This document shows, one piece after another, positions 1 to 64,000 of a stretch of 64,000 bases of DNA. The position numbers were made by a program, and so were the translations under genes. This DNA is from Xaviernesmea rhizosphaerae. Lineage in GTDB: Bacteria; Pseudomonadota; Alphaproteobacteria; Rhizobiales; Rhizobiaceae. The DNA lies in assembly GCF_001938945.1 (NCBI RefSeq), contig NZ_MKIO01000039.1:62001-126000 (forward strand), in the 5' to 3' direction. Numbering within the stretch: position 1 is the first letter of the stretch; every line of letters begins with the position of its first letter. The notes under the pieces are model-generated. The model made no database searches and was not told where the DNA came from. It worked only from the letters and a program-made list of their open reading frames with translations.

Positions 1-949
1 CCGGCTGTCCTGGGTCTGGACCACCGACAAGCATCCCGACGCCAATCTGGGCGATGCGCTGAGCGCCGTCATCGTCTCTGTGATCTCCGGTCGCGGCGTC
101 GAGCGGGCTGCCTTCAACAACACGTCCGAGCGGCTGGCCGCCATCGGCACGATCGGCCATGCCCAGCAGGGCGCCTGCGTCCATCTCTGGGGCACGGGCT
201 TCGACCTCGGCCGTCATGTCGACGGGACGCCCGGCGATTATGCTCTTCCCGAGAATACGGAACTGGTGGTGCATGCTGTGCGCGGGCGGCGAACGGCCGA
301 AGGCTTGCGCGCGCGTGGCATCCAGGTGCCGGATATCTTCGGCGACCCAGCCTGGTTCCTGCCGCGGATCTTCCCCTTTGCCGGTCTGGAAAAGACCCAT
401 GATCTCGGCGTGATCGTGCATATTTCCGAGCTGGAGGAGGCGCGCGCTGGCGCGCTGGTGCGCGCCACCATCGAGCGCTACAAGCTGCCGCCCGAGATGG
501 CGGAGCGGATCCGCATCATCAACACCTATTGCGGGGCCGATATGGCCGGCATGGAAGACAAGCTGCGCGAGATGGTGTCCTGCCGCCGCATCCTGTCGAC
601 CAGCCTGCACGGCCTTGTCATTGCCGAGACCTACGGCATTCCCTGCGCCTGGTTTTCCACCGGGCATGGCGAGCCGGGGGCGCTCAGCCTGGAGGGTCCG
701 GTGCCGATCGATCATCGCATGGTGGATTTCTACAGCGGCGCGGGGCGCGAGGCGGTGTTGAGCTATCTGCAGCCGCTGGCGCAGCCGACCGACTGGGAGG
801 CGGCCATGGCCTTCATCGACGCGCAGTGGCGGCCGCTCGACTATACCGGCGAGGCGCTGTTTGCGGCTTTTCCGCTGCCGAAGGCGGTGAAGTTCAAACA
901 GCCGGTCTGGGCTCTGCCGACCGCGGTGTTGGAGAGCAACCGCTATTGA
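1..949 (+). CDS. Polysaccharide pyruvyl transferase family protein (5' end cut off)
   Basis: The frame is open from base 2 without a stop, so the gene begins upstream of the window; about 315 residues are visible. A near N-terminal NLGDALSAVIV segment and a C-terminal STSLHGLVIAETYGIP block match the polysaccharide pyruvyl transferase family. Members transfer pyruvate from phosphoenolpyruvate onto sugars of exo- or capsular polysaccharides. There is no signal peptide in the visible part, as expected for a cytoplasmic enzyme. The next gene, gltD, is unrelated and starts 233 bases on, so any glycan cluster would lie upstream. A GTG at 80 could be taken as a start, but homologous sequence continues before it. 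The fold assignment is good; donor and acceptor are not known. Confidence 0.8.
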   Translation, partial: RLSWVWTTDKHPDANLGDALSAVIVSVISGRGVERAAFNNTSERLAAIGTIGHAQQGACVHLWGTGFDLGRHVDGTPGDYALPENTELVVHAVRGRRTAEGLRARGIQVPDIFGDPAWFLPRIFPFAGLEKTHDLGVIVHISELEEARAGALVRATIERYKLPPEMAERIRIINTYCGADMAGMEDKLREMVSCRRILSTSLHGLVIAETYGIPCAWFSTGHGEPGALSLEGPVPIDHRMVDFYSGAGREAVLSYLQPLAQPTDWEAAMAFIDAQWRPLDYTGEALFAAFPLPKAVKFKQPVWALPTAVLESNRY

Positions 950-1182
950 CAAGGCGGCCGTTTCCGTTGGTTTCTTGACGGATGCGGCGCGATAAAATTC
1001 CGGTTTCGTCCCGCGCTGCAGCAAGGCATGGGGGACGACCGCCGGAGCAAGGGATTGCCGATCGCAGGCCACGCTTCTTCCCGGAAGAGCGGCCGCGGGC
1101 GGCGGGATCATGGGGCAGATCATCGCCGGGCGCGCATGGCCGAGAGGGCCTGGCCGCCGGCACAGACGCAAAGGGTCAGGCA

Positions 1183-2640
1183 ATGGGCAAGGTCACCGGC
1201 TTCCTCGAAATCGATCGGCAACTGGCGAAATATCAGCCGGCCTCCGACCGCATCCGTCACTTCCGCGAGTTCGTCCTGCCGATGTCGGACCAGGAAGTGC
1301 AGAAGCAGGCGGCACGCTGCATGGACTGTGGCATTCCCTATTGCCACGGCCCGACCGGCTGCCCGGTTCACAACCAGATCCCCGACTGGAACGATCTCGT
1401 CTACAGCAACAATTGGGACGAGGCGATCCGCAACCTGCACTCCACCAACAACTTCCCGGAGTTCACCGGCCGCATCTGCCCCGCGCCCTGCGAGGAAGCC
1501 TGCACGCTGAACCTGGAAGACGCGCCCGTCACCATCAAGACCATCGAGCAGGCGATCGCCGACAAGGCCTATGAGATGGGCTATATCGTGCCCAAGCCGG
1601 CGGTGACGAAGACCGGCAAGTCGATCGGCATCATCGGTTCCGGCCCGGCCGGCATGGCCGCAGCCCAGCAGCTCGCCCGCGCCGGCCATAATGTCCATGT
1701 CTATGAGCGCGAGTCGCGCCCCGGCGGCCTGCTGCGCTACGGCATTCCCGACTTCAAGATGGAAAAGAACTTCATCGACCGCCGCGTCGAGCAGATGAAG
1801 GGCGAGGGCGTGACCTTCCATTGCGGTGTGAATGTCGGCGTGGACCGCACGGTGGACAGCCTGCTGGCCGAGCATGATGCCGTGCTCTATTGTGGCGGCT
1901 CGGAAACCCCGCGCGATGCCGGCATTCCCGGTGTCGAGTTTGCCGGTGTGCACGATGCCATGCCCTATCTGGTGCAGCAGAACCGGCGCGTCGGCCGCGA
2001 GAACATCGACAGCGTCGGCTGGCCGTCCGATCCGATTCTTGCCGGCGGCAAGCATGTCGTCGTGGTCGGCGGCGGCGATACCGCGTCCGACTGCGTCGGC
2101 ACCGCCTTCCGCCAGGGGGCCGTCAAGGTCACCCAGCTCGACATCCGCCCGCAGCCGCCGGAGAAGGAAGACAAGCTCGCCGTCTGGCCCTATTGGGCAA
2201 CGAAGATGCGCACCTCCTCCTCCCAGGCGGAAGGCGCCATCCGCGAGTTCCAGGTTGCCACACTCGAATTCGTCGGCGACGAGGACGGGCTCCTGAGCGG
2301 TGTGAAGTGCTGCCAGGTCGATGACCGCCGCAAGCCGGTTCCCGGCACGGAATTCGTCATCAAGGCCGATCTCGCCTTCATCGCCATCGGCTTCCGTGGT
2401 CCGCTGACCACGGGCGTTCTGGCCGAATATGGCGAACGCCTGGCGATCAACACCGACAGCCGCGGCTCCAGCAACGTCATCGCCAATGACCAGGACTATC
2501 GCACCTCTGTCGACCGGCTCTATGCCGCCGGCGATGTGCGCCGCGGCCAGTCGCTGGTCGTCTGGGCGATCCGCGAAGGCCGTCAGGCCGCCCGCGCCAT
2601 TGACGAGGCGCTGATGGGCGCGAGCGTCCTGCCGCGTTAG
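1183..2640 (+). CDS. gltD: Glutamate synthase (NADPH) small subunit
   Basis: This is the FAD- and NADPH-binding beta subunit of glutamate synthase, which passes electrons from NADPH to the large subunit for glutamate formation from glutamine and 2-oxoglutarate. The 485-residue length is normal. Cysteines 46, 49, 54 and 60 and 99, 103 and 107 form the N-terminal iron-sulfur cysteine clusters. GIIGSGPAG near residue 150 is the FAD loop and VVVVGGGDTASDC near 290 the NADPH loop. The frame is open to 982, but the ATG at 1183 opens the conserved MGKVTGFLEIDRQ start and follows an AGGG. gltB is not next to it in this window, which is unusual if it is not just upstream. The TAG stop at 2638-2640 is part of an intergenic repeat. 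Confidence 0.95.
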   Translation: MGKVTGFLEIDRQLAKYQPASDRIRHFREFVLPMSDQEVQKQAARCMDCGIPYCHGPTGCPVHNQIPDWNDLVYSNNWDEAIRNLHSTNNFPEFTGRICPAPCEEACTLNLEDAPVTIKTIEQAIADKAYEMGYIVPKPAVTKTGKSIGIIGSGPAGMAAAQQLARAGHNVHVYERESRPGGLLRYGIPDFKMEKNFIDRRVEQMKGEGVTFHCGVNVGVDRTVDSLLAEHDAVLYCGGSETPRDAGIPGVEFAGVHDAMPYLVQQNRRVGRENIDSVGWPSDPILAGGKHVVVVGGGDTASDCVGTAFRQGAVKVTQLDIRPQPPEKEDKLAVWPYWATKMRTSSSQAEGAIREFQVATLEFVGDEDGLLSGVKCCQVDDRRKPVPGTEFVIKADLAFIAIGFRGPLTTGVLAEYGERLAINTDSRGSSNVIANDQDYRTSVDRLYAAGDVRRGQSLVVWAIREGRQAARAIDEALMGASVLPR

Positions 2641-2742
2641 AGCATCGGACCGAAAAGTGGGAACCGGTTTTCGGAAAAATCCGATGCAAAAACAAAAAAT
2701 TAGAGCATCGGACTGCGTGCGATTTTCAGTCTGATGCTCTAA
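2638..2742 (+). repeat. Rhizobiaceae-type intergenic palindromic repeat, complete copy
   Basis: Two hairpins in tandem. The first has outer arms GCATCGGA/TCCGATGC around CCGAAAA/TTTTCGG. After an A/T-rich spacer (AAAACAAAAAATTA), the second has arms TAGAGCATCGGACTG and CAGTCTGATGCTCTA with one mismatch. Near-identical copies lie at 13418-13523 (inverted) and 23519-23623. The left edge is the gltD stop codon. It could act as an RNA 3' stabiliser in front of the terminator that follows. Confidence 0.9.
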
Positions 2743-2770
2743 AGGAAACGTCCGCGCCTGCGGGTCTTAC

Positions 2771-2799
2771 GCCGTCCGTGTCCGCACGGGCGGCTTTTT
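2771..2799 (+). terminator. Intrinsic terminator of gltD
   Basis: GC-rich hairpin (GCCGTCCGTG paired with CACGGGCGGC) followed by TTTTT, 130 bases after the gltD stop and just behind the palindromic repeat. Confidence 0.75.
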
Positions 2800-2939
2800 C
2801 ATGGGCGCGGGATGCCCGTCCGTTCGGGCGTCGGGCCGAAAGGCAGATCAGGGGCTGTCCAAGTGCACAAGCCTTTGCGTCCTGTGCTGTGGTCCCGCCG
2901 TTTCCCGCCCGATGCTTCAGCCCGGTCCACCGCCGCCTT

Positions 2940-4313
2940 TCAAGGGCGCAGCGCCGCCTTGTCGAGAGGGGTCGCAGCGGGCGTCTCCGTGTCGCCCTGC
3001 GCGTCGGCTTGCGGCGTCGGCTGCGATGGCGCGGGGGCCGGCGTGGTGGCGATCGCCGGGGACGACAGGCGGAAATCATCGACGCGGCCGGCGGGCGCCG
3101 GCGCCATCTCGCCCTTCTCCACCAGGAGATCGCGGGGGCTCTTGCCGTCCTTGACCGCAACGGGCAGGCCGCCGAGCAGCGTGCTGCCACCATCGAGTTC
3201 GGGATCGGTCAGCGCGATCGGTGCGGTGCGCAGGATCGCCTCATTGCCTGCGGGCGCAGGCACGAGCTTCTCGTTCAGAACGCCGCCGCCTTCGCCCTGG
3301 TCGATGCCCAGCAGGCGGCGAATGTCGTCTTCCAGATAGAAGGCGAGGCGGCGCTTGCCGGCAGGCGTGAAATTGATGCCTTCCTGCCCACGCAGCCGCA
3401 CCTGCTGGCCGTTGATGTCGGCTCCGGTCATGACAAACTTGCCCTCCTCGTCAGCAAAGCCGTCCCAGACATCGACGAATTCGGCGCCGACGCGTTCGGC
3501 CGCGCTCCGGTACAGCGCGTTGAGGGTGACCATGTCGGCGCTCATCATCGAGGAGGGGAAGGGCGGCATGCCCACCCAGAGCACCGGCACCTTGGCGGCT
3601 TGCGCTTGCCTGGCAAGGCGATCGACGCGGCGCGTATATTCGGCGGTCCAGCCCTCGCTGCGGAATTTCTCCCGGGCCTCGCCGAAGCGCAGCATCTGCC
3701 GGTCATTGGCGCCGAGGCTGATGACGATCAGCTGCGGCTTGACCGCCTGTATGGCGGCCGGAAATTCGGCCAGCCAGTCGAAATGGTCGTCGCGCACCAG
3801 GCCGGAGGAGCCGTCGGTGCGGCTTTCCACCCGCAGGCCGGCGGCCTCGGCAAAGGCTTCGGTCAGGCCGTCCGCCAGGCTGGAGGCAACGAAGTCGCCG
3901 GTGACCAGCACCGTCTTCGCGTCCGCCGCCTTTTCCACCACGGGCTGGGTCTCGATCACCGTGACCGATGGCGTGGGTCTCGGCTTGGCCTTGGCCGCAG
4001 GCTTGGGCCTCCGGCGCTGCGGCGCCGGGCGGGTCTCCACGCCAAGTCCATCATCATAAACGCGGGGCGCCTCCCTGCGGCTGCGCGGCGTGCCGAACAG
4101 CATTTCCATGATGGTGCGCCGCTGCTCCTCGGCATGCGTCGGCTCTGGCAGGATGCACAGGCAGGCCAGCAGGACCGGCAGGAGACACGCACGGGCCTTG
4201 TGCGCGAGGCCAGCCCAGACATGCCCTGTCCGGGCAATTATGGCGCGCAAAGACCAGCCGCAAGGCACTGCGGCCATCGCCGTCGCCGGGCGCGGCCTGT
4301 CGGGTCTGGTCAA
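2940..4313 (-). CDS. DUF459 SGNH-fold periplasmic protein, catalytic residues degenerate
   Basis: A 457-residue envelope protein. A hydrophobic segment at about 44-60 followed by THAEEQ looks like a signal peptide; a basic, Pro/Lys-rich stretch (about 95-115) and the SGNH domain (about 130-345) follow, then a Pro/Ala-rich tail. Block I reads GDF (139-141) instead of GDS, block III SLGANDRQ is intact, and block V reads EGINFT where active SGNH enzymes have DxxH. Acylesterase activity by the usual mechanism is therefore doubtful. The start is TTG at 4313, chosen because GAGGA lies 7 bases upstream; ATG 4277 is the alternative. The next gene in the same direction upstream is an MltB-like transglycosylase, which points to a murein or surface-glycan role. 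Confidence 0.8.
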   Translation of the reverse strand: MTRPDRPRPATAMAAVPCGWSLRAIIARTGHVWAGLAHKARACLLPVLLACLCILPEPTHAEEQRRTIMEMLFGTPRSRREAPRVYDDGLGVETRPAPQRRRPKPAAKAKPRPTPSVTVIETQPVVEKAADAKTVLVTGDFVASSLADGLTEAFAEAAGLRVESRTDGSSGLVRDDHFDWLAEFPAAIQAVKPQLIVISLGANDRQMLRFGEAREKFRSEGWTAEYTRRVDRLARQAQAAKVPVLWVGMPPFPSSMMSADMVTLNALYRSAAERVGAEFVDVWDGFADEEGKFVMTGADINGQQVRLRGQEGINFTPAGKRRLAFYLEDDIRRLLGIDQGEGGGVLNEKLVPAPAGNEAILRTAPIALTDPELDGGSTLLGGLPVAVKDGKSPRDLLVEKGEMAPAPAGRVDDFRLSSPAIATTPAPAPSQPTPQADAQGDTETPAATPLDKAALRP

Positions 4314-4396
4314 AGGCTCGTTCCTCGTTGATGCCGGCCCTTGTGGCTTTGCCGGCGGGCGCCCGTCAATGGCCAGTTCTGGCGTCGGACATCCTG

Positions 4397-4453
4397 GAGC
4401 ATCGGACGGGAAACTGTCTTCAATGCGATGCTCTCGGTTTTTTCATCGGATAT
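4397..4453. repeat. Degenerate copy of the GAGCATCG palindromic repeat
   Basis: Arms GAGCATCG (4397-4404) and CGATGCTC (4436-4443) with a diverged interior, followed by a T-run on the plus strand (4448-4453). It lies between the converted 3' end of the MltB-like gene and the start of the DUF459 gene. Confidence 0.6.
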
Positions 4454-4507
4454 GTGAAAACGGGTGCCGCTCGTCGCTCCGATGTCCGCCCCGCGCTATG
4501 TTCGCCC

Positions 4508-5725
4508 TCAGCGCCGCAGGGCGCGCAGCACATGCTGCGTCGGCTCGCCATCCGGCGACAGGCCCGCCTGGCTCTGGAAGGCCTGGATGGCCGCCTTGGA
4601 GCCCGAGCCGAAATTGCCGTCCACCTCGCCATTATAATAGCCGAGTTCCTTCAGGCGGGTCTGGATCTCCATCTTTTGGCGCACGTCCAGCGAACCATCG
4701 GGACGGTTCCAGGGCTGCTGCATGCCGCCGAAGCCGGCAATCTCGTCAGCCAGCAGGCCGACGCCCAGAGCATAGGAATCGGAGGCATTGTAGCGCTTGA
4801 GCACGAAGAAGTTCTTCGTCATCAGGAAGCCCGGGCCGCCGGCGCCGCCGGGCAGCTTCAGCATGGCGCGCTGCGACCCGTCGCGGAAGCTCTTGCCGTT
4901 CGGGCGGCGCAGGCCCAGATCGGCCCATTGCTTGAGCGATTTGCTCTGACCGGAATAGCGCGATGCCGCGGCGGGAACGACCACCTCGTAGCCCCAGGTC
5001 TGGCCCGTCTGCCAGCCATTCGACTTCAGGAGATTGGCAGCGGTCGCCAGCGCGTCGGGCACCGAGCTCCAGATGTCGCGGTGGCCATTGCCATCGGCAT
5101 CCACGGCATAGAGCAGGTAGCTTGTGGGGATGAACTGGGTGTGGCCCATGGCGCCGGCCCAGGAGCCGACCAGCTCGCGCGGGGTGACATCGCCGTTCTG
5201 GAGGATCTTCAGCGCGGCGATCAGCTGGGTGCGGGCATATTTGGCGCGCTTGGGGTCGGCATAAGCAAGCGTCGCCAACGCGCGCGGCACATAATGCAGC
5301 CGCTCGTCCTTCTGCAGCACCGCGCCGTAATTGGACTCCATCGACCAGATCGCCAGCAAGATGGTGCGGTCCACGCCATAATGGCGCTCCAGGGCATCCA
5401 GCGTGCGCTTATGCTTGGCCGCCATCTCCTGGCCGGTGCGCTGGGTGAAGGGATTGACGCGGGAATCGATATATTCCCAGATCTTGGTGGTGAACTCAGG
5501 CTGGTAGGTCGCCTTGCGCAGCACGTCGGGATCGGGCGTGCGCACGCCGGCAAAGGCCTGGCGGTAGGTCGCCTGGGTGATGCCAGCCTTGGCGGCCGTT
5601 GGATAGAAGCTATTGATCCAGGACTGGAAGCCGGCATCGGCAAAGGCAGGCCGCGCGGCGAGCGGGAGCGAGGCCGTGACCAAGGCGGCGGCACTGTAGC
5701 CGAGAAGAGCTCTCCGGGTGGTCAT
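4508..5725 (-). CDS. Lytic murein transglycosylase, MltB family, with C-terminal peptidoglycan-binding domain
   Basis: Cleaves the MurNAc-GlcNAc bond of peptidoglycan, forming 1,6-anhydro ends, in the periplasm. The sequence begins MTTRRALLGYSAAALVTAS, a twin-arginine-like signal ending near ARPAFA. The catalytic glutamate lies in WSMESNYG (about residue 130 from this start), and GAMGHTQFIPTSY is the second family block. A peptidoglycan-binding_1 domain closes the protein (LKELGYYNGEVDGNFG...AIQAFQ). ATG 5725 was chosen over ATG 5752 because AAGGA sits 8 bases before it and the longer start has no Shine-Dalgarno. It runs in the same direction as the DUF459 gene, 194 bases upstream of it. Confidence 0.92.
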   Translation of the reverse strand: MTTRRALLGYSAAALVTASLPLAARPAFADAGFQSWINSFYPTAAKAGITQATYRQAFAGVRTPDPDVLRKATYQPEFTTKIWEYIDSRVNPFTQRTGQEMAAKHKRTLDALERHYGVDRTILLAIWSMESNYGAVLQKDERLHYVPRALATLAYADPKRAKYARTQLIAALKILQNGDVTPRELVGSWAGAMGHTQFIPTSYLLYAVDADGNGHRDIWSSVPDALATAANLLKSNGWQTGQTWGYEVVVPAAASRYSGQSKSLKQWADLGLRRPNGKSFRDGSQRAMLKLPGGAGGPGFLMTKNFFVLKRYNASDSYALGVGLLADEIAGFGGMQQPWNRPDGSLDVRQKMEIQTRLKELGYYNGEVDGNFGSGSKAAIQAFQSQAGLSPDGEPTQHVLRALRR

Positions 5726-6176
5726 GGGCATCGTCCTTTCCATGTCGTTCATCGCATGTTCAGCGGCGTTTCGATAGGCCGGTCCGGCTCAGGCAATGAA
5801 GGCTCTGAGGGCCGGAACCGTTCCCGCCTCACCGCGTTCGACAGCCGGGCGGCTGGAGGACATCGTAAACCATGAACGTCAACAAACACTTTACCATGGA
5901 TTTCGCGCTCGCGCCGCGCTTGCAAAAGCCGCCTGTCTTTGCGTAGTTCTTGTGATGAGGCATGTCTGCGCATCTTTACTTTGCTGCGCTGCGGTGGGAG
6001 TTTGTCGCAATATGCGGAATTTTCGGCTTAATCTTATGAGAAATCAAAGATTTATCAGAAATTTTGCACCTGCGTGAAATTTTTGCTAGAGCCATCGGGC
6101 CTCCTCTATTCACCGGCGCGCGAGAGCCGGCGTCATCACGTTACATTCATAATTCTGTTAAACCCCGGAGACTTCC
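5726..6176. other. Intergenic region with divergent promoters, no gene seen
   Basis: About 450 bases between the divergent transglycosylase gene and galU. The part from about 6000 is clearly AT-rich against the surroundings. A possible galU promoter is TTGCAC (6064-6069), a 16-base spacer and CTAGAG (6086-6091), a weak match. On the minus strand a TTGACG near 5880 could serve the transglycosylase gene. I see no convincing coding frame or RNA. Confidence 0.45.
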
Positions 6177-7061
6177 ATGACTGACGTGCGTAAAGTTCGA
6201 AAAGCCGTGTTTCCCGTTGCTGGGCTGGGCACGCGCTTCCTTCCGGCAACCAAGGCGGTGCCGAAGGAAATGCTGACCGTCGTCGACAAGCCGGTCATCC
6301 AGTATGTCGTCGATGAAGCTTTGGAAGCCGGCATCGAGCATCTGGTTTTCGTCACCGGGCGCGGCAAGGCCGTGATCGAAGACTATTTCGACATCCAGAC
6401 CGAGCTGGAACAGACGCTGCGCGAGCGCAACAAGAAGGCCGAACTGACGCTGCTCGAAGGCATTCTGCCGGCTGCCGGCACCACCAGCTTCACCCGCCAG
6501 CAGGCTCCGCTCGGCCTAGGCCATGCGGTCTGGTGCGCCCGTGACATCGTCGGCGACGAGCCCTTCGCGGTTCTCCTGCCGGACATGATCATGAAGGGTG
6601 AGAAGGGCTGCCTCAAGGGCATGGTCGATCTCTACGAGCAGAGCGGCGGCAACGTCATCGCCGTCGAGGAATGCGCGCCCGAGCTGGCCCATAAGTACGG
6701 CATCGTCGGTGTGGGCGACGCCATCGGCGAAGGCTTCAAGATCAATCAGATGGTGGAGAAGCCGGCTGCCGGCACGGCGCCGTCCAACTTCTTCATCAAC
6801 GGTCGCTACATCCTGCAGCCCGAGATCTTCAAGATCCTGGAAACCCAGGAGCGCGGCGCCGGCAACGAGATCCAGCTGACCGACGGCATGCTGAAGCTCT
6901 TGGAAAGCCAGCAGTTCGCCGGCTATCACTTCCGCGGCGAAACCTATGACTGCGGCGCCAAGGACGGCTTCATCATGGCCAACGTCGCTTTCGCCCTGTC
7001 CCGCGCCGATATCCGCGGTTCGGTTGAAGCTCCGCTGAAGGCGTTGCTCTCCACCCTGTAA
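6177..7061 (+). CDS. galU: UTP--glucose-1-phosphate uridylyltransferase
   Basis: Makes UDP-glucose from UTP and glucose-1-phosphate, the precursor for exopolysaccharide, lipopolysaccharide core and cyclic glucans. The 294-residue length is usual. The N-terminal nucleotide-binding signature [15 protein letters not shown] (about 12-26) is followed by [17 protein letters not shown]; later blocks include GLGHAVWCA and the [11 protein letters not shown] stretch. GGAG lies about 8 bases before ATG 6177. It is a single-gene unit with its own terminator. The envelope genes around it fit its role. Confidence 0.97.
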
Positions 7062-7090
7062 CCTTGCCGATCCCACGGCATTGACCCGAA

Positions 7091-7116
7091 CGCCCGGCCT
7101 CGCGCCGGGCGTTTTG
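7091..7116 (+). terminator. Intrinsic terminator of galU
   Basis: CGCCCGGC/GCCGGGCG hairpin followed by TTTT, 30 bases after the galU stop codon. Confidence 0.85.
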
Positions 7117-7144
7117 CGTTGCGGGCCTGCCGGTGATTGGATGA

Positions 7145-8707
7145 CTACCGCCGCATGGTCAGGCCGATGCCGACCTTGGCGATGCTGGAGTCGACGCCGC
7201 TATCGCGCAGCGTGCGCTCGTAGGAGACATCGCCTGTTAGCGCCAGCGCGCGGTTGATGTCCCAGGTGAGGCCCGCGCCGGCAGACCAGACGCGCTCGTC
7301 CGGCGTGGTGGAGCCTGAAGGATAGTTGCGCAGGGTCAAGCCGCCGGACAGGCGGGCAACCAGTGCATTGCGCAGCTCGCGCGTGGCGCGGCTGGTGAGC
7401 GTATAGGCGATGGCGCCCGATTCGCCCGCGGTGGTCGAGGGTTCGAGCGCGGTGGTCAGGCTCGTGGCGATGTTCGTGCCGCGCTGAGGCGACCAGTTGA
7501 TCAACCCGTCGATCGTCAGGGCGCCGATATCGCGCAGTCGCGCATCGTCAAAGGCATAGCGGCCATAGCCGAGCGCCAGCTCGCCGCCGAGCTTCTCGCC
7601 GAAATCGACCTGCAGACCGGCCCGCCCGCCCCAGCTGGTATAGGAACGGGCATAGCCCAGCATGTCGCGCCGCTCGTCATAAACGCCGCGCCCCACCGAG
7701 GCCTCGAGGAAGGGGATCAGCGCAGGGGAGAGGACGTAGCCCATGCGCGCCGTGGCCACGCCGACATTGCGGTTGCGGTCCTTCATCGAGAGAACCGTGC
7801 CATTGTCGAGATCGACATCGCCATAGCTGTAGCGCGTGCCGTCCAGCCGGGCGGAGCCGCGCAGCACGCCGAAATCGTGCTCGACGCTGGAGCCGAGCGA
7901 AAATTGCTGGACGACCGACTGGCTCGTGGCATTGGCCACCGCATTGGGGTCGGAGGCATCTTCGCGGTCGGCACGATAGCCGGCCCTCAGATGCGCCGTG
8001 GTCAGATGGCTGACATCGAGCCGCAGGTCGGCCTGGACATCGGCGAAGGGGTCGGTGGAGCCTTTGCCTGAGATGTTCTTCTGCCATGCGCCCTGGCCCG
8101 TCACCGTCAGCTGGTGCCGGGACCAGTCGGAGGTCAGCGTGGCGTTGACGCCGGTTTCCACATAGCCGCGATGCTGCCCGCTCGTGCCGTCGCGCCGGTT
8201 CTCGGCATTGACCGACTGGTTGATCGAGGGCTTCAAGGTGAAGCTGCCGAGACGGATGCCCGGCGCATCGTTGCGGGTCGGATCGAGCCTCGGGCGCAGC
8301 CCGTCGACACTGGCTTCGCGCAGATTGAGGCGGGACATATCCTCGTTCAGCGCCGGCGCATCCGAGACCCTGCCGATCCGCGTGCCGGGGGGCACCTCCT
8401 GCGCCACGCGCGCCTGGGTGGCCGCCTGCAGGGTGGTCGTCGTCAGGCCATTGTCCTCTCCATCAGCATTGCCGGCCGCCGGCGTCGCCGCGAGCGCCGG
8501 AGCAGGCTGCTGCAGGTCTGACGCCGTGGCCGGATCGGTCCTGCCGGTCTGCGCCGCGGGCTGGGTGGCGGCCGGTTGCAGGGCCTGCTGCGCAAGGACC
8601 GTCGCCACGCCGCCCGAAAGCGTCACGCTGCCCGCCAGCGCGGCAAACGCCAGCAGGCCGCCCTTGCGCGGGCGGCGCCTGTCCGTGATCGAGCGAGTGG
8701 ACGCCAT
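7145..8707 (-). CDS. Outer-membrane beta-barrel protein (BBP2-like, unknown function)
   Basis: A 520-residue exported protein. A hydrophobic segment after RRRPRKGG and ending VLAQQ is a long signal peptide; a low-complexity Ala/Thr/Pro linker follows (about 40-100). From about 150 to the end the sequence alternates polar and hydrophobic residues with many short aromatic-ended strands, and it closes with VGIGLTMRR, as in outer-membrane barrels. It resembles the putative beta-barrel porin 2 group, often found near exopolysaccharide genes in rhizobia. The substrate is unknown. The Shine-Dalgarno is weak. A CtrA-like site lies at 8764-8778, about 60 bases upstream of the start. The galU terminator lies between this gene's stop and galU. 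Confidence 0.75.
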   Translation of the reverse strand: MASTRSITDRRRPRKGGLLAFAALAGSVTLSGGVATVLAQQALQPAATQPAAQTGRTDPATASDLQQPAPALAATPAAGNADGEDNGLTTTTLQAATQARVAQEVPPGTRIGRVSDAPALNEDMSRLNLREASVDGLRPRLDPTRNDAPGIRLGSFTLKPSINQSVNAENRRDGTSGQHRGYVETGVNATLTSDWSRHQLTVTGQGAWQKNISGKGSTDPFADVQADLRLDVSHLTTAHLRAGYRADREDASDPNAVANATSQSVVQQFSLGSSVEHDFGVLRGSARLDGTRYSYGDVDLDNGTVLSMKDRNRNVGVATARMGYVLSPALIPFLEASVGRGVYDERRDMLGYARSYTSWGGRAGLQVDFGEKLGGELALGYGRYAFDDARLRDIGALTIDGLINWSPQRGTNIATSLTTALEPSTTAGESGAIAYTLTSRATRELRNALVARLSGGLTLRNYPSGSTTPDERVWSAGAGLTWDINRALALTGDVSYERTLRDSGVDSSIAKVGIGLTMRR

Positions 8708-8763
8708 GCGCGCAAGGTCCGGCTGGAAGGATCAAAATCTTTCCGGATCCTAAACGGACAGGG

Positions 8764-8778
8764 TTAACCAAGCCTTAC
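8764..8778. promoter_or_regulatory. Possible CtrA-binding site
   Basis: TTAACCAAGCCTTAC on the plus strand, that is GTAA-N7-TTAA read toward the beta-barrel gene; one base differs from TTAA-N7-TTAA. It lies 57 to 71 bases upstream of the beta-barrel start codon, where a core promoter would be expected. Single-site evidence only. Confidence 0.35.
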
Positions 8779-8788
8779 TAGCCCCCTG

Positions 8789-9883
8789 TCAGACCCAGCC
8801 GGCAAGCTCGCGCCGCACCACATGCTCCAGAACCGCCATGCCGTCGGCGCTGTCGTTCAGGCAGGGAATATGCGCGAATTTCTCGCCGCCGGCATGGTGG
8901 AAGGTCTCGGCCGCTTCCTCGGCGATTTCCTCGAGCGTTTCCAGGCAATCGGAGACGAAGCCGGGATTGACCACGGCAATGCGTTTGATGCCCTTCTGCG
9001 CCAGGGCCTCCACGGTCTTGTCGGTATAGGGCTGCAGCCATTCCTCCGGCCCGAATCGCGACTGGAAGGTGACCTGCAGCTTCTCCTTGGACCAGCCGAG
9101 CTTCTCCCGCAGAAGCCGTGCGGTCTTCTGGCACTGACAGTAATAGGGGTCGCCCTTCTTGAAATAGGACTGGGGAATGCCGTGGAAGGAGGTCAGCACC
9201 ACCTCCGGCTCCCAGTCGAGCGTCGCCAGATGCCCTGTTATCGAGCGGGCCAGCGCCTCGATATAGATCGGATCGTCGTGATAGGGCGGAACGGTGCGCA
9301 GGGCCGGCTGCCAGCGGGCTTTCAGCAGCGTCTTGAACGCCTCGTCATTGACGGTGGCGGTCGTGGCCGCGGCATATTGCGGATAGAGCGGGAACAGGAG
9401 GATGCGCTCGCAGCCCTCCGCCTGCAGCGCCTTCATGCGCGAATCGATCGAGGGATTGCCGTAGCGCATGGCCCAGTCCACCGTGACATTGGGCAGGTCG
9501 GCGAAGCTCTCGGCCATCAGCTCGGCCTGGGAGCGGGTATAGGTGCGCAGGAAGCTCTCATTGCGCTCCTTGTTCCAGATGCTCTCATAGGCCTTGCCCA
9601 CCTTGCCCGGCCGGGTATTCAGCACGATGCCGAACAGGATCGGATACCAGAAGACGCGCGACCACTCGATCACCCGCTTGTCCATCAGGAACTGCTTGAG
9701 ATAGCGCCGCATCGGCGCGTAATCCGTGCCCTCCGGCGTTCCCAGATTGACCAGCAGCACGCCGATCCGCCCATGCTTGACCGGGGGATGGCTGGCCGGC
9801 TTGACGCCGGCGGGCGAGGGGCCGCCGGCAAAGGCGGTGACCGGCAGGCTGGAAAGCGGGGAGGGGCTCGTGGCTGGGTTCAT
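8789..9883 (-). CDS. hemH: Ferrochelatase
   Basis: Inserts ferrous iron into protoporphyrin IX, the last step of haem synthesis. The protein has 364 residues from ATG 9883. The catalytic histidine lies in TSFHGIPQSYFKKGDPYY, and the conserved acidic segment is GFVSDCLETLEEI near residue 310. VLLVNLGTPEG marks the start of the domain at about residue 40, preceded by a Pro/Ser-rich lead. The longer start at 9931 lacks a Shine-Dalgarno, whereas CAGGA precedes 9883 by 8 bases. It may be transcribed together with the downstream beta-barrel gene, whose start codon is only 81 bases past the hemH stop. Confidence 0.96.
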   Translation of the reverse strand: MNPATSPSPLSSLPVTAFAGGPSPAGVKPASHPPVKHGRIGVLLVNLGTPEGTDYAPMRRYLKQFLMDKRVIEWSRVFWYPILFGIVLNTRPGKVGKAYESIWNKERNESFLRTYTRSQAELMAESFADLPNVTVDWAMRYGNPSIDSRMKALQAEGCERILLFPLYPQYAAATTATVNDEAFKTLLKARWQPALRTVPPYHDDPIYIEALARSITGHLATLDWEPEVVLTSFHGIPQSYFKKGDPYYCQCQKTARLLREKLGWSKEKLQVTFQSRFGPEEWLQPYTDKTVEALAQKGIKRIAVVNPGFVSDCLETLEEIAEEAAETFHHAGGEKFAHIPCLNDSADGMAVLEHVVRRELAGWV

Positions 9884-10068
9884 CTGAAGGATCCTGTCTC
9901 GGACGCTTGCGCGGCCTGTGTGCGATGGCACGGTGCCGCGGAAGAATGATCATGGTGCCGCCCGGCCGGATCGATTGATCCGCAGGACCGGCATAAAGGG
10001 CGCTGCCGCCCGACGGGGTGAGGCGGCAGACCGTTCGTCAAGTTCTACGTGGCGATGCGTCAAGCGGA

Positions 10069-10108
10069 TGTAAAAACGAAGGCCGGCCCGGAAAAGCCCG
10101 GACCGGCC
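10069..10108 (-). terminator. Intrinsic terminator of the 5'-nucleotidase gene
   Basis: Read on the minus strand, a long GGCCGG...CCGGCC hairpin (10081-10108) is followed by TTCGTTTTTAC. It lies in the 330-base gap between the 5'-nucleotidase and hemH; the gap holds no gene, only this and the repeat fragment at 10153-10198. Confidence 0.7.
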
Positions 10109-10152
10109 GTTTCATGCGGCAGAAGCTGCGGCCATTTGTCCCGGCCATCTTG

Positions 10153-10198
10153 AGCATCGGATCGATCCGGATCCGGAGATCCTTTTCACGCCGATGCT
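10153..10198. repeat. Diverged copy of the AGCATCGG palindromic repeat
   Basis: Perfect outer arms AGCATCGG (10153-10160) and CCGATGCT (10191-10198) with an internal GATCCGGATC palindrome in place of the usual core. It lies 15 bases past the 5'-nucleotidase stop. Confidence 0.6.
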
Positions 10199-10213
10199 TT
10201 CGATCGGGCGAGC

Positions 10214-12301
10214 TTATTGCGCCGGGATCGTCAGTTCGGTGCCGACCAGAAGACGGCGCGGCGCCGGCTTGCCATTGGCGTCGAAAATGATCCGCCACTT
10301 CTCGCCATCGCCATAGGCCTTTTCCGCGATATCCCAGAGCGTATCGCCCTTGACGATCACATGGGTCTGCGGACCGCCGGTGGCTGCCGCCGGAGCGGCC
10401 GGAGCGGCCGGCGTTGCCGGTGCAGGGGCGGGCGCAGCGGGCGCCGGGGCGGGAGCCGTAGGCGCAGGAGCGGCGGGAGTTGCCGGAGCAGGGGCCGCCG
10501 GAGCGGCAGGTGCCGGAGCCGCAGGAGCCGCCGGAGCGGGAGCGGCAGGAGCGGATGCCGCCGGAGATGCGGGAGCCGCCGGCGTTGCCGGAGCGGGAGC
10601 CGCCGGAGCGGTGGTTGCAGGTGCCGTGGTTGCAGGTGCGGTCGCGGCGGGGGCCTGGGCGGTTTCCGGCTTCGGCGCCGGCTTGTAGTCGGCCGGGGTC
10701 AGGTCGGTGATGCGCCCGTCGGTATAGGGCTTGTAGGGCGAATGGGCGGCGATGTAGTCGGCCGTGACATCGGCGAGATCCGGGCCGAAATCATAGGCGT
10801 TCTTGCCGTTCTTGGCGAAGACGCTGTAGCCGTCGCCACCGCCGCGCATATAGTTGTTGGTCACGACGCCATAGGTCTTGGCCGGGTCGAGCGCCACGAA
10901 GGCATCGCCTTCCTTCACCTGGATATCGCTGACGCGGCTGCCGGCGGGCTTGGACTTGTCGAAGCTGTATTTCAGCCCGGCCACCTGCGGGAAGCGTCCC
11001 GCGCCGTCATCGATCTGGCTGACGCCGTTTTCCAGCGCGGCCTTGATGTCGGCGCCCGTCAGCTGGAACGTGGCCAGCGTGTTCTGGAACGGCAGAACGG
11101 TGATGACTTCGCCCTGGCTGACATCGCCGCCATCGATGGAGGCGCGCAGGCCGCCGCCGTTCTGAATGGCGATGGCAATGCCCTGGTCCTTGACGCGGGC
11201 GAGCATGGCATCGGCCACCAGATTGCCCATCGAGCATTCGCGGGCGCGGCAGACCTCACGCGCGGCCTCGATCGGCGCTTCGCTCTTGCCGATGATCTTG
11301 GCGCGCATTTCGGCGATCGGCTTGGCCAGTTCCGCCACCTGCGCCAGCATGCCCGGATCGGGGGCGATGGTGGAATCGAGCAGGATCGGGTCGCCCTTGG
11401 CGCTCTTGACCACGCCATTGTCGTCGAAGGTGATGACGATGTCGCCCAGATACTTGCCATAGGAGGCGGCGGTCACGACCGGAACCTTGTAGCCGCCGGG
11501 ATTGTCCGACAGCGTCGGATAGGGGCCGGCCGCCTTGGGATCGGTGTTGGACAACAGCGTGTGCGAATGGCCGCCGACGACCACGTCGACATCAGGGATC
11601 TTGGCGATCACGTCGACATCGCGGTTATAGCCGACATGGGTCAGCGCGACGATTTTGTTGACGCCTTGGGCCTTCAAAGCCTGCACTTCCGCCGTGATCG
11701 CGGCCACGTCGTCGGTGAAGGTGACGTTCGGGCCGGGCGAGGCCAGTTCCGGCGTGTCCACGGTGGTGGCGCCGACGATACCGATCTTCTGCCCGCCGAT
11801 CTCCACAACGGTGGAGCGCTTGACATGATCGCCGAGCGTCGAGCCGGGCTTGATCTCGACATTGGCCGAAACCACGGGGAACTGCACCTTGTCGAGGAAG
11901 GGCGCGAGCGCCTTCTCGCCATCGTCGAATTCATGGTTGCCGAGCGTCATCGCGTCGAACTTCAGCGCGTTGACGACGTCGAGCTCGGCCGTGCCCCTAT
12001 AGGTCGTGTAGAACAGCGAGCCCTGGAAATTGTCGCCGGCATTCAGCACCAGCAGGTTCTGCCCCGTCAGCGCCGCGCGGCGCTGGTCCAGGATCGTCTT
12101 GAGCCGGGCCGCGCCGCCGAAGCACTGCTTCTTGGCCTCATCCTCGGGCGAGCAGGTGGCGTCGAATTTGTTGATCGATTCCAAGCGGGAGTGGAAATCG
12201 TTGATATGCAGGATTTCCAGCGTGTAATCCGCAAAGGCCACGCCGGAGGACAGGGCCAGAAGCGAGGCGGCGAGAAACCCGGTTCTAAGGGTTTTGGTCA
12301 T
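10214..12301 (-). CDS. Secreted 5'-nucleotidase/2',3'-cyclic phosphodiesterase family protein with C-terminal LysM
   Basis: A 695-residue exported metallophosphatase likely to hydrolyse extracellular nucleotides. The signal peptide ends SGVAFADYT. The metal-site motifs are in order: LHINDFHSRLE, LNAGDNFQGS, LGNHEFDDG and VVGGHSHT. The C-terminal nucleotide-binding half spans about 330-530 (GNLVADAML, NGGGLRASIDGG). An Ala/Pro-rich linker of about 95 residues leads to a LysM domain (VIVKGDTLWDIAEKAYGDGEKW) that should anchor it to peptidoglycan. ATG 12301 starts the signal peptide and has GGAG upstream; the longer frame to 12448 has neither. Nucleotide scavenging for phosphate is the likely role, but no Pho box was recognised. 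Confidence 0.92.
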   Translation of the reverse strand: MTKTLRTGFLAASLLALSSGVAFADYTLEILHINDFHSRLESINKFDATCSPEDEAKKQCFGGAARLKTILDQRRAALTGQNLLVLNAGDNFQGSLFYTTYRGTAELDVVNALKFDAMTLGNHEFDDGEKALAPFLDKVQFPVVSANVEIKPGSTLGDHVKRSTVVEIGGQKIGIVGATTVDTPELASPGPNVTFTDDVAAITAEVQALKAQGVNKIVALTHVGYNRDVDVIAKIPDVDVVVGGHSHTLLSNTDPKAAGPYPTLSDNPGGYKVPVVTAASYGKYLGDIVITFDDNGVVKSAKGDPILLDSTIAPDPGMLAQVAELAKPIAEMRAKIIGKSEAPIEAAREVCRARECSMGNLVADAMLARVKDQGIAIAIQNGGGLRASIDGGDVSQGEVITVLPFQNTLATFQLTGADIKAALENGVSQIDDGAGRFPQVAGLKYSFDKSKPAGSRVSDIQVKEGDAFVALDPAKTYGVVTNNYMRGGGDGYSVFAKNGKNAYDFGPDLADVTADYIAAHSPYKPYTDGRITDLTPADYKPAPKPETAQAPAATAPATTAPATTAPAAPAPATPAAPASPAASAPAAPAPAAPAAPAPAAPAAPAPATPAAPAPTAPAPAPAAPAPAPATPAAPAAPAAATGGPQTHVIVKGDTLWDIAEKAYGDGEKWRIIFDANGKPAPRRLLVGTELTIPAQ

Positions 12302-12533
12302 GGTCGTCTCCAAGGTCGTTCCTCTTGTGCGAGCGCCCTGCCGCGACCCTGCCGGCACAGCGGAGGGTTGCGCCAGGCGTGAGGTCGCAAGGACCCGTAG
12401 GGAAAGCCGGGTCCGGGTCACAGAGCGGTCCGGCGGCGATGGTTCCATTCCCTTGATAAGACATCAAGCAGAAAGTGCCGTCGTCAAGAAACGATCATCG
12501 ACCGCGCGGATGCTCCGCCTGCTTCGGCCGCGC

Positions 12534-12914
12534 TCAGCCGCGGCGCGTCAGCGAGAATTGCGAGCCGGAATCGGTGGTGCAGTTCAGCTGGCTTGGCGTG
12601 GCGAGCGCGCAATTGACCTTGGACTGGGTCTTGCGCACCATCGAGGTCATGTTGATCTCGACCAGCTGCGGCGTGACATTGGTATAGTTGCCGGAGGCCA
12701 GCAGCTGGTTGGTGTCGGTCGTGCGGGTGGAGAAGGTGCCGCCGGAGAAGGTGGAGACGATTCCGTTCGGATCGACCCAGGACCCTTCGACCCCGGCCGG
12801 AGCCACGGGCGCCGCCGACCCATAGACCGGACGGTAGACCTCCTGCGGGGCCGACTGGCAGGAGGCGGCCAGGGCGGCCAGGGACAGGGCGAACCAGGTG
12901 GCGATACGTGTCAT
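12534..12914 (-). CDS. omp10: Omp10/AprI-inhibitor-like outer-membrane lipoprotein
   Basis: A 126-residue lipoprotein: MTRIATWFALSLAALAAS is followed by Cys19, a lipobox. The mature part contains GVEGSWVDPNGIVSTFSGG, TRTTDTNQLLASGNYT, QLVEINM and NCTTDSGSQFSLTRR, the pattern of Brucella Omp10 and of the protease-inhibitor Inh/AprI fold. The barrel fold is well known, but the role in rhizobia is not established. Start 12914 was chosen because it gives a clean lipoprotein signal; the open frame to 13313 adds non-coding-looking sequence. It lies 232 bases upstream of the 5'-nucleotidase in the same direction, and both are surface proteins. Confidence 0.88.
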   Translation of the reverse strand: MTRIATWFALSLAALAASCQSAPQEVYRPVYGSAAPVAPAGVEGSWVDPNGIVSTFSGGTFSTRTTDTNQLLASGNYTNVTPQLVEINMTSMVRKTQSKVNCALATPSQLNCTTDSGSQFSLTRRG

Positions 12915-13417
12915 GCTGCTCAAGCTCTCTCCTCGCGGGGTGTGGCCCTGCTTCAGCGTCGAAACCGACCTTTCGCAACCGCCTGCCGCCCCTCGGCCCA
13001 TCATGGGCCTTCGGTAAACCATGCCGAAACCGGCCTGTGAAAGCAATATGGTGCAAGTGCGGCGGGTGGCGAGAGCCCGCGGCCAACGGCCGGTGTCTGT
13101 CCCCTGAATTCTGGGGGCGCGGCAGCGCGTCCGGGCGAAAGGCTGCCAAAGGACGGGCAAGAGACGGACGACAGGCAAGAGACGGAAAGGGCCGGCGCGG
13201 GCGGCAGTCCCGTTCTCGAACGGACATCTGCTTCCCGGGCCGGCCCCGTTCATGATTTCTATCGCTGATGATCTCCACGCAGATACCCTGCCGTCAGCCG
13301 GATCGGGGCGCATGTCATGGCGCGGTCATACGGTTTCCGGTCTGATCAACCGGAAACCGTATCAGACGATCATACCGGCAAGGCCGCCGCGCGGCCCTGC
13401 CGATGTCAGATCCCGGC
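12915..13417. other. Intergenic region with a perfect palindrome, no gene seen
   Basis: About 500 bases upstream of the Omp10 gene. It contains the 35-base perfect palindrome at 13328-13362 and leads into a complete intergenic repeat. The open frames here show no recognisable protein features. Confidence 0.5.
13328..13362. repeat. Perfect 14-base inverted repeat
   Basis: Arms ATACGGTTTCCGGT (13328-13341) and ACCGGAAACCGTAT (13349-13362) around CTGATCA, with no mismatch and no T-run on either side. It could be a regulator site, a transcribed hairpin, or part of a dispersed repeat. Confidence 0.75.
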
Positions 13418-13523
13418 TTAGAGCATCAGACTGAAAATCGCACGCAGTCCGATGCTCTAATTTTTTGTTTTTGCATCGGATTTCTCCGAAAACCGGTTCC
13501 CACTTTTCGGTCCGATGCTCTAG
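13418..13523 (-). repeat. Rhizobiaceae-type intergenic palindromic repeat, complete inverted copy
   Basis: Same two-hairpin unit as at 2638-2742, on the opposite strand. The hairpin TAGAGCATCAGACTG/CAGTCCGATGCTCTA occupies 13419-13459 and the GCATCGGA/TCCGATGC hairpin 13473-13518. In both copies the gene-proximal end supplies the TAG stop of the adjacent gene (here 13520-13522, homospermidine synthase). Confidence 0.9.
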
Positions 13524-15043
13524 CGGACCAGGATGTTCTTGAACTGCCAGGCATCCTTCTCGTCGATGTCTTCCGGGAACAGGCCCGGACGGCCGTCGAG
13601 CGGGGTCCAGTCGGTGTAGTGACCTTCGACCGGGCCGAGATAGGGCATCTGCACTTCGAGGCAGCGCTTGTAGTCCATCTCGTCGGCTTCGACGATGCCG
13701 GCCTCGGGGTTTTCCAGCGCCCAGACCATGCCGGCGAGCACGGCGGAGGTCACCTGCAGGCCCGTGGCGTTCTGATAGGGGGCGATGCGGCGGGTCTCTT
13801 CGAGCGAGAGGCGCGAGCCGAACCAGTAGGCGTTCTTCTCGTGGCCGTAGAGCAGCACCCCGAGTTCGTCGAGGCCGTCCACCAGCTCGTTCTCGTCGAG
13901 AACGTGCAGCACCGGCTGGGCCGTGCCGCCATTGCCGAACATTTCGTGCAGCGAGAGCACGGCGTCATTGGCCGGGTGGTAGGCGTAATGGCAGGTCGGG
14001 CGGTAGGTGACGTCGTCGTCCTTGTCGCGCACGGTGAAGAAGTCGGCGATCGAGATCGACTCGTTGTGCGTGACCAGGAAGCCGTATTGCGGGCCCGGCG
14101 TCGGGCACCAGGTGCGCACGCGGGTGTTGGCGCCCGGCTGCTCCAGATAGATCGCGGCCTTGGAGCCCTTCTTGTGCTTCTGGGCGTTCTTCGGCATCCA
14201 GTTCTCATGGGTGCCCCAGCCGAGTTCGGCCGGCTGTAGGCCTTCCGAGATGAACCCTTCGACCGACCAGGTGTTCCAGAACACGTTGAGCGGCTTGGGG
14301 TTCTTGGTGCGCTGGGTGTCGCGCTCGGCAATGTGGATGCCCTTGACGCCGACCTTCTTCATCAGCTTGGCCCAGCCTTCGCGGTCGTCCTGCGCAGGCT
14401 CGTCCACCGAGAGGCCGCTATCCTTGGCGATGTTGAGCAGCGCCTGCTTGACGAACCAGGACACCATGCCCGGATTGGCGCCGCAGCAGGACACGGCCGT
14501 GGTGCCGCCCGGGTTCTTTTCCTTTTCCTTGCGCACGGTTTCGCGCAGCGCGTAGTTGGTGCGCTCGGAATTGTCCATGCCCTTGTCGAAGTAGAAGCCG
14601 AGCCAGGGCTCGACCACCGTGTCGATGTAGAGCACATCGAGCTTGCGGCAGAGCTTCATCAGGTCGAGCGAGGAGGTGTCGACCGAGAGGTTGACGCAGA
14701 AGCCCTGGCCTTCGCCTTCTGTCAGCAGCGGCTTGAGGATGTCCTTGTAGTTTTCCTTGGTCACATGCGCCTTGAGATGGCGCACGCCATGCTTCTGCAT
14801 GATCTCGACATCGGCGGCGTCTTCGCGCGGCTCGATGATGACCATGCGGTTCTTGTCGAACTTGAAGTGGCGTTCGATCAAGGGCAGCGTGCCGCGACCG
14901 ATCGAGCCGAAGCCGATCATGACGATCGGACCGGTGATTTCACCATAGACCGGATAGGTCACTGCGGCCGTTTCCGAAACAGCCTGCTCCACGGTCTCGA
15001 CGGTGGGTTCGGTCGTGTCCACAGAGGTGGTGTCTGCTGCCAT
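13520..15043 (-). CDS. hss: Homospermidine synthase
   Basis: Forms sym-homospermidine from putrescine units with NAD, the main long polyamine of rhizobia. The 507-residue protein has the dinucleotide loop VMIGFGSIGRGTLPLIERHF near residue 40, then SVDTSSLDLMKLCR, YIDTVVEPW, SCCGANPGMVSWFVKQAL and the C-terminal GLQVTSAVLAGMVWALENP block. ATG 15043 was chosen over the frame start at 15157 because AAGGAG lies 9 bases upstream. A 25-residue acidic Thr/Val/Glu-rich lead precedes the domain. Its TAG stop is inside the intergenic repeat. It is monocistronic by spacing. Confidence 0.95.
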   Translation of the reverse strand: MAADTTSVDTTEPTVETVEQAVSETAAVTYPVYGEITGPIVMIGFGSIGRGTLPLIERHFKFDKNRMVIIEPREDAADVEIMQKHGVRHLKAHVTKENYKDILKPLLTEGEGQGFCVNLSVDTSSLDLMKLCRKLDVLYIDTVVEPWLGFYFDKGMDNSERTNYALRETVRKEKEKNPGGTTAVSCCGANPGMVSWFVKQALLNIAKDSGLSVDEPAQDDREGWAKLMKKVGVKGIHIAERDTQRTKNPKPLNVFWNTWSVEGFISEGLQPAELGWGTHENWMPKNAQKHKKGSKAAIYLEQPGANTRVRTWCPTPGPQYGFLVTHNESISIADFFTVRDKDDDVTYRPTCHYAYHPANDAVLSLHEMFGNGGTAQPVLHVLDENELVDGLDELGVLLYGHEKNAYWFGSRLSLEETRRIAPYQNATGLQVTSAVLAGMVWALENPEAGIVEADEMDYKRCLEVQMPYLGPVEGHYTDWTPLDGRPGLFPEDIDEKDAWQFKNILVR

Positions 15044-15181
15044 TTGATTGTCGCTCCTTCTTGTCGCTGCGTGAGGCGTGGCGTGGATCGCTGAAGCCCG
15101 CCCCTTCTGTTTGGCAGGCCTAGAGCACAATTCGATGTCACAATAAAGAGCCGGCACGATTTCGCCATCCCCGCCGCGGTA

Positions 15182-15820
15182 TCACCCAACGAGAATCGCC
15201 GGAATGAGCCCGCGCAGGCTGTTGCCCATGAAGATCCTGCCCGCCTTGAGCTCGTCAAGCGTCAACCGCGTGACACGGGCGCGGCGGGTGCAGGTCAGAT
15301 GGGTGCGCAGCACGCCGGCAAGAAGGCCGTTGCCGATCGGCGGCGTCTTCAAGATGCCGGTGCCGTCATCGAGAAACAGCGAGGTGATCGTGCCCTCGCA
15401 GGGCAGGCCCGCTTCGTTGAGCAGAAGCACCTCGTCGGCGTCCTCCGGCGTAAATTCCGCCCGCGCTGCCTCGTAAAGCCCGCGCCGGCTGACCTTGTGG
15501 CGCAGCAGCCGGTCGCGCGAATCCGCCCGGGTCGCGGCAATGCGCAGGCGCCATGTGGTGCCCGGCGGATGGGGGGTGAATGGGGCATGGGCGAGCGATA
15601 GCGTGCCGTCGCGCTTGAGCGACAGGCGCAGGCGGGACGGGCCATCCGCCGGGAGATCCGGCTCGCGTGCGGAGAGGAATGCGTCGGCCGCGTCGGCCCC
15701 GGCAAAGCCGAGCCGGCCGGCCGAGCGCTTGAGCCGCGCCAGATGCAGGCGCTGGTGCAGGATGCCCTGCAGCGGCTCATGGCGCATGGTCTCGAACAGG
15801 TGGAAATCGTCCTCGCTCAT
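15182..15820 (-). CDS. pabC: Aminotransferase class IV, probable 4-amino-4-deoxychorismate lyase
   Basis: Second enzyme of p-aminobenzoate synthesis, releasing pyruvate from aminodeoxychorismate for folate. At 212 residues it is short for the family. RHKVSRRGLYEAAR carries the probable PLP lysine, followed by DADEVLLLNEAGLPCEGTI. The C-terminus (AGVLRTHL...KAGRIFMGNSLRGLIPA) is typical. The start overlaps the pabB stop by four bases (ATGA), so the two are translationally coupled. Branched-chain and D-amino-acid aminotransferases share the fold, but the pabB link decides the call. Confidence 0.85.
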   Translation of the reverse strand: MSEDDFHLFETMRHEPLQGILHQRLHLARLKRSAGRLGFAGADAADAFLSAREPDLPADGPSRLRLSLKRDGTLSLAHAPFTPHPPGTTWRLRIAATRADSRDRLLRHKVSRRGLYEAARAEFTPEDADEVLLLNEAGLPCEGTITSLFLDDGTGILKTPPIGNGLLAGVLRTHLTCTRRARVTRLTLDELKAGRIFMGNSLRGLIPAILVG

Positions 15821-17028
15821 GGCGCGTCCCCACCTGTATCCGGGCCTGTATCAGGGGCCGTGTCCGGGGAAAGCGCCGCGATCGGGCTGTCACCGAGGGC
15901 AAAGCGGGCCTTGAGCAGGCATTCCTCATATTCGGCTTCCGCCGTGGAATCGAAGACGATGCCGCCGCCGACATGGAAGCGCGCCTGGCCGTCGTCAAAC
16001 AGGGTGATGGTGCGGATGGCGACGTTGAAGCGCATGGTGCCATCAGGCGCGATCCAGCCGATGGCGCCGCAATAGGCCTCGCGCGGGCCGACCTCCAGCG
16101 TGGCGAGGATCTCCATCGCCCGCATCTTCGGCGCGCCGGTGACGGAGCCGCAGGGGAAGAGCGCGGCGAAGATGTCGCGCAGCGTCAGTCCGGGAACGAG
16201 CTTCGCACGGACATGGCTGACCAGCTGGTGCACGGTCGGATAGGTCTCCACGGCGAAGAGCGCCGGCACCTCCAGCGTGCCGACCTCGGTGATGCGGGAG
16301 ATGTCGTTGCGCAGGAGATCGACGATCATCCGGTTTTCGGCCTGCGTCTTCGGATCGTCGACAAGGGCGGCGACGATCGCCTCGTCCTCTGCCGCGCTCG
16401 CGCCGCGCCGCGCCGTGCCCTTCATCGGATGAGTCTCGATCATGCCATCCGCATCGACCTTGAAGAACAGCTCCGGCGAGCGCGAGAGCACCATCGGCCC
16501 CTCCAGCGCAACGAAGGCGCCGTAGCGCACGGGCTGGCGGGCGGTGAGCGACCAGAAGGCGGCGAGCGGATCGCCGCTCCAGCGCGCCATGATCGGCATG
16601 GTCAGATTGGCCTGGTAGCAGTCGCCCTCCGCCAGATGCCGGTGCAGCCGGTCGAAGCGCCGGCGATAGGCCGCCAGATCCCAGGCAGCCTGCGGTTCGG
16701 CGAGGAAGGGCTCGTTTTCCACGCGCTGGCGCGGCATGGCGAGCGGATGATCTGTCAGCGGCGTCTCGAACAGGCCGAAGGAGAAGAGCGGCGTCTCGCG
16801 CCCGCCCTTCGCGAGCGGGGCGAGCTTGGCCTCGAACAGATGCCCGGCCTCATAGCCCATCAGGCCGGCGATCCACAGCCCTCTCTCATGCGCCGCCTGC
16901 AGCCGGGCGAAACCCCGCTCGAAATCCTCGGGCGTCCAGACCGTGACGATCTCGACCGGCTCGGCAAAGACCAGCGTGGTGTCGGCGGCATCGTCGCGGA
17001 AGAGGATGAAGGGCGCGGTCTCGGTCAT
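15817..17028 (-). CDS. pabB: Aminodeoxychorismate synthase component I
   Basis: Converts chorismate and ammonia (from the PabA glutaminase) to 4-amino-4-deoxychorismate. The 403-residue protein has the chorismate-binding fold. HPMKGTARRG contains Lys203, the residue that separates PabB from anthranilate synthase, which has alanine there. NRMIVDLLRNDISRI, PCGSVTGAPK and GGGIVFDSTAEAEYEE are the other family blocks. The N-terminal third is reduced relative to long PabB forms. The last 20 residues include three near-repeats of D-T-x-P-D-T-G, encoded by a short tandem 12-base repeat at about 15836-15870. It heads a two-gene operon with pabC. Confidence 0.94.
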   Translation of the reverse strand: MTETAPFILFRDDAADTTLVFAEPVEIVTVWTPEDFERGFARLQAAHERGLWIAGLMGYEAGHLFEAKLAPLAKGGRETPLFSFGLFETPLTDHPLAMPRQRVENEPFLAEPQAAWDLAAYRRRFDRLHRHLAEGDCYQANLTMPIMARWSGDPLAAFWSLTARQPVRYGAFVALEGPMVLSRSPELFFKVDADGMIETHPMKGTARRGASAAEDEAIVAALVDDPKTQAENRMIVDLLRNDISRITEVGTLEVPALFAVETYPTVHQLVSHVRAKLVPGLTLRDIFAALFPCGSVTGAPKMRAMEILATLEVGPREAYCGAIGWIAPDGTMRFNVAIRTITLFDDGQARFHVGGGIVFDSTAEAEYEECLLKARFALGDSPIAALSPDTAPDTGPDTGGDAP

Positions 17029-17184
17029 CGCTTACAGGGCATCGGGGAGCATCAGGGGAATGAATTGGGGCGAAGGCGAGGCCTATCATGATGGGCCGCG
17101 CCCTGCCATCCCGGCTGCGACCCCGCTCGTCCGGTTTGGGGACGGCCACGCCATGGCGGCCGTCCTGCGCTTTCCTGCCGGGCC

Positions 17185-19035
17185 TCAGCCCTCCAGCGCC
17201 TCCAGCTCGTCGATCAGCCCTTCGATCATCGACAGGCCCTTCTGCCAGAAATCGGGATCGGTGGCATCCAGGCCGAAGGGGGCGAGGAGTTCGCTGTGGT
17301 GCTTGCTGCCGCCGGCCTTCAGCAGGTCGAAATACTTGTCCTGGAAGCCGCTCTCGGCCTTCTGGTAAACGGCATAGAGCGAGTTCACCAGGCAGTCGCC
17401 GAAGGCATAGGCATAGACGTAGAAGGGCGAGTGGATGAAGTGGGGGATATAGGTCCACCAGGTCTCGTAGCCGTCCGAAAGCTTGATCGCCGGTCCCAGG
17501 CTTTCCGCCTGCACCGCCATCCAGATCTCGCCGATCGCCTCTGCCGTCAGTTCGCCCTCGCGCCGCGCCGTGTGCAGCCGGCGCTCGAAATCGTAAAAGG
17601 CGATCTGGCGCACGACGGTGTTGATCATGTCCTCGACCTTCTGGGCGAGCATGGCCTTGCGCTCGCGCTTGTCGCGGGTCTGGTCGAGCAAAGCGCGGAA
17701 GGTCAGCATCTCGCCGAAGACGGAGGCGGTCTCTGCCAGCGTCAGCGGGGTGGAGGCCATGAGCGCGCCTTGGCCGCCGGCCAGCACCTGATGCACCCCA
17801 TGGCCGAGCTCATGGGCGAGCGTCATCACGTCGCGCGGCTTGCCCATGTAGTTGACGAGAACATAGGGGTGGGCGGAGGGAACGGTGGGATGCGCGAAGG
17901 CGCCGGGCGCCTTGCCGGGCCGCACAGGCGCATCGATCCAGCCGCCGTCGAAGAAGCGCCGCGCGATCGCGGCCATGTCGGGCGAGAATCCGGCATAGGC
18001 GGAGAGAACCGTCTCGCGCGCCGCATCCCAGCCGATCGTCGCATTCGGCGTTTCCGGCAGGGGCGCGTTGCGGTCCCAGAAATTGAGCGTGTCCATGCCC
18101 AGCCATTTGGCTTTCATGGCGTAGTAGCGATGCGACAGGCGCGGATAAGCGCTCTTGACCGCCTCGGCCAGCGCATCGACCACCTCGCGCTCCACCCGAT
18201 TGGCGAGGTGCCGGCTGTCGGCGATGTCTTCAAAGCCGCGCCAGCGGTCGGAGATTTCCTTGTCCTTGGCCAGCGTGTTGGTGATCAGCGTGAAGACGCC
18301 GAGCTTGTCCTTGAAGGCCTTGGTGAGCCCCTCCGCCACCGCGCGGCGCGTGGCCGGCTCCGGCTCCTGCAGGAGGCTCAGCGCCACTTCGAGCGGCAGC
18401 GTCTCGCCATCGACCGTAACCGTCATCGCCGCCATCGTCTCGTCGAACAGCCGGTTGAAGGCGGCCGCCCCCGTCATCGACTTTTCCAGGAACAGCTGCT
18501 CGATCCGGTCATCGAGCTGATAGGGCTTTTCCAGCCGGAGATCGCGGATCCAGGGGGCATAATGGGCGGCGACCGGATCCTTCGCGATCGCGCCGTCGAT
18601 GGCTGCGTCCTCCAGCCGGTTCATCTCCAGGCCGAAGAACAGGAGGTGGCTGGACAGGTCGGTCAGCTTGGCCTGCACATCGCCATAGAACTTGCCGTTG
18701 GCGGGATCGGTGGTGTTGGAGAAATAGGTAAGGCCGGCAAAGGAGGCGATGCGGCCGATCAGGTCTTCCAGCGCCTCCATCTGGCGGATCGCCGCGCCCA
18801 GGCCCTCGTCGCCCTCCTTGCCGGCGGCCTCTGCGAGCCGGCCCTTCCAGCGTGCCTCGAAGGCCAGCGTCTCGCTCTCGGCGCGGGCGAGATCCTGCCT
18901 GAAGGCGTCGGAGTCCCGACCGGGATAGAGGTCTTCGAGCCGCCAGCTGGGCAGGCTGCCGAGATCGCTGCCCGCGCGCGCCGGGGCGGCGGCGGCATCT
19001 GGGGCGGAAACCGGAAAGGGCTGGATGCGGATCAT
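17185..19035 (-). CDS. pepF: Oligoendopeptidase F (M3 zinc metallopeptidase)
   Basis: A cytoplasmic peptidase cleaving oligopeptides of about 7-17 residues. The 616-residue protein carries the zinc motif TLAHELGHGVHQVLAGG (HExxH) near residue 400 and the third-ligand region TLAETASVFGEML about 25 residues later; SLPSWRLEDLYPGRDSDAF starts the domain. ATG 19035 has AAGGA 10 bases upstream, while the longer frame to 19167 has no signal. The gene is divergent from the response-regulator gene and lies upstream of pabB with a 156-base gap. Confidence 0.95.
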   Translation of the reverse strand: MIRIQPFPVSAPDAAAAPARAGSDLGSLPSWRLEDLYPGRDSDAFRQDLARAESETLAFEARWKGRLAEAAGKEGDEGLGAAIRQMEALEDLIGRIASFAGLTYFSNTTDPANGKFYGDVQAKLTDLSSHLLFFGLEMNRLEDAAIDGAIAKDPVAAHYAPWIRDLRLEKPYQLDDRIEQLFLEKSMTGAAAFNRLFDETMAAMTVTVDGETLPLEVALSLLQEPEPATRRAVAEGLTKAFKDKLGVFTLITNTLAKDKEISDRWRGFEDIADSRHLANRVEREVVDALAEAVKSAYPRLSHRYYAMKAKWLGMDTLNFWDRNAPLPETPNATIGWDAARETVLSAYAGFSPDMAAIARRFFDGGWIDAPVRPGKAPGAFAHPTVPSAHPYVLVNYMGKPRDVMTLAHELGHGVHQVLAGGQGALMASTPLTLAETASVFGEMLTFRALLDQTRDKRERKAMLAQKVEDMINTVVRQIAFYDFERRLHTARREGELTAEAIGEIWMAVQAESLGPAIKLSDGYETWWTYIPHFIHSPFYVYAYAFGDCLVNSLYAVYQKAESGFQDKYFDLLKAGGSKHHSELLAPFGLDATDPDFWQKGLSMIEGLIDELEALEG

Positions 19036-19486
19036 GACAGGTCGTTCCTTTATCAATGCGTTGCGCGCGGGCATCGATGCGCTGCGGGTCGGCGTCCCGA
19101 CGAGGTCTTGACCCGCGAGCACCGGCCCGCCCGCCGGGCGCGGCGCGAGACCACGCGCATCTGACATGCTTTGCCGCGTCCATGTAAGAGGCTGGAGTCG
19201 GGGGAGAAGAGAAGGGCCGCAAAAAGGCCGATGGTTAAAATCCGAGCCTTTCTCAAAAGGGGATGTTCAAGCCCGCCATGCGATGACCAAGCGATCGGAT
19301 CCGCGCCGTTGCCGGGCAGGTTTCCTCGCATCCCTCCGGCGAAGGGGCATCCAATTCAAGGCGGGCAGGTCAAGACCAAGCAAGTCGAGACTGGGCAAGC
19401 CGAGACCAGCAGGTCAAGGCCGGGACATGAAGGTCCCTGTCCGAAGCGGGCAGTTGGCTCTTCGTGCAAGAGGGCGAAGGAGAGGA
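19036..19486. other. Divergent promoter region between pepF and the response regulator
   Basis: About 450 bases without a convincing gene. It holds four imperfect tandem 14-15 base units at 19365-19423, about 65 bases before the regulator start. No clear -35/-10 pair stood out for either gene. Confidence 0.5.
19365..19423 (+). repeat. Four tandem 14-15 base imperfect repeats in the regulator leader
   Basis: Units GCAGGTCAAGACCAA, GCAAGTCGAGACTGG, GCAAGCCGAGACCA and GCAGGTCAAGGCCGG follow one another without gaps (consensus GCARGYCRAGRCC). They lie between the divergent pepF and response-regulator genes, 64 bases upstream of the regulator start. Confidence 0.7.
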
Positions 19487-21019
19487 ATGATGCCGTCTCA
19501 TATTCTGGTGATCGACGACGATCCGGTCCAGCGCCGTCTTCTGGCGGGCATGGTCGAGCAGCTGGGCCATGTGGCGCATCACGCGGAGAACGGACGCGTG
19601 GGCTTGTCGCTCCTGGAGGAGCTGGGCGATCAGGTCGATGTCATCCTTCTCGATCTCATGATGCCGGAAATGAGCGGCCACGCCTTCCTGGAGGAGGTAG
19701 CGCAGCGCGGCATCGATACGCCGGTGATCGTGCAGACGGGGCAGGGCGGCATCGAGACGGTGGTGCATGCCATCCAGGCCGGCGCCTTCGATTTCGTGAT
19801 GAAGCCGGTCTCGCCCGAGCGGCTGACGATCGCCCTGCATCAGGCGATGAAGGTGGAGCGGCGGCATGCGCCATGGGCGGGCGAAAGAGCCGATGCGGGC
19901 GAGGATATCGGCTTTGCCTCCATCGTCTCGGCGAGCCCGGCGATGATCCGCGCGCTCGATCTGGCGCGCCGCGCCGCCGAATGCGACATTCCCGTGCTGA
20001 TCGAGGGCGAGACCGGCGTCGGCAAGAAGCGGCTGGCCCGCGCGATCCATCAGGAGAGCCAGCGGGCGGAGCGGCCCTTCATCGTCGTCGACTGCGCAGC
20101 GCTGACCCCGGTTCATGCCGAAGCAATCCTGTTCGGGCGTGAGCGCGGCCTCGGGCCTGCGGGCGCGCCGCGCCTTTCCGGCAAATTCCGCGATGCCGAG
20201 GGCGGCACGCTCTTGCTCAGCGACATCGCCGCGCTGCCGATGACAGTGCAGGCCAAGCTTTTGCGGGCGGTGCAGTTCGGCGAGATCGAGCCTGTAAACG
20301 CGAATCACCCGATCAAGGTCGATGTGCGCCTGATGGTGGCGAGCGGCCGGGATCTGATCGCCGAGGTGCGGGAGGGCCGGTTCCGCGAGGATCTCTATTA
20401 CCGGCTGAGCGTGTTTCCGATCGCGCTCTCGGCGCTTTCGCGCCGGCGGGAGGATGTGCCGGCGCTCGTGCGACGGCTGGTGCAGCGCCTGGGCGCGGAA
20501 TATGGCCATGGTTCCGGCCAGGGCATCGACGCCGGCGCGCTGGCGCTGCTGACGGCCTATGACTGGCCGGGCAATATCCGCGAACTGGAGGCCACGCTCT
20601 ACCGCGCGCTGCTTCTGGCCGAGGGGCGCGAGCTGACCGTGCGCCATTTCCCCGAGATCACCGCGCGCACCGGGCCGATCGGCCTGCGCAGCATGGCGGC
20701 GGATGGCATGTCTGCCCGTCTGGCCGCCGCCACGCCCGAGGTCGAGGCCGAAACACCGGGCAGGGTGGCCGTTCTCGGAGCCCCGGAGGCTGAGCCGCGC
20801 ACGGCTCGAAGCGATGGCCTGATCGCCACGCTGGACAGCACAGGCGACGTGCGCAAGCTCGCGGAGATCGAGGAGGACATTATCCGCTTCGCGCTCAAAT
20901 TCTATCGCGGGCAGATGAGCCAGGTCGCGCGCAAGCTCGGCATCGGCCGCTCCACGCTCTACCGAAAACTGAAGGATTACGGCATCGATCCCGACAATCC
21001 GCTGAGCAGCGCGGCCTGA
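19487..21019 (+). CDS. NtrC-family response regulator with degenerate sigma-54 AAA+ domain
   Basis: A 510-residue regulator: receiver domain (1-120, phospho-acceptor Asp56 in VILLDLMMPEMSG, Lys106 in FVMKPVSP), AAA+ domain (about 145-380) and Fis-type helix-turn-helix at the end (MSQVARKLGIGRSTLYRKLKDYGI). Walker A is GETGVGKK (174-181). The sigma-54 contact loop GAFTGA is replaced by GLGPAG (221-226), and the Walker B region reads GGTLLLSDI instead of GGTLFLDEI. Contact with sigma-54 and ATP hydrolysis are therefore doubtful; NtrC of Rhodobacter is a precedent for a GAFTGA-less activator working with sigma-70. ATG 19487 (or 19490) follows GGAGAGGA. No histidine kinase gene is adjacent. Confidence 0.88.
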   Translation: MMPSHILVIDDDPVQRRLLAGMVEQLGHVAHHAENGRVGLSLLEELGDQVDVILLDLMMPEMSGHAFLEEVAQRGIDTPVIVQTGQGGIETVVHAIQAGAFDFVMKPVSPERLTIALHQAMKVERRHAPWAGERADAGEDIGFASIVSASPAMIRALDLARRAAECDIPVLIEGETGVGKKRLARAIHQESQRAERPFIVVDCAALTPVHAEAILFGRERGLGPAGAPRLSGKFRDAEGGTLLLSDIAALPMTVQAKLLRAVQFGEIEPVNANHPIKVDVRLMVASGRDLIAEVREGRFREDLYYRLSVFPIALSALSRRREDVPALVRRLVQRLGAEYGHGSGQGIDAGALALLTAYDWPGNIRELEATLYRALLLAEGRELTVRHFPEITARTGPIGLRSMAADGMSARLAAATPEVEAETPGRVAVLGAPEAEPRTARSDGLIATLDSTGDVRKLAEIEEDIIRFALKFYRGQMSQVARKLGIGRSTLYRKLKDYGIDPDNPLSSAA

Positions 21020-21391
21020 TTCGAGGCCCGCACCGCGCCATCTGATCGACCGCATGCGGTGCAAGGCCGGCCAGCGGCTCGTCAAATCTGTTGATTGCGG
21101 CAGGCGAGAGGCGGCATTCCCGGGCCCAGGCTTGTGCCAGGCTGACCCTGCCACGTTTGACCGAAAGGTCCGAAATCACGGGAAACCCGTGTCCAAGCCC
21201 TGTATTTCCAGGGCTCGCGCCTGCTCCATCCCCGGGAAAGGGCGCGAATCACCCGGCGCTGCCGCCGCATGATGGCGTCGTTTAGACCTTGTTAGCCATC
21301 CGTTCACTATATTATAAGGATCGGCGACGACTGTGGCATATTTGCCATGCTGTCACCGTATTTGGCAGTCATCCAGTCTGCCACGAGGCGC
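21020..21391. other. Intergenic region with two adjacent hairpins and a possible promoter
   Basis: Two hairpins sit side by side: CACGGG/CCCGTG (21177-21191) and AGCCCTG/CAGGGCT (21196-21215). A possible promoter for the downstream peptidase gene is TTGTTA (21289-21294), 17 bases, TTATAA (21312-21317). No coding frame was recognised. Confidence 0.45.
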
Positions 21392-23380
21392 ATGTCCTTC
21401 GGACGGGGATCAGGTTTGCAGAATTTTTTCGGAAAGCCCGACGGCTCCATGCTCCGCGACGCTTGCGGGAATGTGGTCCGTAAAATACCGCGGTTGCTCG
21501 CATCGCTCTTGATCGCGAGTGCCCTGGTAACGCCAGGATTCACGCCGACCGTTGAGGCAGCCGGGCAGACCCGGACGCTCAAGCTCTATTTCGTCCATAC
21601 CGGCGAAAAGGCGCAGATCACCTTCAAGCGTAATGGTCGCTACGATCCCAAGGGGTTGCAGCAGATCAACCAGTTCCTGCGCGACTGGCGCCGCAACGAG
21701 CCGACGCGCATGGATCCGCGCCTTCTGGATCTCGTCTGGGAAGTCTACCAGAAGAGCGGATCGCATGAATATATTCACGTCGTCTCCGCCTATCGTTCGC
21801 CTGCGACCAACGGCATGCTGCGCTCGCGCACCAAGGGTGTCGCCAAGAAGAGCCAGCATATGCTTGGCAAGGCGATGGACTTCTACCTGCCCGATGTGAA
21901 GCTCGCCACGCTGCGCGAGATCGGCATGAAATTCCAGGTGGGCGGCGTCGGCTATTATCCGACCTCCGGCTCTCCCTTCGTGCACATGGATGTCGGCGGC
22001 GTGCGCGCCTGGCCGCGCATGAGCCGCAACGAACTCGTGCGCCTCTTCCCCGATGGCCGCACCATGCATCTGCCCGCCGATGGTGGCCCCCTGCCGGGCT
22101 ATGAAGCGGCGGTGGCCGACTACAAGCGCCGCGTCGGTGCCGATGCCATCCAGGTCGCCGGCGGCGGATCGACGGCAACGGGCGAGAAGGACGTGAAGCG
22201 GCGCGCCACCCTGTTCGCCATGCTCTTCGGCGGTGGCGACGAGGACGAGGAACCCACCGCGATCGCCAGCGCGGACGAGGGCGGCGAAGCCCCGGCACCG
22301 GCCCGCAGCCGCGGCAAGCCGGCCGCCGCACCCGCCCAGCCGGTTCTGGCCGGCGTGGAAACGGGCGAGGAGGCTCCGGCCGCCGCCGCGCCGGCGGCGC
22401 AAAAGCCGCTGGCCGTGGCCAATGCGCCGGTCCCGGCTGTGCGCCCCGGTCTGGCGGCCCTGCCGGGCGGCGCTGTCGAGACTGCGCTGGTGGCACCGCC
22501 CCGCAACGCCGCCGCCGAGGCGCTGGCCGCGGCGACGCCGCAGCCGAACCCCGAATTCGCCGATCTTTCCACCTATAAGATTCCCGTGCCGCAGACGCGC
22601 GTCGTGCCCGAGGCCGTGGCCGCCATCGATCCGGCTCTGGCCGAGGAGACGGAACTGGCCTTCGTGCCCGTGCCCGCCTTGCGCCCGGCCGGACAGGATG
22701 CGCTGACCTCGCTTGCCGCCGCCGAGGTTGGAGAGCAGCAGAAGGTCGCCGAGCAGCAGGCCCAGCCGGAACAGCCGCAGCTGACCGAGGTCGCCGCCGC
22801 CGATCCGGATGCGCAGGAAGATGCGGCCGAGCCGGCGCAGATGGTCATTCCCTCTCCCCGCGCGTTGGCGGCCAATCCGCATCCGGCCGTCGCCCAGGCG
22901 GAAACCCGCATCGCCATGGCCGTGCCGACGCCTTCCGCGTCGCAGCGCCCGGCGCAGGCGACCGCCAAGCCGGCCAATGCACGCGATGCGCTGCAGGCGC
23001 CTGTGGAGATGGCGGCCTATCAGCCGGCAAAGGCGACCAGGCCGGATGCCTTCGCCGTGCTCGAGCCGCAGCCTGAGGCGCCGGTGAAGGGCAAGCGGCC
23101 GAAGAAGGAGCAAGCGGAAAGCCATGCGCCGGCCGCCAAGCGCACCGAGCCGAAACTGACCGAGAAGATCATCGCGGAATGGGCTTTGTCCAACAGCCGC
23201 ATGGCCACGCTGTCCGAGCCGGTCAAGGCGCCGCGCTTCGTCTCCAAGGCCCTGCGCGCCTCGCCGACTACGGTCTACTCCGCCGGCTTCTCCGCCGAGC
23301 CGCAGAAGCCGGTCGATACCGCCCGCTTCTCCGGCAGCGCCGTCAATTTCCTCGAAGTGAAGAAGTTCAGCACCAATTGA
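21392..23380 (+). CDS. DUF882/M15-family murein endopeptidase-like protein (MepK/YcbK type) with long disordered tail
   Basis: A periplasmic zinc-peptidase-like protein of about 662 residues. A signal peptide (RLLASLLIASALVTPGF, ending VEAAG) precedes the DUF882 domain (about 60-225 in this numbering). The M15 zinc pattern is present: AYRSPATN, SQHMLGKAMDFYL (His and Asp ligands) and PFVHMDVG (His). E. coli MepK of this family cuts 3-3 mDAP cross-links, which are abundant in polar-growing rhizobia. The remaining 400 or so residues are rich in Ala, Pro, Glu and Gln and look disordered. The start is uncertain: ATG 21347, 21392 and 21449 are all possible, none with a good Shine-Dalgarno. The gene ends in a strong terminator. 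Confidence 0.85.
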   Translation: MSFGRGSGLQNFFGKPDGSMLRDACGNVVRKIPRLLASLLIASALVTPGFTPTVEAAGQTRTLKLYFVHTGEKAQITFKRNGRYDPKGLQQINQFLRDWRRNEPTRMDPRLLDLVWEVYQKSGSHEYIHVVSAYRSPATNGMLRSRTKGVAKKSQHMLGKAMDFYLPDVKLATLREIGMKFQVGGVGYYPTSGSPFVHMDVGGVRAWPRMSRNELVRLFPDGRTMHLPADGGPLPGYEAAVADYKRRVGADAIQVAGGGSTATGEKDVKRRATLFAMLFGGGDEDEEPTAIASADEGGEAPAPARSRGKPAAAPAQPVLAGVETGEEAPAAAAPAAQKPLAVANAPVPAVRPGLAALPGGAVETALVAPPRNAAAEALAAATPQPNPEFADLSTYKIPVPQTRVVPEAVAAIDPALAEETELAFVPVPALRPAGQDALTSLAAAEVGEQQKVAEQQAQPEQPQLTEVAAADPDAQEDAAEPAQMVIPSPRALAANPHPAVAQAETRIAMAVPTPSASQRPAQATAKPANARDALQAPVEMAAYQPAKATRPDAFAVLEPQPEAPVKGKRPKKEQAESHAPAAKRTEPKLTEKIIAEWALSNSRMATLSEPVKAPRFVSKALRASPTTVYSAGFSAEPQKPVDTARFSGSAVNFLEVKKFSTN

Positions 23381-23482
23381 TCGGGCATCCGGAAGCGTGC
23401 TTCCGGACCGACTGCGCTACGCCGAATGTTCGCCGGATCTTGAGGCAGAACTGTCGGCCGATCCCTTCCCCTGATGCCAGAA

Positions 23483-23516
23483 GGCCCGCCGAGCGATGTG
23501 CTCGGCGGGCCTTTTT
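23483..23516 (+). terminator. Intrinsic terminator of the DUF882 gene
   Basis: A 12-base-pair perfect stem, GGCCCGCCGAGC/GCTCGGCGGGCC, with a 5-base loop, then TTTTT. Confidence 0.92.
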
Positions 23517-23518
23517 GC

Positions 23519-23623
23519 TTAGAGCATCGGTCCGAAAAGTGGGAACCGGTTTTCGGATAAATCCGATACGGAAACAAAAGCCTAGAGCAGCGAACTGCAT
23601 ACGATTTTCAGTCCGATGCTCTA
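23519..23623. repeat. Rhizobiaceae-type intergenic palindromic repeat, complete copy
   Basis: Same two-hairpin unit as at 2638-2742, slightly diverged (GATACGG in the spacer, GAGCAGCG in the second hairpin). It lies between the DUF882 terminator and the converging formaldehyde dehydrogenase gene. Confidence 0.9.
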
Positions 23624-23642
23624 GGACGGATCGTGCCTTGCC

Positions 23643-24833
23643 TCAGGCGACCTTGGCCAGCTCGCCATGCGGATCGAGGACGAACTTGGTCGCTGCGCCC
23701 TGGTCGAAGCTTTCATAGCCCTTGGCCGCCTCATCCAGCGGGATGATCTTGGCATTGACGATGTCGGCGATCGGCAGGCGGTCATGCAGGATGGCCTGCA
23801 TCAGCTGCCGGTTGTATTTCAGCACCGGCGTCTGGCCCGTGTGGAAGGACTGGGCCTTGGCCCAGCCGAGGCCGAAGCGCAGCGACAGGCTGCCCTGCTT
23901 GGCGGCATTGTCGACGGCGCCGGGGTCTTCGGTGACATAGAGGCCGGGAATGCCGATCGATCCCGCGGCGCGGGTGATTTCCATCATCTGGTTGAGGACG
24001 ATGGCCGGCTGTTCGCCGCCGGCATGGCCGCGCGCCTCGAAGCCGACGGCGTCGATGGCGCTGTCCACCTCGTTGGTGCCCACCACCTGCGCGATCATGT
24101 CGCCCAGCCGGTCGCTCTTCGACAGGTCGACCGGCTCGAAGCCGACCTTGGCGGCATGATCGAGACGGTCCTTGTTGAAATCGCCGATCATCACCACGGC
24201 CGCGCCGAGGATGCGGGCCGAGGCGGCGGCGGCCAGGCCGACCGGACCGGCGCCGGCGACATAGACCGTCGAGCCGACGCCGACGCCCGCCTTGACGGCG
24301 CCGTGGAAGCCCGTCGGCAGGATGTCGGAGAGCATGGTCAGATCGCGGATCTTGGCCATGGCCTGGTCGCGGTCGGGGAACTTCAGCAGGTTGAAATCCG
24401 CATAGGGCACGGTGACATAGCGGGCCTGCCCGCCGATCCAGCCGCCCATGTCGACATAGCCATAGGCCCCGCCGGCGCGCGCCGGATTGACGGTGAGGCA
24501 GACGCCGGTGTCCTGCGACTTGCAGCAGCGGCAGCGGCCGCAGGCGACGTTAAAGGGCACGGAGACGATATCGCCGATCTCCAGCATCTCCACATCGACG
24601 CCCTTCTCGATCACCTGGCCGGTGATCTCGTGGCCCAGCACCAGGCCGGGCATGGCCGTGGTGCGGCCACGCACCATGTGCTGGTCCGAGCCACAGATAT
24701 TGGTCGATACGACCTTGAGAATCACGCCATGCTCGATCCGGCGGCCATCCGGCGCCTCGAGCTTGGCGTCATCGATGTCGCGGACCTCCACCTGTCCGGG
24801 CTTCAGATAGACGACGCCTCTGTTCCTGCTCAT
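23643..24833 (-). CDS. fdhA: Glutathione-independent formaldehyde dehydrogenase (zinc-dependent alcohol dehydrogenase family)
   Basis: Oxidises formaldehyde to formate with NAD without a glutathione adduct. The 396-residue length matches the Pseudomonas putida enzyme. NICGSDQHMVRGRTTAMPGLVLGHE holds the catalytic zinc residues (GHE), CGRCRCCKSQDTGVC the four structural-zinc cysteines, and VYVAGAGPVGLAAA the NAD loop. The C-terminal half contains the insert DAVGFEARGHAG typical of the family. It is monocistronic, facing the DUF882 gene. The family also contains aldehyde dismutases, so substrate is inferred. Confidence 0.92.
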   Translation of the reverse strand: MSRNRGVVYLKPGQVEVRDIDDAKLEAPDGRRIEHGVILKVVSTNICGSDQHMVRGRTTAMPGLVLGHEITGQVIEKGVDVEMLEIGDIVSVPFNVACGRCRCCKSQDTGVCLTVNPARAGGAYGYVDMGGWIGGQARYVTVPYADFNLLKFPDRDQAMAKIRDLTMLSDILPTGFHGAVKAGVGVGSTVYVAGAGPVGLAAAASARILGAAVVMIGDFNKDRLDHAAKVGFEPVDLSKSDRLGDMIAQVVGTNEVDSAIDAVGFEARGHAGGEQPAIVLNQMMEITRAAGSIGIPGLYVTEDPGAVDNAAKQGSLSLRFGLGWAKAQSFHTGQTPVLKYNRQLMQAILHDRLPIADIVNAKIIPLDEAAKGYESFDQGAATKFVLDPHGELAKVA

Positions 24834-25397
24834 GTCATCTCCTCCTCTTGATTACGCGCCGGTCTTCCTCGAGCCTGCGCGTCTCGGTGGCCGCCGGCAC
24901 GAATCCTGTGCCGGATCGGCTTTCTCCTCCGTCGTGTCCCTTGCCCGCCAGACGCGGGGTCGGGGCCACTGACGCATCCGCGCGATGTTCGGTCTCGCGG
25001 AGTCAGGTTTCCGCCGATACCTCGGGAAAGGCCCTGTCGACCCCTCATGGGGCCTGCCGGTGTTCTCCCGGGCATGCTGCTGGTGATGTCTGCTCTGCCC
25101 TTTCCGGTGCGGCGTGCTGGCCGTCGCGTTCGAGACAGATCCTGTCCGGCCACGCCGCTCCTCAACGGCATGGTCGGTCTCCTCACTGTCGGATCCTATC
25201 ATGACCCGATCTTGACGGGCAGGAGAGCACGAGCGGGCCGCAGGCAAAGGCGGAATTGCGACATGCATGCCCTGCGCCACGACATGGCATCGCAAGGCGC
25301 CTTGCCGCACCGGCAGGCGGATGAGAGGTTGTCATACGCAATCCCGAGGATCCCGTGCGAATTTCGAGGCTTCTGGGAAGAAGGTGATCACGCGAGA

Positions 25398-25491
25398 CGT
25401 CATCCTCCGGCTTGTCCTGAGGACTGCCATGGTGAGGGATTCAAAGAGATATCAGGCGTTTGCAGATGTTTGGGACAAGCCCGGCATGACG
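25398..25491. repeat. Palindromic intergenic element (MITE-like)
   Basis: The ends are inverted repeats: CGTCATCCTCCGGCTTGTCC at 25398-25417 and, in inverse, GGACAAGCCCGGCATGACG at 25473-25491, with an inner GTCCTGAGGAC palindrome. The GTCAT...GGCTTGTCC pattern is one I associate with dispersed rhizobial repeats. No transposase is present. Confidence 0.65.
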
Positions 25492-25644
25492 GAACAAGGA
25501 CTTTGCGCGTCTGTCCGGAAGCTCCAGACATCGCGGAGCGATCAGCCGGATTTCGGATCACGGCTCGCGAATGGCTGCGTCGTGCACTGTGCCCGCCGAT
25601 CATGCTGCCCGCTTATCTCGGCGATCCTGCCGGCAGCGCGCAGG

Positions 25645-25673
25645 AAAAAGCCCGCCAGCGTGATGCGGCGGGC
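25645..25673 (-). terminator. Intrinsic terminator downstream of gapR
   Basis: On the minus strand, GCCCGCC/GGCGGGC with a 10-base loop, followed by TTTTT. About 105 bases past the gapR stop. Confidence 0.8.
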
Positions 25674-25777
25674 CTGGTGTCTTCAAGCGCCTCGGGCCGA
25701 AGCCCGAAAGCGGCTCGCTGTTGATTCTGGCGGGCGGCGGCGTCGGTCCTCGTTCCCGCTCCGACGCGCGCGCTGCC

Positions 25778-26044
25778 TCAGTCGTCGTCCTGGGGCAGTT
25801 CGATCATGCCCAGCGCGGCGAGATAGGTGTCGAGGATGGCTTCCTGCTCGGCCCGCTCGTCCTTGTCCTGCTTGCGGATCTGGATGACCTTGCGCAGGAT
25901 CTTGGTGTCGAAGCCGGTCGCTTTCGCCTCGCCATAGACATCCTTGATGTCGTCGGCGATCGTCTTCTTCTCTTCCTCGAGCCGCTCGATCCGCTCGATG
26001 AACGACCGCAGCTGATCGCGTGCGACTTCATGCGCGTCCGCCAT
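25778..26044 (-). CDS. gapR: GapR, DUF2312 nucleoid-associated protein
   Basis: An 88-residue, highly charged helical protein with the DUF2312 signature ([18 protein letters not shown]...[16 protein letters not shown]). In Caulobacter GapR binds overtwisted DNA ahead of replication and transcription and stimulates topoisomerases; it is conserved in alphaproteobacteria. The signature [17 protein letters not shown] is intact here. AAAGGAG lies a few bases before the ATG. Probably transcribed with its upstream neighbour DUF1244, 142 bases away. Confidence 0.93.
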
Positions 26045-26186
26045 GGCAATCTCCTTTTTTGGGGGGAATAGGTTTCAATGGCAGTCCCTGCCGCGAAGCC
26101 GAGGCAAGGTCAAGCCTTGAATCGGTCCGGCAGGTCTGCCCCGGTCCCGGTCGCAGGCTGGGAAAGCGGCGCCAACGGCTTCGCCG

Positions 26187-26498
26187 TCAGTCCTGATGCG
26201 GCGGCTTGTTGCGCTCGAAGGCCGCCTGGCTCTGCGGCGAGGCCTCCTTCTGATTCTGCTCCCGCCAGACCTCATAGGGCATGCCATAGATCAGCGCGCG
26301 TGCCTCCTCCTTGCCGAGGGACACGCCGGCCTCGCGCGCCGCCTCGCCATACCAGTTGGACAGGCAGTTGCGGCAGAAGCCGGCGAGATTCATCAGGTCG
26401 ATGTTCTGCACATCGCTGCGGGCGGACAGATGCGCGAGAAGGCGGCGGAAGGCGGCGGCCTCGAAAGCCTGCTGCTGCTCGGGGGTCAGGTCGGTCAT
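26187..26498 (-). CDS. DUF1244 family protein
   Basis: A 103-residue soluble protein of unknown function. The family signature AGFCRNCLSNWY (about 39-50) holds two cysteines spaced CxxC, and KEEARALIYGMPYEVWRE follows. It sits between the N-formylglutamate amidohydrolase gene (60-base gap) and gapR, all in the same direction, an order that recurs in rhizobia. A metal- or Fe/S-binding role is possible from the cysteines but not shown. Confidence 0.88.
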   Translation of the reverse strand: MTDLTPEQQQAFEAAAFRRLLAHLSARSDVQNIDLMNLAGFCRNCLSNWYGEAAREAGVSLGKEEARALIYGMPYEVWREQNQKEASPQSQAAFERNKPPHQD

Positions 26499-26558
26499 GG
26501 CTTTTTCCTTTTCGGCCGTCGGGGCGCAGGCGCCGCCGCGCAGATCTCTCTCCTGGCC

Positions 26559-27425
26559 TCAGATGGCGGCTGGCCGCAGTGCCGGCAAGACCTTCCCGAG
26601 GTCCGGTGACGCTTTGCTTTCCAACTCGTCTGTCGCGGGATAGGGGCCCGTGCGCGAGGCGTGCCGCTCATGACGGTGGAGGTCCGGTCGGCGGTTGAGG
26701 TCCATCAGCAAGGGCGCGAGGCGCTGCGCCCAGTCCTCGACACCGGCGGCATCGCCGATCTTGTCCTGACGGATCTCGATCAGCGCATGCGGCAGGCCGC
26801 GCATCATGCAATGGCGGTAGAGCGTGTCGCCCTTCAGTGCGCCGTCATAGGGTTCGTTGTCGCCGGTGTGGATCGCCTGCGCCTCCAGCGCCTCGATCAG
26901 CGGGCGGGCGACCCGGTCGTCACTGTCCCAGAGCACCGCCGCCTCCCAAGGGCGTGGCACGCCTTTCCAGGCCGGCGTGAAGGAATGCAGCGAAATGACC
27001 AGCGGCGCGGCCCCATGGGCGGCCTCGACCTGTCGGATGAGGCGATCGACGGCCATGTGATAGGGCCGGTGGAAGCGGGCGATTCGCCGCTGCCATTCAT
27101 CCGGCGTGATCGGATGGTTTCCGGGGATGATCGCGCCATCGGATATGCGCATGATCAGCGTCGGATCGTCCTCGCCCCGGTTGGGATCGATCAGCAGCCG
27201 GGAAAAGCAGCTCATCACCCCGGGCGCGCCGGTCAGCTGGCAGAGCCGGCGCAGGAGCGGCTCGATGCCGATATCATAGGCGATATGCCGCTCGAAGGCC
27301 GCATGCGGCAGGCCCAGATGCCCGTAATCGTCCGGCAGGCGGCGGGTCGCATGATCGCCGAGAAGCACCAGCCCCGCCGCAAAATCGCCCTCAATCCGTT
27401 CGAAAGCGCCGCTGTTGTCCATCAT
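26559..27425 (-). CDS. N-formylglutamate amidohydrolase family protein
   Basis: A 288-residue enzyme related to HutG-type N-formylglutamate deformylase, which yields glutamate and formate at the end of histidine breakdown. Seen are LLGDHATRRLPDDYG near the start, SRLLIDPNRGEDD, LVISLHSFTPAW and PHALIEIRQDKIGD. The DHA, DPNR and SLHSF blocks carry the metal and substrate residues of the family. There are no hut genes nearby, so the physiological substrate is uncertain. ATG 27425 (ATGATG) was taken; the frame runs to 27479 without a start signal. Confidence 0.85.
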   Translation of the reverse strand: MMDNSGAFERIEGDFAAGLVLLGDHATRRLPDDYGHLGLPHAAFERHIAYDIGIEPLLRRLCQLTGAPGVMSCFSRLLIDPNRGEDDPTLIMRISDGAIIPGNHPITPDEWQRRIARFHRPYHMAVDRLIRQVEAAHGAAPLVISLHSFTPAWKGVPRPWEAAVLWDSDDRVARPLIEALEAQAIHTGDNEPYDGALKGDTLYRHCMMRGLPHALIEIRQDKIGDAAGVEDWAQRLAPLLMDLNRRPDLHRHERHASRTGPYPATDELESKASPDLGKVLPALRPAAI

Positions 27426-27780
27426 TATCCGGTTGCCTATGTCCGCCTGTGTGCAAGAAGTCTTTGAAATCGGACTCATTCTCGGGAATCATGCAGCCAT
27501 TTCAAAATTCTGCAGTCTCTCTTCGCCATAAGGGAAGAAGACGGTGGCTGCAGGGAGAAAGAATGACGTTCTGATGACATGCGATGATCTGGCCGGCAAG
27601 GGGCAGCTGCCTGGGAACGGGCGGCGGAAGCGGGTTTGGCAGGCGCCGTCGGGCCATGGGGATGGGCAGTGTGACGCGTCGGCGCCCCACGCGGACAGAT
27701 CGATTAAATCGATTAAATTCGCGTTGACAATCCCTTCTTCGCATCGCAAGAAGGCGCAGCTCAAACATAATGGAGCACCA
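27426..27780. promoter_or_regulatory. Intergenic promoter region of the DUF1036-pyk unit
   Basis: About 355 bases between divergent genes. A perfect direct repeat of ATCGATTAA (27699-27707 and 27708-27716) ends 7 bases before TTGACA (27724-27729), a consensus -35. The -10 is poor (around 27747). The repeat is placed as for an activator site. No gene is seen; frames running through this stretch into DUF1036 are not supported. Confidence 0.5.
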
Positions 27781-28260
27781 TTGGGAACAGTGACTGGCGC
27801 TCGGGGCCGGCGTCTTCGGCGCTGGTCCGCCGGGGGGCTCGGGATCTTTCTTCTCACCGCGCTGGCGCCCGTTCTGGCGCCCGGCGCCGCCCATGCCGAA
27901 TTCCGTGTGTGCAACGGCACGCAGAATCTGGTGGGGGTGGCCATCGGCTATCGCGCGAAGGAAGGTTGGATCACCGAGGGCTGGTGGCAGGTTCCGGCGA
28001 CCACCTGCGCGACTCTGATCGAGGGCGAGCTGCAGTCGCGCTATTACTATCTCTATGCCGAGGATGCTGCCCGTGGCGGCCGATGGACGGGGAATGTGAA
28101 CATGTGCGTCGCCGAGAATGAGTTCAAGATCGTCGGCGTGCAGGATTGTTTCGCGCGCGGTTTCCAGCGGATGGGCTTCAAGGAATATGACACGGGCCGA
28201 CAGGGCAGCTGGATGGTTCAGCTCTCCGACACGCCCGGCTCCCAGGAAGGTCAGAATTGA
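27781..28260 (+). CDS. DUF1036 family secreted protein
   Basis: A protein of about 159 residues with a signal peptide (GLGIFLLTALAPVLAPGAAHA) and the DUF1036 core: FRVCNGTQNLVGVAIGYRA, WITEGWWQVPATTCATL, YYYLYAEDA and a C-terminal FKEYDTG. Four cysteines in the exported part suggest disulfides. Function unknown. The TTG at 27781 is proposed as start because GGAG precedes it by 5 bases; GTG 27790 or an upstream start are possible. Its stop overlaps the pyk start by one base, so the two are one operon. Confidence 0.75.
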   Translation: MGTVTGARGRRLRRWSAGGLGIFLLTALAPVLAPGAAHAEFRVCNGTQNLVGVAIGYRAKEGWITEGWWQVPATTCATLIEGELQSRYYYLYAEDAARGGRWTGNVNMCVAENEFKIVGVQDCFARGFQRMGFKEYDTGRQGSWMVQLSDTPGSQEGQN

Positions 28261-29699
28261 TGAAGCGGAACAGAAAAGCCAAGATCCTCGCAACCCTCGG
28301 CCCGGCCTCGGGCGAGGAGGAGATGATCCAGAAGCTGCATGAAGCGGGAGCGGATCTCTTCCGCATCAATATGAGCCATGCCAGCCACGATCTGATGCGC
28401 ACGCTGATCGCGCGCATCCGCTCGGTGGAAGCCCGCTGCGGCCGGCCGATCGGCATTCTGGCCGACCTTCAGGGCCCGAAGCTGCGCGTCGGCAAGTTCG
28501 CCAACACCAAGGTGACGCTGACCCCCGGCCAGACCTTCACGCTGGACAATAACGAGGCGCCCGGCGACGAAACCCGCGTCTTCCTGCCGCATCCCGAGAT
28601 TCTCGAAGCCGTCAAGCCGGGCGACCGCCTGCTGATCGACGACGGCAAGCTGCATCTCAAGGCGGAGAAGGCCGATGGCAAGAGCATCGTCTGCACCGTC
28701 GTGGCCGGCACCTCCATCTCCGACCGCAAGGGCGTCAGCCTGCCGGACACCCTGCTCGGCGTCGGCGTTCTGACCGACAAGGACCGCGCCGATCTCGACG
28801 CCGTTCTCGCCACCAACGAGGTGGACTGGGTGGCGCTCTCCTTCGTGCAGCGTCCCGAGGATCTGGCCGAAGTGCGCAAGATCTCGCAGGGCCGCGTCGG
28901 CCTGATGTCGAAGATCGAGAAGCCACAGGCGATCGACCGAATCGACGAGATCATCGAGCTGTCGGATGCGCTGATGGTCGCCCGCGGCGACCTCGGCGTC
29001 GAAATGCCGCTGGAAGCCGTTCCGGGCCTGCAGAAGCAGCTGATCCGCGCCTGCCGCCGCGCCGGCAAGCCGGTGGTCGTGGCCACGCAGATGCTCGAAT
29101 CAATGATCTCCGCACCGGTTCCGACCCGCGCCGAAGTCTCCGACGTCGCCACCGCCGTCTTCGAAGGCGCTGATGCGGTGATGCTTTCGGCCGAATCGGC
29201 TTCGGGCGCCTATCCCGTAGAAGCCGTGTCGACCATGGCGTCGATCGCCAGCAAGGTGGAACAGGATCCGCATTATCCGGGCATCATCTACGCCCAGCGC
29301 ACCCCGCCGGAAGCGACCGGCGCCGATGCGATCTCGCTGGCGGCCCACCAGATCGCCGAGACGCTCAATCTGGCGGCGATCGTCTGCTACACCTCCTCGG
29401 GCAATACCGGCCTTCGCGCCGCCCGCGAGCGGCCGCAGGTGCCGGTCATTGCGCTGTCGCCCGTCATCCAGACTGCGCGCCGTCTCTCGGTCGTCTGGGG
29501 CCTGCACAGCGTCGTTACCGGCGACGCCGCGGATCTGGACGACATGGTCAACCGCGCCTGCCGCATCGTCGTCACCGAGGGCTTCGGCAAGCCGGGCGAC
29601 CGCATCATCATCTCCGCCGGCGTGCCGCTCGGCACCCCGGGCGCGACCAATATGCTGCGCATCGCCTATATCGGCCCGGATGGCCAGACCGGCTTCTGA
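28260..29699 (+). CDS. pyk: Pyruvate kinase
   Basis: Transfers phosphate from phosphoenolpyruvate to ADP, the last step of glycolysis. The 479-residue length is standard. Motifs in order: ILATLGPASGE, INMSHASHDLM, DLQGPKLRVGKF, the active-site MSKIEKPQAIDRIDEII (catalytic Lys), MVARGDLGVEMPLE, TQMLESM and the C-terminal regulatory domain from about 345. ATG 28260 follows GGAAGG and overlaps the DUF1036 stop (TGATG). A good terminator follows. Confidence 0.97.
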   Translation: MKRNRKAKILATLGPASGEEEMIQKLHEAGADLFRINMSHASHDLMRTLIARIRSVEARCGRPIGILADLQGPKLRVGKFANTKVTLTPGQTFTLDNNEAPGDETRVFLPHPEILEAVKPGDRLLIDDGKLHLKAEKADGKSIVCTVVAGTSISDRKGVSLPDTLLGVGVLTDKDRADLDAVLATNEVDWVALSFVQRPEDLAEVRKISQGRVGLMSKIEKPQAIDRIDEIIELSDALMVARGDLGVEMPLEAVPGLQKQLIRACRRAGKPVVVATQMLESMISAPVPTRAEVSDVATAVFEGADAVMLSAESASGAYPVEAVSTMASIASKVEQDPHYPGIIYAQRTPPEATGADAISLAAHQIAETLNLAAIVCYTSSGNTGLRAARERPQVPVIALSPVIQTARRLSVVWGLHSVVTGDAADLDDMVNRACRIVVTEGFGKPGDRIIISAGVPLGTPGATNMLRIAYIGPDGQTGF

Positions 29700-29732
29700 C
29701 CGGCGGCGCTTCCGAGCTGCACCACGAAGAAT

Positions 29733-29760
29733 GGGCGCGTCCGCAGGGCGCGCCCTTTTT
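29733..29760 (+). terminator. Intrinsic terminator of pyk
   Basis: GGGCGCG/CGCGCCC hairpin then TTTTT, 34 bases past the pyk stop and 22 bases short of the converging hydrolase gene. Confidence 0.88.
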
Positions 29761-29781
29761 CGTGGCTGCAGTCCTGCCGCC

Positions 29782-30975
29782 TTACTTGGCGTCATCCTTG
29801 GCAATGCGCCGCTCGGCGCGCCGGGCGATGCCATCGAGATCGGGATGGCGACCGGCCACGGTTTCGATCGCGGCAATGGCGACATCGGTGACGACGTAGT
29901 CAGGCTTGTGGCCGAGATTGTGGATCCGAATCAGACGGGAGCCTGAAATCGCCTTGTGCAGCCCGACCGAATGGATCTCCGGCAGCACGACCCCGTCGCG
30001 ATCCCCCGTGATGATCACGGTGGGTGCGGTGATTTCCCGATAGCGCGGCGCCACCTCCCGGACGTAGCCAAGCAGATTGGCGATATCGGTCGCATTGTTG
30101 CGGAACGCGCCGGGGCGCAGCGCCAGCCGGGCGCGCGTCTTCTCGACATAGTCGTCCGGCCGGGGATTGGGCGCGAAGACGGCACGGGTGGCCTTGTCGA
30201 TCGACAGCAGGCCGACCGGCGGCACCACCAGCGCAGTGAAAAGCGGCCCGATCACCGGCGATTTGGCGACGGAGTAATACCATTCGATGCCGCCGGGCCA
30301 AGGATGGGTGGCAGGCGAGAGAAAGACGAGGCCGGCCACCATTTCCTTGTGCCGCAGCGCGAAGGTTGCGGCAATGGCGCCGCCGAAGGAATGGCTGACG
30401 ATGATGGCGCGGCGAATGCCCCGCTTTTGCATCAGCGTGGCGATCGCATCGGCTTGGCCATCGGGAAAGCGGTTGCGCGGGCCGCCGGCATCGGAAAAGC
30501 CGAGTCCCGGCCGATCGACGAACAGCATCTCCGCCCGTCCATCGAGCGGCACGCGAAAAGCGCCATAGGGATCGAGCAGGCTGGTGCTGGCGCCATGGAT
30601 GAAGACGAGCGGCGGCAGGTCGGCCCCCTTCGGGCGCGGCACATGGACGCTGTTCAGCTTGAAGCCGCCAACATCGATCCGCTCGCCCTGCGGCAGGCCC
30701 GGGGTGGCTGCGGGCGGATTGTTGCCGGCACGCCCGGTGCCCTGGGCCTCGGCCCTGCCCGGGGAGACCGAAAGCGCAATCGCGAGCGCTAGGCCGCCGA
30801 GCGAAGCGGCCAGCGCGCGGCCTCGAGCGCTGCTTGGGCCATATGTGGCTACGGCTTTTTGAAGCAGCTGCAGGAGGCCGAGGGGGCGGGACCCATGTCT
30901 TGCCCGAGAGGCAGGGGTCGGCGAGGTAGGGGAGGGGGATGGTGTCGTCAGGAGCGCGCGTGTCATGCCGCGCAT
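29782..30975 (-). CDS. Secreted or membrane-anchored alpha/beta hydrolase
   Basis: A hydrolase of about 397 residues. A hydrophobic stretch ending LSVSPGRAEAQG (about 60-85) is an anchor or late signal peptide, and the domain begins near residue 125. VFIHGASTSLLDPYG is the oxyanion region, SHSFGGAIA the nucleophile elbow (Ser), ITGDRDGVVLPE the acid and IRIHNLGHKPDYV the histidine. Substrate unknown; epoxide hydrolases, haloalkane dehalogenases and lipases share this pattern. The frame extends to 31485 through the TPR gene, but ATG 30975 or 30966 are the first starts clear of it. Lies 119 bases behind the TPR gene, likely co-transcribed. Confidence 0.82.
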   Translation of the reverse strand: MRGMTRALLTTPSPSPTSPTPASRARHGSRPLGLLQLLQKAVATYGPSSARGRALAASLGGLALAIALSVSPGRAEAQGTGRAGNNPPAATPGLPQGERIDVGGFKLNSVHVPRPKGADLPPLVFIHGASTSLLDPYGAFRVPLDGRAEMLFVDRPGLGFSDAGGPRNRFPDGQADAIATLMQKRGIRRAIIVSHSFGGAIAATFALRHKEMVAGLVFLSPATHPWPGGIEWYYSVAKSPVIGPLFTALVVPPVGLLSIDKATRAVFAPNPRPDDYVEKTRARLALRPGAFRNNATDIANLLGYVREVAPRYREITAPTVIITGDRDGVVLPEIHSVGLHKAISGSRLIRIHNLGHKPDYVVTDVAIAAIETVAGRHPDLDGIARRAERRIAKDDAK

Positions 30976-31094
30976 ACGCGGCAGCCCTCTCGACGGTTCA
31001 GCTCTTGGCCACGGCAGGGTCGGATTTCGCCACGGGGACCGGCGAATGCGCTGGGCCGAGCCGTTTCTTGAGCGGAGGACCCGCCACACCGCGC

Positions 31095-31769
31095 TCAGGT
31101 TCGGCTGCCGGCGACCTTTTCCTGCAGCGTGTTGAGCTCCTCCTGCGCCTTGCGCTCCGCGGGATAGATCTCCAGGAATTTTTCCCAGACGCGGACGGCG
31201 AGTTCCGGCTTGTCCATGGTGGTCAGGATGGTCGCCATGCCGGCCAGCGCGCCGAAATGGCGCGGCTCGATCTGCAGCACGTGATTGATGTCGGACATCG
31301 ACTTGCGATAATTGTTCATCTGATAATGCAGCGTGGCGCGCCCGTTCCAGCCCTCGCTGTAATCGGGCGCGAGCGCGATCACCTGATCGTAGAAATCCAG
31401 CGCGCTGGTCTGCCGGTTCTCGGCAATGGCCTTGGCGGCCTGCAGCATCAGGAAATTGACCGTGGCGCTGCCGGACTCGGCCCATTCCAGCCGGATCTGG
31501 CCGGAAATCTCGCGCGCCTTCTCAGGGTTGCGCTCGCGCTTGAGCGCATCGAACAGCGCGTTGAGCGTGGCCTTGCGGTCGTCAGAGGCAATGCCCGGCT
31601 TTGCGGGAGCGGAGGGAGAGGCAGCCGGCGTTTCGGCTTTCGGCGCGCTCGTTTCAGCGCCGGATGTCGGCTGCAGGCCGGCACCGGGATCGGCCGCGCG
31701 CGCGGGCAGGGCAAGCGCAAAGGCCAGAACAAGAGCGGTGGCAGGGAGACGAATCAAAAAATCGGCCAT
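31095..31769 (-). CDS. Periplasmic TPR-repeat protein
   Basis: A 224-residue exported protein. The signal peptide (LPATALVLAFALALPARAAD) is followed by a Pro/Ala linker (to about 60) and three to four TPR-like helical pairs, for example ALDFYDQVIALAPDYSEGWNGRA and SMSDINHVLQIEPRHFGALAGMA. Such proteins act as assembly or scaffold factors; no partner is visible. ATG 31769 lies in an AT-richer start region. Confidence 0.85.
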   Translation of the reverse strand: MADFLIRLPATALVLAFALALPARAADPGAGLQPTSGAETSAPKAETPAASPSAPAKPGIASDDRKATLNALFDALKRERNPEKAREISGQIRLEWAESGSATVNFLMLQAAKAIAENRQTSALDFYDQVIALAPDYSEGWNGRATLHYQMNNYRKSMSDINHVLQIEPRHFGALAGMATILTTMDKPELAVRVWEKFLEIYPAERKAQEELNTLQEKVAGSRT

Positions 31770-31900
31770 AGCGATCAGATTAAAGCGCCATGGCCGATCT
31801 TCAAATCACAAAAGCTGTGAGACCCTTTTCCGCACTTTGCCATCTGTTCGCGAACAGGGCAGGCGCAGGGTCTCGAGCCCATGGTCCTGAGCCCGAAGGC

Positions 31901-32026
31901 TCAGCCCTGACGGGCCTTGAAACGGGGGTTCAGCTTGTTGATGATGTAGATGCGACCCTTGCGACGAACCAGACGGTTCTCGCGGTGACGGGTTTTCAGC
32001 GACTTGAGCGAATTCTTGATCTTCAT
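31901..32026 (-). CDS. rpmJ: 50S ribosomal protein L36, cysteine-free long form
   Basis: A 41-residue basic protein, [17 protein letters not shown]... to NPRFKARQG. It has none of the Cys/His residues of zinc-binding L36 and carries the short C-terminal extension of the alphaproteobacterial form. It binds 23S rRNA near the peptidyl-transferase region. AGGA lies just before the ATG. A hairpin CTGAGCC/GGCTCAG (31887-31904) overlaps its stop codon and may stabilise or end the transcript. It is separate from purEK by 205 bases. Confidence 0.95.
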
Positions 32027-32081
32027 TTTCCTGGTCCGCAGTTCTCGGCGGCGTGCAGCTCGCCCTGTCCCTAACACAATC

Positions 32082-32119
32082 GAAAGCGCGGCCCGCATGC
32101 GGGAACGCGCTTTCTTCAA
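32082..32119. other. Strong stem-loop between rpmJ and purK
   Basis: Stem GAAAGCGCG/CGCGCTTTC enclosing a second palindrome, CCGCATGCGG. There is no T-run on the minus strand, so a classical purK terminator is not supported. It may be an rpmJ leader structure or an RNA end-protector of the purEK message. Confidence 0.5.
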
Positions 32120-32231
32120 GAGTGGCAGGCAGATAACCCGGCGAAGCCTTTCTGTCAACCAGCAAAGGCCGCCGGAGGCCGCTACTCTGCGCTCCCCGCC
32201 GGGCTTTCCACGCCGGCGCGACCGCTCCCCG

Positions 32232-33287
32232 TCAAGGAGCGGAGAGGACGGTCACATGCCCCATCTTGCGGCCGGGGCGGGCCTCTTCCTTGCCATAGAG
32301 ATGGACGAGCGCCTGCGGTGTCGCCAACCAGTCGGTGAGCCTGTCGACGTCGTCGCCGATCAGATTGTGCATCAGACAGTCGCTGTGGCGGCGGGTGTCG
32401 CCGAGCGGCAGCCCGGCGACGGCGCGGATATGCTGCTCGAACTGCGAGACGATGCAGGCGGCTTCCGTCCAGTGCCCCGAATTGTGCACGCGCGGTGCGA
32501 TCTCGTTGACGGCGAGGCGGCCATCGGCCAGCACGAAAAACTCGACGCCGATCACGCCGACATAATCGAGCGCGGTCAGAATGGCGGCGGCGGCCGTGCG
32601 GGCGGCCGCGCTGGTGGCCTGGTCGATGCCGGCCGGCACGCGCGAGGTCGAGAGAATGCCGTCGCGATGGATGTTTTCCGCCGGGTCATAGGCGGCGATG
32701 CTGCCATCCGTTCCCCGCGCGGCGATGATCGAGATCTCGCGCACGAAGGGCACGAAGCTTTCGAAAATCAGCGGCACGTGGCCGAGCGCGTCAAAGGCCT
32801 CCTCCGCCGTCGTGCCGCCGGGCTTGAGCACGGCCTGGCCCTTGCCGTCATAGCCGAGCCGGCGGGTTTTCAGTACGCCCTGGCCGCCGAAATCCGCAAG
32901 CGCCGCCTGCAGCGCCTCCAGGCTGTCGACCGCGTGATAGCGCGCCGTATCCAGGCCGCAGGCGTTAAGAAAGCGCTTCTCGACCAGGCGATCCTGCGAG
33001 ACTTCCAGCGCCTTGGGCGGCGGATAGACCGGAAGGCGGGCGGCAAGCCGCGCGGCGGCGATCACCGGCACGTTCTCGAACTCATAGGTGACGAGATCGC
33101 AAGTCTCGGCCAGCGCATCGAGGGCGGCTTCGTCGTCATAGGGGGCGGCGATGACGCGGGTCGCGACCTGCGCGGCGGGGCAGGTGGCATCGGGCTCCAG
33201 CACGACGACACGCATGGACAGCCGGGCTGCGGCCATGGCGAGCATGCGGCCGAGCTGTCCGCCGCCGATAATGCCGATGGTGGTCAT
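32232..33287 (-). CDS. purK: 5-(carboxyamino)imidazole ribonucleotide synthase
   Basis: Uses ATP and bicarbonate to make N5-CAIR from AIR in purine synthesis; PurE then rearranges the product. The 351-residue protein has the ATP-grasp layout: [17 protein letters not shown] at the start, [25 protein letters not shown] (ATP lysines), [45 protein letters not shown] (metal residues). ATG 33287 overlaps the purE stop by four bases; the frame reaching 33338 overlaps purE further and is not needed. Confidence 0.97.
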
Positions 33288-33784
33288 GCCGCATCCACCG
33301 GATGGCGGGCGACGGCCGCGCTCTGCTCGCTGCGCCATTGATCCAGCCGCTCGGCCAGATCGGCATCGCCAAGCGCCAGGACGGCAGCGGCCAGAAGCGC
33401 CGCATTGATGGCCCCGGCGCGGCCGATGGCCAGCGTGCCCACGGGAATGCCGGCCGGCATCTGCACGATCGACAGGAGGCTGTCCTGGCCGGACAGAGCC
33501 TTGGACTGGACCGGCACGCCGAAGACCGGCAGTGGGGTCAGCGCCGCGGTCATGCCCGGCAGATGCGCCGCGCCACCGGCGCCGGCGATGATCACCTTGA
33601 AGCCTTCGTCGCGGGCGCCCTTGGCGAAATCCACCATGCGCTCCGGGGTGCGATGCGCCGAGATGATGCGGGCGTCATAGGGAACATCCAGCGCATCGAG
33701 CACGTCGGCGGCATTCTTCATGGTTTCCCAGTCGGACTGGCTGCCCATGATGATCGCCACGGGAGGCGGGGAAAGCGGGGTCAC
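33284..33784 (-). CDS. purE: N5-carboxyaminoimidazole ribonucleotide mutase
   Basis: Rearranges N5-CAIR to CAIR. A 166-residue class I Pur[16 protein letters not shown] near the start, [12 protein letters not shown] (catalytic His), [38 protein letters not shown] and [17 protein letters not shown]. It leads the purE-purK operon, whose genes overlap by ATGA at 33284-33287. Confidence 0.97.
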
Positions 33785-33899
33785 GGACGGCGGCTCCTCT
33801 GTCGGTGGCCCGGATCGTCCGGCGGGTGGGTCCAGGCGGGTTATGGTCTGAGGCCTTGGCCTGAAACGGATCGCGCACCCGGTGGGTGGCGACCGGGCG

Positions 33900-34103
33900 T
33901 CAGGCGATGATGTCGGGGATGATCTGGTCTTCGAGCTTGGTGATCTTGTCCTTGATCGCCAGCTTCTTCTTCTTCATGCGCTGGATGCGCAGGGCGTCGC
34001 AGCCGGTCTGGATCATCGCATTGATGGCGGTGTCGTAATCCTCGTGCTCCTGCCGCAGCCGGGCTACGCTCAATCTCAGTTCCGCCTGATCCTGATCTGG
34101 CAT
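33900..34103 (-). CDS. DUF465 (YdcH family) small coiled-coil protein
   Basis: A 67-residue, strongly helical protein with the DUF465 core [25 protein letters not shown]. Function unknown. It is divergent from a second DUF465 gene 215 bases away, and precedes purE on the same strand with a 115-base gap. Confidence 0.88.
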
Positions 34104-34318
34104 TGCTTATGACCCTCGTCGCGCCCAAGGGGCGGCGCAAACACCCCATTCATCGTTTCGATCCGTCGCTTAGCATGGATTAACCGCAAACGGGAAGTTC
34201 GCCCCTGCCACGAAAACGCCTTCGACAAATGAAAAATGTCATGGCACACTCTCGTGCGTTACCAACCGGACATCCGGCGGTAAGACCGGATGCAAGCTAG
34301 AAGGAAGGGACTGCCAAA

Positions 34319-34492
34319 ATGAATATTGAGGCCCATCTCGCAACGCTTGAAAAGAAACATGGAGTGCTTGAGGAGGAACTTCATTCGGCTCTTCTGCAGC
34401 CGTCGACCCGGGACGATTACATTTCTAGCCTGAAGCGGCGTAAGCTGCGCTTGAAAGACGAAATCGCGAAGCTGAAAGCGTCGTTTCACTGA
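34319..34492 (+). CDS. DUF465 (YdcH family) small coiled-coil protein, 57 residues
   Basis: A frame of 57 codons starting MNIEAHLATLEKKHGVLEEE and ending LKRRKLRLKDEIAKLKASFH, the same DUF465 core as its divergent neighbour. A strong Shine-Dalgarno, AAGGAAGGGA (34301-34310), lies 8 bases upstream. Short size makes it easy to miss in automatic annotation. Function unknown; heptad-like spacing suggests oligomerisation. Confidence 0.88.
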   Translation: MNIEAHLATLEKKHGVLEEELHSALLQPSTRDDYISSLKRRKLRLKDEIAKLKASFH

Positions 34493-35257
34493 GTTTTGCT
34501 AGGCTTCAATCTTGAGGCTTTAGCCTGGAGACGTGCAAGGCTATATTGGATCGACAAAGCGGTGTGAGCAGGCGAATCGGCTGGATGTGCCCGGCCTCTC
34601 TTGCGCCCTCGATCCGGTGGCCCGGATGGCGGTTCAGCCGCCATCCGACAAGAGGCGCAAGGCCCGACGCCGGCCGCGCCAGGCTGTCTGACCGACCAGC
34701 AGACCCGATTACGGGCAACGGCCTTCATCCCCCTTTGCATGATTTTTTCGCGAATGAACGGATGATCCCGGCGCAGGTTGCGTCTCCGCAGACGCCTTTT
34801 CCGCTTGCTATGGCCAGATGGACGCCGGAGCGGCTCACATTTTCGTTTAAGCTCTTTCTGATGGAAACACGTCCGCGTGATCGCTGGCTGACGAATGCGC
34901 CTGCCCCGGGTGGCGTCGGGTTCGCCGACGCTTTGGCGCGTTGCCTCATAGAGTGCGGCGCGGAGCCTGATCGGACAAAAAAACAGTGCCGATTTCGGTC
35001 CGCGGCTTCCGACGGCTCCTACAGCGTCCGGGTCTGCGCTTTTCAGCGAAAGCATCTCGGCGGGCTGCTTGCCGATGTGGGCCAGCCATGGTGAAGGGGA
35101 AGAGATTGGCAAAGCCAGGCCAGTGGATCACCGAGCCTTGAAGAGGATGTTCCGGGTCGGGCGGACCGCGCCAAGGGCGTGACGCAGCTTCATCCTTGTC
35201 ACAGTGCCGCAATGCCCGTGTCGAGCACGTTCCTGCACCGGCGACGGTCGCTCAACC
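34493..35257. other. Intergenic region with a nested palindrome, no supported gene
   Basis: About 765 bases. A nested inverted repeat is centred near 34635: inner arms GGATGGCGG/CCGCCATCC, and further out TTGCGCCCTC and GAGGCGCAA. The long frames on both strands have no Shine-Dalgarno, conserved block or normal composition and look like non-coding DNA. The region could carry old remnants of a repeat. Confidence 0.55.
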
Positions 35258-35518
35258 TCAGGACCAGAACTGGTCGAGCCAGAGATTGACCTTGTCGAAG
35301 CCCTTCTTGTTGATCGTATAGATCCGCCGGGTGCCGCTGGGCGATACCGAGACGAGATCGGATTCCAGAAGAGCTTTCAGATGTTGCGAGACAGCGGGCC
35401 GACTGATCGGAAGCCCTTCTGCGAGTTCGTTGACCGTACGCGGAGCGCGACGGAGTTCCTCCAGCAGATAGCGCCGGTTCGGATCAGAGATAGCGTCGAA
35501 AGGATCAGCAAGAGACAT
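35258..35518 (-). CDS. ArsR-family winged-helix regulator without metal-site cysteines
   Basis: An 86-residue transcription factor: FDAISDPNRRYLLEEL, then RTVNELAEGLPISRPAVSQHLKALLESDLV (recognition helix) and the wing SPSGTRRIYTINKKGF. It has no cysteine at all, so the classical thiolate metal sensing is excluded; it belongs with SdpR/autorepressor-like members. A palindrome 11 bases upstream of its start (35529-35546) is a likely autoregulatory site. The TauE-type permease gene upstream, same strand, 152 bases away, is a possible target. Confidence 0.88.
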   Translation of the reverse strand: MSLADPFDAISDPNRRYLLEELRRAPRTVNELAEGLPISRPAVSQHLKALLESDLVSVSPSGTRRIYTINKKGFDKVNLWLDQFWS

Positions 35519-35528
35519 GAGGGAATGC

Positions 35529-35546
35529 TAAGATAAATTATTCTTA
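35529..35546. promoter_or_regulatory. Palindromic candidate operator of the ArsR-family gene
   Basis: TAAGATAAATTATTCTTA: arms TAAGA and TCTTA around an AT core, 11 to 28 bases before the regulator start. Position and AT-rich dyad fit ArsR-family operators. Confidence 0.5.
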
Positions 35547-35670
35547 TGGGCAAGCGGAATTGTTGCAGTGCGTTGCGAGAGGACAGCCATAAGGCTGTGA
35601 CTTCCGGGTGTTTTCTCGCCATTTAATAGAACTTATAAATTTAATAAAATTAAAAATTGCAACCTGAGGA

Positions 35671-36447
35671 TCACGGGGCGAGCCAGGTCGACAGCGATTC
35701 GTGGACCAGTTTCAGGCCTGCCAGGAAGGCCATCATGTACATGAAGGGATAGAAAGTCTGCGGTTTCATACGGCGCACGAAGAAGGCACCGGCCATGGTG
35801 GCGATCACGGCGAAGGGAAAGAGCGAGACCGAGGTCATGAGATTGTCGGTGTCGAGCTGGCCGAGCGCGAAATAGGGAATGAGCTTGACGGCATTGAGGA
35901 TGGCGAAGAAACGCACCATGGTGCCGGTGTAATCGCGCGGGGGCAGCTGTAGCGGCAGGGCATAGACCTGGAAGGGCGGCCCGCCGGCATGGGCGACGAA
36001 GCTGCCATAGCCCGACATGGCGCCGAGCACGCCGGCCAGAAGCGGGCGATGCGGGCGCGGCGTGACGACAAGGCCGCGCCGGACCCGCCAGACCTGCACT
36101 GCATAGCGCAGCGCGAACAGCACGGCGATCAGGCCGATGATAAGACGCAGCGCATCGCGCGGCACCACGGCGGCCGTCGCCCAGCCGATGGCGATGCCGG
36201 CGAGCGCGCCGGGAAGCAGGATCAGCAGCGTTCTGCGGTCGCCATTGTGCCGCCAGGCCCAGAGCGAGACCATGTCCATGGCGATCAGGATCGGCAGAAG
36301 CAGCGCGGCCGCCTGCACCGGCGGCACCACAAGCGAAAGCAGCGGCACGCCCATCAGGGCCAGCGCCTCGCCCATGCCACCTTTGGAAAAGCCCACCAGA
36401 ATCACTGCCGGAATGGCGACGAGATAGAAATTCATATCGGGCAGCAT
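35671..36447 (-). CDS. TauE/SafE-family sulfite or organosulfonate exporter-like permease
   Basis: A 258-residue membrane protein with about eight hydrophobic segments and the two half-repeats of the family: VGFSKGGMGEALALMGVPLLSLVV near the N-terminus and the later GAMSGYGSFVAHAGGPPFQVYAL. Family members move sulfite, sulfoacetate or related anions; the substrate here is not known. ATG 36447 has GGAGAAG upstream; the 695-residue frame to 37758 runs antisense through the thiE-like and Sel1 genes and is rejected. AT-rich DNA at 35620-35665 follows its stop. Confidence 0.88.
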   Translation of the reverse strand: MLPDMNFYLVAIPAVILVGFSKGGMGEALALMGVPLLSLVVPPVQAAALLLPILIAMDMVSLWAWRHNGDRRTLLILLPGALAGIAIGWATAAVVPRDALRLIIGLIAVLFALRYAVQVWRVRRGLVVTPRPHRPLLAGVLGAMSGYGSFVAHAGGPPFQVYALPLQLPPRDYTGTMVRFFAILNAVKLIPYFALGQLDTDNLMTSVSLFPFAVIATMAGAFFVRRMKPQTFYPFMYMMAFLAGLKLVHESLSTWLAP

Positions 36448-36684
36448 GGTCTTCTCCTCAAAAAGCGCATGGCGACCGGTCGGCCTGGTGTCCGCGCTCT
36501 GTCCGTCCGGCATTGACGCCTGCCGCAGGCGGCGGTTCCTTCCCCGGCCCTCCCAGACCGGCGGGCCCGCGCAAAAGCGGTTCCCAGGATCGCGCGACAT
36601 GCTGTAAGGGAAAGAGAGCAGAGCGCAACGCGCAATTTTCTTGAGGGTCAGCGGGTTTTGACCGAAAGCCCGCCGAGGAGTGAC

Positions 36685-37335
36685 ATGACGGACATGGACA
36701 ATCGCTGCCGCCTGGTTCTGGTGCTGCCGGAGCTTGACGATTCCGACCGGCAGGTAGAGCGCCTTGAGGCGGCGCTTTCGGGCGGGGATGTCGCCTCGGT
36801 GATTCTGACGCAGGGCGCGCTGGATGATGCCACGTTTCAGAAGCAGGCCGAGCGCCTGGTGCCGATCGTGCAGCAGGCGGGTGCGGCGGCGATTATCGCT
36901 GGCGACAGCCGGGTGGCTGGCCGCGTCAAGGCGGATGGCCTGCATGTGGCGCAAGGGGCGGAGATGATTGCGGAAGCAGTGGAGAAATTCACGCCGAAGC
37001 TGATCGTCGGCGCGGGTGGCGCGTCCGATCGCCATCAGGCGCTCGAGATCGGCGAGGCCCGCCCGGACTATATGTTCTTCGGCAAGCTCGACGGCGACAT
37101 CAAGCCGGAAGCCCATCCCAAGAACCTGGCGCTGGGCGAATGGTGGGCCTCGATGATCGAAATCCCCTGCATCGTGCTTGCCGGCACGGACCCTGCCTCC
37201 GCGCTCGCCGTTGCCGAGACCGGGGCCGAATTCGTCGCCCTGCGCCAGGCCGTGTTTGCCGCCGAGGCGCCAGGCGCCGTCGTCGCTGCGGTTAATGCGC
37301 TTCTGGACGAAAAAGCGCCACGGTTTGAAGATTAA
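36685..37335 (+). CDS. Thiamine-phosphate-synthase-like protein, catalytic motifs diverged
   Basis: A 216-residue TIM-barrel protein related to ThiE/TenI. KADGLHVAQG (about 82-91) and IVGAGGASDRHQAL match the family's DGVHLGQ and G-(x)-S-x-H regions. The segment that should read QLRxK is ASVILTQGALDD (37-48), and the pyrophosphate loop GPIF(x)TxTK is replaced by FFGKLDGDIKPEAHPKN. Thiamine phosphate synthesis is therefore doubtful. No other thi gene is nearby. GAGGAG precedes ATG 36685. The Sel1 gene starts 10 bases after its stop, so the two are co-transcribed. Confidence 0.8.
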   Translation: MTDMDNRCRLVLVLPELDDSDRQVERLEAALSGGDVASVILTQGALDDATFQKQAERLVPIVQQAGAAAIIAGDSRVAGRVKADGLHVAQGAEMIAEAVEKFTPKLIVGAGGASDRHQALEIGEARPDYMFFGKLDGDIKPEAHPKNLALGEWWASMIEIPCIVLAGTDPASALAVAETGAEFVALRQAVFAAEAPGAVVAAVNALLDEKAPRFED

Positions 37336-37345
37336 TCGGCAGGAC

Positions 37346-38587
37346 ATGATCCCGACCGCACCCTCTTTTCGGCTTCCCGCCCTGCTGGCCTGCCTGCTCA
37401 CGCTTGCAAGCCCGGCCGCCTTGCGGGCGCAGGCGATCGATCTGCCGGGGGTTACGCTTGAGGGACAGAGCTCGCCGCCCGCCGCCGCGCCGGAGGCTGC
37501 CGCAGGCGCGCAGGCAGGCCATGCGGACGAGAGCTTTGCCGGGCGTGTGGAGCAAGGGACTGGCCCGACGGGCAAGCGCGGGCGGATCACCCCGTTCAAC
37601 GGCGCGGCCCTGCCGGCCGAAGATCTCCCCAGGCTCGGCTCCTCCGCCACGCCGCCGCCGGCGCCCGGCGCGATCGCGCCTTCTGGGGGCGTCAACGTGC
37701 TGGACCGCATGGGCGCGTCCCTGCCGGCCCTGCCCAAGGAAAAGCCGTTCAAGGGCAAGCCCGACGAGGCCTATGGCGCCTTCCAGCGCGGCTATTATCT
37801 CACCGCCATGGAACTGGCGCTGCCGCGTGCGCAAAAGGGGGATGCGGCGGCGCAGACGCTTGTGGCGGAAATCTTCGCCAATGGCCTCGGCGTGGCACGC
37901 AATACCAAGAATGCCGCCTTCTGGTATGAACAGGCCGCCAATGCGGGCGATCCCGTGGCCATGTTCAAATTCGCGCTGATGCTGATGGAAGGACGCGATG
38001 TGCCGCGCGACCGCAAGCGCGCCGATGCGCTGATGCGCGATGCGGCCGACATGGGCAATGCATCGGCCCAGTTCAACTATGCCCAGACGCTTGTGGCCGA
38101 TACGCCGGGCGAGAAAGGGCTGAAGGCGGCGCTGCCCTATTATGAAAAGTCCGCCGAGAAGGGCATTGCCGACGCGCAATATGCGCTGGCGCAGATCTAT
38201 ATGAATGTCGAGGGCATCAGCGACGACAAGCGCGCCACCGCGCGCGCCTGGCTGCTGCGCGCGGCGGCCTCCGGCTTCGACACCGCCCAGCTCGATGCCG
38301 GCATCTGGCTGGTTGACGGCATCGGCGGCGACCGCAATCTGGAGCAGGGCTTCCGCTGGATGCGCGAGGCTGCGATCGGCGGCAATGTGATCGCCCAGAA
38401 CCGTCTGGCCCATCTCTACATCAACGCCATCGGCACGCGGCCCGATCCGGTCGAGGCGGGGAAATGGGCGCTTCTCTCTCTGAAGGCCGGCCTCAGCGAT
38501 CCCACGCTTGACGACTTCATGGAAGGCCTGCCCGACGATCAGGTGGCCCAGGCCCGCAAGGCCGCCAGCCTCTTCCGGCCGCAATAA
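37346..38587 (+). CDS. Exported Sel1-repeat (TPR-like) protein
   Basis: A 413-residue secreted protein. Signal peptide PALLACLLTLASPAALRAQA, a Pro/Ala-rich linker to about 130, then about six Sel1-like repeats of 36 residues, such as AAAQTLVAEIFANGLGVARN and ADAQYALAQIYMNVEGISDD. Sel1 proteins act as adaptors in envelope or signalling complexes. AGGA precedes ATG 37346. It follows the ThiE-like gene by 10 bases and lies 234 bases before the IMPase-like gene, in the same direction. Confidence 0.9.
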   Translation: MIPTAPSFRLPALLACLLTLASPAALRAQAIDLPGVTLEGQSSPPAAAPEAAAGAQAGHADESFAGRVEQGTGPTGKRGRITPFNGAALPAEDLPRLGSSATPPPAPGAIAPSGGVNVLDRMGASLPALPKEKPFKGKPDEAYGAFQRGYYLTAMELALPRAQKGDAAAQTLVAEIFANGLGVARNTKNAAFWYEQAANAGDPVAMFKFALMLMEGRDVPRDRKRADALMRDAADMGNASAQFNYAQTLVADTPGEKGLKAALPYYEKSAEKGIADAQYALAQIYMNVEGISDDKRATARAWLLRAAASGFDTAQLDAGIWLVDGIGGDRNLEQGFRWMREAAIGGNVIAQNRLAHLYINAIGTRPDPVEAGKWALLSLKAGLSDPTLDDFMEGLPDDQVAQARKAASLFRPQ

Positions 38588-38679
38588 GGCGCTTGCGCCT
38601 GGGCGCGCCGGCAGGCTCGCCACTTGAACTTCACGCGCATTTATGGTCTTCACAGGGCCTGAGAGACATCGACACCACC

Positions 38680-38712
38680 AGAGCATCGGACCGACCATCG
38701 TCATCGGTCCGA
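38680..38712. repeat. Fragment of the AGAGCATCGG palindromic repeat
   Basis: Starts AGAGCATCGGACCGA, then forms a perfect TCGGACCGA/TCGGTCCGA hairpin (38686-38694 and 38704-38712). Lies between the Sel1 gene and the IMPase-like gene. Confidence 0.6.
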
Positions 38713-38821
38713 CGGTTATGGCGGGCGATGCGGTCGGCCGTCAGGGTCGACGGTTTTGTGACAGGGTTTTTGCCGGTGTCCTTCGTGCGCCCGGCTGCCG
38801 ATTGGAAAAGGATCAAGCGGG

Positions 38822-39622
38822 ATGGCGCGTTCAGCTCTTCTCAACGTCATGGTACAGGCTGCCTTCAAGGCTGGGCGCTCGCTGTCGCGCGACTTCGGCG
38901 AGGTGCAGAACCTGCAGGTCTCGATGAAGGGGCCGGGCGATTTCGTCGCGCAGGCGGCCCGCAAGGCCGAGAAGATCCTGCGCGAGGACCTGATGAAGGC
39001 CCGCCCGACCTATGCCTTCCTCGGCGAGGAAGCCGGCGAGATCGAGGGCACCGACGGCTCGCACCGCTGGATCGTCGAGCCGCTCGACGGCGCGACGAAT
39101 TTCCTGCATGGCGTGGCGCAGTTCGCCATTGCGGTCGCGCTGGAGCGTCAGGGCGAGATCGTTGCCTCGCTGGTGTTCAATCCGGCGCTTGACGAGCTGT
39201 TCACCGCTGAGCGCGGCGGCGGCGCCTTCCTCAACGACCGGCGCCTGCGCGTGGCCGCCCGCCGCACCTTGTCCGATTGCGTCATCGCGACGGGCATTCC
39301 CTATCTCGGCCGCAGCAATCATGGCACCTATCTTGTAGAACTGCGTCATGTCATGGGTGAGGTTGCCGGCCTGCGCAGCTTCGGCGCGCCGGCGCTCGAT
39401 CTTGCCCAGGTGGCCGCCGGCCGGTTCGATGGCTTCTGGGAGCGTGGGCTCGATCCGTGGCAGATCGCGGCCGGCATGCTCCTGGTGCGCGAGGCCGGTG
39501 GCTGGGTGTCCGACATTGACGGTGGCAATAAGCTGATCGAGAGCCGCTCGATCATTGCTGGCAACGAATATATCCGCAAGGCCCTGCAGGACGTCGTCCA
39601 TCGTCCGATTCCCGGCAAGTGA
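38822..39622 (+). CDS. Inositol-monophosphatase-fold protein with altered metal site
   Basis: A 266-residue protein of the IMPase/SuhB family. FLGEEAGE (67-72) keeps the first glutamate, but other metal residues differ: VEPLDGATNF (85-94) has Glu86 where the family has Asp and Ala91 for Thr; the usual ADxxAE reads QAARKAE with Ala46 for Asp; and LDPWQIAAG (210-218) has Gln214 in place of the Asp of WDxAAG. Phosphatase activity is therefore uncertain. AAGGA precedes the ATG by 9 bases. It sits between the Sel1 gene and the MotA/OmpA-like pair, same strand, 254 bases before the MotA-like gene. Confidence 0.85.
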   Translation: MARSALLNVMVQAAFKAGRSLSRDFGEVQNLQVSMKGPGDFVAQAARKAEKILREDLMKARPTYAFLGEEAGEIEGTDGSHRWIVEPLDGATNFLHGVAQFAIAVALERQGEIVASLVFNPALDELFTAERGGGAFLNDRRLRVAARRTLSDCVIATGIPYLGRSNHGTYLVELRHVMGEVAGLRSFGAPALDLAQVAAGRFDGFWERGLDPWQIAAGMLLVREAGGWVSDIDGGNKLIESRSIIAGNEYIRKALQDVVHRPIPGK

Positions 39623-39876
39623 CCCTGGCCAGGCAGGCAATGACGCCCATGCGCGGGCTCTTGCTTCTTCAATTCGGCACAAACATAACTTAGACCTTGT
39701 CCCGCCCTCTCCTGATGGGAGCGGGACGGGAAAGGGCACGGACAGGTCGCGCCGATCTGAGCACGCCGTTCGGCCACAGAGGCGCTGCCGCGCGGTCAGG
39801 CATCCCAGTCGGAGCACGTGCACCGTCTGGTCAGGCAGAGGCGCTCGGGTAAAGGCTTGCGAAGGGTGAGGACAGG

Positions 39877-41070
39877 ATGGCCAGGCTGAGATCGTCGGAA
39901 CGCGGCTACGCGGACGAGCCGGAAGATCATGGGTTGCCGGAGGCCCAGCTGACGAGCCCGATGGTGTTCGTCTGGACCATGGTGATCTTCCTGATCATCG
40001 TCGCCTTTGTCGGCGCCATCCTCTTCCGCCAGGCGCATGCCGCCTTCCTCAGCAATCCCGGCCTTAACGGGCTGATTCTCGGCGTGCTGCTGATCGGCAT
40101 CTTCCTGTCCTTCGGCCATGTGCTTGGCCTTCGCCCCGAAGTGCGCTGGTTCAACGCCTTCCGCGCCGTCGGCAATGCCGAGAAGGTGGGGCGCGAGCCG
40201 GTGCTGCTGGCGCCGATGCGCGCGCTGATCGGCCGGCATTCGCATCACCACGGCATTTCGACCGCCGCGCTGCGCTCGATCCTCGATTCGATCGCCACCC
40301 GGCTGGACGAGACCCGCGACACCTCGCGCTATCTGATTGGCCTGCTCGTCTTTCTCGGCCTGCTCGGCACCTTCTGGGGTCTGCTCGGCACCATCGGCTC
40401 GATCAACACGGTCATCCAGTCGCTCGATGCCGGCACCGGCAGCACGGACGACGTGCTCTCGGCGCTGAAGACCGGCCTTTCGGCGCCGCTGACCGGCATG
40501 GGCACCGCCTTCTCCACCTCGCTCTTCGGTCTGGCCTCCTCGCTGATCCTCGGCTTCCTCGATTTGCAGGCCGGCCGCGCGCAGAGCCGCTTCTATACCG
40601 AGCTTGAAAACTGGCTCTCCTCCGTCACCGATGTCGAGGCCGACCGCGCCGTTGCGGTCGCTGGCGGCGGCAATCTGGAGGAGATGCGCGACGTGGGCGA
40701 ACAGCTCAGCCGCCTGGCGCAGGATTCCGGCCTCAACCAGCGCACGACGGCGGCCATGGCCAATCTCGCCGATGGCATCCAGGGCCTGGTGAAGAACATG
40801 CGCGGCGAGCAGCAGATGCTGCGCGACTGGATCGAGGCGCAGCAGGAAGAATCGCGCGCCATGCGCTCCACCCTTGAAGGGCTGATCAACCGGCTGGCCG
40901 AGCGCGGCAGCGCGCCCGCCGCCCCGCCGCGCATGCCGGCCGCTCCGCCGCCGCAGGTCGCTCCCGTCTCGGCGCCGGCACCCTCTGCCGCCGCGCCGCA
41001 GCCGGCCCCGCCCGTCGTAGCGCCCGCGCGTGCGCGCCGCGAGCCCAAGCGCGAAGAGCGGGGAGAATAA
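39877..41070 (+). CDS. MotA/TolQ/ExbB-family proton-channel protein
   Basis: A 397-residue inner-membrane protein with four hydrophobic segments: about 28-52, 62-85, 150-177 (LIGLLVFLGLLGTFWGLLGTIG, the MotA/ExbB core) and 202-230 (TGMGTAFSTSLFGLASSLILG). A helical region (about 245-335) and a Pro/Ala-rich tail follow. With its MotB-like partner it should form a proton-driven unit spanning the periplasm, like flagellar stators, Tol-Pal or ZorAB. No flagellar, tol or exb genes are near. AGGACAGG precedes the ATG. The partner gene begins 3 bases after its stop. Confidence 0.9.
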   Translation: MARLRSSERGYADEPEDHGLPEAQLTSPMVFVWTMVIFLIIVAFVGAILFRQAHAAFLSNPGLNGLILGVLLIGIFLSFGHVLGLRPEVRWFNAFRAVGNAEKVGREPVLLAPMRALIGRHSHHHGISTAALRSILDSIATRLDETRDTSRYLIGLLVFLGLLGTFWGLLGTIGSINTVIQSLDAGTGSTDDVLSALKTGLSAPLTGMGTAFSTSLFGLASSLILGFLDLQAGRAQSRFYTELENWLSSVTDVEADRAVAVAGGGNLEEMRDVGEQLSRLAQDSGLNQRTTAAMANLADGIQGLVKNMRGEQQMLRDWIEAQQEESRAMRSTLEGLINRLAERGSAPAAPPRMPAAPPPQVAPVSAPAPSAAAPQPAPPVVAPARARREPKREERGE

Positions 41071-41073
41071 GCC

Positions 41074-42105
41074 TTGGCCCTGTCGCGCCGCAGCCGTTCG
41101 CACCGCACGATCGATTACTGGCCGGGCTTCGTGGACGCGCTGTCCACGCTGCTGCTCGCCATCATGTTCCTGCTCTCGGTCTTCGTGCTGGCGCAATTCC
41201 TGCTTAGCCGCGAGATCAGCGGCAAGGATGACGTGCTCAACCGGCTGAACAGCCAGATCAACGAGCTGACCCAGCTTCTGGCGCTCGAAAAGAGCGGCAA
41301 GCAGGACCTGGAAGATTCGCTGGCGAGCCTGCAGGCCTCGCTTTCGGCATCCGAAAGCGAGCGTTCGCGGCTGCAGACCCTGCTTTCCCAGGGCAGCGGC
41401 AGCACCGACACCGCCAATCAGAAGATCGGCGAGCTCAGCGGCGAGCTGGACGCCGAGCGCCAGAACAGCGCCCGGGCGCTCAGCCAGGTGGACCTGCTCA
41501 ATCAGCAGATCGCGGCTCTTCGGGCGCAGATCGCCGCCGTCGAAAGCGCGCTCCAGGCCTCCGAAGCCAAGGATGCCGCCTCCCAGACCAAGATCGCCGA
41601 TCTCGGGCGGCGGCTGAATGTGGCGCTGGCCCAGCGCGTGCAGGAGCTGAACCGCTATCGTTCGGACTTCTTCGGCCGCCTGCGCGAGATCCTGTCGGAT
41701 CGCGAGAATATCCGCATCGTCGGCGACCGTTTCGTGTTCCAGTCCGAAGTGCTGTTCCCCTCCGGCGGCAACGAGCTCAATCCTGCCGGCCAGGAGGAGA
41801 TGAGCAAGCTCGCTGCCGCGCTGATCGATCTCGCCAAGGAAATTCCGCCGGAGATCGACTGGGTCCTGCGCGTCGATGGCCATACGGACTATGTGCCGCT
41901 GTCGGGCAATGGCCGCTATGTCGACAATTGGGAATTGTCGTCCGCACGCGCCACCTCGGTCGTCAAGTTCCTGATCTCCAAGGGCGTTCCCGCCGACCGG
42001 CTGGTCGCGGCCGGCTTCGGCCAGTATCAGCCGATCGCGCCCGGCGACAGCAAGGAAGCACGCGACCAAAACCGGCGCATCGAGCTGAAACTTACGGAGA
42101 AATAA
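41074..42105 (+). CDS. OmpA/MotB-family peptidoglycan-binding protein with coiled coil
   Basis: A 343-residue protein: one transmembrane helix (about 18-45, YWPGFVDALSTLLLAIMFLL, with an Asp placed as the proton-carrying residue of MotB), a long coiled coil (about 50-200, repeated Leu/Gln/Glu heptads) and an OmpA domain (about 210-343; DGHTDYVPL, NWELSSARATSVVKFL, NRRIELKL) that binds peptidoglycan. The start is TTG 41074, 8 bases after GGGAG. Co-translated with the MotA-like gene. A conserved, non-flagellar rhizobial module; the task of the motor is unknown. Confidence 0.9.
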   Translation: MALSRRSRSHRTIDYWPGFVDALSTLLLAIMFLLSVFVLAQFLLSREISGKDDVLNRLNSQINELTQLLALEKSGKQDLEDSLASLQASLSASESERSRLQTLLSQGSGSTDTANQKIGELSGELDAERQNSARALSQVDLLNQQIAALRAQIAAVESALQASEAKDAASQTKIADLGRRLNVALAQRVQELNRYRSDFFGRLREILSDRENIRIVGDRFVFQSEVLFPSGGNELNPAGQEEMSKLAAALIDLAKEIPPEIDWVLRVDGHTDYVPLSGNGRYVDNWELSSARATSVVKFLISKGVPADRLVAAGFGQYQPIAPGDSKEARDQNRRIELKLTEK

Positions 42106-42130
42106 GCGGTCCCCATCCCTTTCGCGCGAC

Positions 42131-42230
42131 GAGAGCATCGGACCGAAAGCTGGGAGCCAATTTCCGGAAATCTGATGCAAAAACAAGACGCTAGAAGACC
42201 AGGCTGCGTATGGTTTTCACAGTGCGACAC
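42131..42230 (+). repeat. Diverged copy of the Rhizobiaceae palindromic repeat
   Basis: AGAGCATCGGACCGAAAGC and AAAAACAAGACGCTAGA preserve the frame of the element, but the second hairpin has decayed (GGCTGCGTATGGTTTTCACAG). Lies 26 bases past the OmpA-like stop. Confidence 0.75.
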
Positions 42231-42252
42231 CATGATTTGCGACCTTGGCTGG

Positions 42253-42447
42253 CCCCCTCATCCGACCCTTCGGGCCACCTTCTCCCCGCTGGGGAGAAGA
42301 GACGTGCGCCGCCGCCTCGCCCCGCCTGCACCCATAAGAAAATGCGGCTTATGCATTGTTTTCCAGCGGGTTGGATGGAGGCGCCGCGCTATCGGCCGGG
42401 TCTCTTCTCCCCGCCGGGGAGAAGGTGCCGGCAGGCGGATGAGGGGG
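42253..42447. repeat. Composite REP-like inverted element
   Basis: Left arm 42253-42303 begins CCCCCTCATCCG and contains CACCTTCTCCCCGCTGGGG; the right arm 42400-42447 is its inverse copy (CTTCTCCCCGCCGGGGAGAA ... GCGGATGAGGGGG). Each arm holds its own CTCCCC/GGGGAG hairpin. The spacer of about 95 bases carries CATAAG/CTTATG. Such arms are common REP-type sequences in Rhizobiales. No transposase. Confidence 0.85.
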
Positions 42448-42507
42448 TGTTCAGGCGCACAGATCTGATGTGCCGTGTACTGTGGTATGATTTTCAGTTC
42501 GCCGCGA

Positions 42508-42541
42508 GAAAAGAAGGGCCGGTGCTGGCGCGCTGGCCCTT
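42508..42541 (-). terminator. Intrinsic terminator of the tctC-like gene
   Basis: On the minus strand AAGGGCC/GGCCCTT stem followed by CTTTTC, about 30 bases past the stop codon. Confidence 0.7.
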
Positions 42542-42569
42542 CCTCGTTGCGGCAAGCTTCGATCCGGCT

Positions 42570-43535
42570 TCAATCCAAGGTGATATGCGCATCCCGCACG
42601 ATCGGCGTCCATTTAGCGACCTCGGCCTTCACATGCGCGCCCAGTTCCTCGGGAGAGGAGGCGACGATGGTGGCCGAGAAGTCGTTCATGCGCTTGATGA
42701 CCTCGGGATCGGCCATGGCCTTCTTCGAGGCGGCATTCAGCCGCGCCACCACATCGGCCGGCGTTCCGGCCGGGGCGAAGAGCGCGTTCCAGGTATAGGT
42801 CTCGTAGCCGGGCACCGTTTCGGCAATTGCGGGCAGATCCGGGAAAGAGGCGGCGCGCTTGGCCGTGGTCACGCCCAGCGCGCGCAGCGTGCCGGACTTG
42901 ATATGGCCGGAGGAGGAGGGCAGGTTGTCGAACATGATCGGCACTTGATTGCCGATGACGTCGTTCAAGGCCGGACCCGCACCCTTATAGGGAATATGCT
43001 GCATGGAAACGCCCGCCATGCTCTTGAACAGCTCGCCCGACAGATGCAGGGGCGTGCCGTTGCCCGAGGAGGCATAGGCATATTTGTCCGGTTCGGCCTT
43101 CAGGAGCGCCACGAGTTCGGCCACGGTCTTTGCGGGAAATTGCGGGTTGACGACCAGCACGTTCGGCACGAGCACCAGCAGCGAAACGGGCGCGAAATCC
43201 TTTTCCGGATCATAGGGCTTGGTCTTGAGGATCAGCGGATTGAGGGCGTGGGTGGCGACCGTGCCCATCAGGATCGTATAGCCATCGGCCGCGGCGCGCG
43301 CCACGTTGGAGGCCCCGACATTGCCGCCGGCGCCGCCGATATTCTGCACGATGACCTGCTGGCCGAGATCCTCAGACATCTTGTTGGCGACGATGCGGGC
43401 GACGACATCGGTCGAGCCCCCGGCCGCAAAGGGCACGACGAGCGTGAGCGTGCGCTCGGGAAACTGGGCATGCGCCGTTCCGATCCATGCGACGGCCAGA
43501 GCGGCACCCGCAAGCATGCGCGTGATGAATGACAT
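42570..43535 (-). CDS. Tripartite tricarboxylate transporter substrate-binding protein (TctC/Bug family)
   Basis: A 321-residue periplasmic binding protein. Signal peptide MLAGAALAVAWIGTAHAQ, then the Bug core: LVVPFAAGGSTDVVARI, GGAGGNVGASNVARAAADGYTILMG, HIPYKGAGPALNDVIGNQV, FPDLPAIAETVPGYETYTW. Bug proteins bind carboxylates for TctAB or act in sensing. No tctA/tctB is adjacent, so it is an orphan. ATG 43535 has GGAGG 7 bases upstream; the frame to 43727 has no such signal. Confidence 0.93.
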   Translation of the reverse strand: MSFITRMLAGAALAVAWIGTAHAQFPERTLTLVVPFAAGGSTDVVARIVANKMSEDLGQQVIVQNIGGAGGNVGASNVARAAADGYTILMGTVATHALNPLILKTKPYDPEKDFAPVSLLVLVPNVLVVNPQFPAKTVAELVALLKAEPDKYAYASSGNGTPLHLSGELFKSMAGVSMQHIPYKGAGPALNDVIGNQVPIMFDNLPSSSGHIKSGTLRALGVTTAKRAASFPDLPAIAETVPGYETYTWNALFAPAGTPADVVARLNAASKKAMADPEVIKRMNDFSATIVASSPEELGAHVKAEVAKWTPIVRDAHITLD

Positions 43536-43748
43536 GACAATCCTCCCATCGTCATCCTGTTGCGCGCCCTCCACCTCCATGGATGAGCGTTGCCGAGGAT
43601 TTGAGCGGGCGGATCGCTCGGTCGCAATCGGGCTTTTCGCGCGGGGCCGGCCGAAACGGCGCTTTGCCGGCAAGGATGTTCCCTTCCTTGCCCAGATGTC
43701 CCCGCCGATGGGTGAATTTCCACCCATCCGCCCTTCTCGGATGGCGTC

Positions 43749-45557
43749 TCAGGAGCTTGCGGCACTCCGCTCGAGGCTGGCCTGGCCGTGATCGAACTGC
43801 AACCGGGCCAGCCGGGCATAGAGCCCGTTCTGGCGGATCAGCGCGGTATGGGTGCCTTCCTCGACGATCCGCCCCTGGTCCATCACCAGAATGCGGTTCG
43901 CCTTGAGCACGGTCGCCAGACGGTGGGCGATGACGATGGTCGTGCGGTTTTCCATCAGCCCATCGAGCGCACGCTGCACCAGCGTTTCGCTTTCGGCATC
44001 GAGCGCCGAGGTGGCCTCGTCCAGAAGCAGGATCGGCGCGTCTTTCAGCAGCGCGCGGGCGATCGCGATGCGCTGGCGCTGCCCGCCCGACAGCGTCACG
44101 CCACGCTCGCCGGCCAGCGTGTCATAGGCCTGCGGCAGGCGCTGGATGAACTCGTCGGCCTGGGCCGCCTTCGCCGCAGCCATCACCTGCGCACGCGTGG
44201 CACCGGATGTGCCGAAGGCGATGTTGTCATGGATCGAGGCGGCGAAGATCGTCACGTCCTGCGGCACGATGGCCATGCGGCGGCGCAGGGCATCGGGCGT
44301 GACGCTGCGCAGATCGGCGCCGTCCACGAGAATGCGGCCGGAGGTGGGATCATAGAAGCGCAGGAGCAGGGCGAAGACTGTGCTCTTCCCCGCCCCGGAT
44401 GGGCCGACCAGCGCCACGGTCTCGCCGGGCTCCACGGTGAAATCGAGGCCGCGCAGGCTCTTCTCGCCCGGGTGGCTCGGATAGGCGAAATGGACGCCGT
44501 CGAAAGCGACCCGGCCGCTGGCGGGCTGGGGGAGCACGAGGGGAAGGGGCGGGGCAGCGATGGCGGGCTGTTCGTCGAGCAGCTCATGGATCCGCTCGGC
44601 GGCGCCTGCCGCCTGGGCAAGCTCGCCCCAGACTTCCGACAGCGCGCCGAGGCTGCCGGCCGCGAAGACGGAATAGAGCAGGAACTGACCGAGCGTGCCG
44701 GCGGAGAGCGAGCCGTCCAGCACGCTTTTCGCACCGAACCAGAGAACGGCGACGACGCTGCCGAAGATCATGCTGATGGCGAAGGCGGTCAGTGCCGAGC
44801 GCGCCGTGATGGCGGCCTTTGCTGCGCCGAAGGCGTCTTCCACTGCCGCGCCATAGCGGGCGCGGGCGGCTTCCTCGGCGGTGAAGGCCTGGACCGTGCG
44901 GATCGCGCCGATCGCTTCGCCCGCATAGGCGGCAGCCCCCGCCAGCCGGTCCTGCGCCTCGCGTGAGCGGCGGCGCACGGAGCGCCCGAAGCCCACCAGC
45001 GGGAAGACGATCAGCGGAATGGCGATCAGCACCAGGCTCGACAGCTTGGGACTGGTATAGACCATCATGATGATGGCCCCGAGACAGAGGATCACATTGC
45101 GCAGCGCCACGGAGGCGGTGGCGCCCACGGCGGATTTGATCTGCGTCGTGTCCGCCGTCAGCCGCGAGACGATCTCGCCCGACTGGTTGACATCGAAGAA
45201 GGAGGGCGAAAGCCGGGTGACGTGATCGAAGACCTCGCGGCGCAGATCGGCCACCACGCGCTCGCCAAGCGTGATGACGAAATAATAGCGCGCGGCACTG
45301 GCCAGCGCGAGCACGACGGCGAGCACCACGAGCATCGAGAAATAGGTGTCGATGAAACGACCATCGGCCGCGCTGAAGCCGTGATCCACCATGCGCCGGA
45401 CGGCGAGCGGCAGGGTCAGCGTCGTGACCGCCGCGGTGACGAGCGCGATGCCGGCGCCCGTCACCATGCCGCGATAGCGCTTCACATAGCGTCCGAGGCC
45501 GGCCAGCGGGCGCAGCGAGCGCCGGGCCGCCTTCGGCTTATCCTTGTTGTCCGACAC
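43749..45557 (-). CDS. ABC exporter, fused membrane and ATPase domains (MsbA-like)
   Basis: A 602-residue half-transporter. Six transmembrane helices (about 25-310) are followed by an ATPase: [13 protein letters not shown] (Walker A), [17 protein letters not shown] (Q-loop), [16 protein letters not shown] (signature), [12 protein letters not shown] (Walker B) and AHRLATV (H-loop). It works as a homodimer; lipid, peptide or drug export is possible and the substrate cannot be read. GTG 45557 was chosen because AGGAAG lies 6 bases upstream; GTG 45596 is the longer choice. Divergent from rpmE. Confidence 0.92.
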
Positions 45558-45629
45558 TTGGGTCTTCCTCGTGATTGCCGAGAGCCGCGTGAACACCGCG
45601 CTTGCGGGCGCGGGCGTCTCCGACAGGCC

Positions 45630-45658
45630 TTGTTATCCCGCAGGCCTTCATGTATAGG
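45630..45658 (+). promoter_or_regulatory. rpmE: Probable rpmE promoter
   Basis: TTGTTA (45630-45635), a 17-base spacer and TATAGG (45653-45658). The transcript would have a leader of about 115 bases containing a CCGCAAC/GTTGCG hairpin near 45730, a possible site for L31 autoregulation. Confidence 0.5.
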
Positions 45659-45779
45659 CACGCCATCCCATAGAAAAGCTGCGGTCCGAAAAGAGGTCTG
45701 CGGCTTCCTTATCGCGTTTGGTCCCTTTGCCGCAACGGGTTGCGACAAGAAGACCCAGGAACTCCGCAGGAAGAGCATC

Positions 45780-46001
45780 ATGAAGGCTGATATCCATCCC
45801 GCTTACCACATGATCAAGGTCGTCATGACCGATGGCACCGAATACGAGACCCGCTCGACCTGGGGCTCCGAAGGCGCCGTCATGAACCTGGAAATCGATC
45901 CCAAGTCCCACCCGGCCTGGACCGGCGGCAACCAGCAGCTGATGGACCGCGGCGGTCGCGTTTCCAAGTTCAAGAAGCGTTTCGAAGGCCTCGGCCTCTA
46001 A
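45780..46001 (+). CDS. rpmE: 50S ribosomal protein L31, cysteine-free form
   Basis: A 73-residue ribosomal protein ([19 protein letters not shown]... to [10 protein letters not shown]). It lacks the Cys residues of zinc-binding L31 and is the type normal for alphaproteobacteria. L31 bridges the 50S and 30S subunits. AGGAAG lies about 6 bases before the ATG. Single-gene unit with a terminator directly behind. Confidence 0.96.
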
Positions 46002-46029
46002 AACGTTCCGCATCAGCGGTTTGCTTCAA

Positions 46030-46053
46030 AGCCCGGCTAGCGCCGGGCTTTTT
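46030..46053 (+). terminator. Intrinsic terminator of rpmE
   Basis: AGCCCGGC/GCCGGGCT hairpin and TTTTT, 29 bases past the rpmE stop. Confidence 0.9.
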
Positions 46054-46161
46054 GCGTTTCAGCCAGCGCAATGGCGGGCGTGGCCATGCGTCGAGCGATG
46101 AGCCGCGCGATGACAAGCGTAACCCTGCCCTGGCGAGGATGACGGTTTTTTACCCGCAAAC

Positions 46162-46191
46162 GAAAAGGCCCGGTCACGATGACCGGGCCTT
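46162..46191 (-). terminator. Intrinsic terminator of rcdA
   Basis: On the minus strand a 12-base-pair stem, AAGGCCCGGTCA/TGACCGGGCCTT, with a 3-base loop, running into TTTTC. Confidence 0.88.
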
Positions 46192-46227
46192 GAAGCAGGA
46201 TTGATGCGCTCGAAAAATCTGTTCGGG

Positions 46228-46746
46228 TCAGTTGCCGCCGAAGGCGGTCTGCAGCAGGGTCAGCTGCGCCTTGACGGCGTTCTGATTGTCCGGCGCGAAG
46301 CTCGCCGCGTCCTGCGGGCGATAGATTTCGCGGTCGAGCAGGGCCACACGGTTCTGCAGGCGCAGCGAGCGGTCGATCAGCTCGCGGAAGCTTTCCGGCA
46401 GGTCGTTCCAGCCCGGCGCGGTGCGGTCGACATTGAAGCTGTCGAGGCGAACCTTGTTCTTTTCAGACAGAACCTGATCGCGGGTCATCTCGCCATTGTT
46501 GACGGCGCGCTGCAGCAGCAGCCAGGAGGCCATCTGCATCAACCGGGTGGTAAGCCGCATGGACTCGGCAGCATAGAGCACCGAGGCGAGGCGCGGCAGC
46601 ATTTTCGACGCCGTGCGGCCGGGGCCGTCGAGGTAGGTCGCGGTTTCCTCAACCAGCGCCATGCCTTCGGCGTAAAGCGACTTGAACTGTGTGGAAGCGG
46701 CGGCGTGGCCTGCAAAGCTCACCGTGTTCAGACTTGGTTCGGACAT
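46228..46746 (-). CDS. rcdA: RcdA-type adaptor for CtrA degradation (DUF1465)
   Basis: A 172-residue, helical, soluble protein of the DUF1465 family (FKSLYAEGMALVEETATYLDG, RLTTRLMQMASWLLLQRAV, LPESFRELIDRSLRLQNRVALLDREIY). In Caulobacter RcdA is part of the adaptor hierarchy that delivers CtrA to ClpXP at the cell pole with CpdR and PopA, and in Sinorhizobium it is needed for cell-cycle control. ATG 46746 has AGGGA upstream; the frame to 46776 adds ten residues without a signal. A complete CtrA box lies 126 bases upstream. The family assignment is good; the functional name is by homology. Confidence 0.82.
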   Translation of the reverse strand: MSEPSLNTVSFAGHAAASTQFKSLYAEGMALVEETATYLDGPGRTASKMLPRLASVLYAAESMRLTTRLMQMASWLLLQRAVNNGEMTRDQVLSEKNKVRLDSFNVDRTAPGWNDLPESFRELIDRSLRLQNRVALLDREIYRPQDAASFAPDNQNAVKAQLTLLQTAFGGN

Positions 46747-46872
46747 GTCTATTCCCTGCCTCGACGCATCAATCAACCTGCGCAGGTAACGGCCCTTCGC
46801 GGAAAAGGTTTCGCTTGTCCCTGCTGCTTGTCATGAACATCGTCCTTTAAAGCAAGCTGCGCAAGTCTGTTC

Positions 46873-46887
46873 TTAATAGAGGGTTAA
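46873..46887. promoter_or_regulatory. Full CtrA-binding site upstream of rcdA
   Basis: TTAATAGAGGGTTAA, a perfect TTAA-N7-TTAA; read toward rcdA it is TTAACCCTCTATTAA. It is 126 bases before the rcdA start codon in AT-rich DNA. CtrA is the cell-cycle master regulator of alphaproteobacteria and the protein whose turnover RcdA controls. Confidence 0.65.
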
Positions 46888-46932
46888 TACCCACAATTCT
46901 CTGCACTTTGTCCTAACTTGGGACGCAGGGGC

Positions 46933-46961
46933 AAAAAAAGAGCCGCTCGGAAGCGGCTCTC
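46933..46961 (-). terminator. Intrinsic terminator of the MFS transporter gene
   Basis: On the minus strand GAGCCGCT/AGCGGCTC with a 4-base loop, then TTTTTTT. Confidence 0.88.
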
Positions 46962-47107
46962 AAGGTAAAACAGGGAGAAAAATCAGACGTTTCGCTTGTG
47001 GCAATCGGCCTGAATCCAGAGCGATCTGGATAACCCCACGAATACCGCAGCTTGCTTAACAAATGGTTTCGCACGAATATTTCATCACCTTCGCAGGCGC
47101 TGAAATT

Positions 47108-48604
47108 TCATTTTTCTTCGCGGGATAGGGGAGACGATTCGCCTGTGGCGGGGCCGTGGCCATCCGGTGTGTCCTGACCGCCGCTTTCATGCCCAGGATC
47201 GTTAACCGATCCGTCATCGGCAAGGGCTCTGGCCGATGGCAGGAGCTCCGGCTTTTCGTCTGCGCCAGCGGCGGCGGTGTCCGTGCCGGCTTGCGGCGCG
47301 GCCGGCCGGTCAGCTGCGGCCGGTGTTGCGGCCTGGACCGTTTCGGCAGGCGGCGCGGCCTCCTCCGGCGCGCTTGCGGCGCGGGGCGACATCTTCAGGC
47401 TTTCGGGCGTGCTCATCAGGCCGGCATTGGTGGCGGCGAAGCTGTCGCGGCGATCGACGGGGATGGGTGCGCGCATGCGGCTGCGGATCATCGCATAGGC
47501 GGCGATCAGCACATGGGCGCAGGCAGTGATCATGAACAGGCTGTAGGGACCCATGGCGGTCATGATCGGGCCGCCAATGGTCGGGCCGATGATGGTGCCG
47601 ATGCCGTAAAGCAGCAGCAGCCCGCCCGACACCTTCACGAAATCTTCCGGCGCGGCAAAGTCGTTGGCGTGGGAGGCGGCGATCGGGTAGAGCGCATTCG
47701 CCGTCGCGCCGTAAATGGCCACAAGCGTCACCAGCGCGACGACATGGGCCGGCTCAATGACGAAGATCAGCAGACCGGCGATAGCCGCCACCATCGACAG
47801 ACCGGCTAGCACATAGCGCCGGTCCATGCGGTCGGAAAGGCGGCCGGCCGGAAACTGCATGATCGCGCCGGCAAAGATGACGGCGCTGACCATGAAGGCG
47901 ACATCGGCATCCGACAGGCCTGCCTGCCGGCCGAACACGGCCGCCAGCGTGCCATAAGCGCCATTGGCAATGCCGATCAGCAGGATGCCGAGGAAGGACA
48001 CCGGCGAATTGCGGTAGAGCCCGCCGAGATCGAGGCGCACCTGTTTCAGCGGCGCCGGAGAGGCGGCGGTGGACATCAGCGTCGGCAGCATGGCCAGGCA
48101 ATAGACGATGCCGCAGATCATGAAGAACAGCGCGCTGTTGGTGTCGCCAAAGGGGATCAGCAATTGCCCGCCCACCACGCCGAGCAGGGTAATGGCGATA
48201 TAGAGCGAGAAGATCGCGCCGCGGCTCTCATTGGTCGCGCGTTCGTTCAGCCAGCTTTCGATGATCATCGAGGTGCCGGCCGTGGAGAAGCCGGTGGCGG
48301 CGCGCAGCACCACCCACCAGATCGGATCCACCAGAATGCCTGTCAGCAGCGCGATGATCGCCAGCACCGCGGCGAAGATCGAGAAGGCGCGCACATGGCC
48401 GGCGCGGCGCACGATGGCCGGCGCAGTCAGGCAGCCGGCGACGAAGCCGGTGGCCCAGGACGTGCCGAGAAAGCCGAGCAATGTGGCCGAGTATCCTTCC
48501 GAGGTGCCGCGAATGGGCAGAAGCAGGCCGTGCAGGCCATTGCCGAGGAAGAGGAACAATGTGCCGAGAAGCAGGGCGGCGACCGGGACAAGGTTTTTGC
48601 GCAT
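47108..48604 (-). CDS. Major facilitator superfamily transporter (YcaD-like)
   Basis: A 498-residue permease with twelve hydrophobic segments up to about residue 385, then a disordered Ala/Pro/Glu-rich cytoplasmic tail of about 110 residues. GFLGTSWATGFVAGCLTAP and GRLSDRMDRRYVL (loop 8-9) are MFS blocks; IIESWLNERATNESRG matches YcaD-like members. Substrate unknown. The long tail is unusual for the family. ATG 48604 is the only good start. Confidence 0.88.
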   Translation of the reverse strand: MRKNLVPVAALLLGTLFLFLGNGLHGLLLPIRGTSEGYSATLLGFLGTSWATGFVAGCLTAPAIVRRAGHVRAFSIFAAVLAIIALLTGILVDPIWWVVLRAATGFSTAGTSMIIESWLNERATNESRGAIFSLYIAITLLGVVGGQLLIPFGDTNSALFFMICGIVYCLAMLPTLMSTAASPAPLKQVRLDLGGLYRNSPVSFLGILLIGIANGAYGTLAAVFGRQAGLSDADVAFMVSAVIFAGAIMQFPAGRLSDRMDRRYVLAGLSMVAAIAGLLIFVIEPAHVVALVTLVAIYGATANALYPIAASHANDFAAPEDFVKVSGGLLLLYGIGTIIGPTIGGPIMTAMGPYSLFMITACAHVLIAAYAMIRSRMRAPIPVDRRDSFAATNAGLMSTPESLKMSPRAASAPEEAAPPAETVQAATPAAADRPAAPQAGTDTAAAGADEKPELLPSARALADDGSVNDPGHESGGQDTPDGHGPATGESSPLSREEK

Positions 48605-49081
48605 GAACAGTCCGCTGGCGTTGAAGGTTCGGATCGGGGGCGATGCGCCGCTTCGCCGCCAGAGATCTGGCTGTCGAACCGTTGCGAATCGGCGTGAAGC
48701 CGCATCCCTCGATGCAGGCCTCTCCTCCTCATAAACGGGTAATGTGCAAAAGACGTGTGAAATTGCAATCTTTCGCGAAGCATGAAAGATCGATGGCCGC
48801 GACGGGCCCCTTTGTGCTCATCGCAGCGCTCAGACAGAGGAAAGCAGCATGTCGACAGCATCGGACGGGAAAATGCGCGGGGTCCGATGCTCCGGGGCGC
48901 TCTTCGGCCTGATGCACTCCGGCCAACGCTCCAGGCCTTCCTGTTCAAAGCATCATCTTCCCGACGCTCGCTTCACGCCGGTCGCATCCTGCGCCAGGCG
49001 GTCGTCCATCCCGGTGTCTGGCCTCCGCCCCTGTGGGCACCCCGCAGTCAGCCTTTCTCGGTCCAAAGCCGCGGGGCGCCC
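48605..49081. other. Intergenic region with a repeat fragment
   Basis: 477 bases between the divergent MFS gene and a small membrane-protein gene. A fragment of the palindromic repeat (CAGCATCGGAC ... GTCCGATGCTC) lies at about 48857-48898. No coding frame is convincing. Confidence 0.55.
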
Positions 49082-49237
49082 ATGAGCAAGGCTCTCGCGC
49101 TTCTCCTGCTTCTCGCCATGGCCGTCCAGCTGCTGAAACCGCTGGGCTTTCCGGGGCTGCGCCGCCGTCGGGATTTCTGGAAGATCGCCGTGGCTGCCAT
49201 CGCCGTGATGATGCTCACCGTGCTGATCCGCCCCTGA
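49082..49237 (+). CDS. Small two-helix membrane protein, 51 residues
   Basis: Starts MSKALALLLLLAMAVQLLKP, then GFPGLRRRRDFWKI and a second hydrophobic segment AVAAIAVMMLTVLIRP: two transmembrane helices joined by a basic turn. I recall similar hypothetical proteins in rhizobia, but the function is unknown. The Shine-Dalgarno is weak. The frame extends upstream without other starts that improve the picture. The regular helix-basic-helix pattern favours a real gene. Confidence 0.6.
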   Translation: MSKALALLLLLAMAVQLLKPLGFPGLRRRRDFWKIAVAAIAVMMLTVLIRP

Positions 49238-49264
49238 TCAGGGATTGCGGATGAGGCTGGTCGC

Positions 49265-49320
49265 GTCGGGTGTCTGCCGAAAACCGGCTCCCACTTTTGG
49301 CCGACATGCTGCAAAAACAA
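49265..49320 (-). repeat. Fragment of the Rhizobiaceae palindromic repeat
   Basis: GCCGAAAACCGGCTCCCACTTTTGGCCG and GCAAAAACAAA match the core of the repeat in inverted orientation; the second hairpin is missing. Part of the 267-base gap between the small membrane protein and fba, which holds nothing else recognised. Confidence 0.6.
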
Positions 49321-49504
49321 ACCCGGCCGCTTTCGCGACCGAGTTCGCCTCCCCTCCAGAAGGCCGTGAGCAGGGTGTCGACGCATGCGCCTGTGACCCT
49401 TAAGCAAGCGGGGCCTTGGCATGCTGTCGTCCTGCCTATGTCTGCTTCCTGATCCTCGCCGCGCCCGGTGCCGGAATGGGCTGCGGGTGATCCGATCTAT
49501 TGTC

Positions 49505-50533
49505 TCAGGCCGCCAGTTCCAATTCCCGGCGCCAGCCGCCAAGGGCCGCCAGGCTGCAGAGGCGGGCGCGATGGGTGAAGGCGCGCTGCCCGGCGGCGAT
49601 ATTCTCCTGCTTGCCCTTCCAGGCGGCGAGGGCTTCGGCCTGGAGCGCGCGGCCATAGGAGAAGGTCAGCGTCCAGGGCAGGGTGAAGCCGGACACCATG
49701 GTGGACAGATGGGCGGTGGCCTCCTCCGTCGACTGGCCGCCCGAGAGGAAGGCAATGCCGGGCACGGCGGCGGGAACGGTGCGCTTGAGCACGCCCACCG
49801 TGCGCTCCGCCACTTCATCCACCTTGGCCTTGCGGGCATGCTTGCCGTCGATGACCATGCTCGGCTTGAGGATCATGCCTTCGAGCGCGACGCGCTGAGA
49901 GGCCAGTTCCTCGAAGACGATCCGCAGCGTGGCCTCGGTCACCTCTTCGCTGCGGGCAATCGAATGGTCGCCCGGCGTGCCGTCCATCAGCACCTCGGGC
50001 TCGACGATCGGCACCAGGCCGGCGGCCTGGCACAGCGCGGCATAGCGCGCCAGCGCCTGGGCATTGGCCTTGACCGCGCCGGGGCTCGGCAAGGTCTCGG
50101 AAATGGCGATCACGCCGCGCCATTTGGCAAAGCGGGCGCCGGCCTCGTAATAGCGCGCCAGACGGTCGGGCAGCCCATCCAGCCCTTCGGTCAGGGTTTC
50201 ACCGGGGAAGCCGGCCATCGGCTTGGCGCCGAGATCGACCTTGATGCCGGGAACGGCGCCGGCCGCGCGGATGAGATCGACCAGCGGCGTGCCGTCCTCG
50301 GCCTTCTGGAACAGCGTTTCCTCATAGAGGATGACGCCGGAAATGCAGGGCTTCATCGCGTCGCTGGCGCGAAACAGCATCTCGCGATAGTCGCGGCGGC
50401 TGGTTTCCGTGGAGGCAAGGCCGATCGTGTCGAAACGCCGCGCGATCGTTGCCGTCGATTCGTCAGCGGCCAGCAGACCCTGACCCTTCGACATCATCGC
50501 GCCTGCAATATCGTCCAGCCTTTCGCCCGTCAT
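49505..50533 (-). CDS. fba: Class I fructose-bisphosphate aldolase
   Basis: Splits fructose-1,6-bisphosphate to glyceraldehyde-3-phosphate and dihydroxyacetone phosphate through a lysine Schiff base. A 342-residue protein: GLLAADESTATIARRF near the start, WRGVIAISETLPS, EPEVLMDG and EGMILKPSMVIDGK with the Schiff-base Lys223; FLSGGQSTEEATAHLS closes the domain. It lies downstream of pgk on the same strand but has its own promoter with two palindromic operators at 50608-50649 and is separated from pgk by a terminator. Confidence 0.96.
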   Translation of the reverse strand: MTGERLDDIAGAMMSKGQGLLAADESTATIARRFDTIGLASTETSRRDYREMLFRASDAMKPCISGVILYEETLFQKAEDGTPLVDLIRAAGAVPGIKVDLGAKPMAGFPGETLTEGLDGLPDRLARYYEAGARFAKWRGVIAISETLPSPGAVKANAQALARYAALCQAAGLVPIVEPEVLMDGTPGDHSIARSEEVTEATLRIVFEELASQRVALEGMILKPSMVIDGKHARKAKVDEVAERTVGVLKRTVPAAVPGIAFLSGGQSTEEATAHLSTMVSGFTLPWTLTFSYGRALQAEALAAWKGKQENIAAGQRAFTHRARLCSLAALGGWRRELELAA

Positions 50534-50607
50534 CCTCTGTCCCCTTTTATCTCTTTGACCAAAGAAGTATCAGAATATTTCACCAGTGAAAATAGGCAGT
50601 TAAATCC

Positions 50608-50649
50608 GTTCAAACGATTGAAAATATTTTAATCGTTTGAACAGTGCAA
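50608..50649 (-). promoter_or_regulatory. fba promoter overlapped by two LacI-type operators
   Basis: On the minus strand: -35 TTGCAC (50649-50644), 17-base spacer, -10 TATTTT (50626-50621). Arms GTTCAAACGATT (50608-50619) and AATCGTTTGAAC (50631-50642) form a perfect 12-base dyad. Each half also resembles a 14-base palindromic site, TTCAAACGATTGAA and TTTAATCGTTTGAA, with a central CG as in LacI/GalR operators; the centres are 19 bases apart. One covers the spacer, the other the start region. Repression by a sugar-responsive regulator is likely. Confidence 0.6.
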
Positions 50650-50704
50650 GTTTCCCGCGCGGATCTCTGCTTCCGTGACCCGCGCGCATGCTTTCCATTA
50701 TCAG

Positions 50705-50738
50705 AAAAGGCGCCCTCTCGAGGGGAGAGCGCGCCTTT
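50705..50738 (-). terminator. Intrinsic terminator downstream of pgk
   Basis: On the minus strand an AAGGCGC...GCGCCTT hairpin with an inner CTCTCCCC/GAGAGG helix, followed by TTTTC. Placed between pgk and the fba promoter. Confidence 0.75.
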
Positions 50739-50780
50739 GCAGTTTATTCAGCTTGTAGCGAGACTTTCCGTCCGGCCGGC

Positions 50781-51977
50781 TTACTTGCTTTTCAGGATGT
50801 CGACGCCCGGCAGCGGCTTGCCTTCCATCCATTCCAGGAAGGCGCCGCCGGCGGTGGAGACATAGGTGAAGTCGTCGCCGACTTCGGCATGGTTCAGCGC
50901 AGCCACGGTGTCGCCGCCGCCGGCAACGGAGACGAGGTCGCCCGAGCGGGTGCGGCTGGCGGCATGCTTGGCCACGGCCACGGTGGCCTTGTCGAAGGGG
51001 GTGATTTCAAAGGCGCCGAGCGGGCCGTTCCACACCAGCGTTTCCGCCTTGCTCACCCATTCATTGACGGCCGTGACCGACTGGGGGCCGACATCGAGCA
51101 CCATGGCATCGGCCGGGATGCTGGCGATCTCCACCACTTCATTGGCCGCGCCGGCCTTGAACTCGCGGGCGATGACGCCATCGACCGGCAGCACGATGGC
51201 GCAGCCTGCGCCTTCCGCCTCGGCCATGATCGCCTTGGCGGTCTCGGCCAGGTCATGCTCGCACAGCGACTTGCCGACATCGGTGCCGCCAGCGGCCAGG
51301 AAAGTGTTGGCCATGCCGCCGCCGATGACCAGCGCATCGACCTTCTTCACCAGGTTCTGCAGGAGATCGATCTTGGTCGAAACCTTGGCGCCGCCGACGA
51401 TGGCGACCACGGGGCGCTTGGGATTGCCGAGGCCCTTTTCCAGCGCTTCGAGCTCGGCCTGCATGGTGCGGCCGGCATAGGCGGGCAGATGGCGGGCGAG
51501 GCCTTCCGTGGAGGCATGGGCGCGGTGGGCGGCTGAGAAGGCGTCGTTGACATAGATGTCGCCATTGGCGGCCAGCGCGGCGACGAAGTCCGGATCGTTC
51601 TTTTCCTCGCCCTTGTGGAAGCGGGTGTTTTCCAGAAGCAGGACGTCGCCGTCCTTCATGCCGTCGATCGCAGCCTTGGCCTTGTCGCCGATGCAGTCCT
51701 CGGCAAAGAGCACGCGCTGGTCGAGGATGTCCTCGACGGCGGCGGCGATCGGCTTCAGCGACATGTCGGCGACGGGTTCGCCCTTCGGGCGGCCGAAATG
51801 GGCGAGCAGCACGACCTTGGCGCCCTTTTCCGAGAGCTCGCGGATGGTCGGCAGCACGCGTTCGATGCGGGTGGCATCGGTGACCTTGCCGTCGGCCATG
51901 GGAACGTTGAGATCGACGCGCACGAGCACGCGCTTGCCCTGGATATCGGTGAGGTCGTCGAGGGTCTTGAAGGTCAT
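50781..51977 (-). CDS. pgk: Phosphoglycerate kinase
   Basis: Transfers phosphate between 1,3-bisphosphoglycerate and ADP. The 398-residue length is standard. [15 protein letters not shown] (substrate signature), [38 protein letters not shown] and the C-terminal [14 protein letters not shown] (nucleotide loop) are all present. Last gene of a tkt-gap-glycolipid-binding-pgk run; the upstream gene ends 13 bases before its start. Confidence 0.97.
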
Positions 51978-51990
51978 CGGGTTCTCCGGG

Positions 51991-52560
51991 TCAGACTCGC
52001 TGAAACAAGGTGGGATAATCCGTCACCAGCCCATCCGCATCGACCGGCAAGTCCGCCGAGAACGACCGGTCCGCCGCCTGATAGCGGTAGAGCGCGCCGG
52101 GGACGAGGCAGGTATAGATCTGCCGGTCGATCACCGGTTCAAAGCGATCGAAGGGGATGTAGAGCATGGTGAGCTGACGGGGCCCGTCCTCGGGCCTGAG
52201 CGCCAGCCGGCGGATCGGAAGCGTATTGGTAAAGGGCGTCCCCGCGAGGTCGATATCGACGCAGCCGTCCAGCGCGGGACGAGGCGTGCCGTCGTCGCTG
52301 AACCAGCGGCCTTCGCCGTCGCTGCTGAGGCTCAGGGAGCACCCATTCGTAGTCTCGATGTCAAAGTGGCGCACATGCCAGCGGGTATCGCAGGCGATGG
52401 CGTAGCGCACGCCATAGGCCTCGCCGCCACGTCCGCCGATGATGACTCCCCGCACCAGCAGGGAGCCATCGGATTTTGGAAGCAGGTCCAGATGTTCGAG
52501 CCCTTCCCCGTCGAGCGAACGCCAACGAACCGTTCGGGGGGAGGGGCTGCGAAACAGCAT
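51991..52560 (-). CDS. Putative glycolipid-binding domain protein (DUF1089-like) inside the gap-pgk run
   Basis: A 189-residue soluble protein without signal peptide: [41 protein letters not shown], a [10 protein letters not shown] turn, [23 protein letters not shown] and a C-terminal [22 protein letters not shown]. This layout matches the putative glycolipid-binding family. The start codon lies 4 bases past the gap stop and the stop 13 bases before pgk, so it is translated within the glycolytic message. Its role is unknown; sugar-phosphate or glycolipid recognition is conjecture. ATG 52560 was chosen over 52632, which overlaps gap. Confidence 0.8.
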
Positions 52561-52564
52561 CGGA

Positions 52565-53575
52565 TCAGATGAACTTCGCCAGAGCGACGGCGGTGTCGCA
52601 CATGCGGTTGGAGAAGCCCCACTCGTTGTCATACCAGGTCAGGATCTGCACGAAGGTGCCGTCCATGACCTTGGTCTGGTCGAGGTGGAAGGTCGAGGAA
52701 TGCGGGTCGTGGTTGAAGTCGACCGAGACGTTCGGCTGGTCGGTATAGGCCAGGACGCCCTTCATCGGACCATCGGCGGCAGCCTTGATCGCGGCGTTGA
52801 TCTCTTCCTTGGTGGTCTCGCGCTTGGCGATGAACTTCAGGTCGACGACCGAGACGTTCGGCGTGGGAACGCGCATGGCGAAGCCGTCGAGCTTGCCCTT
52901 CAGTTCCGGCAGGACGAGGCCGACGGCCTTGGCGGCGCCGGTGGAGGTCGGGATCATGGACAGGGCCGCCGCGCGGGCGCGGTACAGGTCCTTGTGCATC
53001 TGGTCGAGCGACGGCTGGTCGTTCGTGTAGGAATGGATCGTCGTCATCATGCCCTTTTCGATGCCGATGGCATCGTTGAGCACCTTGGCGACCGGCGCGA
53101 GGCAGTTCGTCGTGCAGGAGGCGTTGGAGATGACCAGGTGGTCGGCGGTCAGCTTGTCATGGTTGACGCCATAGACGACCGTGAGGTCGGCACCGTCGGC
53201 CGGGGCGGAAACGATGACGCGCTTGGCGCCGGCTTCCAGATGGGCTGCGGCCTTGTCGCGGGCAGTGAAGATGCCCGTGCATTCCATGGCGATATCGACG
53301 CCGAGATCCTTGTGGGGCAGTTCGGCCGGGTTGCGCACGGCGGTCACCTTGATCGGCTTGCCGCCGTTGATGACGATGCTGTCGCCCTCGACCACGACGG
53401 TGGCCGGGAACTTGCCGTGGATGGAGTCGAAGCGCAAGAGATGCGCATTGGTCTCGACCGGGCCCAGGTCGTTGATGGCAACCACTTCGATATCGGTGCG
53501 GCCCGACTCGATGATGGCGCGCAGGACGTTGCGGCCGATGCGGCCGAAGCCGTTGATGGCAACTTTCACAGTCAT
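52565..53575 (-). CDS. gap: Glyceraldehyde-3-phosphate dehydrogenase, type I
   Basis: Oxidises glyceraldehyde-3-phosphate with NAD and phosphate. A 336-residue protein: [16 protein letters not shown] (NAD loop), [16 protein letters not shown] (catalytic Cys), [26 protein letters not shown], and [12 protein letters not shown] at the end. ATG 53575 has GGGAG upstream; the frame to 53644 is not needed. It follows tkt with a 244-base gap that contains a strong hairpin, and is coupled to the glycolipid-binding gene behind it. Confidence 0.97.
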
Positions 53576-53780
53576 GGATAGAGTCTCCCTCTCTTCTAAA
53601 CGGCGGCTTGGCCGCGCGGCGCCGCGCGGGCGGATCTCCAACAATGGCGAGGCGCCGATCGACGGAGGATGCGCTTGACGCTGCCAAGGCCCCTGTTCTG
53701 GACTATCGCAATCCCAAGGCCTTGGCGAGCAAAGGGGCTCCCCGGGATTTGCAAGGCGGACGTGCAGAAATGCGGGGTCT

Positions 53781-53811
53781 CGTCCGGAGCCGCGGGCGGC
53801 GGCTCCGGACG
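53781..53811. other. Strong hairpin between tkt and gap
   Basis: Perfect 13-base arms CGTCCGGAGCCGC and GCGGCTCCGGACG around GGGCG, 9 bases past the tkt stop. There is no T-run, so it is more likely an mRNA processing or stabilising structure than a full terminator. Confidence 0.65.
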
Positions 53812-53819
53812 CAGAACAA

Positions 53820-55802
53820 TCAGGCGAGCTTGGCTTCTGCCGCTTCGACCACAGCCTCGACCGTGATGCCGAAGTGCTTGTAGAGGTCCTTGTAGGGGCC
53901 CGAAGCGCCGAAGCTCTTCATGCCGACGAACACGCCGTCGGAGCCGATCAGGTGATCCCAGCCCTGGCGGACGGCGGCTTCCACCGCGATCTTGACCGGA
54001 GCCCTGCCGATGACCTCGGCGCGGTATTCGTCCGACTGCTCCTCGAACAGCTCGAAGCAGGGCACGGAGACCACGCGGGCGGCAACACCCTTGGCGCTCA
54101 GGGCTTCGGCCGCCTTGACGGCGATCTCGATCTCGGAGCCGGAGGCGAAGATCGAGACCTTGGCGTCGTCGGCCTTGACCAGCTCATAGGCGCCCTTGCC
54201 GCAGAGGTTTTCCTCCACATACTCGGTGCGCACGGCCATCAGGTTCTGGCGGGTCAGCGCCAGCGCCGAGGGACGATGCTGATTGTGCAGCGCCAGCTGC
54301 CAGCACTCGGCCGTTTCCGTGGCGTCGGCCGGGCGGAAGACCAGAAGGTTCGGGATCGCCCTGAGCGCGGCGACCTGTTCGACCGGCTGGTGGGTCGGGC
54401 CGTCTTCGCCCAGACCGATCGAGTCATGGGTGAGCACGTGGATGACGCGGATGCCCATCAGTGCGGCCAGGCGGATCGACGGACGGCAATAGTCCGAGAA
54501 GATCAGGAAGCCGCCGGAATAGGGGATCAGGCCGCCATGCAGCGCGATGCCGTTCATCGCTGCCGCCATGCCGTGCTCGCGGATGCCGTAATGCATATAG
54601 CGGCCGGAGAAGTCGGTCGGCGAGATCGACACCATCTGGCTGGTCTTGGTGTTGTTGGAGGGCGTCAGGTCGGCCGAGCCGCCCAGCGTTTCCACCACGA
54701 TGCCGTTGATGACCTCGAGCGCGTCTTCCGATGCCTTGCGGGTGGCGGGAGAAGGCTTGGTTTCGGCCAGCTTCTTCTTGTAGTCGGCGATCGCGCCATC
54801 GAGGCCCTTCGGCAGGTCGCCGGCGAAGCGGCGCAGGAATTCCGACTTCTTGCCGGCATCCGTCTGCTCCAGGCCCTTTTCCCAGGTTTCGCGCAGCTCG
54901 ACGGAGCGGGCGCCGGACTGGCGCCAGGCCGAGAGAACGTCGTCGGGAATTTCGAAGGCCGGGCTTTCCCAGTTCAGCGCCTTGCGGGTGGCGGCGATTT
55001 CCTCGGCGCCGAGCGGCGAGCCGTGGACCTTGTGGGTACCGGCCTTGTTCGGAGCGCCGAAACCGATGGTGGTCTTGGCGGCGATGAAAGTCGGGCGGTC
55101 GGAGGCATGCGCCGCTTCGATCGCCTGGGCGATCTGCTCGGGATCGTGACCATCGATCTCGATCGTGTTCCAGTGCACCGACTTGAAACGGGCGATCTGG
55201 TCGGTCGAGTCCGACAGCGAGACCGCGCCGTCGATGGTGATGTTGTTGTTGTCCCAGAAGACGATCAGCTTGTTCAGCTTCAGGTGACCGGCCAGCGCGA
55301 TCGCTTCCTGGCTCACACCTTCCATCAGGCAGCCGTCGCCGACGAGCACATAGGTGTGATGATCGATGAATTCAGGCCCGAATTCGGCATTGAGCTTGCG
55401 CTCGGCAATGGCGAAGCCGACCGAGTTGGCGATGCCCTGGCCGAGCGGACCGGTGGTGGTCTCGATGCCGGCGGCATGGCCGAATTCCGGGTGGCCGGCG
55501 GTCTTGGCGCCGAGCTGGCGGAAATTCTTGATCTCCTCGATCGTCATGTCCTCATAGCCGGTGAGGTAGAGCAACGAGTAGAGCAGCATGGAGCCGTGGC
55601 CGGCCGACAGGATGAAACGGTCGCGGTTGGGCCAGTTCGGCTTTTTGGGATCGAAGCGCAGATAGCGCGAGAAGAGCACCGTGGCGACGTCCGCGGCCCC
55701 CATGGGAAGGCCGGGGTGACCCGAATTCGCCTTCTCGACAGCGTCCATGGACAGGAAGCGGATAGCATTGGCCATCCGATCGTGGGTTTCGCGAGAGATC
55801 AT
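53820..55802 (-). CDS. tkt: Transketolase
   Basis: Transfers two-carbon ketol units in the pentose phosphate pathway with thiamine diphosphate. The 660-residue protein has [17 protein letters not shown] near the start, [31 protein letters not shown], the cofactor-binding [13 protein letters not shown]...[26 protein letters not shown] and [16 protein letters not shown]. First gene of the central-carbon run; a promoter with TTGACT/TATGTC lies about 75 bases upstream. Confidence 0.97.
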
Positions 55803-56146
55803 GACGTTTCCGCTTGTGTGACGTGATCAGGACGGCCTTCAAACTCCTCCGAAGACCGTGTCGGAAGCGGGTTGAGACATAGCACCTCGACAGGTGGAGT
55901 CAACAAAGACAGGCCCTGCGGAGACGGGGCGGCGCGCCCATATGATCCACAGCTATTGCCTCATGGCAAAACAGGCGGGCGTTGCCGCAACTTGACGAAT
56001 AGGGTTAAGTGTTTGGATGAACAGGATGTCGACCGTGCGGATGATTCGGCTGCGGGCGGATCTTGACGGGCCGGGCGGCGATTCGCGGCCGTGCCGCGTG
56101 GGCAGTGCGCGGCGTTGCCAATCGATGTAAGAGAACGGGGCCGGGC
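55803..56146. other. Divergent promoter region of tkt and DUF4164
   Basis: 344 bases without a gene. It contains the proposed tkt promoter (55876-55903). On the plus strand TTGACG near 55993 could drive the DUF4164 gene, without a good -10. Confidence 0.5.
55876..55903 (-). promoter_or_regulatory. tkt: Probable tkt promoter with internal dyad
   Basis: On the minus strand TTGACT (55903-55898), 16 bases, TATGTC (55881-55876). The spacer contains CACCT/AGGTG arms around CGAC (55883-55896), a possible regulator site. Confidence 0.45.
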
Positions 56147-56419
56147 ATGGCGGCGGAAAAGACAGTGGCGGGTGCCATCGATGCTCTGCGTCAGGCCGTG
56201 GAGCGCCTCGACCGGCTGGTCGATGGCCGCTTCGATCGCGAGCGTGACCTTGGCGAGATCGAGGGCGAGGTGCGGCGCGTGAATGCCGACCGCGCGCGCC
56301 TTGCCCAGGAGCTGGATCAGTCGCAATTTCGCGCCAACCGGCTGGAAGAGGTCAACCGCGAGGTATCGCGCCGGCTGGTGACCGCCATGGAAACCATCCG
56401 CGCCGTGCTGGATCGCTGA
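56147..56419 (+). CDS. DUF4164 family small coiled-coil protein
   Basis: A 90-residue helical protein (IDALRQAVERLDRLVDGRFD ... VSRRLVTAMETIRAVLD), charged throughout and with heptad spacing. Function unknown. Lies 133 bases before zapA in the same direction; in rhizobia the two commonly sit together, which suggests a division-related task. GGGG precedes the ATG. Confidence 0.85.
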   Translation: MAAEKTVAGAIDALRQAVERLDRLVDGRFDRERDLGEIEGEVRRVNADRARLAQELDQSQFRANRLEEVNREVSRRLVTAMETIRAVLDR

Positions 56420-56552
56420 GCCGCGTCAGTTCCGGACTTGGGAGCGGCTTCGGTCTTCCGGCTTCCCGTGCTACTGGTTCACTGTGTGCCGGCAGCGTCG
56501 GGCCGCAGGACTTTTGGTGCGGCGTGCAAAAACATCAGGACAGGAACGGCCG

Positions 56553-56930
56553 ATGGCGCAGGTAACGGTAACGATCGACGGCAAGGCCTATCGCATGGCC
56601 TGCGAGGAGGGGCAGCAGGATCACCTGACCGATCTCGCCAGCCGTTTCGACCGCTATGTCAGCCATCTGAAAGGCCAGTTCGGCGAGATCGGCGATCTCC
56701 GCCTCACCGTCATGGCCGGCATCATGGTCACCGACGAATTGAGCGAGGTCGGCCGACGGATCTCGGCGCTGGAGTGCGAGGTGGAGGATCTCAAGCGCCA
56801 GCGCGAAGAAGCCAATCATGGCCAGGCGCGCATCGAGCAGGCCATGGCCGCAGCGCTGGGCGAGGTGACCGCGCAGATCCACGGGATCGCCGCGCGCATC
56901 AGCGGCCAGGCCCCTGCGACCCCTTCCTGA
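56553..56930 (+). CDS. zapA: Cell division protein ZapA
   Basis: A 125-residue protein that bundles FtsZ filaments at the division site. MAQVTVTIDGKAYRMACEEGQ starts the globular domain, LRLTVMAGIMVTDEL continues it, and a coiled coil follows (about 70-110). The AGGA before the ATG is a fair Shine-Dalgarno. The 6S RNA gene begins about 100 bases past the stop, as in many proteobacteria. Confidence 0.92.
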   Translation: MAQVTVTIDGKAYRMACEEGQQDHLTDLASRFDRYVSHLKGQFGEIGDLRLTVMAGIMVTDELSEVGRRISALECEVEDLKRQREEANHGQARIEQAMAAALGEVTAQIHGIAARISGQAPATPS

Positions 56931-57030
56931 AGGCCGCAGGACCTCCAGCGTCAGCCGCTGTTTCGCTCAAGGATTTTCGACCGATATCAGTGCGAGCCTC
57001 TGGTCTAATGCCGGCAAGCCGCCTATATTC

Positions 57031-57185
57031 GCTCTACGGTCTGCGCTTCCCGACAGGAACCACAATCCCTGGGGCCATACTCGATCCAAAGGGAGCTGTC
57101 CCTGACCAGTCCCGTGGGGCTGGACATATGGCGCCCACCTACGTTTGTAGGCACCCAGGATCGTAAATCTCCATCGGTCGTCGTG
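57031..57185 (+). ncRNA. ssrS: 6S RNA
   Basis: I recognise the alphaproteobacterial 6S RNA sequence directly: GGTCTGCGCTTCCCGACAGG near the 5' end, CAATCCCTGGGGCC, then GACCAGTCCCGTGGGGCTGG and a 3' GCACCCAGGATCG. It folds as a long hairpin with a large central bulge that mimics an open promoter and binds sigma-70 RNA polymerase. TATATT (57024-57029) is placed as a -10 just upstream. The location after zapA is the conserved one. Exact ends are estimates of about 5-10 bases. Confidence 0.85.
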
Positions 57186-57533
57186 GATCGTACTGATTTT
57201 GTCGCCGCCTCTGCTGGCGTCCGTCGCCGCTTTCGATGCGCGACCTGTTTCCTATCCCTGATCTGCGATTTGCGGTATCCTATTATGCGGGCTTCCGGTT
57301 CCACGGGTTGCTGGCCTATTGGCGGTGCCTATCCGGAACCGCGCTTGCGCGCATCGGATTGGGAATTATGGGCATTCCGATGCTCTGGATTCCTGTCTTC
57401 GCATCGGATTTTTCCGAAGACCGCCGCCCGCTTTTCGGTTCGAGGCGCTGGAAAGGGTCATTATCTTTTAGAGTTTTCTTATTCTTCTGATTCTAATTGT
57501 GATCTCCGATTTTAGAGAACGCATGAGGATGCA
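57186..57533. other. Intergenic region between ssrS and the vWA gene
   Basis: About 350 bases, AT-richer from 57440 on. Holds an inverted, decayed copy of the palindromic repeat at 57376-57440 (CCGATGCTCTGG, GCATCGGATTTTTCCGAAGA, CGCTTTTCGGTTCG). No gene is seen. Confidence 0.55.
57376..57440 (-). repeat. Decayed inverted copy of the Rhizobiaceae palindromic repeat
   Basis: Contains CCGATGCTCTGG, GCATCGGATTTTTCCGA and CGCTTTTCGGTT in the order expected for the inverse of the unit at 2638-2742, with the spacer shortened. Confidence 0.65.
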
Positions 57534-58949
57534 ATGGCTCGCCTGTTTTTCTCAATTTGGGCGGGTGATTTTTTCCGCCGTTTTTTTGATGACCGGTTCG
57601 GCAACCTTGCCGTTCTCTTTGCCTTTTTGCTCCCATGTCTGGTTCTGGCGATGGGTTGCTTCACGGACGTGGCCAACGCCTTCAGTCTTCGCCAGCGGTT
57701 GCAAGGGGCGGCCGATGCGGCGATCCTGGCGGCGACGGCAGACTATCAGCAGGATACGGATCGAAGCACCCTCATCTCCAAGATCGAAACCTATCTGAAG
57801 CTGGATTCAGCCGGTCTCGGCCGGCTCACCTCCGGTCCGGATCTGATCGACGGAAAGGGTCTTTGCATCACGGCCGGCGCCGAGGCGCAAACGGCCTTCA
57901 TGCGACTGGCGCAGATCGACAGTGTCCCGGTCTCTGTTTCCGCCTGCGCACGCGCCGGGCAGAGCGGCTCGATCGAGATTTCCCTCGTTCTCGACGTCTC
58001 CAGCTCGATGATCGAGGATAAGCGGTTCACCCCGATGAAGAAGGCTGTGCGGAGCTTTCTGAAGAAATTCACCTCCGGCGGCAAGCTCGCAGACAATGTC
58101 AAAGTGGCGATCGTTCCCTTCTCCAGCCGGGTGAATTTCGGAATGCCTTACAAGGACTGGTTTATCCGTTACGACAACAAGGAGGCCATCCCCAAGCGCT
58201 GGCGCGACCCTCAGTCCTATTATACCAACATGACGTTTTCGAAATGGATCGATGATACGACATGGCTGGCCCAAAACTCCGACAATTATTACTGGATGGG
58301 CTGCGCGGAGCCGCGTGTCGATGTCGAGATGCGCTCCAACGGCACGCTGGGACAGGAATCGCTCGACGACCGTCCGCCCGATGTCCTCCCCTTCGTCGCC
58401 ATGGACAGCAATGCGCAATCCGGAACGAGCTTCTGCCCGCCGCCTTTGACGGAGCTGACGAACGACATCAACCTTCTGACGAACGCCGTAAACGAGATGA
58501 CATCCGAAGGCGCAACCCGTCTGGATGCCGGCATAATCGCCGGCTGGTACACGCTCTCCCCGCGCTGGGCTTCCGCCTGGTCCTCCGGAAAGCCTAGGAA
58601 TTACGGCAATGATGTTAAAAAGTACATCATCTTCATGACCGATGGCGAGATGAATGTGAAATATGGCCCCTCCAATACGGACAAGCTGGACTGGATCTGC
58701 GACAAGACGCGCACTAAGGCCTGCAACAATCTGGCGCTCAATGCCCTGCAAACCATCTGCAAGGGCATGAAGGATGCCGGGATCACGATTTTCTCCGTTT
58801 CCTATTCGCCCGACGCCGACCGGACAAACCTGAAGCAGTGCGCGTCCGGCGAAAAGTATTTTTTCGAAGCCAGCACGAGCACCATCGAGGCCGTCTATCA
58901 ACAGGTCGCCAGCCAGGTGATGGGAGACACTCTTCGGTTGACGCGTTGA
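57534..58949 (+). CDS. TadE/TadG-type protein with von Willebrand factor A domain
   Basis: A 471-residue protein. The N-terminus FGNLAVLFAFLLPCLVLAMGC (about 22-42) is a TadE/TadG-like transmembrane pilin segment, followed by FSLRQRLQGAADAAILAAT, the usual TadG stretch. The vWA domain starts near 148; LVLDVSSSM gives the MIDAS D154-x-S156-x-S158, and IIFMTDGEMN the distal part. Such proteins are exported and often belong to Tad pili or adhesion, but no other tad gene is nearby. Base composition is lower in GC than in the flanking genes and codon use is less biased, so it may have been acquired. It separates ssrS from fthC. Confidence 0.85.
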   Translation: MARLFFSIWAGDFFRRFFDDRFGNLAVLFAFLLPCLVLAMGCFTDVANAFSLRQRLQGAADAAILAATADYQQDTDRSTLISKIETYLKLDSAGLGRLTSGPDLIDGKGLCITAGAEAQTAFMRLAQIDSVPVSVSACARAGQSGSIEISLVLDVSSSMIEDKRFTPMKKAVRSFLKKFTSGGKLADNVKVAIVPFSSRVNFGMPYKDWFIRYDNKEAIPKRWRDPQSYYTNMTFSKWIDDTTWLAQNSDNYYWMGCAEPRVDVEMRSNGTLGQESLDDRPPDVLPFVAMDSNAQSGTSFCPPPLTELTNDINLLTNAVNEMTSEGATRLDAGIIAGWYTLSPRWASAWSSGKPRNYGNDVKKYIIFMTDGEMNVKYGPSNTDKLDWICDKTRTKACNNLALNALQTICKGMKDAGITIFSVSYSPDADRTNLKQCASGEKYFFEASTSTIEAVYQQVASQVMGDTLRLTR

Positions 58950-58998
58950 GGCGGAGCAGGAAGGTTGCGCTGAATAAGGGCAGCAGGGAGAGACGCGC

Positions 58999-59598
58999 AT
59001 GACGCTGACACGGCAGGAGGAAAAGGCGCGGCTTCGGGCCGAGCGGCTGGCGCTGCGCGATGCCATGGGGGCGGAGGAGCGCGTGGCCGCCAATGCCGCG
59101 CTCTTCGCCCATGGGCTCGAAGCCATCGATTTTGCGCCCGGCACGATCCTGTCCGGCTTCTGGCCGATCCGCTCCGAGGCCGATATCCGCCCGCTTCTGG
59201 AGGCGCTGCGCCAGCGCGGGGGGCGCATCGCGCTGCCTGTCGTCCTGGATCGCGAGACCATCGTCTTTCGCGAGCTGCTTGCCGACGCGCCCGTCGTCAA
59301 GACCGGCTTCGGCAGCTATGGCCCCGGCCCGGAGGCGCCGGAGGTGGCGCCTGAGATTCTGCTTCTGCCGCTCTCGGCCTTCGACGCCCGGGGGCACCGC
59401 ATCGGCTATGGCGGCGGCTATTACGACCGCGCGACCGCGCGTCTTGTCGCTGAGGGGCTGTCCGTCACGCTGATCGGTGTGGCTTTCGACATCCAGGAGG
59501 TTGCGTCCGTGCCCTTCGAGGCGCATGACAGGCCGATGGACGCGGTGCTGACGGAAGGCGGGCTGCGCTGGTTCCGGCAGGCGAAGATGGATGGGTGA
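58999..59598 (+). CDS. fthC: 5-formyltetrahydrofolate cyclo-ligase
   Basis: Converts 5-formyltetrahydrofolate to methenyltetrahydrofolate with ATP. A 199-residue protein: ARLRAERLALRDAM, SGFWPIRSEADIRPLLEALR, LLLPLSAFDARGHRIGYGGGYYDR (the family signature) and PFEAHDRPMDAVLTE. Known as ygfA in E. coli, where it follows ssrS directly; here a vWA gene lies between. Its stop codon abuts the ymdB start. Confidence 0.93.
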   Translation: MTLTRQEEKARLRAERLALRDAMGAEERVAANAALFAHGLEAIDFAPGTILSGFWPIRSEADIRPLLEALRQRGGRIALPVVLDRETIVFRELLADAPVVKTGFGSYGPGPEAPEVAPEILLLPLSAFDARGHRIGYGGGYYDRATARLVAEGLSVTLIGVAFDIQEVASVPFEAHDRPMDAVLTEGGLRWFRQAKMDG

Positions 59599-60423
59599 AT
59601 GCGGCTTTTGTTTCTGGGCGACATGGTGGGCAAGACGGGGCGGACAGCGGTGTGGGAGCGCCTTCCCGGACTGGTTTCGGATCTCAGGCTCGATTTCGTC
59701 ATCGTCAATGGGGAGAACGCCGCCGGCGGCTTCGGCATCACCGAAGACATCTTTCTCGAGACCATCAATGCCGGCGCCGATGTGGTGACCACGGGCAACC
59801 ATGTCTGGGACCAGAAGGAAGCCGTGGTCTTCTGCGGGCGCCATGAGCAGTTCCTGCGCCCGGCCAATTACCCGGCCGGCACGCCGGGCCGCGGTTCCGG
59901 CCTTTATTTCGCCCGCAATGGCGCCCGTGTGCTGGTCGCCAACATCATGGGCCGCGTCTTCATGCATCCCGAGCTCGACGATCCCTTCAAGGCGGCGGAA
60001 GCCATTCTGGAGGCCGCGCCGCTCAAGGAGCAGGCCGACGCCATCGTCTTCGATTTCCACGCGGAGGCCACCAGCGAAAAGCAGTGCTTCGGCCATTTCG
60101 TCGATGGGCGGGCGAGCTTCGTCGTCGGCACCCATACCCATGTGCCGACTGCCGACCACCAGATCCTCAATGGCGGCACGGCCTATCTCTCGGATGCCGG
60201 CATGTGCGGCGATTATGACTCGTCGCTCGGCATGGACAAGGAAGAGCCGCTCAACCGCTTCATCTCGAAAATGCCCAAGGGCCGTTTCGAGGCAGCCTCC
60301 GGCCCGGCGACGATCTGCGGCGTCGGCGTGGAGATTTCCGACCGAACGGGTCTCGCCGAAGCCATCGCCCCCTTGCGCCTGGGGCCGCGCCTTTCCGAAA
60401 CCATCCCGCCCTTCTGGGCCTGA
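59599..60423 (+). CDS. YmdB-family metallophosphoesterase
   Basis: A 274-residue protein of the TIGR00282/YmdB type: MRLLFLGDMVGKTGRTAV (metal Asp), VIVNGENAAGGFGIT, VVTTGNHVWDQKE (GNH), IVFDFHAEATSEKQ and VGTHTHVPTADHQIL. B. subtilis YmdB is a cAMP/2',3'-cNMP phosphodiesterase that affects biofilm and RNA decay. ATG follows the fthC stop without a gap, so translation is coupled. Confidence 0.92.
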   Translation: MRLLFLGDMVGKTGRTAVWERLPGLVSDLRLDFVIVNGENAAGGFGITEDIFLETINAGADVVTTGNHVWDQKEAVVFCGRHEQFLRPANYPAGTPGRGSGLYFARNGARVLVANIMGRVFMHPELDDPFKAAEAILEAAPLKEQADAIVFDFHAEATSEKQCFGHFVDGRASFVVGTHTHVPTADHQILNGGTAYLSDAGMCGDYDSSLGMDKEEPLNRFISKMPKGRFEAASGPATICGVGVEISDRTGLAEAIAPLRLGPRLSETIPPFWA

Positions 60424-60440
60424 TTGCCGAGGGATCGACC

Positions 60441-60725
60441 ATGTTCATCGTCTCGCTCACCTATCGCAACGGCCCTGAGGCGGCCGACGCCCATCTGGCC
60501 GCCCATATCGACTGGCTGAAGGACGGCTATGCCCAGGGCCTGTTCCTCGCCTCGGGCCGCAAGGTGCCGCGCACCGGCGGCGTGATCCTCGCCGAAGGCG
60601 ACCGCGCCACGCTCGACGCCTTCCTGGCCGCCGATCCCTTCGCGGTCTATGGGGTCGCCGACTACGACGTGACGGAGGTGGCCTTCAGCATGGCGGTCGA
60701 GGGGCTTGAGCGGCTGAAGGATTGA
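60441..60725 (+). CDS. YciI-family protein
   Basis: A 94-residue ferredoxin-like (dimeric alpha-beta barrel) protein: MFIVSLTYRNGPEAADAHL, AAHIDWLKDGYAQGLFLASG with the conserved His-x3-Leu region, GGVILAEGDRATLDAFLAADPF and a YDVTEV strand. YciI proteins can have hydrolase or dehalogenase-like activity; the role here is unknown. Third gene of the fthC operon, 17 bases after ymdB. Confidence 0.9.
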   Translation: MFIVSLTYRNGPEAADAHLAAHIDWLKDGYAQGLFLASGRKVPRTGGVILAEGDRATLDAFLAADPFAVYGVADYDVTEVAFSMAVEGLERLKD

Positions 60726-60732
60726 GGCGGCT

Positions 60733-61374
60733 ATGACGGGCGCACAGGGGTCCTTGCCGCTGGACCCCGCTATCAAGCCAGCCCATCTGCCTCCCGGCGT
60801 CCTCTATCGGCGCGACATCCTGTCTCTCGATGACGAACAGGCCATCCGCGAGCGGCTCGACGCGGGCGAATGGAGCACGGTGCTGAAGCGCCGCGTCCAG
60901 CATTTCGGCTATCTCTACGATTACAGGGCGCCGGCGGTGACGGCGGAGGCTTATCTTGGGCCGCTGCCGAATTGGCTTCAGTCGCTGGGTGAGCGATTGT
61001 GCGCCGAGGGGGTGTTGGCAGTCATGCCGGACCAGGTCATCGCCAATGAATATCTGCCGGGCCAGGGCATCAGCGCCCATGTCGATTGCGTGCCGTGCTT
61101 TGGCGAGGCGATCGTTTCGATCGGTCTTCTATCTCTTTGCGAAATGATCTTTCGGGAAAGAAGTGGCGCCCGCACGTTGCCTCTGCTGCTGGAGCCACGC
61201 TCCTGCCTCTTGCTGACGGGCGCGGGCCGATATGACTGGACCCATGAGATACCCCCGCGAAAGTCTGATTTCGTCGGGGGCGTCCGGGTCGAGCGCGGAA
61301 GGCGGATATCGCTGACCTTTCGCAAGGTCATTCCGGCAGCCGGCTCAAACAGCGCCGCAATGACGCAAACGTGA
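60733..61374 (+). CDS. AlkB-like 2-oxoglutarate/Fe(II) dioxygenase
   Basis: A 213-residue protein of the AlkB family, which demethylates nucleic acids or proteins. NEYLPGQGISAHVDC gives the iron ligands His116 and Asp118; RYDWTHEIPPRKSD gives His171; and RGRRISLTFRKV holds the 2-oxoglutarate arginine. It resembles ALKBH8/ALKBH4-type short members more than E. coli AlkB, so the target (DNA, tRNA or protein) is open. Last gene of the fthC-ymdB-yciI-alkB operon. Confidence 0.88.
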   Translation: MTGAQGSLPLDPAIKPAHLPPGVLYRRDILSLDDEQAIRERLDAGEWSTVLKRRVQHFGYLYDYRAPAVTAEAYLGPLPNWLQSLGERLCAEGVLAVMPDQVIANEYLPGQGISAHVDCVPCFGEAIVSIGLLSLCEMIFRERSGARTLPLLLEPRSCLLLTGAGRYDWTHEIPPRKSDFVGGVRVERGRRISLTFRKVIPAAGSNSAAMTQT

Positions 61375-61465
61375 CGCATTCCTGCCATCGCTGTGCTGGA
61401 CGGGACTCTCCGGCCAGCTATCCTCCTCGACGCGAACGAGAAGTCCACGCGCGGGAGCTGCCGTC

Positions 61466-62335
61466 ATGCTGCGCTATGCCGTTCTGTTGTTTGTCGCCAT
61501 CGCATTCATTCACCTCGTCTGGCCCATGCCGGCGGCCCATGCGCAGGCAACGCCACCTGCCAGCCCCCAGGCCACGCGCCCCGTCAGCCAATGCCAGGCG
61601 ATCGCCGAGCGGCTGCCGAAGGTCCAGTTCGCCGCTTTCCGCACGGATGCGGCGGGGCCGCGGGCGGTGGCGGGCGAGGCCGGCGCGGTGACGATCACCT
61701 ATCTCGGCCATTCCGCCTTCAACATCGTCAGCCCCGAGGGCGTATCGATCGTCACCGACTATAATGGCTGGTACAAGCCTGCCGAGACGCCCGATATCGT
61801 CACCATGAACAAGGCGCATTCGACGCATTACACGCTGAGCCCCGATCCGGCGATCGCCCATGTTCTGCATGGCTGGCGCGACGACGGGGAGCCGGCCGAC
61901 CATGATCTGGTGCTGCGTGACGCCTATGTGCGCAATGTCGTCACCGATATTCGCCTGGGCTGGGGCGGCGATGCCATGGAGAAGAACGGCAACTCGATCT
62001 TCATCTTCGAGATCGCCGGGCTCTGCATCGGCCATCTCGGCCATCTGCATCAGGAACTGACCGAGGTGCATTATGCCGAGATCGGCCGGCTCGACGTCGT
62101 CATGGTGCCTGTCGATGGCGGGCTGACGCTGGGGCCCGACAGCATGAGCCGGGTGGTGAGCCGGCTGCGCTCCTCCCTGATCCTGCCCATGCACCGGCGC
62201 GGGCCCCCGATCGATCGGTTCCTCTCTCTGTTCGGATCGGGCTTCGACGCGCGCTATGCCGACAGCGACAGCGTGACGGTGTCGCTGCGCAGCCTGCCGA
62301 AGAAGCCACTGATCCTGATCCTGCAGGGGGTCTAG
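61466..62335 (+). CDS. Secreted metallo-beta-lactamase-fold protein
   Basis: A 289-residue protein with a signal peptide (AVLLFVAIAFIHLVWPMPAAHAQ). The UlaG-like MBL core shows VTITYLGHSAFNIVSPEGVSIVTDY, MNKAHSTHYTLSPDP (THYT in place of HxHxDH), ICIGHLGHLH and a late ILPMHRRGP. The metal set is partly non-canonical, as in other periplasmic UlaG-like proteins. Substrate unknown. 91 bases behind the alkB-like gene with its own weak start region. Confidence 0.82.
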   Translation: MLRYAVLLFVAIAFIHLVWPMPAAHAQATPPASPQATRPVSQCQAIAERLPKVQFAAFRTDAAGPRAVAGEAGAVTITYLGHSAFNIVSPEGVSIVTDYNGWYKPAETPDIVTMNKAHSTHYTLSPDPAIAHVLHGWRDDGEPADHDLVLRDAYVRNVVTDIRLGWGGDAMEKNGNSIFIFEIAGLCIGHLGHLHQELTEVHYAEIGRLDVVMVPVDGGLTLGPDSMSRVVSRLRSSLILPMHRRGPPIDRFLSLFGSGFDARYADSDSVTVSLRSLPKKPLILILQGV

Positions 62336-62581
62336 CGCGTCTTGTCTAAAGAGGCAGGCCCCATCCGGGGCGGAAAGACGGGCCCCAAGCGCGAATTTCC
62401 CCGGGTGATCTGGACGCGCCAGCGCAAGCTCACTATAAGGCGGCACTTCCCTCGATGACGTCACGCGATCTTCAAGCACGACTGCGTGCACGTCTTGAGC
62501 CGATCGCCTCCGCATGTCCCGCCCGGCCTTGATGCCAGGGGATGTGCCGTCCAAACCCTGGAATGAACACGAGTCACGCTG
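62336..62581. promoter_or_regulatory. Leader region of yebC
   Basis: 246 bases without a gene. TATAAG at about 62433 may be a -10 for yebC; a matching -35 was not clear. Confidence 0.35.
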
Positions 62582-63328
62582 ATGGCAGGCCATTCACAGT
62601 TCAAGAACATCATGCACCGCAAGGGGCGTCAGGACGCCGTGCGCTCCAAGATGTTCTCCAAGCTCGCACGCGAAATCACCGTTGCCGCCAAGACGGGGCT
62701 GCCCGATCCGACCATGAACTCGCGCCTGCGTCTGGCCGTCCAGAACGCCAAGGCGCAGTCCATGCCCAAGGACAATATCGAGCGCGCCATCAAGAAGGCG
62801 GCAGGCGCCGATGGCGAAAGCTATGACGAAGTCCGCTACGAGGGCTATGGCCCGGGCGGCGTCGCCGTCATCGTCGAAGCGCTGACCGACAACCGCAACC
62901 GCACCGCCTCCAGCGTGCGCTCCACCTTTTCCAAGGCCGGCGGTGCTCTGGGCGAAACCGGTTCCGTCTCCTTCTCCTTCGACCGCGTCGGCGAAATCAC
63001 CTACAAGGCTTCCGTCGGCAGCGCCGACAAGGTCATGGAAGCCGCGATCGAGGCCGGCGCCGAGGATGTGGTTTCCGACGAGGACAGCCACACGATCTAT
63101 TGCGGCTTCGAGGACATCAACGAGGTGTCCAAGGCGCTGGAAGGCGCGCTGGGCGAAGCCGACACCGTCAAGGCCGTCTGGCGCCCGCAGAACACCGTGC
63201 CCGTCGATGAAGAGCGCGCCGCCTCGCTGCTGAAGCTGGTCGAGACGCTGGAAGACGATGACGACGTACAGAACGTCTACACCAATTTCGAGGTGTCCGA
63301 CGAGGTTATGGCCAAGCTCTCGGCCTGA
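62582..63328 (+). CDS. yebC: YebC/PmpR family transcription/translation factor
   Basis: A 248-residue protein of the universal YebC family: [18 protein letters not shown] at the start, ARAIKKAAG-like segment ([20 protein letters not shown]), [23 protein letters not shown] and a C-terminal [15 protein letters not shown]. Members relieve ribosome stalling at proline runs or regulate transcription. In this genome its target is unknown. No operon partner downstream; the next gene converges. Confidence 0.95.
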
Positions 63329-63360
63329 TCCTACGCCTGTCCTGATTGTCAGACGATTTC

Positions 63361-63383
63361 ATCCCCGGCCTTGCGCCGGGGAT
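63361..63383. terminator. Hairpin between yebC and the converging oxidoreductase gene
   Basis: ATCCCCGGC/GCCGGGGAT stem with a 5-base loop. The T-tract is poor (TTGTCGTTT on the plus strand), so it is a weak bidirectional terminator. Confidence 0.6.
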
Positions 63384-63402
63384 TGTCGTTTCAGGCAGCG
63401 CG

Positions 63403-64000
63403 TCAGGCCGCCTGCGCCAGACGCTGCTGCGCGCCGGCAAAGAGCCGCACCGATTTCAGCCGTGCCTCCATGTCGAAGATCGGCATGGAGACGATCAGTT
63501 CGTCCGCCCTGGTCATGTCGAGGAAGTCGGAGATCTGCCGGCGGATGCGCTCGGGGCCGCCGACCACGGCATAGGTCATGGCGTGCTCCACGAACTGCTT
63601 TTCCGCCGGGGACCAGAGCCCCTCCATGCTGTCGACCGGTGGCGGGAACTGGCCACGCGCATTGCGCCTGAGCGCCACGAAGGATTGCTGCATCGAGGTG
63701 AAGAGGTGGTCGGCCTCCGCGTCGGTATCGGCCGCCACGCCCATGATACCGACCATGGCATAGGGCGCGCTCAAGCTTTCCGAGGGGCGGAAGCGTTCGC
63801 GATAGATCTCCAGCGCCGTCATCAGCATGTCGGGCGCGAAATGCGAGGCGAAGGCGAAGGGCAGGCCGAGCATGGCCGCAAGCTGGGCGCTGTAGGTGGA
63901 GGAGCCGAGCAGCCAGATCGGCACATTGCTTCCCGCACCAGGCACGGCAATCAGCCCCTGGTTTTCACCGGGCTCGGCCAGCAGCGCCTGCAATTCCACC
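63403..64000 (-). CDS. LLM class flavin-dependent oxidoreductase (5' end cut off)
   Basis: The C-terminal 199 residues of a bacterial-luciferase-like monooxygenase: VPIWLLGSSTYSAQLAAMLGLPFAFASHFAP (F420/FMN-binding family block), then IMGVAADTDAEADHLF and VVGGPERIRRQISDFLDMTRADELIVSMPI, typical of the luciferase-like TIM barrel. The frame is open at the window edge, so the start lies beyond 64000. Substrate unknown. Confidence 0.88.
   Translation of the reverse strand, partial: VELQALLAEPGENQGLIAVPGAGSNVPIWLLGSSTYSAQLAAMLGLPFAFASHFAPDMLMTALEIYRERFRPSESLSAPYAMVGIMGVAADTDAEADHLFTSMQQSFVALRRNARGQFPPPVDSMEGLWSPAEKQFVEHAMTYAVVGGPERIRRQISDFLDMTRADELIVSMPIFDMEARLKSVRLFAGAQQRLAQAA

Follow-up and report, generated by a model that had tools for sequence, protein, structure and literature searches.

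A core MotA/ExbB-fold protein and its OmpA-domain partner in Alphaproteobacteria: a candidate ion-driven envelope motor related to Zorya ZorAB

Results

The window, i.e., the whole stretch of 64,000 nucleotides of Xaviernesmea rhizosphaerae DNA that was analyzed, contains two adjacent genes on the forward strand, here called A and B. The A gene (39877-41070, ATG start codon, taken from the list of open reading frames) encodes a protein of 397 amino acids, and the B gene (41074-42105, TTG start codon) encodes a protein of 343 amino acids. They are separated by only 3 nt, a spacing consistent with translational coupling. A sequence-only reading had described A as a four-helix MotA/ExbB channel protein and B as a co-translated one-helix, coiled-coil OmpA protein, and both open reading frames and both architectures were recovered with Pfam and AlphaFold2.

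The assignment of A to the four-transmembrane-helix (TM) channel proteins of the MotA/ExbB/TolQ fold is based on the open reading frame, Pfam, PADLOC, and the predicted fold. The single-chain AlphaFold2 model has a mean pLDDT of 81.9 and contains long helices at residues 29-48, 61-98, 129-183, and 190-250, and an additional one at residues 288-343. In a fold search against solved structures ExbB and TolQ reached Z scores of 11-12, ZorA reached 11.3, and MotA, which aligns to residues 29-255 of the model, reached at most 9.8; the best 27 rows were motor proteins throughout, which places A in this superfamily. Foldseek with the A model returned nothing below an E value of 0.001, and the sequence profile of A matched 47 sequences of solved structures at E ≤ 1, which included no motor protein and are, as far as they are named, coiled coils or other proteins with long helices. 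The Pfam model MotA_ExbB matches the A protein of the window with an E value of 2.8e-4 and 21.1 bits, 1.8 bits short of the cut-off of 22.9, which the A protein of S. meliloti passes with 24.6; the NCBIfam models gave no match to A.

The core of A is formed by TM3 and TM4 (residues 152-229, 40330-40563), which by homology would carry the face of the ion path. G164, T165, G168, M208, F212, S215, G218, and G226 are invariant in 81 of 81 sequences. TM4 is followed by the presumably cytoplasmic long helix of the AlphaFold2 model (residues 288-343, 40738-40905), in which Q312 is retained in 69 and Q322 in 74 of the 81 sequences. This helix is ZorA-like, but the tail is much shorter than that of ZorA. 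The last part of A (residues 344-397, 40906-41067) is an Ala/Pro-rich tail that was modeled with low confidence and differs between relatives, just 3 of 80 of which have at least five prolines in it. Because the tail is not conserved, the earlier suggestion that it docks cytoplasmic effectors is unlikely to be of general validity.

The B protein is a full-length member of the NCBIfam family PRK09039 (NF006544, "peptidoglycan-binding protein"; 675 bits versus a cut-off of 362, residues 1-343 of 343). In its predicted structure a single N-terminal helix leads into a long coiled coil, and the C-terminal part is an OmpA-type peptidoglycan-binding domain (residues 227-334, 41752-42075; Pfam E value 2.3e-16) with the invariant residues G269, H270, D272, N285, and R292. 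The aspartate that had been noticed in the TM helix is D21 (codon 41134-41136), and it is present in 80 of 80 aligned sequences, the window's own included. Together with T165 and S215 in TM3-TM4 of A, D21 would provide the hallmark residues of a 5:2 motor. The distance from D21 to GDRF is exactly 196 residues at all 80 loci, and also at 33 of 39 measured loci (of 40) of the family in the Hyphomicrobiales. The coiled-coil linker (residues ~45-208, 41206-41697, delimited by the model and the spacing counts) was therefore considered as a pure ruler. This idea was dropped, because the sequence of the linker is conserved as well (median identity to the window 56% in the Hyphomicrobiales, compared to 61% for the OmpA domain), and its constant length may simply reflect a conserved coiled coil. 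The only Pfam matches of B at E ≤ 0.001 are OmpA, DUF4407, and ABC_tran_CTD. ExbD/TolR (PF02472) did not match at this threshold, and at E ≤ 10 it was absent from the best 25 of 52 matches.

The A-B pair is separate from the TolQ-, ExbB-, and MotA-like loci of the genome. Four places in the genome match MotA_ExbB; the closest one besides A lies about 33 kb away and resembles TolQ by profile, in agreement with the earlier view that the pair lies apart from flagellar, tol, and exb genes.

Upstream of A, and in the same orientation as had been described, lie a thiamine-phosphate-synthase-like gene (thiE, 36658-37335; Pfam and NCBIfam), a gene for a Sel1-repeat protein (37346-38587; Pfam and position), and an IMPase-family gene (38822-39622; Pfam and residue alignment). 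A and B are adjacent at all 80 loci, which come from 80 genomes, and the order thiE-Sel1-IMPase-A-B, the conservation of which had been proposed as a check, is found at 75 of them. The Sel1 protein has, as judged by eye, a signal-like N-terminus; it is the positional counterpart of RgsF (SMc03995) and a candidate partner of the pair. The IMPase gene is a conserved neighbor rather than a proven part. It had been regarded as a pseudo-IMPase, and in X. rhizosphaerae two metal-ligand positions are indeed changed (E86 and Q214), but aspartate occupies these positions in 155 and 159 of 166 sequences, respectively, the copy of the window counted. A pseudo-IMPase is thus ruled out as a component of the system, because the metal ligands are intact in most relatives.

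Among loci with 5 kb of upstream sequence, an IMPase gene was found within 400 bp upstream of A, or separated from it by a gene for an OmpA-domain protein, at 27 of 35 loci of the Hyphomicrobiales and at 32 of 38 other loci. A Sel1 gene was recognized near A at only 22 of 35 and 3 of 38 loci, respectively, while an apparently secreted Pro-rich OmpA-domain protein is encoded next to A at 29 of the 38 loci outside the Hyphomicrobiales. Genes that recur near A-B at different loci include thiE, Sel1, efp, the IMPase gene, and genes of glycolysis; no TonB/TolA-like gene was noticed among the neighbor clusters that were identified, and no cytoplasmic effector gene was recognized. As thiE, efp, and the IMPase gene are not envelope genes, the neighborhood need not imply a common function.

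Loci that lack the motor retain some of these neighbors, namely, thiE and Sel1 in one genome (L278 of G006), thiE, Sel1, efp, and IMPase in a second (L279 of G026), and efp, IMPase, and a Sel1 fragment of 137 amino acids in a third (L281 of G007). In a fourth genome (L280 of G045) a contig of 3.3 kb contains Sel1 and efp and stops short of the A site. Therefore, the neighbors persist without A at three loci, two of them with a full Sel1 gene, and the RgsF-like genes do not depend on the motor there, which speaks against a tight link between the two. A joint loss of the RgsF-like Sel1 gene and the motor was looked for in these four genomes and was not found. The Sel1 query had matches in 61 of 61 relatives, though many of these are other Sel1 proteins.

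The A gene is present in 57 of 61 relatives and in 193 of 199 genomes of the Hyphomicrobiales (172 of the 174 high-quality genomes). It was also found in 159 of 240 alphaproteobacterial genomes, some of them smaller than 1 Mb, while 81 gave no match, so that a restriction to the Rhizobiales, as had been assumed, does not hold. Only 5 of 72,556 plasmid records contain A, each of them 3.5-4.6 Mb in size and non-mobilizable, and none of the phage records does. A and B are core genes and not a defense island. The presence of A is independent of fliG: a FliG_C match is missing in 66 of the 159 genomes with A, and the co-occurrence in the 240 genomes has an odds ratio of 1.02 (p 1.0). MreB had been considered as a marker contrasting polar growth and was dropped, since all 240 genomes match MreB_Mbl (PF06723), X. 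rhizosphaerae only with an E value of 3.7e-14; presumably related actin-fold proteins match this model and blur the contrast. Matches near 1e-150 in genomes with A such as G261, G273, and G274 argue against a specificity of the motor for polar growth.

The PADLOC models for ZorA1 and ZorA3 match A, and the ZorB model matches B, but the ZorA1 match covers only positions 104-254 of 683 of the model. The absence of zorC, zorD, and zorE had been noted before, and the PADLOC models for Zor partners indeed gave no match to eight neighbors in the window, one of which, an ABC transporter, matches mad3/mad8 models. The nearest relatives of A outside its family are, by profile, ZorA proteins of Zorya type III (five were checked, all ZorA3). 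A tree was calculated from 62 rows and 126 columns that cover TM3-TM4. Eight of the 70 sequences collected were dropped because the motif pattern used missed them (two ZorA3, three ZorA1, the genome's own TolQ and MotA, and one ExbB); six near-duplicate TolQ rows had been excluded beforehand, and no open reading frame was obtained for two ZorA1 loci and one MotA locus. TolQ/ExbB labels were assigned from length and profile score, and the labels of the ZorA3 and ZorA1 rows were confirmed with PADLOC, except L268 and L269, which were labeled by similarity to L211. The A family, ZorA1/3, and a family of 309-357 amino acids share a branch apart from TolQ/ExbB and MotA (support 99/94, in a tree in which long branches meet and the bootstrap is unsettled), and the A family and ZorA3 lie on one side of a further branch (89/86). 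The A rows do not form a single clade, as ZorA3 lies, weakly, inside them, and a clade of ZorA1 and ZorA3 was not rejected (p-AU 0.47). The split of A from TolQ/ExbB and MotA is the sole result of the tree that we highlight; by profile and tree, A appears to group with ZorA, as expected for the non-flagellar MotA/MotB-type, ZorAB-like motor that had been proposed. The PADLOC ZorA1 model PDLC00597 matches in 98 of 101 genomes of the Hyphomicrobiales, and at the places that were compared (G000, G057, G072, and G133) the match is the A gene.

In S. meliloti, the published PhaR site of SMc03998 was found before an ArsR gene (L043:1914-1934, two mismatches). By arithmetic from this site, a published fragment inside SMc03993 falls within A; exactly four genes occupy the tags SMc03997 to SMc03994, and the Sel1 gene is SMc03995. 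A would thus map to SMc03993, and the Sel1 neighbor to SMc03995, i.e., RgsF. By the same mapping SMc03994 is the IMPase gene, contrary to one paper, which labels it ribosomal protein S21. RgsF is a periplasmic polar-growth protein of S. meliloti, which is essential according to Tn-seq and knock-out experiments, and its depletion leads to short, rounded cells. The papers in open-licence PMC that mention SMc03991-SMc03994 in their text include no Rgs paper. ChvI has a role in envelope stress. A screen for DNA bound by ChvI yielded the fragment that lies inside SMc03993 (PMC3687685). The pair is known to annotation: besides the NCBIfam family, the record of S. meliloti Ak57 names it "peptidoglycan-binding protein" and "MotA/TolQ/ExbB proton channel family protein." The earlier suggestion that the system may be undescribed is modified by these names; its classification as a non-flagellar motor is supported.

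Discussion

We consider it rather probable that A and B form a housekeeping, ion-driven A5B2 motor that acts on the envelope in growth or division. By homology, A and B would assemble in the inner membrane, and a B dimer would be anchored to peptidoglycan via the OmpA domains at the tip of its coiled-coil stalk. Ions would flow past D21 of B, within a ring of Thr/Ser residues of A, and this flow would make the A ring turn or lever against B, which the wall holds in place. The likeliest use would be mechanical work on the envelope as cells grow and divide, a role comparable to that of TolQR. RgsF might be a periplasmic helper in the Hyphomicrobiales, and the apparently secreted Pro-rich OmpA-domain neighbor might take this part in most other sampled Alphaproteobacteria. 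The analysis itself provides the predicted folds, the conserved residues of the ion path, the constant pairing of A with B, the core distribution, the gene neighborhood, and the branch in common with ZorA; the 5:2 stoichiometry, the rotation, the type of ion, the partners, and the role in growth and division are inferred by us.

The only paper on the function of the family that was found in open-licence PMC concerns motA/motB of K. hansenii (PMC6570709), and no phenotype of a loss of A or B was found in the literature searched; PMC12204202 yielded nothing about the family. The two proteins of 348 and 321 amino acids have four and one TM helices and an OmpA-like domain, in a genus without a flagellum, and MotB matches an OmpA/MotB protein of Rhizobium gallicum with 98% coverage and 46% identity (PMC6570709). 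As judged from size, topology, and these published matches, the pair is probably orthologous to A-B. Its overexpression, the only condition studied, led to longer cells, which were arranged in chains and showed septum-like regions, and to wider colony spreading, and the effect was absent in E. coli (PMC6570709).

Four other explanations have to be weighed. The pair could be a Ton/Tol-type energizer, which does not act on the wall and, via an as yet unrecognized transducer, powers a process at the outer membrane, such as the traffic of lipids, polysaccharides, or nutrients, or the invagination of this membrane. The fold of A is structurally nearest to ExbB/TolQ, and the Pro-rich OmpA-domain neighbor could span the periplasm like parts of TonB/Pal, but B is an OmpA-domain protein without a PF02472 match at E ≤ 0.001, A lies outside TolQ/ExbB in the tree (with the long-branch caveat given above), and no TonB/TolA-like gene was noticed among the identified neighbor clusters. 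We regard this as unlikely. The spreading of K. hansenii colonies, the MotA-like four-TM layout, and the resemblance of the OmpA-bearing B to MotB would fit an auxiliary flagellar or gliding stator. This is hardly credible in view of the independence of A from FliG in the 240 genomes, the separate MotA-like locus of the same genome, and the position of A outside MotA in the tree.

The ZorA-like tail helix with its retained glutamines, and the ChvI-screen fragment, would be compatible with a sensor of the envelope state, in which B senses wall tension and A signals inward via ion flux and the tail helix. As the fragment is intragenic, the end of the tail is not conserved, and no cytoplasmic effector gene was recognized among the recurring neighbors, we judge such a sensor improbable. 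The profile relationship to type III ZorA and the PADLOC matches would suggest a Zorya-like motor against phages that stands alone or lacks partners, and Zorya III is reported to protect E. coli (PMC8565338). The same paper describes ZorAB as insufficient for defense, and A-B is near-universal in the Hyphomicrobiales and not sporadic, its recurring neighbors are housekeeping genes, the eight neighbors in the window lack a Zor partner match, and the tail of A is short; a role in defense is thus very improbable.

Most sampled Alphaproteobacteria possess this conserved, presumably ion-driven motor, which is named in databases and for which no assigned job was found. If it works on the wall, the coupling of ion gradients to growth becomes testable. 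It is a speculative and rather doubtful extension that the motors of Zorya descend from an ancient wall motor with a housekeeping role, and that A-B is the core form of it that has survived. In this view, A-B would be an A5B2 machine driven by the pmf, with a periplasmic stalk of set length, which drives wall insertion at growth zones together with RgsF or the OmpA-domain neighbor, and Tol and Ton would be joined by it as a third envelope motor of general use.

With TolQR and ExbBD, A shares the fold and the presumed channel principle, but B belongs to another family and carries an OmpA domain, and A branches outside TolQ/ExbB. MotAB and PomAB resemble the pair in the four-TM A and in a B with a TM aspartate and an OmpA domain, but A-B occurs in the 66 genomes without a FliG match, and X. 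rhizosphaerae has a separate MotA-like locus. PRK09039 is an annotation label only, as the model gives neither mechanism nor partner. ZorAB of Zorya type III is the same kind of subunit pair, and the TM3-TM4 motifs are common to A and ZorA. Type III comprises ZorA with DUF802, ZorB, and additional DUF3348 and DUF2894 proteins. The five ZorA3 proteins checked have 675-801 amino acids, compared to 397 for A, and ZorB has 208-225 amino acids at four of five loci (the fifth open reading frame, at L212, has 444), compared to 343 for B. Zorya is sporadically distributed, in contrast to the core pair in the Hyphomicrobiales, A has no long ZorA tail, and among the eight neighbors in the window there is no match to an accompanying zorC and zorD, zorE, or zorF and zorG. 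It is a warning that the ZorA and ZorB models alone flag this core pair. With its housekeeping role, A-B may represent a relative of the Zorya defense motors, which arose either from it or alongside it.

A Conserved Motor Pair Apart from Flagellar, Tol, and Ton Systems

Gene A (39877-41070, + strand, 397 aa), encoding the channel subunit, and gene B (41074-42105, + strand, 343 aa, TTG start), encoding its partner, are separated by 3 nt and specify a genuine motor pair, well conserved and of the putative 5:2 type. The AlphaFold2 model of A (mean pLDDT 81.9) has the MotA/ExbB/TolQ fold, made up of four long helices, and shows one more helix at residues 288-343. ExbB, TolQ, ZorA, and MotA chains took the top ranks in a Foldseek search with this model (best E 2.9e-3, no match below E 0.001). 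VIA-align returned Z scores of 11-12 for ExbB/TolQ, 11.3 for ZorA (8vvn), and at most 9.8 for MotA; high scores are general for helical bundles, yet the top 27 rows comprised motor proteins only. The Pfam score of A, 21.1 bits, is slightly under the cut-off of 22.9, which the S. meliloti counterpart passes with 24.6 bits. In B, a single N-terminal helix carrying Asp21 is followed by a long coiled coil and then by an OmpA domain, and NCBIfam PRK09039 ("peptidoglycan -binding protein") includes the protein as a full member. The model, the fold search, and this membership bear out the sequence-only reading of a four-helix MotA/ExbB-type channel with a one-helix, coiled-coil OmpA partner, and we regard the motor nature of the pair as very probable.

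Asp21 of B is invariant in 80 of 80 sequences, as are T165, G168, S215, G218, and G226 of A in 81 of 81. Asp21 and the GDRF at the opening of the OmpA part are spaced exactly 196 residues apart in all 80 best loci from named records and in 33 of the 39 Hyphomicrobiales loci that were measured (of 40, one was missed). For 40 other alphaproteobacterial loci, 39 of them measured, the spacing varies between 182 and 756 and equals 196 in one. The constant length fits a stalk of set reach; however, the linker sequence itself is well conserved in Hyphomicrobiales, and the length is therefore not necessarily a ruler.

The pair belongs to neither the flagellar nor the Tol or Ton systems. Of the four MotA_ExbB places in the genome, one is A and the other three score as TolQ-like, ExbB-like, and MotA-like. 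The occurrence of A is independent of FliG across 240 alphaproteobacterial genomes (both in 93, A only in 66, FliG only in 47, neither in 34). The proposed separation from flagellar, tol, and exb genes holds.

Distribution and Gene Neighborhood

Of 61 relatives, 57 carry A, as do 193 of 199 Hyphomicrobiales genomes (172 of the 174 of high quality) and 159 of 240 genomes of the alphaproteobacterial class; seven of these 159 matches fall short of E 1e-20. In a sample of the phylum, 66 of 200 genomes matched the A profile, namely 36 alphaproteobacteria and 30 labeled only "same phylum"; among the latter, four matches are of full strength (G523, G581, G594, G612) and 26 are weak. No match was found in 50,697 phage records, and the five plasmid records with A (of 72,556) are each chromosome-sized and non-mobilizable. 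One record in the plasmid collection, CP090106.1 (L282, 3.7 Mb, S. meliloti pSymB by title), bears purE, rpmE, and the core A-B locus, and is therefore probably a mislabeled chromosome.

Conservation of the gene order had been proposed as a check. Of the best 80 loci from named records, whose titles point mostly to Rhizobiaceae, 75 keep the order thiE-Sel1-IMPase-A-B and all 80 keep A-B. A second set, drawn from genomes with an A match, comprised 40 Hyphomicrobiales loci (one for each of 40 family codes) and 40 other alphaproteobacterial loci (family codes nearly all different), and A and B occur together in all 80. Where 5 kb or more of upstream sequence is available (35 Hyphomicrobiales loci and 38 others, respectively), the same-strand genes upstream of A are IMPase (30 and 34), efp (23 and 31), thiE (21 and 25), and Sel1 (22 and 3); five and four loci lack both IMPase and efp. 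A Pro-rich OmpA-domain protein precedes A in 29 of the 38 non-Hyphomicrobiales loci (e.g., L149:6882-7838 and L169:6799-7956, within L148-L187), in contrast to none of the 35 Hyphomicrobiales loci. Its start resembles a signal sequence by eye, its C-terminal part is an OmpA domain, which Pfam confirmed in four of four scanned, and this apparently secreted protein is a candidate third subunit outside Hyphomicrobiales. A common, more extended arrangement is tkt-gap-pgk-(fba)-thiE-(Sel1)-efp-IMPase-(OmpA protein)-A-B, and in one or two loci Pfam verified the assignments of tkt, gap, pgk, fba (class I aldolase), and efp. A peculiarity of the window's lineage is that efp is absent from the locus in the examined stretch of the window. 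Another is a TctC gene that separates B from an ABC transporter in the window; in S. meliloti the transporter directly follows B. The intergenic region after B (42235-42320) looks palindromic-repeat-like by eye, a type common between rhizobial genes.

Two further peculiarities belong to the lineage and not to the family. The Ala/Pro tail of A, which had been suggested to dock effectors, has 54 residues compared to an alignment median of 11, and at least five Pro residues are found in only 3 of 80 relatives, so that docking by the tail is unlikely to be general. At two metal-ligand positions, the IMPase-family gene (38822-39622) encodes Glu and Gln, and the protein is probably inactive, as judged from these replacements. 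The label pseudo-IMPase fits this genome; however, most relatives keep Asp, and the change is not a family trait. The first metal-ligand position also departs from the usual residue in some further loci (e.g., L007, L048, L050, L081).

Link to RgsF and Possible Function

The order in S. meliloti 4H41 (locus L043) and annotated Ak57 (L282) is YdcH, ArsR, (TauE), thiE, Sel1, IMPase, A, B, the TauE-like gene being an ORF in the former and an unlisted tag in the latter. Published data anchor the tags: SMc03999 is a DUF465 protein (PMC8343143), a PhaR site lies before SMc03998 (chromosome 2996060-2996080; PMC12542648), and a fragment from a ChvI DNA-binding screen lies within SMc03993 (2991422-2991677; PMC3687685). 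The PhaR site was matched with two mismatches at L043:1914-1934, ahead of the ArsR gene, and by arithmetic, assuming no large indel between strains, the fragment maps to about L043:6317-6572, within A. The four genes in between exhaust tags 3997 to 3994, and therefore the Sel1 gene is SMc03995, the gene of RgsF, an essential, periplasmic polar-growth protein of S. meliloti whose depletion gives short, rounded cells. The essentiality of SMc03995, seen by Tn-seq, was confirmed by a knock-out that gave no growth (PMC5929573). The naming of SMc03994 as ribosomal protein S21 in PMC9611204 conflicts with this mapping.

For likely A-B orthologues, the open-licence PMC literature yielded no assigned function and, as the only experiment, overexpression in Komagataeibacter hansenii, which has no flagellum and whose motA and motB are likely orthologues. 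According to that study (PMC6570709), the cells became longer, formed chains with septum-like regions, and spread wider, and E. coli shape was unaffected by motA/motB; its authors cite a comparable outcome for overexpressed tolQ/tolR in E. coli. Together with the RgsF neighbor, the K. hansenii effects favor a function in envelope growth or division, for which we see about an even chance. Three Rhizobiaceae genomes speak against a tight link between RgsF and the motor. Their stretches gave no match to the A profile, and they retain thiE and Sel1 (L278), thiE, Sel1, efp, and IMPase (L279), or a Sel1 fragment, efp, and IMPase (L281), and therefore the RgsF-like genes do not need the motor there. 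In L279, a TPR/glycosyltransferase-41 gene follows IMPase.

Relation to Zorya

Profile and tree support the proposed likeness to ZorAB. With a profile built from 57 A proteins, the best matches beyond the family were five loci (L210-L214) with A proteins of 675-801 aa, all five ZorA3 by PADLOC. Scanned neighbors in L211 and L214 are ZorB3, DUF3348, and DUF2894 proteins, which identifies both as Zorya type III; the PADLOC labels for DUF3348 and DUF2894 (ZorG, ZorF) are reversed relative to the published naming. A tree built from 62 TM3-TM4 segments carried long-branch and bootstrap warnings; in it, the A family, ZorA3, ZorA1, and a family of 309-357 aa were set apart from TolQ/ExbB and MotA (99/94), and the A family grouped with ZorA3 (89/86). 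The 309-357-aa channel proteins (L215-L218, L222; family code f208) have an adjoining weak B-profile match in three of five loci.

The PADLOC models PDLC00597 and PDLC00651 (ZorA1/ZorB3) match the core A-B pair, and the ZorA1 model matches in 98 of 101 Hyphomicrobiales genomes. Scans accepting single ZorA1/ZorB3 matches could overcall Zorya in Alphaproteobacteria. The Zorya literature describes ZorAB of types I and II as 5:2 complexes whose ion flow, binding to peptidoglycan, and A tail matter for defense (PMC11890865), and reports that E. coli is protected by type III (PMC8565338). The A-B pair is already known by its database label, and it is new as a recognized core envelope motor of the Zor branch. 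A comparison of MotAB and relatives, with trees that do not include Zorya, states that non-flagellar B subunits lack OmpA-type domains (PMC12505986); in contrast, B of the A-B family has an OmpA domain and is an exception to this rule.
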